DNA from: Gemmatales bacterium | GTDB taxonomy: Bacteria > Planctomycetota > Planctomycetia > Gemmatales > HRBIN36 | Assembly (NCBI GenBank): GCA_025055835.1 | Contig: JANWWR010000049.1 | Coordinates: 1 to 35,390, forward strand | DNA: 35,390 nucleotides | Direction: 5' to 3' | Part shown: piece after piece, positions 1 through 35,390 of the stretch | How the letters are laid out: each line of letters starts with the position of its first letter | Numbering within the stretch: the stretch's first letter is position 1 | Program-made: the position numbers and the translations under genes | The notes under the pieces: model-generated | What the model was told of the DNA's origin: nothing | Database searches by the model: none | What the model saw: only the letters and a program-made list of their open reading frames with translations

Positions 1-6
1 CTCGAG

Positions 7-82
7 TCGGGGTGACTGGATTTGAACCAGCGACCTCTTGGTCCCGAACCAAGCGCTCTAATCCAAGCTGAGCTACACCCCG
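7..82 (-). tRNA. tRNA-Pro (anticodon CGG)
   Basis: Read on the minus strand the sequence folds as a full cloverleaf: acceptor arm CGGGGTG pairing with CACCCCG, the anticodon stem CTTGG/CCAAG with seven-base loop TTCGGGA, and a T arm containing GGTTCAAATCC. The anticodon CGG reads the proline codon CCG. The opening CGGGGTGTAGC is typical of bacterial tRNA-Pro. The 3' CCA is not encoded; the discriminator base A is followed by CTCGAG, so CCA must be added afterwards. It lies 89 bases downstream of the last gene of the pilus operon, on the same strand. Confidence 0.96.
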
Positions 83-94
83 AGATTCTCAAGA

Positions 95-122
95 ATTCTA
101 TGCATCCAGCCGAGGAATGCAA
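95..122 (-). promoter_or_regulatory. Putative sigma-70 promoter of tRNA-Pro
   Basis: On the minus strand a TTGCAT box (122-117) and a TAGAAT box (100-95) are 16 bases apart and end 12 bases before the mature tRNA 5' end. The -10 box matches five of six consensus bases; the -35 box only three. The position suits a short tRNA leader. Inference from sequence only. Confidence 0.5.
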
Positions 123-155
123 CCTCACCTGAGTCGGGACAGATGCGGGTGCGGC

Positions 156-183
156 GGTCACGGTTCGTCGGTCACGGTTCGTC
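156..183. repeat. 14-bp perfect tandem duplication over the stop codon of the TPR gene
   Basis: Two copies of a 14-base unit, GGTCACGGTTCGTC on the plus strand (156-169 and 170-183), abut exactly. The stop codon of the minus-strand TPR lipoprotein gene (172-174) lies in the second copy, so the last codons of that gene are repeated just after its stop. This looks like replication slippage; no function is evident. Confidence 0.85.
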
Positions 184-951
184 GGCGAATTCGACGGTGG
201 CCTGGCGGACGGCGGAATCTTCCGCGGTGGGACTTTCCAGCAACTGGCGGGCGTCTGCCAGGTTCGGATCGTGCCGCAGCGCCTCTGTGGCATGATGGCG
301 ACAGACATCTTCCCGTCCCATGTGCCGGGCCATGCGGGCCACGTTGTAATGGGCGCGAGCCGGTCCGAAGAGCCTGGCGAAATGCTGGTAGCTCTCGTCG
401 AAGCGGCCGGCCCGGGCCAGGCACCAGCCGAGATTGTTGTTGTAGGTCTGGTTCTGCGGATCGAGGGCCACGGCTTGTCGCAGGCAGCGGATGGATTCGT
501 CGAAGTTCTTACGTCGGCCGTGATACATCCCCAGCTCGCTCCAGACTGCCGCGTCCTTCGGATTGTTCTTAAGTCCCTGCTCAAAGGTGGCGACGGCCCG
601 CGGCATCTGGCCCAGCTTTTCGTACAGACGGGCCAGGCGAATCGTGGCGGCGGAGCATTTCGGGTCGATTTCCAGGGCCTGCCTGTAGCCGGCGATCGCC
701 TGGTCGTAGAGTTGCTGTTTTTTGGCACCCTCGGCCAGGTCGCCGCCATCCTCGAGCACCTGGGCGGCGGAAACGCAGGTCGTGGCCTTGGGAAGACGCT
801 TGGGACCGGCGGCACCTTGCTTGTCCGCTTTTTCCACCGTCACGCCTTCCGGCAAAGGCGTACCGGGGGGAAGCACTTTCTCTTCCGTCTTGCAGGCGAA
901 CATGAAAAGGGCAGTCAGGAACGCCGTCACCGCTCCGAGGCATCTCCGCAT
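172..951 (-). CDS. tadD: TPR-repeat lipoprotein, TadD-like Flp pilus assembly factor
   Basis: A 259-residue protein with a short hydrophobic signal ending in FMFAC (Cys20), a plausible though imperfect lipobox, followed by a linker and at least four tetratricopeptide-like helical repeats from about residue 75 to 240 (for example YRQALEIDP, FEQGLKNNPKDAAVWSELG, LRQAVALDPQN). TadD in known Tad systems is a TPR lipoprotein that supports secretin assembly. This gene closes a minus-strand run of Tad genes, 89 bases after the AAA+ ATPase gene, which supports the assignment. Function is inferred from repeat type, lipid anchor and operon position, since TPR proteins are poorly specific by sequence. 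The ATG start has a G-rich stretch upstream. Confidence 0.72.
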   Translation of the reverse strand: MRRCLGAVTAFLTALFMFACKTEEKVLPPGTPLPEGVTVEKADKQGAAGPKRLPKATTCVSAAQVLEDGGDLAEGAKKQQLYDQAIAGYRQALEIDPKCSAATIRLARLYEKLGQMPRAVATFEQGLKNNPKDAAVWSELGMYHGRRKNFDESIRCLRQAVALDPQNQTYNNNLGWCLARAGRFDESYQHFARLFGPARAHYNVARMARHMGREDVCRHHATEALRHDPNLADARQLLESPTAEDSAVRQATVEFADEP

Positions 952-1040
952 CCTGCACCCCCAGACGATGAGCTTCTCCTGGCAGCTTCCGCGCGCGGGG
1001 TCGCTCGGCTGCCTGGTCTTCCGCCCGATCTGCGCCTGGG

Positions 1041-2417
1041 TCAGAATTCGCAGATGAAGCTGGAGGCGGCCTCCGCGATCAGGGAGGTCGTCAGCTTGAC
1101 AGGCTGTTTACGGAATCGGCAGATGGCTTGCACGATCTCCAGCAAATCCCGACAGTCGGAAGCGCGAGGCGAACGGGATCGGCTGTAGTAGCGTTCGTAG
1201 AGGTAGTCCACGGCTTCTGGTAGGAAGTTCATGCCAAGCCGCTTGCAATTCGCCTCGAAAATCTTCGTGTACACCTCCCGACTGGGGGCCTCGATGCCGA
1301 CCTTGTGCCGGATACGCCGCAGAAACGCCTCGTCCACGAGGTCGCGGGGATCCAGGTTGGTCGAGAAGATGATGAGTTGCTCGAATGGCACCTCGAACTT
1401 CTTCCCGGAAGCCAGGGTCAGGTAATCATGCCGATCTTCCAGCGGCAAAATCCAGCGGTTGAGCAGTTCCTTGGGACTGCACAACTGGCGGCCGAAGTCG
1501 TCGATGAGGAAAACTCCACCGTTGGCTTTGACGTGCAAGGGTGCCTGGTAGAAATTGGCGTCAGCGTTGTAGCGAAGGTCGAGCATGTCCAGCGTCAGTT
1601 CGCCGCCGGTGATGACCACCGGACGCCGGACGCGCAACCAGCGGGCGTCCACGGCGTGAGTGTTGAGCAGGCGACGCACCGTGGCCTCGTTGTCGTCGAG
1701 GCGTTCGTTGCGGCTGTCCTGGGCAAGCTGATGAACAGTCGGGTCGTAGACGGTAATGATGCTGTTGTCTGCCAGGATGGCGTAGGGGACGTAGATTTCC
1801 CCGCCGGCCTGGTTCATGAAGTCGCCGATGGCGCGGGCGATGGAGGTCTTGCCGTTGCCTGGCGGACCGTAGATGAACATGGACTTGCCGCTGACGATGG
1901 CTGGTCCGAGGGCGTTGAACAATTCCTCCGGCAGCACGAGATGGCTGAAGCTGCCGCGCAGGTTTTCCGGCGTGCAATGGATGCCGGTCACGGCCTGGCG
2001 GTAGGCCTGTTCGACGTAGTCTTCCAACGGGACCGGAGCAGGCCCGACGTAGCTGCACATCTTGAGGGCGTCCCGCGCCCTGGTCCGGCCCAGGTCGGTG
2101 AGGGCGAAGCGGTAGGCCACCTTGCCGATCAGGTCGCCGCCCGTCACCTCGATGCACTTTTCATCCTTGAGAAACTGAAGTGACTCCTCGATGACCTTGA
2201 ATGGCAAACAAAGCAGCCGGGCCAGGTCCAAGCCGAGCATCGTCCCCCGCACCAGCAGTGAGCGGAGAATCATGTCGTTGAGGAAGGACAGGGTCAGTCC
2301 GGATTCCTTGAGGTTTTCCGGTGCTCCGGGGGCCTCGGGAAGATCGGGGGCCTCCCATTCGAGGACCGGATTGCGGCCCGCCATTTTGGTCAGGATGCTG
2401 CGTGTGTTTCCCGGCAT
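1041..2417 (-). CDS. AAA+ ATPase (MoxR-like) encoded in the Tad pilus operon
   Basis: A 458-residue protein. The first ~130 residues look like a winged-helix/adaptor region without clear motifs. The AAA+ core follows: Walker A GPPGNGKT at about residues 184-191, Walker B GGVFLIDDFGRQ at about 298-309, a sensor-1-like IIFSTNLDP near 349 and an Arg-finger-like FLRRIRHKV near 365. The overall pattern is that of single-domain AAA+ chaperone-type ATPases, not of the secretion ATPase TadA, which is encoded separately at 5697-7073. The gene sits between a 70-residue membrane protein and the TPR lipoprotein. It is not part of the canonical Tad gene set. A role in remodelling or assembling the pilus machinery is inference from context. 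GCGAGG six bases before the ATG is a fair ribosome-binding site. Confidence 0.8.
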   Translation of the reverse strand: MPGNTRSILTKMAGRNPVLEWEAPDLPEAPGAPENLKESGLTLSFLNDMILRSLLVRGTMLGLDLARLLCLPFKVIEESLQFLKDEKCIEVTGGDLIGKVAYRFALTDLGRTRARDALKMCSYVGPAPVPLEDYVEQAYRQAVTGIHCTPENLRGSFSHLVLPEELFNALGPAIVSGKSMFIYGPPGNGKTSIARAIGDFMNQAGGEIYVPYAILADNSIITVYDPTVHQLAQDSRNERLDDNEATVRRLLNTHAVDARWLRVRRPVVITGGELTLDMLDLRYNADANFYQAPLHVKANGGVFLIDDFGRQLCSPKELLNRWILPLEDRHDYLTLASGKKFEVPFEQLIIFSTNLDPRDLVDEAFLRRIRHKVGIEAPSREVYTKIFEANCKRLGMNFLPEAVDYLYERYYSRSRSPRASDCRDLLEIVQAICRFRKQPVKLTTSLIAEAASSFICEF

Positions 2418-2451
2418 GATGGCCTCGCGGTTGTCAGTCCCGGTGGTCGAA

Positions 2452-2664
2452 TCACTCCTTCCCCGGCATCTTCCGCAGCATGATGAACAGTCCGACGATC
2501 ACGCCGATGATCGTCAGCTGGATCATCCGTTCGCGCGTGCAGAAGGTGTTGTAAAGGAGGGTGAGGAAACGATTCCAGTAATAGGTGAAGTTGGCCAGGA
2601 GAACGGGGTCGGCCGTCCAGGTCCAGTGCGGAACAACGACGGCGAGCAATTTCAGAAGCGTCAT
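2452..2664 (-). CDS. Small single-pass membrane protein of unknown function
   Basis: A 70-residue protein with an amphipathic, aromatic-rich N-terminal half (WTWTADP, FTYYWNRFL) and one strong membrane helix at about residues 48-65 (IQLTIIGVIVGLFIML), ending in a basic tail. No known family recognised. It lies between the OmpA-like lipoprotein gene and the AAA+ ATPase gene, 34 bases upstream of the latter and on the same strand. That position, and sequence typical of a real membrane protein, argue that it is a gene. It may be a pilus accessory subunit; this is inference only. The ribosome-binding site is weak (GTGAGA). Confidence 0.6.
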   Translation of the reverse strand: MTLLKLLAVVVPHWTWTADPVLLANFTYYWNRFLTLLYNTFCTRERMIQLTIIGVIVGLFIMLRKMPGKE

Positions 2665-2693
2665 GGTGCATTCTCACGCTGCCACGCGGCCCG

Positions 2694-2725
2694 CCTCGGA
2701 CTGGTCGCGGGAGACCAGTCCGAGG
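2694..2725. other. Perfect 13-bp stem-loop between lipoprotein and 70-aa protein genes
   Basis: CCTCGGACTGGTC (2694-2706) pairs perfectly with GACCAGTCCGAGG (2713-2725) around a six-base loop. No T-run follows on either strand, so a classical intrinsic terminator is unlikely. On the minus-strand operon transcript it could act as an RNA-processing or 3'-end-stabilising structure. Confidence 0.7.
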
Positions 2726-2759
2726 TCGAGTCCGGCTGGTTGACACGATGGCAAGCCGA

Positions 2760-3533
2760 TCACGGCTGCTGTGTGCCGCTGCCACCGCCTTGCGGCGTGG
2801 GCTGGGCGGCATTGCCGGCGGGCTGACCCGCGGTGCCGGTGGCCCCAGCCGGCGTATTGTTGATGTTCAACCGGGTCGCCCCGGCCCCCTGGACGCTGAT
2901 CAGGCCGCGGCCGGTCGGGTCGGCTCCGGTGCCGGTGATGCCGTTGATCGGCACGCCGTCGCCGAAGGATTCCGACGGCATCGCGCCCTGCGAAGTCTGT
3001 TGCATGTGCATGACCGCGTTGTTGACCTCGTTGCCGTGCAGGCCGACCGGATGCGGATCATGCACGGTGACCTTGAACGGCACGTCGGGCCGGACGGCGG
3101 CCAGGTAATCGCTGACGGCCTTGACCCGCTGGCTGTCGAGTTCAGCCCGCTGAGCGGCGAACTGCTCGGGTTTTTCGGGATCGAACGGCACGTCGTGGGC
3201 CGTCTGCACGAAGACCTCCGGAATCGGAGCGGGCCGACGCCGCACCAGGTAGTCCAGGTGTGCCTTGCCCATCGGCGACAGCACCGCCTTGGTCTTCTCG
3301 CCGTCCTTGACCGTGGCGAAGTGGTGGTTCCACATCGTCTGCTCCAGGACCGTGCCGTTGTGGGCCTGGGTCGCCAGCGGAGCGTACACCTGGGTGCGGG
3401 CCTGGCAGATGTAGCGCTGCGGATAGCAGGGATCCACGAGGTCGTGGTAGCAGTAATCGCAGCATCCGCTCAGTCCCGCGGCCCCGGCCGTGAACAGCCC
3501 GGCCAGCAGCATCCTTGCCTTGCCTGTGGTCAT
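2760..3533 (-). CDS. Lipoprotein with OmpA-like C-terminal character, Tad-locus associated
   Basis: A 257-residue protein with a signal peptide and lipobox LSGC (Cys near residue 24), followed by a Cys/Tyr-rich stretch (CCDYCYHDLVDPCYPQ). A middle region has the order hydrophobic segment - VFVQTAHD - LDSQRVKAVSDYL, reminiscent of the OmpA peptidoglycan-binding fold, though the similarity is weak by eye. The C-terminal ~60 residues are Gly/Ala/Pro/Asn-rich and probably disordered. ATG at 3533 is chosen over the GTG nine bases upstream because AAAGGAG lies eight bases before it. OmpA-type lipoproteins occur in some Tad loci, so a role in anchoring the secretin or pilus to the cell wall is a fair inference. 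It follows tadC by 118 bases. Confidence 0.65.
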   Translation of the reverse strand: MTTGKARMLLAGLFTAGAAGLSGCCDYCYHDLVDPCYPQRYICQARTQVYAPLATQAHNGTVLEQTMWNHHFATVKDGEKTKAVLSPMGKAHLDYLVRRRPAPIPEVFVQTAHDVPFDPEKPEQFAAQRAELDSQRVKAVSDYLAAVRPDVPFKVTVHDPHPVGLHGNEVNNAVMHMQQTSQGAMPSESFGDGVPINGITGTGADPTGRGLISVQGAGATRLNINNTPAGATGTAGQPAGNAAQPTPQGGGSGTQQP

Positions 3534-3651
3534 TTCCGACACTCCTTTGCTGGGAGCGGTCCACCGCGTCCCGAGCGGTGACCGGCTCCCTCGGTCCCGC
3601 CCTTTGGAATTGGTCCTCAGCGCGGGGATTGCGGCCCCGCGGTTTCCTTCC

Positions 3652-4611
3652 TCACTTGTTCAGCAGATGCGTCGAAATCTGGATCGCCGCCGGACCCACC
3701 AGCACTACGAAGATGCCGGGGAAGATGAACAGCACCAGCGGGAAGATCAGCGTCACCGCCGTCTTGGCCGCCTTCTCCTCGGCGATCTGCTTCCGCCGCG
3801 TCCGCATCGAATCCGACTGCACCCGCAAGGCCTGGGCGACGCTCGATCCGAAGCGGTCCGCCTGGATCAGAATCGCCGCCAGGCTTTTCACGTCATCCAC
3901 GCCCGTCCGCACTCCCAGATCATGCAGCACGTCCCGCCGCGGACGGCCCATCTGGAGCTGGAAATTGGCAATGGCCAGCTCCTCGCACAGCACCGGGGCA
4001 TGGCTCTTCATCTCCTCGCAGACCTTCCGCATCGCCGCGTCCAGTCCCAGCCCGGACTCGACGCACACGACCATGAGGTCCAACGCATCCGGCAGCGTCA
4101 GAAAAATCTGCTGCTTCCGCTTGCGGATGAGATACCACAACAGCAGGTCCGGCCCCCACATGCCGATGGCGGCAAACAACGCCACCCATTTCAGCGAGCC
4201 GAAGTTGAATCCGCGTCCCGGCACGAACAACGCCAGCCCCAGGAGTACCATCGCGATCAGGAAGATGAACTTGATGCCGGTGTACACCGACACCGCCTTT
4301 TCGGAGCGGAAGCCGGCATTGGCCAGTTTCACCCGCAACTGGTTCTGCTCCAGTTCCGTCTTCGGCATGAGCGGCTTGGAAAAAGCGGTGGCCTTTTCCA
4401 GAAGCTGCTGCATGTGCTCGTAGCGGGAACGCGCTTCGGCATGCTCGCCGGTCGCCTCGACCGCCTGCGGGCCTTTCTGGAAGCGTTCCAGACGCTTCTC
4501 CGCCCGACTGTTCCGCGACGAGATCGCCGACAGAAACACCCAGATCGCTCCGATGATCCCCCCGGCCACGATCAGCGGGGCCACGTCTCTGAGCGTGATG
4601 ACGTTTTCCAT
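3652..4611 (-). CDS. tadC: TadC-type inner-membrane platform protein (T2SS F family)
   Basis: A 319-residue membrane protein with an N-terminal helix (about residues 10-27), a pair of helices around 115-165 and a C-terminal helix pair ending the protein (LIFPLVLFIFPGIFVVLVG). The T2SSF region holds the diagnostic LPDALDLMVVCVESGLGLDAA, here about residues 180-200. In Tad systems TadC pairs with TadB as the platform on which the TadA ATPase acts. GGAGGAG lies nine bases before the ATG. It follows tadB directly (43-base gap), the usual order. Family certain; TadC rather than TadB is assigned from gene order. Confidence 0.92.
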   Translation of the reverse strand: MENVITLRDVAPLIVAGGIIGAIWVFLSAISSRNSRAEKRLERFQKGPQAVEATGEHAEARSRYEHMQQLLEKATAFSKPLMPKTELEQNQLRVKLANAGFRSEKAVSVYTGIKFIFLIAMVLLGLALFVPGRGFNFGSLKWVALFAAIGMWGPDLLLWYLIRKRKQQIFLTLPDALDLMVVCVESGLGLDAAMRKVCEEMKSHAPVLCEELAIANFQLQMGRPRRDVLHDLGVRTGVDDVKSLAAILIQADRFGSSVAQALRVQSDSMRTRRKQIAEEKAAKTAVTLIFPLVLFIFPGIFVVLVGPAAIQISTHLLNK

Positions 4612-4654
4612 GCTGGCGTCTCCTCCGTCGGCTGTCCGTCTGCTCCGTTCCTCG

Positions 4655-5638
4655 TCACACCTTGATGGTCACGATCTTCTTGATGGCGATGGCTCCGAGA
4701 ATCTGCATGACGATGGCGAACACGCTCATCTTGATGCCGAACTCCGTGGTCCACAGCAGTTCCACGTAGGCCGGGTTCAGGTACAGCACCACGAAGAACA
4801 ACGCCGGGCACAGGGCGATCAGCACGACGCCGCTGAGTCGGCCTTCGCCCGTCAACGCCTTGACCTGACCGAGGATGCGGAACCGCTCCCGGATGACGTA
4901 GCCGATCTTGTCCAGAATTTCCGCCAGGTCGCCGCCGGTGGTCCGCTGGATGATGACCGCGGTGACGAAGAAGCGGAGGTCGAGGTTCGGCACCCGTTCG
5001 CACATCGCCTTGAGCGAATCCTCCATGCTGATGCCGAGGTTCTGCTCCTCGTACACCCGGCCGAATTCCGTGGCGATCGGAGCCGGCATCTCCTCGGAAA
5101 CGATGTGCATCCCCGCCGCCAGGCTCTGTCCCGCCCGCAAGGCCCGGGCCAAAAGCTCCATCGCATCGGGAAGCTGCGAGGCGAACTGCTTGAGCCGCTG
5201 GTTCCGCTTGAACCACAGCCAGCACCACGGCACGCAGAACAGCACCAGCCCGGGCAGCGGAGCCAGGTAGATCGGAATCCGCATAAGCCAGCCCAGCGAG
5301 AACCCCAGCAGCAACAGGATCAGCGAGATGCCCGTCAGGGTGCTGGGACGCACATTGACGTCGGCCTGCTCGAAGATGCGGTGGATCGAGGGCAGCGTGG
5401 GAAGCAGCTGGTCGAGCAGGTTCTTCTTGTCCTCCTCGAACGCCTGCTCCTTCCAGATTTCCTGGACCTTGTCCACGGCCGGGGCGCCGTCCTGGCGTTT
5501 CTGCCCGGTGTAGATGTCCAGGCGTTCTTCGCCGCGGGCCTCGCGGCTGCGGAGCATCAGGCCGACCACGCCGAACACCGCCACCACCGCCAGGAAGGCG
5601 AGCATCGGCAAAATAAGCGTCAACAGATTCATGGTCAT
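4655..5638 (-). CDS. tadB: TadB-type inner-membrane platform protein (T2SS F family)
   Basis: A 327-residue protein with an N-terminal membrane helix (residues 5-28), a soluble segment, a helix pair at about 100-145, the T2SSF signature LPDAMELLARALRAGQSLAAG at about 160-180, and a C-terminal helix pair. It contains TGGDLAEILDKIGYVIRER, which is highly typical of TadB. It sits between tadA and tadC with gaps of 58 and 43 bases. AGAAAGG upstream supports the first of two nearby ATG codons. Its predicted role is the inner-membrane base of the Flp pilus apparatus. Confidence 0.94.
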   Translation of the reverse strand: MTMNLLTLILPMLAFLAVVAVFGVVGLMLRSREARGEERLDIYTGQKRQDGAPAVDKVQEIWKEQAFEEDKKNLLDQLLPTLPSIHRIFEQADVNVRPSTLTGISLILLLLGFSLGWLMRIPIYLAPLPGLVLFCVPWCWLWFKRNQRLKQFASQLPDAMELLARALRAGQSLAAGMHIVSEEMPAPIATEFGRVYEEQNLGISMEDSLKAMCERVPNLDLRFFVTAVIIQRTTGGDLAEILDKIGYVIRERFRILGQVKALTGEGRLSGVVLIALCPALFFVVLYLNPAYVELLWTTEFGIKMSVFAIVMQILGAIAIKKIVTIKV

Positions 5639-5696
5639 GGCTGCCTTTCTCCCGATGTCTCCGTGCCTCGTTCCTCCATGCCGTCTCCGCCGATTC

Positions 5697-7073
5697 CTAA
5701 TCGCGCAAGAGGATGCGTTCCTGGAACAGGTTCGTCGGCAGACGAATACCGGCCGCTTCCAATTTGCTGATGAACTTGGGCCGCACGCCGGTGGCCTCGA
5801 ACTGGCCGAAGGCCCGGCCGTTCTGGTCGATGCCCAACTGCTTGTAGCGGAAGATGTCCTGCATGATGATGACGTCTTGCTCCATGCCGCAGATCTCGGT
5901 GATGCTGGTGACCTTGCGGGGACCGCCCTGGAGCCGGTTCGCCTGGATGATGATGTCCACCGAGGAGGCGATCTGCTGCCGCATGGCTTTCAGGGGCAGT
6001 TCCATGCCCGCCATCATGATCATGGTTTCGAGTCGGGCCTGGGCGTCACGGGTCGAGTTGGCGTGGAGCGTGGTCATCGAACCGGCGTGGCCGGTGTTCA
6101 TGGCCTGGAGCATGTCCAGCGCCTCGGCCCCACGGCACTCGCCGATGATGATGCGTTCCGGCCGCATACGCAGGGCATTGCGAACCAGGTCCCGGGTCGT
6201 CACCGCTCCCTTGCCCTCGATGTTCGGCGGCCGCGTCTCCAGCCGGACGACGTGTTCCTGCTGCAATTGCAACTCGGCGGCGTCCTCGATGGTGACGATG
6301 CGTTCATCGTTGGGAATGAAGGCCGACAACGTATTGAGCAGCGTCGTCTTTCCGCAGCCGGTTCCGCCGCTGATGATGATGTTGAGCCGGGCCTTGATCG
6401 CCGCCTCCAGCACCATCGCCATCTCCGGCGTGAAGGCCTTGAAACTGAGCAGGTCTTCCAGCTTCAGCGGGTTGGTGCCGAAGCGGCGGATGCTCAGCGA
6501 CGGACCGTCCAGGGCCAGCGGCGGGATGATGGCGTTGACGCGGGACCCGTCGGGCAGACGCGCGTCCACCATCGGCGACGTTTCGTCCACACGCCGCCCC
6601 ACCTTGGACACGATGCGGTCGATGATCTGCATCAGGTGCTGGCTGTCCCGGAACTTCACGTCGGTCTTTTCCAGCTTGCCCCGGCGTTCCACGTACACCT
6701 TGTACGGGCCATTCACAAGAATGTCGCTGACCGTCGGGTCTTTCAGCAGCATTTCCAGCGGTCCGAAGCCAAACGTCTCGTCGAGAACCTCGTCGATGAG
6801 CCGTTCCCGCTCCATGCGGTTGAGCAGCGGGTTCTCGGTATCGCAGAGGCGCTCGACGACCAGGCGGATCTCCCGGCGAAGCACGTCGCCGGACAGATCC
6901 GAAACCCGCGACAGGTCGAGTTTCTCGACGAGCTTCATGTGAATGACCCGCTTCAGCTCATCGAAGCTCTTGTTGCCGGACTGACCGCCCAGCGAAAGCG
7001 CGCCGTTGGACAGGCTGCGGCTGACGGTGCCGCCTCCGCTGACGTTCGTCGTTCCCCGTGTGATGCGCGACAT
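5697..7073 (-). CDS. tadA: TadA/CpaF secretion ATPase of the Flp pilus
   Basis: A 458-residue type II/IV secretion ATPase (GspE/PilT superfamily). Visible motifs: the N-terminal [22 protein letters not shown] typical of Cpa[20 protein letters not shown], Walker [14 protein letters not shown] near residue 235, an Asp box ([12 protein letters not shown]), Walker [21 protein letters not shown], and the His box [12 protein letters not shown]. All catalytic elements look intact. It should power pilin extrusion through TadB/TadC. The ATG at 7073 is preferred to a GTG nine bases upstream because GAGAG is correctly spaced for it. The gene lies between tadZ and tadB, the canonical order. Confidence 0.97.
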
Positions 7074-7192
7074 GGTGTCCACTCTCGACTGCCTGGGTTC
7101 CTGAGCCTACCCTCGCCAGGGGTTCCCTTCCTCGGGAACTGGAGACTCCGCGAGGGACCGATCGCAGGGCCGTCCCGCCCCGCACACCTGCC

Positions 7193-8401
7193 TCAAAAGA
7201 ACAGAAAGCTCTTCTTCTTCTCCGGTTTGGCGGCCGCGCTGCCGTTGAGAACCAACTGCCCCCCGCTCAAGGCGCTGGCCATGCCGACGATGGCCTGGCA
7301 GGCCTTGGAGCGCGGAGCGTGCTGGATCAGGGGCACCCCGGCGTTGCGGGCCGACATCACGTTCCGCGTGTCGTTCGGAATCTGCCAGAACACCGAACGA
7401 CCGATGGTTTCTTCCGCTTTTTTCAGGGTGATTTCTTCGTCGTCCGAGCCGACCCGGTTGAGCACGACCCGCACCTTGTCCGCCAGCCCCTCCAAGTTGT
7501 TGAAAGCCATAAGCAGGCGAACGACGTTGCGGATGCTGGACAAGTCGAGCTGAGCGACCAGAAGCACGATGTCCGCCATCTGCATGGCGGTGAAATCGAG
7601 CGGGCGGTAGCTTTTGCTCAGGTCGAGAATCACATGGGAGTAGGTGACCTTGAGCAGGCCAAGCACCCGCTGGAGATGCTCCTCCTGGATCAGCCCCGCG
7701 TCTTCGAGCTGGACCGGATGCGGCAGCAAGGACAGTCCCGTGGAATGCTTGATGAGCGAGCCTCGCAGGAACGTCATGTCCAGCCGGTCGATGTTCATGG
7801 CGACGTCGGCCAGGGTGTAGCTGGGCATGATGTCGAGGCTGACGTCGGTGTCGCCGAGGGCCAGATCGAGGTCGATGAGCACGACGTTGTTGTGCGAGTC
7901 CTGGGCGAGGACGGAGCCGAGGTTGACGGCCAGCGTGGTGCTGCCGATGCCGCCGCGCGACCCGGCCACGGCGATGACCGTCGAGCTCGCCGAGGGGCCG
8001 AAGCCGTTCAGTTCCGGGCTGCTGTGCCGCTGGGTGCGGATCCGCTGAAGGGCGGTCAGAAGGTCCTCCAGGGCCAGGGGCTGCGTCAGGAATTCCCGGG
8101 CACCACTGCGAAGCGTCTGGAGAATGAACGGTCCGTCGGTTCGGGAACTGACCGCCAGGATCGCCAACTGGGGCATCGCAGAGGCCAGTTGTCCGATCAG
8201 ATGCAGGGCTTTGTTGTGGTCGCTGTCCATGACCACGATGGCGATGTCCGGTTGGGACTGCTGCACGACTTCGAGGAAGAACTCGTAGCGGGGCGACTCG
8301 GCTTCGAGCCAGACGGAATCCAGGCCGAGCAGCAGGTTCCGGAGCGGCTCGCGGGTCGCTTCCGAGGGATCAACGATGGCTACACGTTGCAGGTCGGGCA
8401 T
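7193..8401 (-). CDS. tadZ: TadZ/CpaE pilus localisation protein (receiver-like plus ParA-like domain)
   Basis: A 402-residue protein. The first ~120 residues form a response-regulator-like domain (VAIVDPSEATREPLRNLL). It is followed by a ParA/MinD-type domain whose P-loop reads GSRGGIGSTTLAVNLG near residue 145. The usual catalytic Lys of KGGxGKTT is replaced, as is common in CpaE/TadZ proteins. Downstream hallmarks are VVLIDLDLALGDTDVSLD, VILDLSKSYRPLD and VRVVLNRVGSDDEEITLKKAEE. TadZ places the Tad machinery at its site in the cell. ATG at 8401, with GGTGG just upstream, is preferred over an upstream GTG at 8491 that lacks a ribosome-binding site. The C-terminus is short and Lys/Phe-rich. 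Confidence 0.94.
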   Translation of the reverse strand: MPDLQRVAIVDPSEATREPLRNLLLGLDSVWLEAESPRYEFFLEVVQQSQPDIAIVVMDSDHNKALHLIGQLASAMPQLAILAVSSRTDGPFILQTLRSGAREFLTQPLALEDLLTALQRIRTQRHSSPELNGFGPSASSTVIAVAGSRGGIGSTTLAVNLGSVLAQDSHNNVVLIDLDLALGDTDVSLDIMPSYTLADVAMNIDRLDMTFLRGSLIKHSTGLSLLPHPVQLEDAGLIQEEHLQRVLGLLKVTYSHVILDLSKSYRPLDFTAMQMADIVLLVAQLDLSSIRNVVRLLMAFNNLEGLADKVRVVLNRVGSDDEEITLKKAEETIGRSVFWQIPNDTRNVMSARNAGVPLIQHAPRSKACQAIVGMASALSGGQLVLNGSAAAKPEKKKSFLFF

Positions 8402-8497
8402 GACACCACCGATAGGGCGAAGGGCTGCATCCAAGCAAGGTGCCTCCACCAACGTCGGTCGGCGGAGAGCACCTTGCCAGGCAGCGGACACACGCTT

Positions 8498-10303
8498 TTA
8501 CGGATCAATGCGAGCGGGGGTGCCATCCGTGGTTCCCGACTCGCCCGTTTTCGTCTTTTCCGGCCGGACCGGGATCTCCAGTTTGCCATCGATCTTTTCC
8601 GGTTCCGGAAGGAGCACATGAACCCGCGTCACCGAACCGGCAGACGCTGGGACGACGCCTTCAGCCGGGGTCGCCGAAGTCGCCATGGGGGGCATGGCGG
8701 GACGGGCATTGGGAACCGACTCCCCGGAGGCAGGGGCTGGGCTGTTGCAGCCGGAGCACCCGCCCGGCCCGTTGACGCAGCCGGGACCGCCCGAGCAGCC
8801 GCGGAGTGGATCGCAGAACGGCCCCGTCCACCAGTGCGCCGGGCGATAGCAGCCGTCCGGGCACAAGTCCCGCGGACCGCGGGGAGCTTCCAGGATTCCT
8901 TCCAAGAATAGCTCAAAATCGGTGGGCGTGCGCGTTTCCTGGCCAGGCAGTTTGGTCGTCCGCTGCGTGCAGTCCATCGGATCGACCAGCCGCGGCGTGA
9001 CGATAACCAGCACTTCGATCTCGCGTTCCCGGTAGCTCACCGTCCGCCAGGCGGAACCGAAGAAGGGCAAATCACCCAGGACCGGCACCTTGCTCGTGTT
9101 GGCCACCACCTGGTTTTCCAGCAGGCCGCCCAGGGCGAAGGTCTCGCCGTGGCCCATCTCCACCGTCGTGTGGATGCGATTCGTAGCAAATGACGGAGCG
9201 ACGATGTTCGGATTGCCGATTCCAGCCACGTTCGCGTTGGCGATGGTGCTGACCTCGGCTTCGATCTCCAGCCGGATGCGGCCGTCACCCAGCACCACCG
9301 GCAGGAAGGTCAGCCGGGTGCCGAAGGGCCGGAACTGGATGCCCGAGCCACCACCGCCGCTGATGCCCGCCGCACCCGCCGTACCGTAGGGAGCGTCGCC
9401 GCCGACCAGGAAGGTAGCCGGTCGGCCGCTCAGTGTGACCAAAGTCGGGTTGGCGATGTCCTTCACCAGGCTTTCCTGCCGCAGGGCTTGGAGGAACGTG
9501 TGGATGCCCGAGTTCCGCGTAGTCACGCCGAAGAACAGATTGCCCAGGTTCGGATCGAATCGTCCGATGGGCTGACCGCCCGTACCAAAGATGGCGGGCA
9601 TGGGACTGGTCGGCGGGCTGGCCGGTTCAAACAGAATCGGTTGCTGAACCACCGGCCCGATGGTGCTGCCGAGGTACTGGCCGTTGACGTTCTGGAAGAA
9701 GTTGAAGCCCAACTGCCGCAGTTCCGAGCGGTCCACCGTGGCGACGCACACTTCCAACTGCACCTGCTGCACGCCGCCGACCTTGATGTTGTTCACCACG
9801 CGGAAGCCGTAACCCTGGAGGAAGGAGACCAAAGCGGCCACGTCCTCGGCCACGTCCATATGTCCGGAAACCAGAATCGCTCCCGTGCCGGACAGCGACA
9901 GCGTCACCCGGGCCATCGGGAACTGTCGGTTGACGATGGCCTGGATGTGGCTGAGGTCGGGGATGACGTTGATGATCACGGTGTTGCGTTCGTCCTCCGG
10001 TTCGGTCACGAGAGTGACGCGGGTCGAACCGAGGGCTTTGCCCGTGATCTGGACCACGGTCGGCTGGTCAGGCGCGACCTGGGCGACGTCGATGACGTCG
10101 GCCCGGGACACGACCACGGCCTTGATGTCCTTGCCGTTGGCCGAACGCAGCGTCAGCTTCTGGCCGATGCCGATGTCGTACGTCTCGCGCCCCCCGCCGC
10201 CGGGTTGCGCGTGAACACTCAGACCGGTCAGCGCCAAGGCGGCGAGCAGTCCGAAGACGGCCCAGCCGCGTCGCGGGATCAAAGGATTTGTGTGCGCGTG
10301 CAT
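8498..10303 (-). CDS. rcpA: RcpA/CpaC outer-membrane secretin of the Flp pilus, with Cys-rich tail
   Basis: A 601-residue protein with a signal peptide (hydrophobic GLLAALALTGLSVHA). An N-terminal pilus-secretin domain follows (IGIGQKLTLR...), then a BON-like piece with GYGFRVVNNIKVGGVQQVQLEV. The secretin core contains LVKDIANPTLVTLSGRPATF, VGGDAPYG, ALGGLLENQVV and VLGDLPFFGSAWR. After the core (about residue 455) a ~145-residue extension begins with a Cys-rich stretch (CPDGCYRP, CDPLRGCSGGPGC, GGCSGCNSP), unusual for secretins. ATG at 10303 is chosen because GAGGTG lies six bases upstream and a good signal peptide follows; 39 codons of open frame before it lack these features. It should form the outer-membrane channel for the pilus. 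Confidence 0.95.
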   Translation of the reverse strand: MHAHTNPLIPRRGWAVFGLLAALALTGLSVHAQPGGGGRETYDIGIGQKLTLRSANGKDIKAVVVSRADVIDVAQVAPDQPTVVQITGKALGSTRVTLVTEPEDERNTVIINVIPDLSHIQAIVNRQFPMARVTLSLSGTGAILVSGHMDVAEDVAALVSFLQGYGFRVVNNIKVGGVQQVQLEVCVATVDRSELRQLGFNFFQNVNGQYLGSTIGPVVQQPILFEPASPPTSPMPAIFGTGGQPIGRFDPNLGNLFFGVTTRNSGIHTFLQALRQESLVKDIANPTLVTLSGRPATFLVGGDAPYGTAGAAGISGGGGSGIQFRPFGTRLTFLPVVLGDGRIRLEIEAEVSTIANANVAGIGNPNIVAPSFATNRIHTTVEMGHGETFALGGLLENQVVANTSKVPVLGDLPFFGSAWRTVSYREREIEVLVIVTPRLVDPMDCTQRTTKLPGQETRTPTDFELFLEGILEAPRGPRDLCPDGCYRPAHWWTGPFCDPLRGCSGGPGCVNGPGGCSGCNSPAPASGESVPNARPAMPPMATSATPAEGVVPASAGSVTRVHVLLPEPEKIDGKLEIPVRPEKTKTGESGTTDGTPARIDP

Positions 10304-10372
10304 CCGTTCACCTCGCTTGAAAAAACCGATCCGTCGGGATCTGGTCGGTTCCCGTGAAATCGCCCGCAGAAC

Positions 10373-10412
10373 GATCCTCTCCAGGGCCTTGATCCTGAAG
10401 GCTTCAACGGGG
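10373..10412 (-). repeat. 40-bp imperfect repeat element, copy upstream of rcpA
   Basis: On the minus strand this stretch matches 11515-11554 at 29 of 40 positions, including an unbroken 14-base match CCTGGAGAGGATCG at its 3' end. In the other copy that 3' end supplies the ribosome-binding region of cpaB. Here it lies about 70 bases before the chosen rcpA start. It may be a decayed duplication of a leader segment or a shared regulatory element. Confidence 0.5.
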
Positions 10413-10570
10413 AAGACCACCGGAACGGGCCGTTCTCGGCAGTCTTCCGCCGGCGGACCGCGGGTCAGTCCGCGATGCCGTGCCGCTGGAGAGGATTTCC
10501 CGGCCCTGAGCTGCCCGCACCTCGCCCTTCCCCCCTCCGCCAGGGCGAGATCACGGGCAAGCGTCGGCCG

Positions 10571-11509
10571 TCACGGTTTCTTGACCGAAGACTTGTCTTT
10601 GTCGCCGTCGCTCTTGTCCTTTTCCTCGATCTTCCAGTCGTAGGTCGTCACCTTGTCGCCGAGGATGACCGTCAGGGTCTTCTTTTCCGGCGTCTTGGCC
10701 GTCACCTCGGCCGGCAGTTCGTTGACCGCCGCCGGGACCGTCGGCGCGCTGGGCAACGGCGTGGTTGCCGCGTTGTCCGCCGCACCAGCTCGTTCCTCCG
10801 ATGTCAGATGATTCGCTCCCAGCCGCGTCCCCGTGCTGTCCACGTAGGTCGTGTCATCATGGCGGCGCGGCAACAGGCGGATGGTGCCGGTGTCTTGATA
10901 CAGGGCCAGTTCCTCCGCCTGCTTGTGCGTCACCCGCAGCAGCACGCGGTTAGGCTCCTTGTAGATGGTGCCGTCCGGCTGCTGCACGTCCTGTCCCACG
11001 GCCAAGACCTCGATGTTCTGCAGGATGAACTTCGAGAACGGCTTTTCGTTGGGACTGGAAGTCCGCACGATGGTCGCCTGCACGTCCACGCGGTCGCCAG
11101 GCATCAGGAAGCCGGCCCCGGCGGTGTCGGCGCTCACTTTGACCGACATGGCCAGTTCCCCGGGATTGAGCTTCCAGGTCGGCGACGACTGGGCGGGATC
11201 GACCAGATCGCTCTCGGCGAGCATCTTGCCCTCGCCCAGGGCGGTCTTGAGGACCCGTCCCTTGACCGTCTCGAAATCGGTGACGGCATCCTTGGGAACG
11301 CTGTTCTGATCGAAGAGCCGTTCCTCGAACGCTTCTGGATCCGTCAACCGGGTGTAGCCGTTGATCTTCTTCTTGGCCACCAACACGCGGACTTTCGCCT
11401 CCTCCTTGGGAGCCTGCTGGCCCGCAGACAGGTAGCGGCTGGTCATGAAGCTGGCCACCAGGCCGCACGTCACCGCCACCAACATGAGAATGACCGTTCG
11501 GGGTTTCAT
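10571..11509 (-). CDS. cpaB: CpaB/RcpC Flp pilus assembly protein (SAF domain)
   Basis: A 312-residue protein with an N-terminal membrane anchor (VILMLVAVTCGLVASFMTSRYL, residues 5-26) and then VRVLVAKKKINGYTRL, the start of the SAF domain found in CpaB/RcpC. The core has GKMLAESDLVDP, NPGELAMSVKVSADTAGAGFLMPGDRVDVQAT and LQNIEVLAVGQDV, a classic CpaB order. The C-terminal ~90 residues are Lys/Glu/Ala-rich and less conserved. RcpC/CpaB is periplasmic and acts with the secretin in the Tad outer-membrane complex. It lies between tadV and rcpA. A GAGAGGA ribosome-binding site precedes the ATG. Confidence 0.94.
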   Translation of the reverse strand: MKPRTVILMLVAVTCGLVASFMTSRYLSAGQQAPKEEAKVRVLVAKKKINGYTRLTDPEAFEERLFDQNSVPKDAVTDFETVKGRVLKTALGEGKMLAESDLVDPAQSSPTWKLNPGELAMSVKVSADTAGAGFLMPGDRVDVQATIVRTSSPNEKPFSKFILQNIEVLAVGQDVQQPDGTIYKEPNRVLLRVTHKQAEELALYQDTGTIRLLPRRHDDTTYVDSTGTRLGANHLTSEERAGAADNAATTPLPSAPTVPAAVNELPAEVTAKTPEKKTLTVILGDKVTTYDWKIEEKDKSDGDKDKSSVKKP

Positions 11510-11514
11510 CGTTG

Positions 11515-11554
11515 CGATCCTCTCCAGGTGCCTCAGCTTGAGTGCCTTGACGGG
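11515..11554 (-). repeat. 40-bp imperfect repeat element, copy in the cpaB leader
   Basis: Partner of the element at 10373-10412 (29 of 40 identities; the last 14 bases identical). It ends five bases upstream of the cpaB start codon and includes its ribosome-binding site. The retained similarity outside that site suggests common origin or shared control. Confidence 0.5.
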
Positions 11555-11576
11555 ATTTCCGGGTCACAATCGGGAT

Positions 11577-11594
11577 GGGAAGCCGAAGCTTCCC
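11577..11594 (-). other. UUCG-capped stem-loop between tadV and cpaB
   Basis: On the minus-strand transcript GGGAAGC-TTCG-GCTTCCC forms a perfect 7-bp stem closed by a C(UUCG)G tetraloop, an exceptionally stable hairpin type. No T-run follows. It lies in the 254-base gap between tadV and cpaB, which otherwise shows no gene. It could mark an RNA-processing boundary inside the operon. Confidence 0.55.
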
Positions 11595-11763
11595 GGTTGA
11601 ACTGATATTTCCGGTTCGGCCCGTCTTATCGCTACGACGCTCCCTTGCCGTTTATTTCGACTTGCCGGGCCGCGCGACTTCAACATTTGCGCGTTTGCCA
11701 GAAAATTCGCTTTTGCCGCTGCTGGGGCCTTTATGCCCTTTGCCCACTGTGACGTTCATTCGC

Positions 11764-12354
11764 CTAACCGCCCGACATCAGCAGCAAATACCCCACGAAA
11801 CCGATGCACAGGGGGACGCCGTAAGGCAGCAGGTGCAGGCGGGGCTTGCGTTGCTGGGCCTTCTCGGCAACCTGGTAAATGCTCTTGGAGCGGAACCAGT
11901 CGCCGACGATCTCGGCCACGTTCTTGCGGTTTTGGCGGAAGTCTCCCCGCCACCAGATCATGCCCAGGGCGATGACGCCCCCGATGATCGCGGCGATGGC
12001 AAAGGCGTACACCACGATCCAAAACCCGGCGTACAGGCCGTACATCGCCCCGACCCACGAGCCGAAGCCCATCTGCATCTTCACGTCGCCGGCTCCCATG
12101 CCGCCGATGGCATACACCGGCAGCAGCAGGGCCAGTCCCACCAGCGTCAGAACAAAGCTCGCTCCCAGGTAACTGAAGTCCCCGGCGTAGAGGCTGTTGC
12201 CCAGACCCAGACACCAGCCGCTGACGATGAGTGGAAAGGTGAGCCAATTGGGCACCTTCAGCTTCCAGAAATCGATGATCGCGGCGGTGATCAGGGCCGC
12301 GCACAGGATCAACACCGGGACGTTGCCCAGGGAGAAGAACTTTTCCAGGTCCAT
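11764..12354 (-). CDS. tadV: Prepilin peptidase TadV/CpaA (A24 family)
   Basis: A 196-residue polytopic membrane protein with about five or six helices. Both catalytic Asp motifs of the type IV prepilin aspartic peptidases are present: IIDFWKLKVPNWLTFPL near residues 24-40 and GGMGAGDVKMQMGFG (the GxGD motif) near 87-101. There is no N-methylation domain, as usual for the short CpaA/TadV type. It should cleave the Flp prepilins encoded immediately upstream (12529-13304) after their conserved Gly. It is separated from the pilin genes by an intrinsic terminator hairpin, so its expression depends on read-through or on another promoter. Confidence 0.94.
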   Translation of the reverse strand: MDLEKFFSLGNVPVLILCAALITAAIIDFWKLKVPNWLTFPLIVSGWCLGLGNSLYAGDFSYLGASFVLTLVGLALLLPVYAIGGMGAGDVKMQMGFGSWVGAMYGLYAGFWIVVYAFAIAAIIGGVIALGMIWWRGDFRQNRKNVAEIVGDWFRSKSIYQVAEKAQQRKPRLHLLPYGVPLCIGFVGYLLLMSGG

Positions 12355-12411
12355 GAGCTTGGTACCTTCGCGGGGAGTGAGGTCTGTCTTCCACCGAAAG
12401 ACCGGCCCGAG

Positions 12412-12459
12412 ATAAAAACGGCGGCGTGCCGTGGGGCCGGAGCATCACGGCGCGCCGCC
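12412..12459 (-). terminator. Intrinsic terminator between the pilin genes and tadV
   Basis: On the minus strand a 14-bp stem, GGCGGCGCGCCGTG with its partner CACGGCACGCCGCC (one G-T wobble), is capped by a 12-base loop and followed one base later by TTTTTATC. This is a textbook Rho-independent terminator. Placed after the third-transcribed pilin gene, it would let the pilins be made at far higher levels than the machinery genes. Confidence 0.85.
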
Positions 12460-12528
12460 TCGCTGTCTGTGCAGCCTTGGTCCGAGTTGAGAACGTCGTC
12501 TCGCACCACGCCGCGAAACCGGCCCCTG

Positions 12529-12702
12529 TTAGCTCAGAGCGCCGTTGACCGTGTTGAACGTGCTGCTGGCGCTGGTGCCGACCTGGGTGATCACCGCGAT
12601 GCAGACCACGATGATCAGGGCCAGCATGACGGCATACTCGACCGCCGTCGGGCCGTCTTCGCTCACCACGAAGCGCTTCACCGAATCCAGGAACTTACGC
12701 AT
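12529..12702 (-). CDS. flp: Flp family type IVb pilin, copy nearest tadV
   Basis: A 57-residue prepilin: a short basic leader (MRKFLDSVKRFVVSEDG), the Flp processing site G17-PTAVEY with the mature Glu5 and Tyr6 conserved, a hydrophobic helix (VMLALIIVVCIAVITQV) and a short tail. TadV should cut after Gly17 to give a 40-residue mature pilin. It is almost identical to the neighbouring copy at 12817-12990: the 133 bases from 12531 to 12663 match with a single mismatch. AAAGGAG precedes the ATG. The stop is TAA and the intrinsic terminator at 12459-12412 follows. Confidence 0.95.
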   Translation of the reverse strand: MRKFLDSVKRFVVSEDGPTAVEYAVMLALIIVVCIAVITQVGTSASSTFNTVNGALS

Positions 12703-12742
12703 GGACACGACTCCTTTGAACTAGAACCCGTCCGAATCACGA

Positions 12743-12801
12743 CCGCTTCTCCCTGTGAAGCGGCCGGTGCGTCCCCACAGGACGGCGAGACCGCCTCGCC
12801 G
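12743..12801. other. Two intercistronic stem-loops between pilin genes
   Basis: CCGCTTC (12743-12749) pairs with GAAGCGG (12757-12763), and CGGCGAG (12783-12789) pairs with CTCGCCG (12795-12801). Both are perfect 7-bp stems without T-runs. Such hairpins between abundant pilin cistrons may protect or process the mRNA. No function can be proven from sequence. Confidence 0.5.
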
Positions 12802-12816
12802 ATCGCTGCCCGAAAA

Positions 12817-12990
12817 TCAGCTCAGAGCGCCGTTGACCGTGTTGAACGTGCTGCTGGCGCTGGTGCCGACCTGGGTGATCACCGCGATGCAGACCACGAT
12901 GATCAGGGCCAGCATGACCGCATACTCGACCGCCGTCGGGCCGTCTTCGCTGGTCACGAACCGCTTGACCGATGCCAGGAACTTCTTCAT
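12817..12990 (-). CDS. flp: Flp family type IVb pilin, middle copy
   Basis: A 57-residue prepilin (MKKFLASVKRFVTSEDG leader, cleavage after Gly17, mature PTAVEYAVML...). From residue 15 onward it is identical to the copy at 12529-12702; only the leader differs. At the DNA level 132 of 133 bases match over 12819-12951, so the duplication is recent or kept uniform by gene conversion. AAGGAG lies upstream of the ATG. It should be a main pilus subunit. Confidence 0.95.
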   Translation of the reverse strand: MKKFLASVKRFVTSEDGPTAVEYAVMLALIIVVCIAVITQVGTSASSTFNTVNGALS

Positions 12991-13034
12991 GGTTTCTCCT
13001 TCACGCTGCTTGTCACTTGCCTTGCCTACGGGTC

Positions 13035-13051
13035 GGCCGCACCGTGCGGCC
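13035..13051. other. Intercistronic stem-loop between first and second pilin genes
   Basis: GGCCGCA-CCG-TGCGGCC is a perfect 7-bp stem with a three-base loop in the 140-base gap between two pilin genes. No T-run follows on either strand, so it is more likely an mRNA-stability element than a terminator. Confidence 0.5.
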
Positions 13052-13130
13052 CAACCAACCTCCACCGGGCATCCGTCCGCCGAAATCGGTTGATCCCGAC
13101 TCGCCGTTCGACGCACCAGGTCAGGCTTGA

Positions 13131-13304
13131 TCAACTCAAGGCCCCGGCCGCGTTGTTGAACGACGAGGAAACCGACGTGCCCAGCGTCGTGATCGCCGAA
13201 ATGCAGACGATGATGATGAACGCCAGCATGACGGCGTACTCGACCGCGGTTGGGCCGTCCTCGCTTCGCAGGAAGCGCTCTGTCAGGTGCCACAACCTCC
13301 GCAT
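13131..13304 (-). CDS. flp: Flp family type IVb pilin, first in the operon and divergent in sequence
   Basis: A 57-residue prepilin (MRRLWHLTERFLRSEDG leader, cleavage after Gly17, then PTAVEYAVMLAFIIIVC). It keeps the Glu5/Tyr6 signature but differs from the two downstream pilins at many positions of leader and tail (ITTLGTSVSSSFNNAAG). It is the first gene behind the c-di-GMP riboswitch and terminator; 46 bases separate the terminator T-run from its ATG, and GAGGGG upstream serves as ribosome-binding site. An open frame continues in phase upstream to 13700, but it runs through the riboswitch and is not credible as a longer start. Confidence 0.94.
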   Translation of the reverse strand: MRRLWHLTERFLRSEDGPTAVEYAVMLAFIIIVCISAITTLGTSVSSSFNNAAGALS

Positions 13305-13350
13305 AACCGCCCCTCGCTTCGAAGAATGCTGTTGCCCGACGCCTTGGTGT

Positions 13351-13405
13351 CCCCCAAAAAAGCCGCAAGGCCCGATCACCTCGGAAAAGGTGGCCGGGCC
13401 TTGCG
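13351..13405 (-). terminator. Intrinsic terminator forming the riboswitch expression platform
   Basis: Minus-strand stem CGCAAGGCCCG (13405-13395) pairs perfectly over 11 bp with CGGGCCTTGCG (13374-13364). The 20-base loop holds an inner CACCT/AGGTG stem, and the outer stem is followed by GCTTTTTTGGGG. This is a strong Rho-independent terminator placed 16 bases after the riboswitch and just before the first pilin gene. There is no gene on this strand upstream for it to terminate, so its evident job is conditional attenuation of the leader transcript. Whether ligand turns transcription on or off cannot be decided by eye. Confidence 0.88.
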
Positions 13406-13421
13406 TGCAGCAGGACACCGT

Positions 13422-13510
13422 CCAACCTTTCGGCAGCCTGGCGATCCGGGTTTCCGGACCCATGGCTTTGCGTCCCCGCCTTACGACGGGTTTGCCTTTG
13501 TCGAGGTCGG
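13422..13510 (-). ncRNA. Cyclic di-GMP-I (GEMM) riboswitch of the Tad pilus operon
   Basis: The minus-strand sequence contains the GEMM-I core: GGCAAACC, a stem CCCGTC/GGCGGG capped by the GNRA tetraloop GTAA, then GACGCAAAGCC, a second arm GGTCC...GGATC, and the closing GCTGCCGAAAGG. Flanking CCGACCT (13510-13504) and AGGTTGG (13428-13422) form the basal stem P1 (7 pairs, one G-T). The base equivalent to G20 of the V. cholerae Vc2 aptamer is G (13496), which favours c-di-GMP over the A20 variants that prefer cGAMP. It lies in the leader of the pilin/Tad operon, between a sigma-70-like promoter and an intrinsic terminator. The 355-base gap 13305-13659 is thus regulatory, not coding. Confidence 0.93.
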
Positions 13511-13581
13511 CGACTTGCGATTTGTCGAGGACCGGACGGGTGGCGTCTTCGCCCTGTCCCGTGCATCCTTCACTCGTTTGA

Positions 13582-13610
13582 AACCTAGGTCGCTTCCAAG
13601 GGCTTGTCAA
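13582..13610 (-). promoter_or_regulatory. Sigma-70-type promoter of the riboswitch/flp/tad transcript
   Basis: Minus strand: a perfect -35 box TTGACA (13610-13605), a 17-base spacer and TAGGTT (13587-13582), which keeps the three most conserved -10 bases. Transcription would start near 13575, about 65 bases ahead of the riboswitch, giving a leader of roughly 270 bases before the first pilin ATG. Confidence 0.68.
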
Positions 13611-13659
13611 ATGGCAAACGTCGCAAAAAAGCAAACGCTCCAAAAGGTGGTAGGCTTGA

Positions 13660-15642
13660 ATGAACTCAGCGCGGATTTCATGGCACGAAAGCGACCGCAT
13701 GGCCCGGCTTGCCGATCTTCTGGATCATCTCGTTGCCCTGGCCGATCCCGCAGGCGGCTGGGGCTACTACCCGAAAACTCCGCCCCAGGTGGAACCGACC
13801 TGCCTGGCCCTGCTCGCCTTGGCAGGCGACCGACAACGGCACGAAGAAATCCTTCGCAAAGCCGTGACAACCCTGTGTCACTGGCAGGATGCCGACGGCG
13901 CGTTCCGCATCCGCGGCGGACGGGAGGAGGCCGTCTGGCCGACCGCTCTTGCCCTGCTGGTCCTGGAATGCTTCGAAGTGGATGTCGCCGTCCGGTCCAA
14001 GGCTGTCCAATGGCTCCTGCACACCAGCGGCCGCAAACTCGAGGATCCCGAAGCCTATCGCCGCGATTTTGACATCGACCCGGAAATCCTCGGCTGGCCC
14101 TGGACCGAAGGCACGTTCTCCTGGACAGAGCCGACCGCCTGGGCCTGCCTGGCCCTGCGCCGGGCCGGGTTCGGCGAGCATCCCCGCGTTCAGGAAGGCT
14201 TGCGGCTGCTGCTCGACCGGACGTTCGACACCGGGGGCATCAACGCGGGCAACCGTCGCGTCTTTGACCGACCCACGGAGCCGGTGCCCAGCGTCAGTGC
14301 CCTCATGCTGCTGGCCTTTGCCGGACTGCCCGATCACCCTCGGCTCGCAGCCACGCGTCGCTATCTCCTCAACGTCTCCCAACGGGATGCCGACCTGGAA
14401 CACCTGGCTTGGATTCGTCTCGCCCTCCAGCCCTGGCGGCATGATCCCGTGGTCGCCGACCATCTTCCCACCCTCGAAGGGCACCTGGCCGAGTGCTATG
14501 AGGAACGCAGCCGACGCAGGCTCTTCGGCCCGTCGGTCGTCCGGGAGGCCCTGACGGCCCTGGCTCTCCATGCCGAGAACGCCGAACGACTGTTCGCAGT
14601 GCCAGCGAGTCCCGTGCAACCGCCAGCAGATCCTCCGCCCCACCGCGCCGGCAGGTCCTGGACCGACCGGCTCATTTCCGGCTTGCGAGGTCTGGGCATT
14701 AAGGCCCTCGCTCAGCTTCGCGCTCTCCCGGCCCAAACCGCCGTCCACATTGCCTCGGTTGCCGACTACGACGGCGACCTCGTTGCGATTCTGGAGCGGC
14801 AATTCGCCTGCTTCCGCGATCAGGTTCCCTTGGCTGGAAAGCGCGTCGTCCTCAAACCGAACCTGGTCGAGTACCATCAGGACCGCGTTATCAACACCGA
14901 TCCTCGGTTGATTGGTGCGGTGATTGAAATGTGTCAACGGGAGAAAGCGGCGGAGGTCATCGTCGCCGAGGGGCCGGGACATTGGCGAAACACGGAGTAC
15001 CTCGTCGAAGCCAGCGGACTGGGCGACATCCTGCGGAAGCACGGCGTGTCCTTCGTAGACCTCAACCATGATGAGCCGGTGGCCGTTCCCAATCTCGGCC
15101 GACTGACCGGCTTGGAGTTTCTGCACCTGGCCAGGACCGTTGTCGATGCCGACGTCCTCATTTCGTTGCCCAAACTCAAAACGCACCACTGGGCCGGGGT
15201 CACGCTTTCGCTTAAAAACCTGTTCGGCATCGTGCCGGGCATCTGCTACGGCTGGCCGAAGAACGAACTGCATTGGCGGGGCATCGAGAACAGCATTGTG
15301 GACATTGCCCTGACCCGCACGCCGGAGTTGGCCATCGTGGATGGCATCCTGGCAATGGAAGGCGACGGGCCGCTCAACGGCACACCGGTGCCGCTCGGCG
15401 TCATCGTCATGGGCACGGACCTGGTGGCCGTGGATGCGACCTGCTGTCGGCTCATGGAACTGATTCCCGAGCGGGTCGGCCATCTGGCCCTGGCGTATCG
15501 TCAAAGGTTGGGGATTCTGCCGGAAGAACGGATCGTGCAGCTCGGCGAGGCCATTCGCGACCTCAGTCGGCCGTTCGAGACGTTACCGCGATTCTCTCAT
15601 CTGCACGCTGACGGACGGCAAGCGGCGATGGGCAACGTCTGA
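13660..15642 (+). CDS. Fusion of an alpha/alpha-toroid (prenyltransferase-like) domain to DUF362
   Basis: A 660-residue protein with two parts. Residues ~10-300 carry toroid-type repeats seen in terpene cyclases and prenyltransferases (PAGGWGYYPKTPPQVEPTCLAL, WTEPTAWACLALRRAGF, EPVPSVSALMLLAFAG). The catalytic DxDD of squalene-hopene cyclase is not seen, so this half is probably a binding or scaffold domain. After a Pro-rich linker, residues ~360-640 match DUF362 (VVLKPNLVEY, VLISLPKLKTHHWAGVTLSLKNLFGIVPG, ILAMEGDGPLNGTPVPLGVIVMGTDLVAVD). No ferredoxin-type Cys clusters follow. The gene is divergent from the pilus operon and upstream of rlmN. AGGTGG lies ten bases before the ATG. The biochemical role is unknown. 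Confidence 0.82.
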   Translation: MNSARISWHESDRMARLADLLDHLVALADPAGGWGYYPKTPPQVEPTCLALLALAGDRQRHEEILRKAVTTLCHWQDADGAFRIRGGREEAVWPTALALLVLECFEVDVAVRSKAVQWLLHTSGRKLEDPEAYRRDFDIDPEILGWPWTEGTFSWTEPTAWACLALRRAGFGEHPRVQEGLRLLLDRTFDTGGINAGNRRVFDRPTEPVPSVSALMLLAFAGLPDHPRLAATRRYLLNVSQRDADLEHLAWIRLALQPWRHDPVVADHLPTLEGHLAECYEERSRRRLFGPSVVREALTALALHAENAERLFAVPASPVQPPADPPPHRAGRSWTDRLISGLRGLGIKALAQLRALPAQTAVHIASVADYDGDLVAILERQFACFRDQVPLAGKRVVLKPNLVEYHQDRVINTDPRLIGAVIEMCQREKAAEVIVAEGPGHWRNTEYLVEASGLGDILRKHGVSFVDLNHDEPVAVPNLGRLTGLEFLHLARTVVDADVLISLPKLKTHHWAGVTLSLKNLFGIVPGICYGWPKNELHWRGIENSIVDIALTRTPELAIVDGILAMEGDGPLNGTPVPLGVIVMGTDLVAVDATCCRLMELIPERVGHLALAYRQRLGILPEERIVQLGEAIRDLSRPFETLPRFSHLHADGRQAAMGNV

Positions 15643-15653
15643 GCCGCCTTGGT

Positions 15654-15682
15654 TTGTGTAGAATGAAATGATCCGGTATAAG
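15654..15682 (+). promoter_or_regulatory. Putative promoter of rlmN
   Basis: TTGTGT (15654-15659), a 17-base spacer and TATAAG (15677-15682, five of six consensus bases) lie directly upstream of rlmN in an AT-richer pocket after the preceding stop codon. The start point would be near 15689, giving a 25-base leader. Confidence 0.6.
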
Positions 15683-15713
15683 TGCGCGAGTGCCCGGACA
15701 TTCCCGAGGAAAC

Positions 15714-16838
15714 ATGACTCTTGCCCTACCGCTGACGCAGGAAGCGAAGCTGCCCGCGATTCTCGACACGGGCCTGGACGGGTTGCGCGCCTGGCTGGCC
15801 GAACACAACTGGCCGGTCCTGCACGCCAAACAGGTCTTCCGCTGGATCGTCCAGAAGCGGGCCGTTTCCTTTGCCGACATGACCGACCTGCCCAAGGCGT
15901 TGCGGGAGCGGTTGGCAACGTCGTTTCGCATTTTCGGCAGCGAAATCGTCGAACATCAGCAGGCCCGGGACGGCACGCACAAGCTGGTCCTGCGGCTGAG
16001 CGACGGAGAACACATCGAATGCGTTCTGCTCCAGGAGGCTGACCGCCGCACCGCCTGCATCAGCACGCAGGTCGGCTGCGCCATGGGCTGTGTCTTCTGT
16101 GCCAGCGGTTTGAACGGCGTCGTCCGCAACCTGACTGCGGGGGAAATCGTCGAGGAACTGGTGTTGTTGCGCAACCAGCTTCCGCCGGGCGAGCGGCTCT
16201 CCCACATCGTCGTCATGGGCATGGGCGAACCCCTGGCCAATCTCGATGCCCTGGTGGCGGCCCTCGACGTGGCTGGCGATAAGGATGGACTGGGCATCGG
16301 CGCTCGGCACGTCACCATCTCGACAGTCGGCCTGCCCGCCAAAATCCGCCGCTTGGCCGATCTCGGGAAGCAGTACCACCTCGCGATTTCGCTGCACGCC
16401 CCGACCGACCCGCTGCGGACTCGGATCGTGCCAACGAACACCAAGACGGGCATCCCGGCCATCCTCGAAGCCGCCGATTACTTTTTCCAGAAGACCGGAA
16501 GGCAGGTCACGTTCGAGTATGTCCTTCTGGCCGGGATCAATGACCGTCCCGGCGACGCCCGGGAATTGGCTCGCTTGCTGCGGGGTCGTTGTGCTCTCAT
16601 CAATCTGATTCCGTTCAACGAAGTCGAGGGTCTGCCCTATCGCCGACCCAGCGACGCCTCGCTGCGGGCCTTCGTGGACTGTTTGCGGCGGGCCGGGTTG
16701 ATCGTTAAAGTACGCAAGAGGAAGGGTTCCGAGATCGACGCCGCCTGCGGACAGCTTCGACGACGGGTGGAACAGCGGGTTCCACCGTCCGCGTCGCCTT
16801 CCGAAACTTCGTCCCCGGCCCACGGTTTAACCAGATAG
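15714..16838 (+). CDS. rlmN: Dual-specificity rRNA/tRNA adenine C2-methyltransferase RlmN
   Basis: A 374-residue radical-SAM enzyme that methylates C2 of A2503 in 23S rRNA and of A37 in some tRNAs. The [4Fe-4S] motif CxxxCxxC is C122-AMG-C126-VF-C129. The two mechanistic cysteines of the family are in TACISTQVGC (Cys115) and EIDAACGQLRRR (Cys345). Other family blocks present are VVMGMGEPLANLDAL, RHVTISTVGLPAKI, LAISLHAPTDPLR and FEYVLLAGINDRPGDA. ATG at 15714 follows GAGGAAAC and is preferred over an in-frame GTG at 15690. All catalytic residues appear intact. Confidence 0.97.
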   Translation: MTLALPLTQEAKLPAILDTGLDGLRAWLAEHNWPVLHAKQVFRWIVQKRAVSFADMTDLPKALRERLATSFRIFGSEIVEHQQARDGTHKLVLRLSDGEHIECVLLQEADRRTACISTQVGCAMGCVFCASGLNGVVRNLTAGEIVEELVLLRNQLPPGERLSHIVVMGMGEPLANLDALVAALDVAGDKDGLGIGARHVTISTVGLPAKIRRLADLGKQYHLAISLHAPTDPLRTRIVPTNTKTGIPAILEAADYFFQKTGRQVTFEYVLLAGINDRPGDARELARLLRGRCALINLIPFNEVEGLPYRRPSDASLRAFVDCLRRAGLIVKVRKRKGSEIDAACGQLRRRVEQRVPPSASPSETSSPAHGLTR

Positions 16839-16919
16839 GCAGGGCGAACGGGCCACGGCCCGGCGACTGCCCCGGCCACGGCGGCGTACAGCGGACGTGG
16901 CCCCGGCTGCGACAACGCT
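16839..16919. other. Palindrome-rich leader between rlmN and the ECF sigma gene
   Basis: This 81-base gap contains CGGGCC-AC-GGCCCG and, further on, GGCCACG pairing with CGTGGCC around an 18-base interior. No purine-rich ribosome-binding site precedes the sigma-factor ATG at 16920. The hairpins may terminate rlmN (without a T-run) or fold the sigma leader; this cannot be settled by inspection. Confidence 0.4.
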
Positions 16920-17591
16920 ATGGCATCAACCGGTCAGACCAGCGGCTTCTACGCCCTCCGTGATCCCGACGTGCGGTTGATGCTCCGCGTTCGGGCCGAC
17001 GAACCCGGGGCGTTCGAGGAACTCGTAGCACGGTTCCAGAACCGCTTGCTGGCCGTGATGCGGCATTTGTGCGGCGATCCCGAGGAGGCGGAGGACCTGG
17101 CCCAGGAAGTCTTCTTGCGGGTCTATCGCTCCCGCAAGGACTATCATCCCCAGGCCAAGTTCTCGACCTGGCTGTTCACCATCGCCAACAACCTCGCCTC
17201 CAATTCCCGCCGCCGCAAACTCCGCAAGCCGGTGACGCAGTTGCCGCTCAACGACTCCGGCCCGCTCGGTCCCCGACCGCAGGAAAACCTCCTGCTGGAC
17301 CGTGCGCCGGCCCCGGATCATCGGCTCAACCATGACGAGCTGGCCACCGTCGTGCAGGAGGCCTTGGCCCAGCTCAACGAGCGACAGCGCCTGGCCGTCA
17401 TCCTCAACAAGTTCGAGGACATGAGCTACCAGGAAATCGCCGAGGTCATGAACATTTCGACCAAGGCCGTCAAGTCCCTGCTGAGCCGGGCACGTTCGGA
17501 GTTGCGGGAACTGCTGCGGGGATACGTGGAGATGGACCAAAGCCCGGACAGCGAGGCAACTGTGCGGGCCGAGAAAGGCGAATCGGCATGA
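16920..17591 (+). CDS. ECF-type RNA polymerase sigma factor
   Basis: A 223-residue sigma-70 family protein of the two-domain ECF type. Region 2 is clear (FEELVARFQNRLLAVMRHL, DPEEAEDLAQEVFLRVYRSR, KFSTWLFTIANNLASNSRRR), then a linker, and region 4 (LNERQRLAVILNKFEDMSYQEIAEVMNISTKAVKSLLSRAR) with its helix-turn-helix. Its stop overlaps the start of the next gene by four bases (ATGA), so it is translationally coupled to the anti-sigma factor. The target promoters are unknown. The start codon lacks a clear ribosome-binding site; a later start is possible but would remove little before region 2. Confidence 0.95.
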   Translation: MASTGQTSGFYALRDPDVRLMLRVRADEPGAFEELVARFQNRLLAVMRHLCGDPEEAEDLAQEVFLRVYRSRKDYHPQAKFSTWLFTIANNLASNSRRRKLRKPVTQLPLNDSGPLGPRPQENLLLDRAPAPDHRLNHDELATVVQEALAQLNERQRLAVILNKFEDMSYQEIAEVMNISTKAVKSLLSRARSELRELLRGYVEMDQSPDSEATVRAEKGESA

Positions 17592-18076
17592 GCGACCGTG
17601 ACACTCTCTCCCCAGAGGACCGGGAAGCCCTGGTGCAGTACCTCGACGGCGAACTGGACGAGGAAGCGTCTCGCATCTTCGAGGCCCGACTGGCCAGCAA
17701 TCCGACCCTTCGCCGCGAAGCGGAAACCTTGAAGCGGACCTGGGAACTCCTGGACTACCTGCCTCGGCCGACAGCCTCGGAGACGTTCACGAGCCGGACC
17801 CTGGAGAAGGTCGAAACCTGCCGGATCAAGGCCCGGCGACGTTCCCGGGTCCTGCGGTGGGTCGGCGGGGCAGCCTGGGCCGCGGCCCTTGCCGCCGCAG
17901 CGGTCGTCGGCTTCCTCACCGTCCAGCCACCCCTTCCGCCCGAGCCGTTCGAGCCGACCCCGGAGGACATCCGCATCTACGAACATCGGGAGTATTGGCA
18001 CTACTACGAGAAGGTGGACAGCCTGGAATTCCTCAAAGCGTTGGAAAGGGAACGGCTGTTTACGGAGGACACCTGA
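17588..18076 (+). CDS. Membrane anti-sigma factor, partner of the ECF sigma factor
   Basis: A 162-residue protein. Residues 1-60 carry the LVQYLDGELDEEASRIFEARL type of anti-sigma domain, resembling the zinc-finger anti-sigma group but without its HxxxCxxC metal ligands. A basic stretch (KARRRSRVLR) precedes one membrane helix at about residues 98-116 (GGAAWAAALAAAAVVGFLTV). The outer tail is acidic and aromatic-rich (YEHREYWHYYEKVDSLEFLKALE). Operon position and overlap with the sigma gene support the role of holding the sigma factor at the membrane until a signal arrives. The cognate pairing is inference from gene order. Confidence 0.85.
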   Translation: MSDRDTLSPEDREALVQYLDGELDEEASRIFEARLASNPTLRREAETLKRTWELLDYLPRPTASETFTSRTLEKVETCRIKARRRSRVLRWVGGAAWAAALAAAAVVGFLTVQPPLPPEPFEPTPEDIRIYEHREYWHYYEKVDSLEFLKALERERLFTEDT

Positions 18077-19029
18077 TGCTGCGGCTGCCGTTTCCGCTCA
18101 TTCTGATCGGTCTGTCGGCACTACCTGTCGGACTGCTTGGCTTCTCGACGGGCTTGCCGACGCTCCGTGCTCAGAATCCCCCAGCCGACCCAGCTGGCGA
18201 CAAATCCGCCGCGAGCAAATGGAAACGGGAAGCTGCCGCCTTCCAGGCCCTTCCGCCGGAATCCCAGCGTCGCATCCGTCAACTGGACCGCGAGCTGCGT
18301 GAGGAAGATTCGGAGAGCCGTGACCGCTACCTCCGGCTTTTGCAGCGCTATGGCGATTGGTACGACCGGCTGCCGGCGGAAGACCGAGCGGCCATTGAAT
18401 CCGCTCCCAGCATCGAGGCGAAGATCGCCCGGATTCGGGAAATCAAGGAGCGGCAGTGGATCGCCTCGCTGCCCAAGGCCGACCGCGATCTGATTCTCGA
18501 CCCGAACATCAGTGCCGAGGAACGCCGCAAACGCATCGCCGCCGTCAAGGCCCGTCAGGAACAGGATCAGCTCGACTGGGCCATGACCGCCGCCCGCCTC
18601 GAGGAACGCCAGGACAATTTCCGCAACGAGCTCATCAAATGGCGGGAACAGATTCTCGAAAAGATGGACCCGAAGGACCGTCGGCAGCGGATGAACGAGT
18701 GGAAAAACGTCCGCCAGCCGGGTGTCGCTCGGAGCATGTATCTGGAATCCAAACGGCTCGGCGTGCCTGTGCCAAAATCCCTGGAGAACCTCCGCTTCCC
18801 GGAAAGGCTCCCCCCCGTGGACCTGGTCCGACTGCGACAGTTCCTCATCAATAACGAGAACATCCGGGCCGAGTTCGAGGCTCGGCTCCTCGATCCCGAG
18901 AAGCGCGACATCGCTTTGCAGGAATTGATCGAGCGTTACTGGGAAGCCCACGCCGCCGAGCTGGAGGCCATTCGCGCCCGGGATGAGCGTCTCAACCGCG
19001 AACGCCGCCTCAAGCCGGCAAATCCCTAG
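18076..19029 (+). CDS. Exported, highly charged helical protein of the ECF sigma operon
   Basis: A 317-residue protein with a signal peptide (FPLILIGLSALPVGLLGF, likely cut near LRAQ) and then a long, almost entirely helical, Arg/Glu-rich body with repeats of LPxExR/LPKADR type (ALPPESQRRIRQLD, RLPAEDRAAIES, SLPKADRDLILD). The pattern weakly recalls DUF3106, and no enzyme motif is seen. ATG at 18076 overlaps the stop of the anti-sigma gene (TGATG). Being the third gene of a sigma/anti-sigma operon it may sense or respond to the envelope signal; this is inference. Its TAG stop overlaps the stop of the convergent gluQRS gene. Confidence 0.75.
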   Translation: MLRLPFPLILIGLSALPVGLLGFSTGLPTLRAQNPPADPAGDKSAASKWKREAAAFQALPPESQRRIRQLDRELREEDSESRDRYLRLLQRYGDWYDRLPAEDRAAIESAPSIEAKIARIREIKERQWIASLPKADRDLILDPNISAEERRKRIAAVKARQEQDQLDWAMTAARLEERQDNFRNELIKWREQILEKMDPKDRRQRMNEWKNVRQPGVARSMYLESKRLGVPVPKSLENLRFPERLPPVDLVRLRQFLINNENIRAEFEARLLDPEKRDIALQELIERYWEAHAAELEAIRARDERLNRERRLKPANP

Positions 19030-20018
19030 GCCGCCCCCCATCTCTCCGTGAACACCAGCGGTTGTCTGGGGATCGTTCGGAGATCGAAGCGCGGGATCAG
19101 TTCCCGAGCGGAGATGGGCCTCGGCCGGTCGAGCCAGCCGCACGAATGGGCCAGGTATCCGATCAGCTCCTCGGCTCGTACTCCCGCCTGGCGAAGCGTG
19201 CTGAGCCGGGTATCGCCATGGCGTTTGGCCAGTCGTCGGCCGTCAGGACCGACCACAAGAGGCACATGGCAGAACCGCGGCGGTGTCAGAGCCAAGGCCC
19301 GGTACAGTTGCAACTGCCGCGGGGTGCTGGGCACGAGATCGTCGCCCCGGATCACTTCCGTGACCCCCATCGCAGCATCATCCACGACCACGGCCAGCTG
19401 ATAAGCCGGCGTCCCTGCCGACTTCCACACGACGAAATCGCCGCACAATTCCGCCGGGACCGTGACCGCTCCGAGGAAGGCGTCCTCGAACCTGAACGGA
19501 CCTGGCTCCGAGCGAAATCGCCAGGCGAACCGCTGGCCGGTTCGCTCCAGGACTGCGGCGTCGGCGGCTCGGCGATGAGCACAGGTTCCGGGATAGGGCG
19601 GCCCCTCGTGGTCCAGATGCGGAGCACTGGCCGCCCGTTCGATGTCCGCCCGGGTGCAGGTGCAGGGATAAACCCGTTCGGCGGCTTTCAGCTTGTCCAA
19701 AGCGGCTTGGTAGAGCGGCAGGCGTGGCGTCTGAAGGATCGGGCCGTCGTCCCAATCCAGACCGAGCCAACGCAAATCTTCCAGGGCTTGCTCGGCAGCT
19801 CCCGGCTTGACCCGTGGCGAGTCGATGTCTTCAATGCGTAGCACGACGCGGCCACTGCGGGAACGGGCCGACAACCAGGCGATCAAATAAGTCCGGGCAT
19901 TGCCGACATGCTGCGCGCCGGTTGGAGAGGGTGCCAGACGGCCAACCACCGAGGAACGGCACCTCTCTACGGTTCCCGCTTCGCAACTGCCGCCGATGGG
20001 TTCACGGCTTATCGGCAT
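19026..20018 (-). CDS. gluQ: Glutamyl-Q tRNA(Asp) synthetase
   Basis: A 330-residue truncated class I glutamyl-tRNA synthetase paralogue that attaches glutamate to queuosine at position 34 of tRNA(Asp). Seen: GRLAPSPTGAQHVGNARTYLIAWL with the HIGH-type HVGN, LRIEDIDSPR, the zinc ligands in YPCTCTRADI and YPGTCAHR, VIRGDDLVPSTPRQLQLYRAL, and the KMSKS counterpart RRLAKRHGD. The protein stops soon after, without an anticodon-binding domain, as expected for GluQRS. ATG at 20018 follows GAGGAA and is preferred over a TTG nine bases upstream; it overlaps the end of the hydrolase gene by 17 bases. The stop overlaps the convergent gene's stop through a CTAG. Confidence 0.93.
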   Translation of the reverse strand: MPISREPIGGSCEAGTVERCRSSVVGRLAPSPTGAQHVGNARTYLIAWLSARSRSGRVVLRIEDIDSPRVKPGAAEQALEDLRWLGLDWDDGPILQTPRLPLYQAALDKLKAAERVYPCTCTRADIERAASAPHLDHEGPPYPGTCAHRRAADAAVLERTGQRFAWRFRSEPGPFRFEDAFLGAVTVPAELCGDFVVWKSAGTPAYQLAVVVDDAAMGVTEVIRGDDLVPSTPRQLQLYRALALTPPRFCHVPLVVGPDGRRLAKRHGDTRLSTLRQAGVRAEELIGYLAHSCGWLDRPRPISARELIPRFDLRTIPRQPLVFTERWGAA

Positions 20019-20898
20019 GTTCCTCAATAAACTTCAGAATCGCCCTGGCTGCCGGATCATCCGCGTTGGTCGCGGCGGCGATGATGGTCAGATGGTCCCG
20101 TTCCTTGATTTCGACCAGTTCCACCTGGCAGCGGCACTTTTTCAACGCCTCGCAGAATTCCTTGGAGGTGCGGTCGCAGGTCGGATAGTCCCGCTCGGCG
20201 TAGATGACGAGGAAGGGCGGATGGTCGCCTTTGACGTGGTTGATCGGCATGGCCTTGGCCCGCTTTTCGGGGTCGGCCGTGAACACGCTCTCGAACAACC
20301 GGCCGGGCGGAAGATTAAAAACCCCGCTCATCGGAATCACGCCGCGAATTTGCTTCACCGAGCATTTTTCCTTTTCGAGATAGGTCGGATCGGTAGCCAG
20401 GAGGGCGGCCAGGTGTCCGCCGGCGCTGTGGCCGCAAACGAAGATGCGCTCCGGGTCGCCGCCGTACTCGGCGATGTGCTGGCGGGTCCAGGCGAAGGCC
20501 TTGGCCACGTCTTCGACATGGGCCGGATGCTGCACCTTGGGCGAGAGGCGGTAATTGGTCACCACCGTTCCGATGCCCTGCCGGGCGAAGTTACGGCCCA
20601 GACGGCCGTACACGTCGAGCAGGTAGCGCTTGTCGCCGGTGGTCCACGCCCCGCCGTGGACAAACAGAAGCACGGGATACCGCTCCCGGCCTTTGGGGTA
20701 ATAGAGGTCGAGCTTGTGCTTGACCGGGTCGGCATCCTCTGCGTCGTAGTAGGCGATGTCTTTAACGGCCTCGACTTCGTAAAGCGTCCGCTTCGACTCG
20801 CCCAGGGCTTTCCCGTGGGCGGTCAAACCGTAGATCGCCAGCAGTGCCGGGATGCCAGACCACATCAACTGAGCGTAGAGCAGCAGGTGCGTGTACAT
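20002..20898 (-). CDS. Alpha/beta hydrolase, carboxylesterase-like (HGGxW / GHSAGG)
   Basis: A 298-residue protein with a hydrophobic N-terminus (MWSGIPALLAIYGLTAHG), probably a signal anchor, and an esterase fold like BD-FAE/kynurenine formamidase-type hydrolases. The oxyanion-hole motif is LFVHGGAWTTGDK, the nucleophile elbow VCGHSAGGHLAALLA, and the likely acid and base are in IYAERDYPTCD and EIKERDHLTII. The triad thus looks complete. Substrate is unknown; an esterase on a small acyl compound is the safe statement. It is co-directional and overlapping with gluQ, so the two are probably one transcript, though no functional link is evident. Confidence 0.88.
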   Translation of the reverse strand: MYTHLLLYAQLMWSGIPALLAIYGLTAHGKALGESKRTLYEVEAVKDIAYYDAEDADPVKHKLDLYYPKGRERYPVLLFVHGGAWTTGDKRYLLDVYGRLGRNFARQGIGTVVTNYRLSPKVQHPAHVEDVAKAFAWTRQHIAEYGGDPERIFVCGHSAGGHLAALLATDPTYLEKEKCSVKQIRGVIPMSGVFNLPPGRLFESVFTADPEKRAKAMPINHVKGDHPPFLVIYAERDYPTCDRTSKEFCEALKKCRCQVELVEIKERDHLTIIAAATNADDPAARAILKFIEEHADKP

Positions 20899-21083
20899 GG
20901 CCTCGGTTCCTGTTCACCATCCTGTCCTTTTGTCCCCATGCTATACGATGACCGCTCAGATATCCACGGCCGGTCCGCCTTGACCGACTCCTCGGGTTTT
21001 GTTACCTGAGCAACCTGACGTGGGCCGATACCGCGTCGGTGTCGCAGGACGATGACCCGCTCTTCTTCCGGAGGAACGCAGGG

Positions 21084-22241
21084 ATGCGCTACCCGGTCGC
21101 CGCTCCGGACCTCTCCGGCAACGAACTCGAGTACGTCACGGAATGTCTCAGTTCCAGTTGGATTTCCTCCAACGGCCGATTCATCGAGGAGTTTGAAAAC
21201 CGCGTCGCCGATTTCGTCGGCACCCGCTTCGCCATCGCCACCTGCAATGGCACCGCCGCCCTGCATATTGCCCTGCTCGCCCTGGGACTGAAGCCCGGGG
21301 ACGAGGTCATCGTCCCGACGCTGACTTACGTTGCCACGGCCAACGCCGTCACTTACTGCGGTGCCCGGCCCGTGTTCGCCGATGTTGACCCTCGCACCTG
21401 GAACCTCGATCCCGACTCGGTACGCCGTCTGATCAGCCCCAAAACCCGCGGCATCCTTCCGGTCCATCTGTACGGCCTGCCCTGCGATATGGAACCAATC
21501 CTCGATGCGGCCCGGCAACATGGCCTGTGGGTCGTCGAGGATGCCGCCGAGGCCTTGGGGGCCACCTATGCCGACCGTCCGGTCGGGAGTTTTGGCGAAG
21601 TGGCCACGTTCAGCTTCTTCGGCAACAAGATCGTCACCACCGGCGAGGGCGGCATGGTGGTGACCAACGATCCCGAACTGGCCGAACGGCTGCGGCTGCT
21701 GCGGGGGCAGGGCATGGACCCGAAGCGCCGCTATTGGCATCCATTGGTTGGGTACAACTACCGCATGACGAACATCGCCGCGGCCATCGGAACCGCCCAG
21801 ATGGAGCGGATTGCCGATCTGCTGGCTGCTCGAAAGCGAGTCGCCAGCTGGTATCGCGAGGAATTGGCCGACTGCCCCGGCGTCGTGTTCCAGACGGTGC
21901 AGCCACCCGCGCGGAGCGCCTTCTGGATGGTCGGCGTCGTCCTGGAAAGCCCGCTGGGACGGGATGCCGTCATGGCCGAACTGGCCGCCGAGGGCATCGA
22001 AACCCGACCGTTCTTCTACCCTGTGCATCACTTCCCGATGTACGGCGGCTGCCGCAGCGACCAGGGCTGCCCGATGGCGAGCGACTTGGCCTATCGCGGC
22101 ATCTGTCTCCCGACGGCGAGCTATCTCCAGCGAAAGGACGTGGCCTGCATCGCCCAGGCGTTTCGGCGAGCCGTCGCCAAACAACCTCGGCCGCACCGCT
22201 CGGCTGTCCGCAAGGGAGAGGTGACGCCGTGTCCGTCCTGA
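21084..22241 (+). CDS. DegT/DnrJ/EryC1/StrS sugar aminotransferase (perosamine-synthase-like)
   Basis: A 385-residue PLP enzyme that transaminates nucleotide-linked keto sugars. Visible: CNGTAALHIALLALGLKPGDEVIVP, FADVDPRTWNLDPD, ILPVHLYGLPCDM, VVEDAAEALGA (Asp153), the PLP lysine in FFGNKIVTTGEGG (Lys182), YNYRMTNIAAAIGTAQMER and the C-terminal TRPFFYPVHHFPMY. The set resembles GDP-perosamine synthase types (4-amino sugar) more than antibiotic transaminases, but sugar specificity cannot be read from sequence. ATG at 21084 has GGAGG nine bases upstream; a GTG at 21039 is less likely. Its 3' end overlaps the GNAT gene by 13 bases. Confidence 0.92.
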   Translation: MRYPVAAPDLSGNELEYVTECLSSSWISSNGRFIEEFENRVADFVGTRFAIATCNGTAALHIALLALGLKPGDEVIVPTLTYVATANAVTYCGARPVFADVDPRTWNLDPDSVRRLISPKTRGILPVHLYGLPCDMEPILDAARQHGLWVVEDAAEALGATYADRPVGSFGEVATFSFFGNKIVTTGEGGMVVTNDPELAERLRLLRGQGMDPKRRYWHPLVGYNYRMTNIAAAIGTAQMERIADLLAARKRVASWYREELADCPGVVFQTVQPPARSAFWMVGVVLESPLGRDAVMAELAAEGIETRPFFYPVHHFPMYGGCRSDQGCPMASDLAYRGICLPTASYLQRKDVACIAQAFRRAVAKQPRPHRSAVRKGEVTPCPS

Positions 22242-22717
22242 CCCCGCCGACCATCCAGACCATCCGGCCGTTGCAGGCCGACGATCTTGCTCCGCTCGTA
22301 GAGTTCTTCGCGCAAATTGCCGACGATCCGGAAACCGTCCGCTTCTTCCATCCGCATCCGCTCACAGCCGACTTCGCCCAATGGCTCTGTGCCCGCCTGG
22401 ATTCCACGAGGGATGAATATTTCGCTATGTGGGAACAGGGGCAGATCATCGGCTACGGCATGTTGCGCGGCTGGGACGAAGGCTACGATGTGCCCAGTTT
22501 CGGCGTCTGCCTGCTGCCGCCACGACGCTCAGAAGGACACGGACAGCGACTGCTTCGGTACGCCCTGGAACGCTGCCGATTGCGGGGGGCACGGCGCGTC
22601 CGGCTCACGGTCTATCGGGACAATGATCGGGCAGTCCATATCTACCGCAAGTTCGGCTTCGTTTTCACACCGAAGAACGAACGGGAGCTGGTAGGGATGC
22701 TGGATCTGCCAGGCTGA
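22229..22717 (+). CDS. GNAT family N-acetyltransferase, probably acting on an amino sugar
   Basis: A 162-residue GNAT protein starting at GTG 22229 with GGGAGAGG well placed upstream. Family features: IRPLQADDLAPLVEFF at the start, the acyl-CoA loop RRSEGHGQRLLRYALERCRLRG (about residues 98-120, a QxxGxG/A-like site) and VYRDNDRAVHIYRKFGF. It overlaps the aminotransferase gene by 13 bases. Pairing of a DegT aminotransferase with a GNAT protein is typical of N-acetylated amino-sugar synthesis, so the sugar product is its likely substrate; this is inferred from context. Confidence 0.87.
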   Translation: MSVLTPPTIQTIRPLQADDLAPLVEFFAQIADDPETVRFFHPHPLTADFAQWLCARLDSTRDEYFAMWEQGQIIGYGMLRGWDEGYDVPSFGVCLLPPRRSEGHGQRLLRYALERCRLRGARRVRLTVYRDNDRAVHIYRKFGFVFTPKNERELVGMLDLPG

Positions 22718-24193
22718 ATGACTCTGCAAGCGCATGGACGCATGAAGAATCCGACGCGACGCCCCCTGCATCTGGGAATCTTCGCCGACTACGGCACCAC
22801 GCTGCAACCCGACGAAGGCATTGGAGTCTTCGTCCATCATCTTCTGGCCGCTCTGCTGCGGGTGGAACCGGACATGCGGATCACGCTCTGGGTCCACCCC
22901 GGCGAGGAACATCGCGTCCAAAGACAACTCCGCCGATATGGGAACGCTGTGCGGGTGTTTCCTCCTGCCCGCTGGGCGTGGCTCGGAGGCTGGCTCGACG
23001 CCATCGAATCTGCCCGCTGCTTCCTCCGCGATCGGCTCATGTCGCGGCTGTCCGGCACATTTCAGCGGCGTTTCATCCTCACCTGGAAACGTGGCGGAGG
23101 ATTTCGGTTGGCTCTGGCCATTGTGATGCTGATGGTCCTGCCGTTCGCCTGGCTGGCGGCGGTCGGCTATCACGTTCTGGTCCACGGCTTGCTGCGTGCT
23201 TTGGCCTTTCCGGGCGAAGTGCTTCTGCGGGGCTGGAGCGAAACGCACCTTCCACGGCAGCCGGATTGCGACGTCTGGCTGCTGCCCCTGGGCCGAACCT
23301 CCGTGACTTTCCAGGCTCCCGAAGTCGTGGTGCTTTGGGACCTCGCCCATCATCACGTTGCCAACGTCTTCGGGCCGGAGATGGCCGAGACCACCGACAC
23401 GCTCTTCGCCCGGCGGGTGGACCGCGCCGCTGTCGTCGTCTGTGGCGCTGATTGCGTCCGCCATGACGATTTGCTTCGCGTTTTTCCTCACGCTGCCGAG
23501 AAGATGCGTGTCATACCCCTGTCAATTCCCGACGACATGAAACCGGCAACCCGGTTGGAAAAAGAGCAGGTTCGCCAGCGCTATGGCCTTTACCGGCCAT
23601 TCCTCTTCTACCCTGCCGCTCTGCGAGCACACAAGAACCACGCAACGCTGATCGAGGCCCTGCACCGCCTGCGAACGAAACTTGGTTGCGATCTGGATGT
23701 CGTCTGCACGGGCAAAGGCGAATTACCGTCCGACCTCGCCGACCTGATCGCGGAGAGAAACCTGCAACAGCACGTTCGCTTTCTTGGCCTGGTGAATCGG
23801 GACGAACTCCGTGCCTTGTACGGTCTGTCCACGGCGACCGTGGTGCCCTCGTTGCATGAGGGCTTCGGTCTGCCCGTCCTGGAGGCCCTGGCCTGCGGCG
23901 CGCTTCTGACCTGTTCGGACCTGCCCAGCTTCCGCGAATTGTTGGACGGGGTCGAAGATGCCGTCATCCTTTTCGATTCGCGCAACCCCGATGACGTGGC
24001 CCGGGCCGTGGCTCAGACGCTCCGGGACCGGGATCGGCTGGCGAACGCTCAGCGGCGAGCCGTGCGGAAACTGGCCCAGCGAACCTGGGAGGATGTGGCC
24101 CGCGATTACCTCGAGGTTTTTCGCAAGGCGATGACCTGCGCTCCCGGCCTGGCATGCGGCGAGATTGTCGAGGAGGTGGCGGCCCATGTCTGA
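22718..24193 (+). CDS. Glycosyltransferase family 4 with internal hydrophobic segment
   Basis: A 491-residue GT-B glycosyltransferase. The N-terminal domain opens with LHLGIFADYGTTLQPDEGIGVFVHHLLAALL. The C-terminal GT4 domain has FLFYPAALRAHKNHATLIEAL, FLGLVNRDELRALYGLSTATVVPS and the E-x7-E motif EGFGLPVLEALACG (about residues 381-394). Unusually, a hydrophobic stretch of about 30 residues (LALAIVMLMVLPFAWLAAVG...) lies inside the N-terminal domain at about residues 130-160 and may form a membrane hairpin. ATG at 22718 abuts the GNAT stop codon; a second ATG at 22742 is also possible. It probably adds a sugar to a membrane-bound glycan acceptor. Confidence 0.9.
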   Translation: MTLQAHGRMKNPTRRPLHLGIFADYGTTLQPDEGIGVFVHHLLAALLRVEPDMRITLWVHPGEEHRVQRQLRRYGNAVRVFPPARWAWLGGWLDAIESARCFLRDRLMSRLSGTFQRRFILTWKRGGGFRLALAIVMLMVLPFAWLAAVGYHVLVHGLLRALAFPGEVLLRGWSETHLPRQPDCDVWLLPLGRTSVTFQAPEVVVLWDLAHHHVANVFGPEMAETTDTLFARRVDRAAVVVCGADCVRHDDLLRVFPHAAEKMRVIPLSIPDDMKPATRLEKEQVRQRYGLYRPFLFYPAALRAHKNHATLIEALHRLRTKLGCDLDVVCTGKGELPSDLADLIAERNLQQHVRFLGLVNRDELRALYGLSTATVVPSLHEGFGLPVLEALACGALLTCSDLPSFRELLDGVEDAVILFDSRNPDDVARAVAQTLRDRDRLANAQRRAVRKLAQRTWEDVARDYLEVFRKAMTCAPGLACGEIVEEVAAHV

Positions 24194-26423
24194 GACGATC
24201 CAAAGCCGCTACCGGATGCGGATCGGCATCTGGTGTCCGACGGGTTCACTCCGCCTGGCCGACGACGAGCCCACGGACCAGGGGCTGCGCCGCTTTCTCC
24301 AGGCCCTTTCTGAAACGGACAGTGCTCCCCAGGTTGTGCTGCACGGGCCAAATTCAAAGACGCAATACCGCTTCCCGCCCGATCTGCTTCGGCGCCTGGA
24401 TCTGCGGATTGTCCCTCGGTCTCCGTCGTTCCTGCAAACGACCCTGTGGCCTCTGCTCCGAGCCTGGCTGCGGAAAAGCGAGACGATCCGTTTGTGGTCG
24501 GAAGGCTGGACCGATGCCTGGACCCGCCACCACGAAAGGATCGTCGCGGCCTGGCACGAAGCCTCGCCGAGCCTCCGTCGGCTGATTTTCCTCGCCCTGC
24601 TGACGGTGTGGCCAATGGTCGCGCTTGCCCGGATCGCGTCGGCGCTGCTGTGGGGACTGGCGTTTCCGCTGTGGATGCTGGACCGCGTGGTTCGCCGTCT
24701 CGATTTCATGCTTTGCCGACGCTTCACCGCCACCATCCATGAAGCGAACTGCTGCGTGTGGCTGGTTCCGCATCCGTACCCGTGGCCGCTCAGCGATGTG
24801 CCCGCCGTGCTGCTCGTGCCGCACGGACAACGCTTCAACCCAGCCCGCCTTCCCGACCACCTGCACGGAATGTTTCTTGACCCAACCACTGCTCCTCGGT
24901 CGGTCTTCGTGGCGTTTTCGGACAAAGAAAACACGGAGCGTTCCGCCGCTGGATGGTACCCGCAGCATGTCGTCGAGGCTCCGCCGTGGAGCGATGCTCG
25001 GCTTTGGCTCGATTTCCTGGCCCGTGTTCGGGACCATGCCCCGCAGGCTGTCGGACTGGACCTCGAAGCGTTGGCCCCTTGGCCCGAGCCGAGGGAACCC
25101 GCATTCGCCCGGGACGGAAGGTACAAAGCCCTGCTTTTCCTGCAGATCCCGTGGGGCGGCGGAAACTGGGAACACACGCGGGAACTGGTCGCCGCCCTGG
25201 ACCGGATCAGCAAACGGGACGGCCAGTTGCGGGTGGAACTAGCCGTCCACGTCGAGCAGACCGGCACGAGCTTGCTGCCAAGGGATGTGCCGCTGCATCG
25301 CTGCCGTTTCAATCTCCTTGAACGTGCCACGGCCATGCGCTTTGGCTCCGAAGTGGTGTCTCGCCTCGGCAATCGACCGGAGCCGTTCTTCTGCTTCTTC
25401 AGCGGAGCGGCCGAAGCGGCCCTGGCAGCCGACGTCTGGCTGGCGCTGAGCGACCGCTTCCCCTTGCCGCTGTTGCCCGCCCGCCCCTACGCCGTCGTGG
25501 TTCACGACATGATCCACCGCCACGTTCCCGAGGCATTCCATGCCGCCTACTTCCGCAACCTCCATCGCGGGGTCTGGCCGACGCTCCGCCATGCCGAGGC
25601 GATCATCACCACGAGCGAACCGACGAAAAGCGACGTCCTGGCCGAGTATGACCTCGTTCCCGAGCGTGTCGTCGTCGTTCCGGTGGCTTGCGAACCTCAT
25701 CGCCGCTTCGGCTCCCTGCCCAGCGGACTTGTGCCCTTGCCGCGCCGGGATTTCATTCTGAACGTCACCAATGCCAGCCCGCACAAGGGGGCTGATCTCA
25801 TGCTCGAAGCCTATGCCGAGCTGAAACGTCGGCTCGGGCCTTGGACCCCGCTGCTGGTGCTGTGCGGCATCAACACGCAGTATCTGTCGGCACGTCACCG
25901 ACAACCCGGCCCGGCTTTCTGGGAACGATGTCGGCAATTGCAGCGCTCGCTCGGCCTCGTCGAACGACAGGACGTGGTCTTTCTCGGACCCGTGACCGAT
26001 ATGGAATTGAAGGACCTGTATTGCCGGTGTCAGGTCGTTGTCAATGCGGCCCGATACGACAACGGCACCTACTGCCTCATCGAAGCGGCCTGGTTCGGCA
26101 AGCCGACGGTTTCGACTTGCTATCCCGGCGTCGAAAGTCTGGTCGAGCGCTTCGGTTTACCAGTGCGGTTCGCTGCCGGTCACGATCCCGAGACGCTGGC
26201 GGATGCCCTGACATCCGCCCTTGCCTGCGGCGAAATGACTTCCGAGCAGCTTTGCCGCATCCGGTCCCACCTCGAAGACCCCCGGTTCAGCGTCGAAGTC
26301 TATGCTCAGCGGATTTATGACTTGTTGTTGGCAATGGCCAAAGCCAGCCGGAGAGAGGCACGGCATCAGGTCGGCTTGACCGAGACGGCGGCGCGACCGG
26401 TTCGTGCCGGGGAGTGCGGTTGA
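24186..26423 (+). CDS. Large two-lobed glycosyltransferase (GT4-like) with internal hydrophobic segment
   Basis: A 745-residue protein overlapping the previous gene by eight bases; GAGGAGGTGG precedes its ATG. A hydrophobic stretch lies at about residues 133-165 (LIFLALLTVWPMVALARIASALLWG), the same place as in the upstream glycosyltransferase. The C-terminal third is a GT4-type lobe: FILNVTNASPHKGADLMLEAY, VFLGPVTDMELKDLYCRCQVVVNAARYDNGTYCLIEAAWFGKPTV. The first Glu of the E-x7-E motif is replaced by Asn-Gly, so the motif is atypical. Acceptor and sugar are unknown. The 3' end overlaps the convergent lptF-like gene by 58 bases. Confidence 0.84.
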   Translation: MSETIQSRYRMRIGIWCPTGSLRLADDEPTDQGLRRFLQALSETDSAPQVVLHGPNSKTQYRFPPDLLRRLDLRIVPRSPSFLQTTLWPLLRAWLRKSETIRLWSEGWTDAWTRHHERIVAAWHEASPSLRRLIFLALLTVWPMVALARIASALLWGLAFPLWMLDRVVRRLDFMLCRRFTATIHEANCCVWLVPHPYPWPLSDVPAVLLVPHGQRFNPARLPDHLHGMFLDPTTAPRSVFVAFSDKENTERSAAGWYPQHVVEAPPWSDARLWLDFLARVRDHAPQAVGLDLEALAPWPEPREPAFARDGRYKALLFLQIPWGGGNWEHTRELVAALDRISKRDGQLRVELAVHVEQTGTSLLPRDVPLHRCRFNLLERATAMRFGSEVVSRLGNRPEPFFCFFSGAAEAALAADVWLALSDRFPLPLLPARPYAVVVHDMIHRHVPEAFHAAYFRNLHRGVWPTLRHAEAIITTSEPTKSDVLAEYDLVPERVVVVPVACEPHRRFGSLPSGLVPLPRRDFILNVTNASPHKGADLMLEAYAELKRRLGPWTPLLVLCGINTQYLSARHRQPGPAFWERCRQLQRSLGLVERQDVVFLGPVTDMELKDLYCRCQVVVNAARYDNGTYCLIEAAWFGKPTVSTCYPGVESLVERFGLPVRFAAGHDPETLADALTSALACGEMTSEQLCRIRSHLEDPRFSVEVYAQRIYDLLLAMAKASRREARHQVGLTETAARPVRAGECG

Positions 26424-27613
26424 GGCAGGCCCGTCGGCGAGTCCTCCTCGGCGTCGCTGTACAGCTCCTGAAGCGATTCGCCCAGCGGTTGATCGGTTTC
26501 GGTGTCCGGCTCGTCCTCGGATCGGGGCGGCGTGATCGGAAAGAGCATGGCGAAGGCCGGAGGACCGAGCACGAACAGGGGCAGCCACGCAGCCAGAAAC
26601 GGGTCGAGGGCCTCCTGTCGGGTCATGTGGTCGATCAGGAAATCGAGCACTTGCAGGCCGATGTAGATGCCCATGCACACGGCGAACTTCAGGTAGGCGT
26701 TGCGATCCAGGGAACCGGCTACGAGCCGAAGACAGAGGGCCAGCATCAGAAAGTCGATGAGCGGCTGGGTCAGCCGCCGATGGAACAGGGCCAGGGCCTC
26801 GTTGCGATGCGGAAAGCGGCCCTCTTCCTGAAGAGCGCGGGCCAGGTCCGGCGTGGACAGATAGCGATACCATTCCGGGCTGCGGGTCAGCCGCTCGAAG
26901 GTGGCTCGGGAACGCAGGAAGTAGGCATCCGGCCCGATGCGACGGAGATTGGGCAGGTCGTCGGCCAACGGCATCACTTCCACGCCCCGCAGCACCCAGC
27001 CGTGCTGTTCCGGGTCTTCGTGCGGATGGTAGAACATTTCCTTGCTTTCGATGTGGACCAGTCGGCCGGTCACGGGGGACGGAAGCGTGATGTTGGCGAA
27101 TTGGATCATCTGCCGGTCGGGAAAAGCGACCCGCCCTTCCAGATGCACGCCGTTTTCGTCATAGCAGCCCTGCACCCGCTGACCGCGCTGGCGGTTGAGT
27201 TCGCTGGCCGGGATTTGCAAGTACGGCCCCAGGGGAGGCTGCACCCATTCGCGGTTGACGATGCCCAGCAGAAGGAAGAAGACGTTCGCCAACAGCACCG
27301 GCCGGGCGATGCGAATCGTCGAGATGCCGGCGGCGCGGAGGGCCACCAGCTCGTTGCGGGCTTCCAGCCAGATGAGCGTGAACAGCGTCGCCAGCACCAA
27401 CAAGGCGCTGCTGAGCCGCTGGAACAACCACGGCAGCCGCGTCCCATAATACAGGCCGATGAGCGAGAAGACATTGCCGCCGGCGGCACTTTCGAGGAAG
27501 TCGTCAACCCGCGTAAACGCGTCGATGACGACGTACATGGCGATCAGGCACAGCAGGCAGACGAAGTAAGCCAGCAGAAAGTGCCGCAGCAGGTAGCGAT
27601 CCAGCAACGCCAT
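26366..27613 (-). CDS. LptF/LptG family permease (YjgP/YjgQ)
   Basis: A 415-residue membrane protein beginning MALLDRYLLRHFLLAYFVCLLCLIAMYV, the typical N-terminal helix of LptF/LptG, with helices at about 55-75 and 95-120, a large periplasmic domain (residues ~125-275) and three more helices near 280-380. LEARNELVALRAAGIS (about 83-98) is the conserved cytoplasmic coupling loop that contacts the LptB ATPase. LptF/LptG extract lipopolysaccharide-type lipids from the inner membrane. Only one such gene is in the window, so F or G cannot be told. The C-terminal ~45 residues are acidic and Pro-rich. GAGG precedes the ATG; the 3' end overlaps the glycosyltransferase gene in antisense. Confidence 0.9.
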   Translation of the reverse strand: MALLDRYLLRHFLLAYFVCLLCLIAMYVVIDAFTRVDDFLESAAGGNVFSLIGLYYGTRLPWLFQRLSSALLVLATLFTLIWLEARNELVALRAAGISTIRIARPVLLANVFFLLLGIVNREWVQPPLGPYLQIPASELNRQRGQRVQGCYDENGVHLEGRVAFPDRQMIQFANITLPSPVTGRLVHIESKEMFYHPHEDPEQHGWVLRGVEVMPLADDLPNLRRIGPDAYFLRSRATFERLTRSPEWYRYLSTPDLARALQEEGRFPHRNEALALFHRRLTQPLIDFLMLALCLRLVAGSLDRNAYLKFAVCMGIYIGLQVLDFLIDHMTRQEALDPFLAAWLPLFVLGPPAFAMLFPITPPRSEDEPDTETDQPLGESLQELYSDAEEDSPTGLPQPHSPARTGRAAVSVKPT

Positions 27614-27669
27614 GACGACCTCAGCGCGAAGCGACTCCCTTCGCTCCAGCGGTCTTGCCGAAGCACCGC

Positions 27670-27698
27670 TGTATACTTCAAGCCGCTTAGACCGACAA
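27670..27698 (-). promoter_or_regulatory. Putative promoter of the lptF/G-like gene
   Basis: Minus strand: TTGTCG (27698-27693), a 17-base spacer and TATACA (27675-27670) lie in the 118-base gap behind rseP and 57 bases ahead of the lptF/G start. It suggests that this gene can be transcribed apart from dxr-rseP. Confidence 0.5.
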
Positions 27699-27731
27699 GG
27701 GCAGTTGCTTACTTGCCGTCGCTTGCCGAGG

Positions 27732-29819
27732 TTACGAGAACCACCGCAGCCAGCCGAACCTGCCGAGGTCCAGGACGATCACCGTGATCATCAGAGAGAG
27801 GATCAACATCAGGCCGACGACGTTGGCGATGACCAGCACCCGTTCGCTGGCTGGTTTCCCCCGAAGTTTCTCGACGATCAGAAAGACCATATGGCCGCCG
27901 TCCAAGATCGGAATGGGCAGAAAATTGACCACGGCCAGGTTGATACTGATGAAGCCGAGGATGAAGAGGAACTCGGTGTATCCGGTCTCGGCCATCTTGT
28001 AGGTCGCCCCGAGCAGGCCGATCGGACCGCTGACGCTGTCCTTCACCGAGACGTGGCCGCGCAGCAAGCTGCTCAGACTGAGATAGAGCCGGGCAATGTT
28101 CCGATGGGTGTCGCGGAAGCCCAGGGCAATCGCCTGCCAGATGCTATCGGCCTTCAACCGGGTCTGCTCGACGCTTAGAATCACGCCTCGCTTGTAGTAC
28201 GGCCAGGTGAGGTCCTGCTCGGTCGAGAGTTTCAGCCGACGTTCGTTGCCGGAGGCGTCGGCGAGCAGGAATTCCACGGTTTCGCTGCGACCCGTCTGGA
28301 GCCGGAAAAACACCGGCGGCCACTGCACTTTGGCAAGATCATAGGTCCGCTTCCCATCTTGCCTCTTCTCGTCGTCCTTCTCCTCGATAGCCGCCGATTT
28401 GAGGATGTCTCCCGCCTGGAGTCCTGCCCGGGCAGCCGGGGAGTTCGGCTCCACGCCGCGCAACCGCGGCTCGACGTTGTAGTAGATACCCAGAGCGGGT
28501 ATTCCGATCGGCGACAAAATGTGACTCGGTGTCTCCTCCTCCCAGGTGCCGCGGTTTTGCAGCACCTCCGGGGGAATCTCAATCTCGAATTCATGGTCCT
28601 GACGACGGACAACCAGCAGAATCCTTTCGCCCTTTTCGCCGAGATCGCGGAGGATGTCGGGAAGACGCACGGCGTCGAAGCTGCGGTCGCCGTTCACAGC
28701 CACGATCACGTCGCCGATCCGAAAAGAGTGCGTGCATTCCGGCCGATATTTTTCCTCTTCCATGCCCACAATGGGGCCGGGTTCGAGGCGGAAGCCGAAG
28801 CTCCACAGGTAATTGACCCCGACGACGACCTCGACCTTCTCCTCTCCACGGCGGACGGTGACGGCGATGGGCTTGGCACGGAACCTTCCCTGCGCCACTG
28901 TGAAATCCCAGCCCGTGGTGATCGGTACTGATTCGCTGCCGTCCTCGGCGGGACGAACGGCAACGATTTCATCCTTCGGTCGAAAATCTGCCGAAGCGGC
29001 TGGAAAACCGGGCAGGGCGACCTTCGGATCCTTGTCGTCGAGATCGATGACGGATCGGGAGTAAGGCAGACCGGCTCCGATCAGCGGATGGGGATCGCCT
29101 TCCAGACGCCGCGGCACGACGGCAGCCTGTCGCACCTCGCCCTGCGGGGTTTGCCATTTCAGGTTGATTTGCGTCACGTTCGGCGTGGCAAGCAGGGCGG
29201 CGAATTTCAGGTCCTCGAAGGTCGGGTTGTCGTTGCCGTCAATGGACAGGATTTTCGAACCGGCTTCCAGCCCGGCCAACGCCGCCGGGGAACCCGGTTC
29301 AATGTAGCTGACGGCACCGGCGACCTGCGGTTTGCCCCCGAGGTTGTACACCAGGACGAAGCACAGCATGCCCACGATCACATTCATGATGACGCCGGCG
29401 GAGATGATGAACATGCGCTGGCCGACCGTCTTGTTCATGAAGGACCGCGGATCGTTCTTGACTTCCTCCTCCTGCTGCTCGTTGGGATATTCCCCGGCCA
29501 TCTTGACGTAGCCGCCCAGTGGAAACCACGCCAGCTTGTACAGCGTCTCGCCGTACTTGAAGCTGCATCCGGGAATGGGCGGGCCGAACCCCACGCTGAA
29601 GGTTTCCACTTTGACATTGCACAGCTTGGCGGCCAGGAAGTGGCCCAATTCGTGAACGAAGATCAGAAAGCCGATGCCGAAGGCGACCAGGAAGACGTTC
29701 CAGACCCGCAGCAGTCCTTCAGAAACCGAAACGTTGCGGAAGGCGAAGTGCCAGACGAGGAACCCGAGAAGCAGGACAACCAAAATATTGAAGGCGTTTT
29801 TCTTCAGCCACGGTCCCAA
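27732..29819 (-). CDS. rseP: RseP-type site-2 intramembrane zinc metalloprotease (M50) with PDZ domains
   Basis: A 695-residue protein, clearly longer than the ~450 residues of E. coli RseP. Zinc-binding HELGH is at residues 56-60 (IFVHELGHFLAAKL), and the second catalytic block NFLPIPILDGGHMVFL is near the C-terminus (about 645). Between them lie at least two PDZ-like regions (SYIEPGSPAALAGLEAGSKI; GVEPNSPAARAGLQAGDIL) and extra charged sequence. RseP cleaves membrane anti-sigma factors in regulated proteolysis. The TTG at 29819 is chosen because AGGAGGT lies six bases upstream; this site is inside the 3' end of dxr and the genes overlap by 16 bases, indicating translational coupling. Confidence 0.93.
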   Translation of the reverse strand: MGPWLKKNAFNILVVLLLGFLVWHFAFRNVSVSEGLLRVWNVFLVAFGIGFLIFVHELGHFLAAKLCNVKVETFSVGFGPPIPGCSFKYGETLYKLAWFPLGGYVKMAGEYPNEQQEEEVKNDPRSFMNKTVGQRMFIISAGVIMNVIVGMLCFVLVYNLGGKPQVAGAVSYIEPGSPAALAGLEAGSKILSIDGNDNPTFEDLKFAALLATPNVTQINLKWQTPQGEVRQAAVVPRRLEGDPHPLIGAGLPYSRSVIDLDDKDPKVALPGFPAASADFRPKDEIVAVRPAEDGSESVPITTGWDFTVAQGRFRAKPIAVTVRRGEEKVEVVVGVNYLWSFGFRLEPGPIVGMEEEKYRPECTHSFRIGDVIVAVNGDRSFDAVRLPDILRDLGEKGERILLVVRRQDHEFEIEIPPEVLQNRGTWEEETPSHILSPIGIPALGIYYNVEPRLRGVEPNSPAARAGLQAGDILKSAAIEEKDDEKRQDGKRTYDLAKVQWPPVFFRLQTGRSETVEFLLADASGNERRLKLSTEQDLTWPYYKRGVILSVEQTRLKADSIWQAIALGFRDTHRNIARLYLSLSSLLRGHVSVKDSVSGPIGLLGATYKMAETGYTEFLFILGFISINLAVVNFLPIPILDGGHMVFLIVEKLRGKPASERVLVIANVVGLMLILSLMITVIVLDLGRFGWLRWFS

Positions 29820-30964
29820 CGCTCTACCTCCTGCCTGGCCCAACGGTCAAGAGCGAGCAACTCCTCCAGCGTGGGCTGGGCACTGAAACTGTGGGCATCA
29901 AGCACGGCCCGACAGACGCGGGGAATGTCGAGAAAACGCAGCGTACCACCCAGGAAGCGTTGCACCGCCGCCTCATTGGCCGCGTTCAGCACCGCTCCGC
30001 AGGTCCCGCCCCGACGGGCCGTTTCATACCCCAATTGTATCGCTGGAAAGGTATCCCCGTCCGGCGGCTCGAAATGCAAGGCCCTGAGCGCCGACCAGTC
30101 AAGACGCCGCGACGGTCCCGGAAGCCGCTCGGGATAGAGCAAGGCGTACTGGATCGGCAAGCGCATGTCCGGCGGCGAAAGCTGAGCCAGCACCGAGCCG
30201 TCGCGGAATTCGACGAAGGAATGCACGATGGATTCGGGATGGATGACGACGCCGATCCGCTCCGCCGGCATGCCGAACAGCCAGCGGGCCTCGATGATTT
30301 CCAAGGCCTTGTTCATCAGGGTCGCCGAATCCACCGTGATCTTCCGCCCCATTTTCCAGGTGGGATGCCGCAGCGCCTCCTCGACGGTGACCTCTTCCAA
30401 ATCGGCCCGCTTCTTGCCGCGAAACGGGCCTCCGCTGCCGGTCAGGATGAGCCGTTCCACATCCTCGAACCGGCCGCATTGCAGCAGTTGGAAGATGGCG
30501 CTGTGCTCGCTGTCGACGGGCACCAGGGAGGCTTGGCACTCGGCCACTTTTCGCATGACCAGCGGCCCCGCCATGACCAGCGTCTCCTTGTTGGCGACGG
30601 CGACGGTCTTGCCCGCTTCGATGGCTGCCAGCGTCCCGAGCAACCCGGCCGCTCCCACGATGGCCACGACGACCGTATCTACCTCGGGATGCGTGACCAG
30701 CCGCCGAATCCCCTCCTCGCCGCGCCACACTTCGACGGCCCGCGTCGGCGTGCCGACAGCCTCCGGGCCTGCTTCCGGATCGGTCAACACGACGATCTTC
30801 GGACGATAACGCTCGATCTGCTCCGCAAGCAGCCGCAGGTTGGAATGGGCGCTCACGCCGACCAGTTCCAGCCGCTCGGAACAGTGAGCGATCACGTCCA
30901 GCGTGCTGGTTCCGATGGATCCCGTCGATCCGAGAACAGCGATGCGTCGGCGCGGCACAGGCAT
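29804..30964 (-). CDS. dxr: 1-deoxy-D-xylulose-5-phosphate reductoisomerase
   Basis: A 386-residue enzyme of the MEP isoprenoid pathway that converts DXP to MEP with NADPH. Seen: the nucleotide-binding start IAVLGSTGSIGTSTLDVIA, VANKETLVMAG, VPVDSEHSAIFQLL (metal and substrate site), LTGSGGPFRG, HPTWKMGRKITVDSATLMNKALEIIEA and HPESIVHSFVEFRDGSVLAQLS. All are hallmark Dxr motifs and length is normal. No clear ribosome-binding site precedes the ATG. It overlaps rseP, the pairing known from many bacteria where dxr and rseP are neighbours. Confidence 0.97.
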   Translation of the reverse strand: MPVPRRRIAVLGSTGSIGTSTLDVIAHCSERLELVGVSAHSNLRLLAEQIERYRPKIVVLTDPEAGPEAVGTPTRAVEVWRGEEGIRRLVTHPEVDTVVVAIVGAAGLLGTLAAIEAGKTVAVANKETLVMAGPLVMRKVAECQASLVPVDSEHSAIFQLLQCGRFEDVERLILTGSGGPFRGKKRADLEEVTVEEALRHPTWKMGRKITVDSATLMNKALEIIEARWLFGMPAERIGVVIHPESIVHSFVEFRDGSVLAQLSPPDMRLPIQYALLYPERLPGPSRRLDWSALRALHFEPPDGDTFPAIQLGYETARRGGTCGAVLNAANEAAVQRFLGGTLRFLDIPRVCRAVLDAHSFSAQPTLEELLALDRWARQEVERWDRG

Positions 30965-31104
30965 GGTGGTAGGTTAGCCGTCCCCGATGCACGGTACAAG
31001 GTCGCCGACAGAAGCCGCGGCACTTGCCTTGACTTCGGCGGCGAAATCCCGACCCTGACCGATGGCGTCTGATCCACTCCCCCTGCGTTCATGGTAGGTG
31101 CCTC

Positions 31105-33216
31105 ATGCCCCAGCTCAACCGCCTGCAATACGAGACCAGTCCGTACCTCCGCCAGCACGCAGCCAATCCCGTGGACTGGTACCCGTGGGGCGACGAGGCC
31201 CTGCGACGTGCCCGGGAAGAGGACAAGCCGATCTTCCTCAGCATCGGCTATTCGGCCTGTCACTGGTGCCACGTCATGGAGCACGAGAGCTTCAGCGATC
31301 CTGAAATTGCCGAGCTGATGAACCGCCATTTCATCAACATCAAGGTGGACCGCGAGGAACGGCCCGACCTCGATCAGATTTACATGGATGCGGTCATGGC
31401 TGTGACCGGACAGGGCGGTTGGCCGATGTCCGTCTGGTTGACTCCCGATCTGAAGCCGTTCTACGTCGGCACCTACTTTCCGCCCGATGACCGCTACGGC
31501 CGCCCCGGTTTCAAGCGCGTCCTCAAGGCCCTGGCCGACGCCTGGCGGGAACACCGCGATCAGCTTGTCCATCAGGCCGAGGCCGTCACGGAGCATCTTC
31601 GGGAACAGGCCCACCTGCACGACGACGGCGGCGAATTGTCTGTCGATCTGATCCGCGCCGCCCTCATCACCCTCGACCGCGCCTTCGATCCGCATTACGG
31701 CGGCTTCGGCCGAGCACCCAAGTTTCCCCACGTCTTCGAACTCAAGCTGCTGCTCCGCGCCGCCAAACGCTTCCAGGACCCGCAGGCCCTGGAAATGGTC
31801 GAAACCACCCTGGACCGCATGGCCCGTGGCGGCATCTACGACCACCTCGGCGGCGGCTTCCACCGCTACAGCACCGATGCCCGCTGGCTCGTGCCCCATT
31901 TCGAGAAGATGCTCTACGACAACGCCCTGCTCGCTCAGGTCTATCTCGAAGCGTATCAGGGCACCGGCAAGGAGGAATACCGCCGCGTCGTCGAGGAGAC
32001 CTTGGCTTGGGTGGAACGGGAAATGACCGATCCGGAGGGCGGCTTCTACAGCACCCTCGATGCCGACAGCGAAGGCGAGGAAGGCAAGTTCTACGTCTGG
32101 ACCTTCGACGAGGTCCGCGCTGTCCTCGGCAACGACGATGCTGAACTCTTCGCCGCCGTGTACGACGTGACCGAACCGGGCAACTGGGAAGGCCGCAACA
32201 TTCTGAACCGACCCAAGACGCTGGCCCAGGATGCCCGTCTGCTGAGGATGAGCGAAACGGAACTGGCTGACAAACTCCGTCCCCTTCGGCAAAAGCTTTT
32301 GGCAGCCAGAAATGGCCGGGTTCGACCGCTCCGGGACGACAAGATCATCACGGCCTGGAACGGTCTCATGATCGCGGCCTTCGCTCGAGCCGGTCAGGTG
32401 CTCGACCCGCATTACGCCGAGGTGGCTCGGCGAGCCGCCCGCTTTGTCCTGGACCGTCTCCGTGGCGCGGACGGTCGGCTGTTCCGCACCATCTCGCCCG
32501 GTTCGCCTCCGAAGTTTTCAGCCTACCTGGAGGATTACACCTGCCTGATCGACGCCCTGATCACGCTCTACGAAACCGACTTCGATCTTCCGTGGATGCG
32601 TGCCGCTCTCGACCTCACCGACATCGTCCTCCGCGACTTTCGAGACGAAGCCGAAGGCGGGTTTTTCTTTGTCGGGAGGGAGCATGAACCGCTCATCGTC
32701 CGGCAAAAAGACTTGCACGACGGCTCGACACCGAGCGGAAACTCGATGGCCGTCACCGCTTTGCTGCGGCTCGCCAAGCTGACCGGCAGACGCGACCTGG
32801 AAGACGAAGCGGTTCGGACGCTCCGACTGGCCCGGGCCCAGATCGAAGCAGCCCCGCTGGCCTTCGGTCAGATGCTCGTGGCCCTGGATTTCTACCTCGG
32901 TCCGGTCGATGAAGTTGCTGTCGTGGGACCGGCCAGCCAGCCCGAGACAAGAGAAGTGCTCAGTCTCATCCGTCGCGGATTCCGACCGAATCAGGTCGTC
33001 GCCTTTCTCGACACGGAGTTGCCGCCGGCGGAGCGAGAGCGGATCGCCGAGGTGATTCCCCTGCTGGCAGGCAAATCAGCGGTCGGCGGACAGGTCACGG
33101 TTTACGTTTGCCGGGATTTCACCTGTGCCGAGCCGCTGGTAGGGCTGGAAGCCGTGCGGCGGGGCAGGATACCTCATTCGCCGCAGACTTCACTCAACAC
33201 TTCCTCGGAAACGTAG
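31105..33216 (+). CDS. Thioredoxin-domain protein of the SPATA20/YyaL family (DUF255)
   Basis: A 703-residue protein with the family's usual two-part build. Residues 1-165 are a thioredoxin-like domain starting [25 protein letters not shown], with the CxxC motif [14 protein letters not shown] and [15 protein letters not shown]. The rest is an (alpha/alpha)6-barrel like GlcNAc 2-epimerase/cellobiose epimerases ([92 protein letters not shown]). The reaction is unknown. AGGTG precedes the ATG. The 3' end overlaps the convergent nuclease gene by 43 bases. Confidence 0.93.
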
Positions 33217-33572
33217 ATCGGCACCTTGAGGGTGACGGCAACGGCGATGGCATCGCTGGGTCGGGCATCGACTTCGATCAATTCGCCATCCATGCGGATG
33301 CGGAGCCGTGCGTAATACGTGTGGTCGCGCAGTTCGTTGATGTACACATCCTGCACCTCGCCGCCCATCTGGCTGACGATGTTGCCGATCAGGTCGTGCG
33401 TCAACGGCCGAGGCGAGGTCAGCCCCTTGACCCGTCGCTCGATGCTGCTGGCTTCAAAGATCCCGATGACGATAGGAAAATTGCGGTCGCCGTCCACTTC
33501 CTTAAGGACGATGAACTGCTGGTCCTGGACCTCGCTGATGACGATGCGTCGGAGCTCCATTTGCACAGGCAT
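33174..33572 (-). CDS. Bifunctional nuclease family protein (DUF151)
   Basis: A 132-residue protein with the DUF151 pattern: [21 protein letters not shown] at the start, [46 protein letters not shown] and the signature [25 protein letters not shown]. Family members include proteins with reported RNase/DNase activity. ATG at 33572 has GGGAGG at good distance; the open frame extends 23 codons further but starts in the leader. A promoter is visible at 33669-33640. It is convergent with the SPATA20-like gene, overlapping 43 bases. Confidence 0.93.
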
Positions 33573-33639
33573 GGCAGCCTCCCTGGGTCCGCAGCAACAA
33601 GGGAATCCCGATGCCAGACCCTCTCGGTTCCTCCTGGCC

Positions 33640-33669
33640 ATCTTATGACGTGGCGCGCGAAAGGGTCAA
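33640..33669 (-). promoter_or_regulatory. Putative sigma-70 promoter of the DUF151 gene
   Basis: Minus strand: TTGACC (33669-33664), an 18-base spacer and TAAGAT (33645-33640; an alternative CATAAG gives 16 bases). It lies 68 bases upstream of the chosen start codon, in a non-coding gap. Confidence 0.55.
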
Positions 33670-33708
33670 GCAAAGGTCCCTGCCGGGGTCCGCAGCACGC
33701 CGACGTTG

Positions 33709-33954
33709 TTAGTCCTTCGGTTGGTCCTGCCCGGGTTCCTTCTTGGACTCCCCGGGGTCGGGTTTGGTCGGCGGCTCCTGCGGTTTGGGCTGACCGGCAG
33801 GTGCCTTGGTCCTCGGCGGACCTCCGGCGGCCACTGGCGGACTGGGATGCAGCGGAATCGTTGTCTGCGGAACATAATCGGGATTTCGCGGATCGCTGCC
33901 GCAACCCAGCCAGCCCGGCATCAGCAGGACCAATGCCAGAATGAACCGGCGCAT
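33709..33954 (-). CDS. Small Pro/Lys-rich lipoprotein
   Basis: An 81-residue protein with signal peptide and lipobox (MRRFILALVLLMPGWLGC, Cys18), then a low-complexity tail rich in Pro, Lys and Glu (APAGQPKPQEPPTKPDPGES...). No family recognised. The start at 33954 follows GAGGGGG and is preferred to an upstream open-frame start that lacks a signal peptide in the right place. It follows another tiny lipoprotein gene and a DUF1559 gene on the same strand, an arrangement often seen in planctomycetes. Confidence 0.72.
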   Translation of the reverse strand: MRRFILALVLLMPGWLGCGSDPRNPDYVPQTTIPLHPSPPVAAGGPPRTKAPAGQPKPQEPPTKPDPGESKKEPGQDQPKD

Positions 33955-34024
33955 ACAGACCCCCTCGTGGCACGGCCCGCAACGTGGCCGCTGCCTGGTC
34001 TTTCGGGCACGGGAAACCACGAAG

Positions 34025-34168
34025 CTATTCGGCGACTCCGGCGGGAGATGGTTTCTTCTCTTCCGGCGGCTTGATGGTCTCCTTGGGAATGGAGGCCTTG
34101 GGTCCGCCGCAGCCAATCGTCAGGGCCACAGCCACGAGAAGTACGAACAGGCAGAGGTGTCGCAACAT
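34025..34168 (-). CDS. Tiny lipoprotein downstream of the DUF1559 gene
   Basis: A 47-residue protein: signal peptide MLRHLCLFVLLVAVALTIGC with Cys20 as lipidation site, followed by GGPKASIPKETIKPPEEKKP and a short end. TCGGAGAAC upstream of the ATG is a good ribosome-binding site. The mature part is only 28 residues, Pro/Lys-rich. It is easily missed because of its size. Short lipoproteins of this kind follow DUF1559 genes in many planctomycetes; the function is unknown. Confidence 0.72.
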   Translation of the reverse strand: MLRHLCLFVLLVAVALTIGCGGPKASIPKETIKPPEEKKPSPAGVAE

Positions 34169-34186
34169 GGAGTTCTCCGAAGTAAA

Positions 34187-34225
34187 GCGGTCCCGAGCAG
34201 GAAACGAAGTCCGACCCGGGACCGC
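34187..34225 (-). terminator. Terminator-like or attenuator hairpin after the DUF1559 gene
   Basis: GCGGTCCCG and CGGGACCGC pair perfectly over 9 bp around a 21-base loop and, on the minus strand, are followed by TTTACTT. The T-run is poor, so it may only weaken transcription into the small lipoprotein genes. Confidence 0.45.
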
Positions 34226-34243
34226 AGAGAGAGTCAGACGGAA

Positions 34244-35329
34244 TCAATCCAACAAGGCGCTGGTTTCCTGGTTGCGGCCGTCATTACGCCCGGACAGCTG
34301 TTGCAGGACGAACCAGTCCTGCGAAGCCGGGTTGCGGACGGTTGTCTGGCCGAAGCGGACACCGCGGGTCGAGCCGTCGCCGAAGGCGAACTGCACCACC
34401 GCCGCATGCATGCTGCTGAAGCGGACGACGTGGGCCCCGGTGGTTGTCGAGTTAGCTGGATCGCCGATCATCGTGCCGCGGCCAAGACCAAACTTCGTCC
34501 CCAGGCAACCCGCACCCATCCATCCCCAGGCCCAGCTTCGCTGCCGTTGCGGCCCGACGTCAATGCCGCCTTCGCCGAACATGAGCGTGTTGCTCGTGCC
34601 GTCCAGGGTTGACAATTGACCGAGCGTCAGCCGTGTGCGATTGCCGAATACGCCCTTGTATTCCGCGAGATTGACGCCGGGTCCGTCGGCGGTTGAGGGA
34701 CCGTTGAGGGCGAACTCCCCATTGGCTCCGGCGACGCCCACGTAGTTCGTGCGACCCAGGTCTTGGTAATTGACAAACCACGCCCAGCCAGTCGAAATGC
34801 CGAACTGATGCAAGTACACAATCACGCCGAACGAGGATCCCGACCGGGGTGACAAATCTTCATAGAGCGTGTCGGACGGGCACTGGAACATCTTGAAGCG
34901 GGAGTGAGCTAGCGTCCAGTCGGGATTGCGGTTCCACCAGGCGCTGGCGTTAGGTGTTGTGCCTACCGGCGGCGGATAGTTGTCGATTCCCATGTTGGTG
35001 CCGAGTTGCTTGAAGACGTTGTCCTGTTCAAGATAAGGCAACAGCAGGCAGAGCACGCCAACAGATTGGAAGTTGTACGACGGCGGCCACTCGTCTCCTG
35101 GTCGGGGACCGAGATAGCCGGGCGGCAGCTGGTTGAAGTCGTTGTGGTAGTTGTGGGCCGCGATGGCGATCTGCCGCAGATTGCTGGCGCACAGCATCTT
35201 GTTGGCCGCCTCGCGGACCTTTTGCACGGCCGGCAGGAGGAGTGCCATCAGGATGGCAATGATGGCGATCACCACGAGTAGTTCGATCAGGGTGAACGCC
35301 GAGCGGAAACGCGGTTTCCCAGAGAACAT
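34244..35329 (-). CDS. DUF1559 protein with type II prepilin-like N-terminus
   Basis: A 361-residue protein. The N-terminus [31 protein letters not shown] is a classic type II secretion pseudopilin/prepilin cleavage site and helix. Then comes the DUF1559 body ([26 protein letters not shown]) and the C-terminal block [20 protein letters not shown], corresponding to the family's H-x-G-G-x-x-x-x-x-DGS region. Planctomycetes encode dozens of such proteins; they are thought to be exported surface proteins. ATG at 35329 has GGAGGG six bases upstream; an open frame continues to 35389 near the window edge. It should be processed by a type II-type prepilin peptidase that is not in the window, not by TadV. 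Confidence 0.93.
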
Positions 35330-35390
35330 GAGCAACCCTCCGAACAAGGAAAATGAATCGGTCAACGGCACACGCCGTTTCTGAGCCAAG

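Follow-up and report, generated by a model that had tools for sequence, protein, structure and literature searches.

Results

A c-di-GMP-I aptamer ahead of Tad pilus genes

Does c-di-GMP control adhesion-pilus genes of a planctomycete directly through RNA, and in which direction would such control run? The question arises at positions 13,351 to 13,610 of a 35,390-nt stretch of DNA from a Gemmatales bacterium (the window). This region is the 5′ leader of an flp-tad operon and is transcribed from the common planctomycete flp promoter (Table 1). Computation establishes the aptamer, its contact residues, its covariation in relatives and its recurrent place between the promoter and the first pilin gene. 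Judged from sequence, the aptamer probably binds c-di-GMP and changes pilin expression; direction aside, we put the probability of a c-di-GMP riboswitch regulating flp at about 0.75.

Table 1 Features of the flp-tad locus in the window
Feature	Position	Strand	Basis
Promoter TTGACA-17 nt-TAGGTT	13582..13610	-	Read directly; conserved in sister species G001
5′ leader after promoter	13534..13581	-	Nearly every base identical in G001; pairings in MFE folds
c-di-GMP-I aptamer including P1	13422..13510	-	RF03167, RF01051, covariation in relatives
Candidate antiterminator, left half (P1 3′ strand and linker)	13406..13431	-	Pairs with terminator 5′ arm
Terminator hairpin, 12+6 bp	13364..13405	-	-32.4 kcal/mol; hairpin conserved in G001
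T6 tract of terminator	13356..13361	-	Read directly; TTT in G001
Likely Shine-Dalgarno GAGGGG of flp1	13310..13315	-	Read directly, position only
flp1 pilin	13131..13304	-	PF04964, E 3.1e-8
flp2 pilin	12817..12990	-	PF04964
flp3 pilin	12529..12708	-	PF04964
Second terminator-like hairpin and T5, flp3-to-peptidase gap	12414..12460 (approximate)	-	-29.7 kcal/mol
Prepilin peptidase (Peptidase_A24)	11764..12354	-	PF01478
RcpC/CpaB	10571..11509	-	PF16976
Secretin (RcpA/CpaC-like)	8498..10420	-	PF00263; true start may lie downstream of 10420
TadZ/CpaE-like ATPase	7193..8491	-	PF13614, PF00072, weak TadZ_N
TadA ATPase	5697..7082	-	PF00437, E 1.4e-67
TadB	4655..5638	-	PF00482
TadC	3652..4611	-	PF00482

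Rfam covariance models found one riboswitch in the window, on the minus strand at 13505-13428. It scored significantly against RF01051 (c-di-GMP-I; 74.7 bits, curated cut-off 35), which bears out the GEMM-I aptamer proposed in a first-pass annotation of this DNA, with G20, the 7-bp P1 and the GTAA tetraloop where they had been placed. The best Rfam family, however, is c-di-GMP-I-GGC rather than plain RF01051 (RF03167; 77.2 bits, E 7.7e-17, cut-off 59). The core pattern GGCAAACC-GNRA loop-GGGACGCAAAGCC has a single match in the window and was found in 0 of 100 shuffles. P1 (CCGACCU/AGGUUGG, 13510-13504 with 13428-13422) contains one G-U pair, and the GUAA tetraloop can be read directly. Alignment to the model places the ligand contacts G20, A47 and C92 at 13496, 13469 and 13433, respectively; these three residues contact c-di-GMP in the Vc2 aptamer (PMC4744006), and all are kept here. 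The RF03167 consensus GACGCGAAG has G at the A47 position, from which we infer that "GGC" denotes G20-G47-C92, but the window has A (GACGCAAAG). For this reason the RNA is not filed as a GGC variant in spite of its top-scoring model, and canonical c-di-GMP recognition is expected; we treat it as a canonical c-di-GMP-I aptamer whose background is GGC-like.

In an alignment of 31 aptamers from relatives, 94.7% of cells were paired and 21 of 29 pairs had changed on both sides (0 of 500 shuffles), and this covariation supports the P1/P2/P3 fold of a c-di-GMP-I aptamer. The window copy is like RF01051 (GEMM-I) RNAs in its architecture, GNRA tetraloop, G20/A47/C92 residues and 5′ leader position, and differs from them in its flp-tad context within Planctomycetota and in extra conserved leader/linker pairings outside the aptamer. 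The 5′ leader between promoter and aptamer contains the hairpin ACGGG-GGCG-AAGA-CGCC-CCCGU, and its segments GGACA and CCGUCC are complementary to the linker GGACGGUGUCC; in folding models this pairing could form an outer helix.

Pilin genes, Tad machinery and c-di-GMP proteins

On the strand of the aptamer, flp1 starts 124 nt past it, and the RNA is therefore not a gene-less orphan. Pfam identified the Tad/Flp genes of Table 1, all running in one direction and with TadZ resting on weaker evidence, in agreement with the earlier description of three pilin genes followed by the Tad machinery. The same annotation spoke of control over the whole operon, which is too strong, since a conserved terminator-like hairpin separates the pilin genes from those of the machinery. 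Both this second hairpin and its T5 are conserved in the sister species (G001), so that pilins and machinery may differ in expression level; the element is possibly an attenuator that keeps pilin expression above that of the machinery. A divergent gene adjoins the tad promoter (13660-15642, plus strand); its product is weakly terpene-cyclase-like at the N terminus and has a DUF362 domain. Searching viral contigs for TadA gave one weak locus, which was set aside.

Two GGDEF proteins are encoded in the genome; both have the catalytic GG(D/E)EF and keep Asp (GD) at the site that discriminates Hypr enzymes; cGAMP-making Hypr enzymes have Ser at this position. No EAL domain was detected in the whole genome beside these two proteins, and c-di-GMP breakdown may thus rely on another enzyme type. 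Four PilZ matches were also found, and the proposal that control operates without a protein regulator is not supported as it was worded. Direct gating of the pilus by c-di-GMP through RNA fared better in part: a c-di-GMP-I aptamer does lie in a Tad-operon leader of a genome with two GGDEF proteins, but control through a terminator is not a shared feature of such leaders.

Recurrence behind a common flp promoter

An RF01051 scan of 101 genomes (the window's own and relatives, mostly of the same order) gave matches in 59, and 25 of the 103 aptamer loci read had an flp gene 55-220 nt downstream (17 genomes, 11 genera). A second, protein-first sample comprised 79 flp loci located by pilin sequence in named genomes; 29 carried the aptamer, in every case upstream and on the same strand, among them loci of Lacipirellula limnantheis, Adhaeretor mobilis and Botrimarina colliarenosi. 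The search of other planctomycete tad loci suggested by the first-pass annotation recovered aptamer-bearing flp leaders in both samples, and the order promoter-aptamer-pilin is thus recurrent in planctomycetes. At the level of the phylum, 100 of 294 genomes sampled had RF01051 matches. In the family to which the window belongs, the other genomes retain flp genes and have no RF01051 match, so that the arrangement has been gained or lost. Two flp-linked aptamers (L070 and L080, the latter at 2110-2184) have A at position 20 (AGCAAACC), a substitution associated elsewhere with cGAMP binding.

The promoter consists of TTGACA (13610-13605), a 17-nt spacer and TAGGTT (13587-13582), as previously annotated; it is conserved in the sister species and belongs to the recurrent flp promoter of the phylum. 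A generic sigma-70 scan returned no promoter because TAGGTT fits TATAAT at only 3 of 6 positions. The comparative test instead sought a TTGAC-type -35, a TANNNT -10 and 15-18 nt spacing upstream of the aptamer. Such a promoter was present at 22 of 24 flp-linked and 27 of 28 protein-first loci (shuffled controls, 0.6%), at 0 of 17 orphan aptamers and at 2 of 61 other aptamer loci; it was also found at 31 of 50 flp loci that have no aptamer. Whether or not a riboswitch follows, planctomycete flp promoters (loci L140-L218) combine TTGAC(A/T) with a -10 of unusual sequence, in many cases CTAGGTT or ATAGGTT. The TTGAC/TAGGTT type is accordingly the common flp promoter of Planctomycetota, behind which the aptamer sits. 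Since nearly all aptamer-flp leaders carry the same promoter, aptamer and pilins very probably share one transcript, and the recurrent promoter is the best evidence that they do.

Leaders of relatives contain pairings of other kinds. In 19 protein-first leaders, mostly from Pirellulales, GCCUGC directly precedes P1, and its counterpart GCAGGC follows 60-160 nt past the aptamer; for this outer helix (GGCCUGC/GCAGGCC) the leaders' own pairs beat swapped ones, and 0 of 5000 permutations were as good. In Gemmataceae-like leaders P1 is followed by GGUCC, and GGACC occupies the loop of a hairpin that holds the Shine-Dalgarno sequence; own against swapped pairing of this linker/loop helix was not significant (p 0.31), covariation being thin. 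Together these pairings suggest translational control in the relatives.

No paper joining c-di-GMP riboswitches and Tad pili in Planctomycetes was found in the literature searched, in line with the earlier remark that no such case is known to have been described. This is weak evidence of novelty because subscription journals lay mostly outside the search. The RNA class itself is already known; the novelty, so far as the search can tell, lies in its repeated occurrence in the flp leaders of planctomycetes.

Terminator and competing pairings

The first-pass annotation described an 11-bp hairpin plus T6 behind the aptamer. Hairpin and T6 are present, but the hairpin is larger, with 12 bp and 6 bp flanking one C.A mismatch (18 bp), and on neither strand of the window is there a stronger combination of hairpin and T-run. 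The sister species has retained the promoter, 5′ leader, aptamer and hairpin, but its T6 is reduced to TTT. Among about 51 distinct flp leaders, four have a hairpin of -12 kcal/mol or lower followed by at least T5, and only that of the window is both strong and compact; the terminator is therefore a local feature. Control by termination, which the annotation had assumed, is accordingly not general among flp leaders (U-tract TTT in the sister species; strong terminator in 1 of 51 leaders).

The candidate antiterminator pairing has an energy of -20.6 kcal/mol, matched by 2.8% of shuffles in a local test within the window, a mildly significant result. It is retained in the sister species, but there 12% of shuffles are as strong, and tested against the whole leader it was not significant. 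As long as the 3′ arm of the terminator has not been transcribed, the antiterminator state is favored over the P1 state by 1.6 to 4.4 kcal/mol, a difference that bound ligand could overturn. Once the hairpin is complete, the terminator state is favored over the antiterminator by about 10 kcal/mol, so that switching would have to be kinetic. Forcing P1 in folds of the whole leader raises the accessibility of the Shine-Dalgarno sequence, which would point to an ON switch. These energy folds are weak evidence, because at least three segments could pair with the linker.

Other c-di-GMP-I RNAs of the relatives

Aptamers also occur in settings other than flp leaders. At 17 orphan loci (L058, L061, L063, L065, L068, L073, L080, L084, L087, L089, L092, L097, L099, L105, L108, L111 and L131) the c-di-GMP-I aptamer is followed by a near-constant linker GGGATGGACGGGACCCGTAAGTA, a strong hairpin and a T-run at 55-64 nt; no conserved gene lies behind it, the neighbours varying in kind and strand. 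These loci resemble merRNA of Bdellovibrio bacteriovorus, a c-di-GMP riboswitch RNA likewise without a conserved gene behind it and reported as not found outside Bdellovibrio (PMC3627812); the window copy differs from merRNA in having pilin genes 124 nt behind.

A second orphan class of 31 loci (including L037, L039, L047, L048, L057, L067, L069, L077, L091, L100, L101, L116 and L132) spans about 270 nt, with the aptamer enclosed by what looks like an outer helix (CCTGGATC/GATCCAGG) and conserved GGCGAAGAGCCCGTCCGTCCCCGG, GGTTACG and GGCTTGCCTTGCTTTTT after it. No conserved ORF was seen in this class, and at five loci scanned with Rfam the aptamer alone was found. Further aptamers lie immediately 5′ of secreted trypsin-like/PDZ proteases (L005, L036, L082, L096, L114, L119, L121, L122, L125, L127 and L130), one of them in the window's own genome (L005:8283-8365, C220); in several, the G21-C46 pair has undergone a compensatory swap (GCCAAAC with GACGGAAAG). 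At nine loci (L046, L078, L083, L086, L103, L109, L112, L117 and L118) the P1 tail GGAAT lies a few bases 5′ of an ATG, and the encoded proteins, one of them read as subtilisin-like, have an LEDRLVP-type N-terminal stretch.

Discussion

For the window species only, we propose that the switch is transcriptional. In the unbound state, the 3′ strand of P1 and the linker (GAAAGGUUGGACGGUGUCCUGC) would pair with the 5′ arm of the terminator and the polymerase would read into flp1; with c-di-GMP, P1 would retain its 3′ strand, the terminator would form and transcription would halt. High c-di-GMP would then lower pilin synthesis. This OFF direction, in which c-di-GMP represses the pilus genes, is predicted because the 3′ strand of P1 has the 5′ arm of the terminator as a second partner, and we regard it as roughly an even bet. 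Class I c-di-GMP riboswitches of C. difficile are transcriptional OFF switches, and in that organism a class I RNA on the flgB operon (OFF) and a class II RNA on a pilin operon (ON) likewise control surface appendages by termination (PMC11477304). There, however, the class I target is the flagellum and the class II target the type IV pilus, whereas the class I RNA of the window lies ahead of Tad/Flp pilins and belongs to a different phylum. Relatives that have no terminator would need the aptamer to act otherwise, probably on translation.

The first-pass annotation had left the direction open; the alternative pairing favors OFF, and Shine-Dalgarno accessibility conflicts with it. A translational or mixed ON switch is a tentative alternative, in which c-di-GMP would form P1 and so free the Shine-Dalgarno sequence for flp1 translation, the P1 5′ strand (CCGACCUCG) otherwise pairing with the Shine-Dalgarno region (CGAGGGGCGG), and in which the hairpin behind the aptamer would be merely a structural element or a constitutive attenuator. 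The complementarity is present in both species, forced P1 opens the site in the folds, the U-tract is not conserved, and other flp leaders do without a strong terminator, many having hairpins or long-range helices near the Shine-Dalgarno sequence. Yet the purine-rich Shine-Dalgarno sequence and the P1 3′ strand are alike, so that complementarity to the P1 5′ strand is easily fortuitous, and the T6 with its 18-bp hairpin is a textbook terminator. That terminator might also be constitutive, allowing a low basal level of flp under little or no c-di-GMP control, with the aptamer RNA serving mainly as a small RNA. The stability of the completed hairpin over the antiterminator would fit, as would the orphan aptamer-terminator RNAs of relatives, with their related linker (UGGACGG) and a T-run at a similar distance behind the aptamer (67 nt here), and the Bacillus c-di-GMP-I riboswitch Bc1, which has two terminators and hardly responds to c-di-GMP in vivo (PMC11218506). 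We nevertheless consider this unlikely: in many genera the aptamer follows the flp promoter although no terminator is present, which suggests that it serves flp expression, and that promoter is absent from the orphan loci.

A ligand other than c-di-GMP, either cGAMP or that of the GGC variant if different, could be argued from the best-scoring model and from A at position 20 in some related flp-linked aptamers. The three contact residues of the window aptamer are canonical, however, and both GGDEF proteins keep Asp rather than the Hypr-type Ser; cGAMP was set aside because G20 is intact, and we hold this reading to be very improbable.

If a c-di-GMP riboswitch does stand between the flp promoter and the pilins, the supply of Tad pili would be under direct RNA control by c-di-GMP. 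Speculatively, and with some doubt, Planctomycetia may possess an RNA-based c-di-GMP regulon of their own, in which a single type of aptamer, placed after a shared flp promoter, would directly control Tad pili through fast-diverging platforms (a terminator here, Shine-Dalgarno hairpins in Gemmataceae-like genomes, an outer helix in Pirellulales), with orphan c-di-GMP-I RNAs perhaps buffering or antagonizing the same signal. The attachment biology of Planctomycetota is little known, and the arrangement is present in named, sequenced strains (the Lacipirellula, Adhaeretor and Botrimarina species above), so that it can be tested without the window organism. In Caulobacter, Tad pili serve first contact, which precedes the rise in c-di-GMP (PMC13234629). 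Whether the planctomycete switch is ON or OFF would tell whether its pili serve first contact or the settled state.
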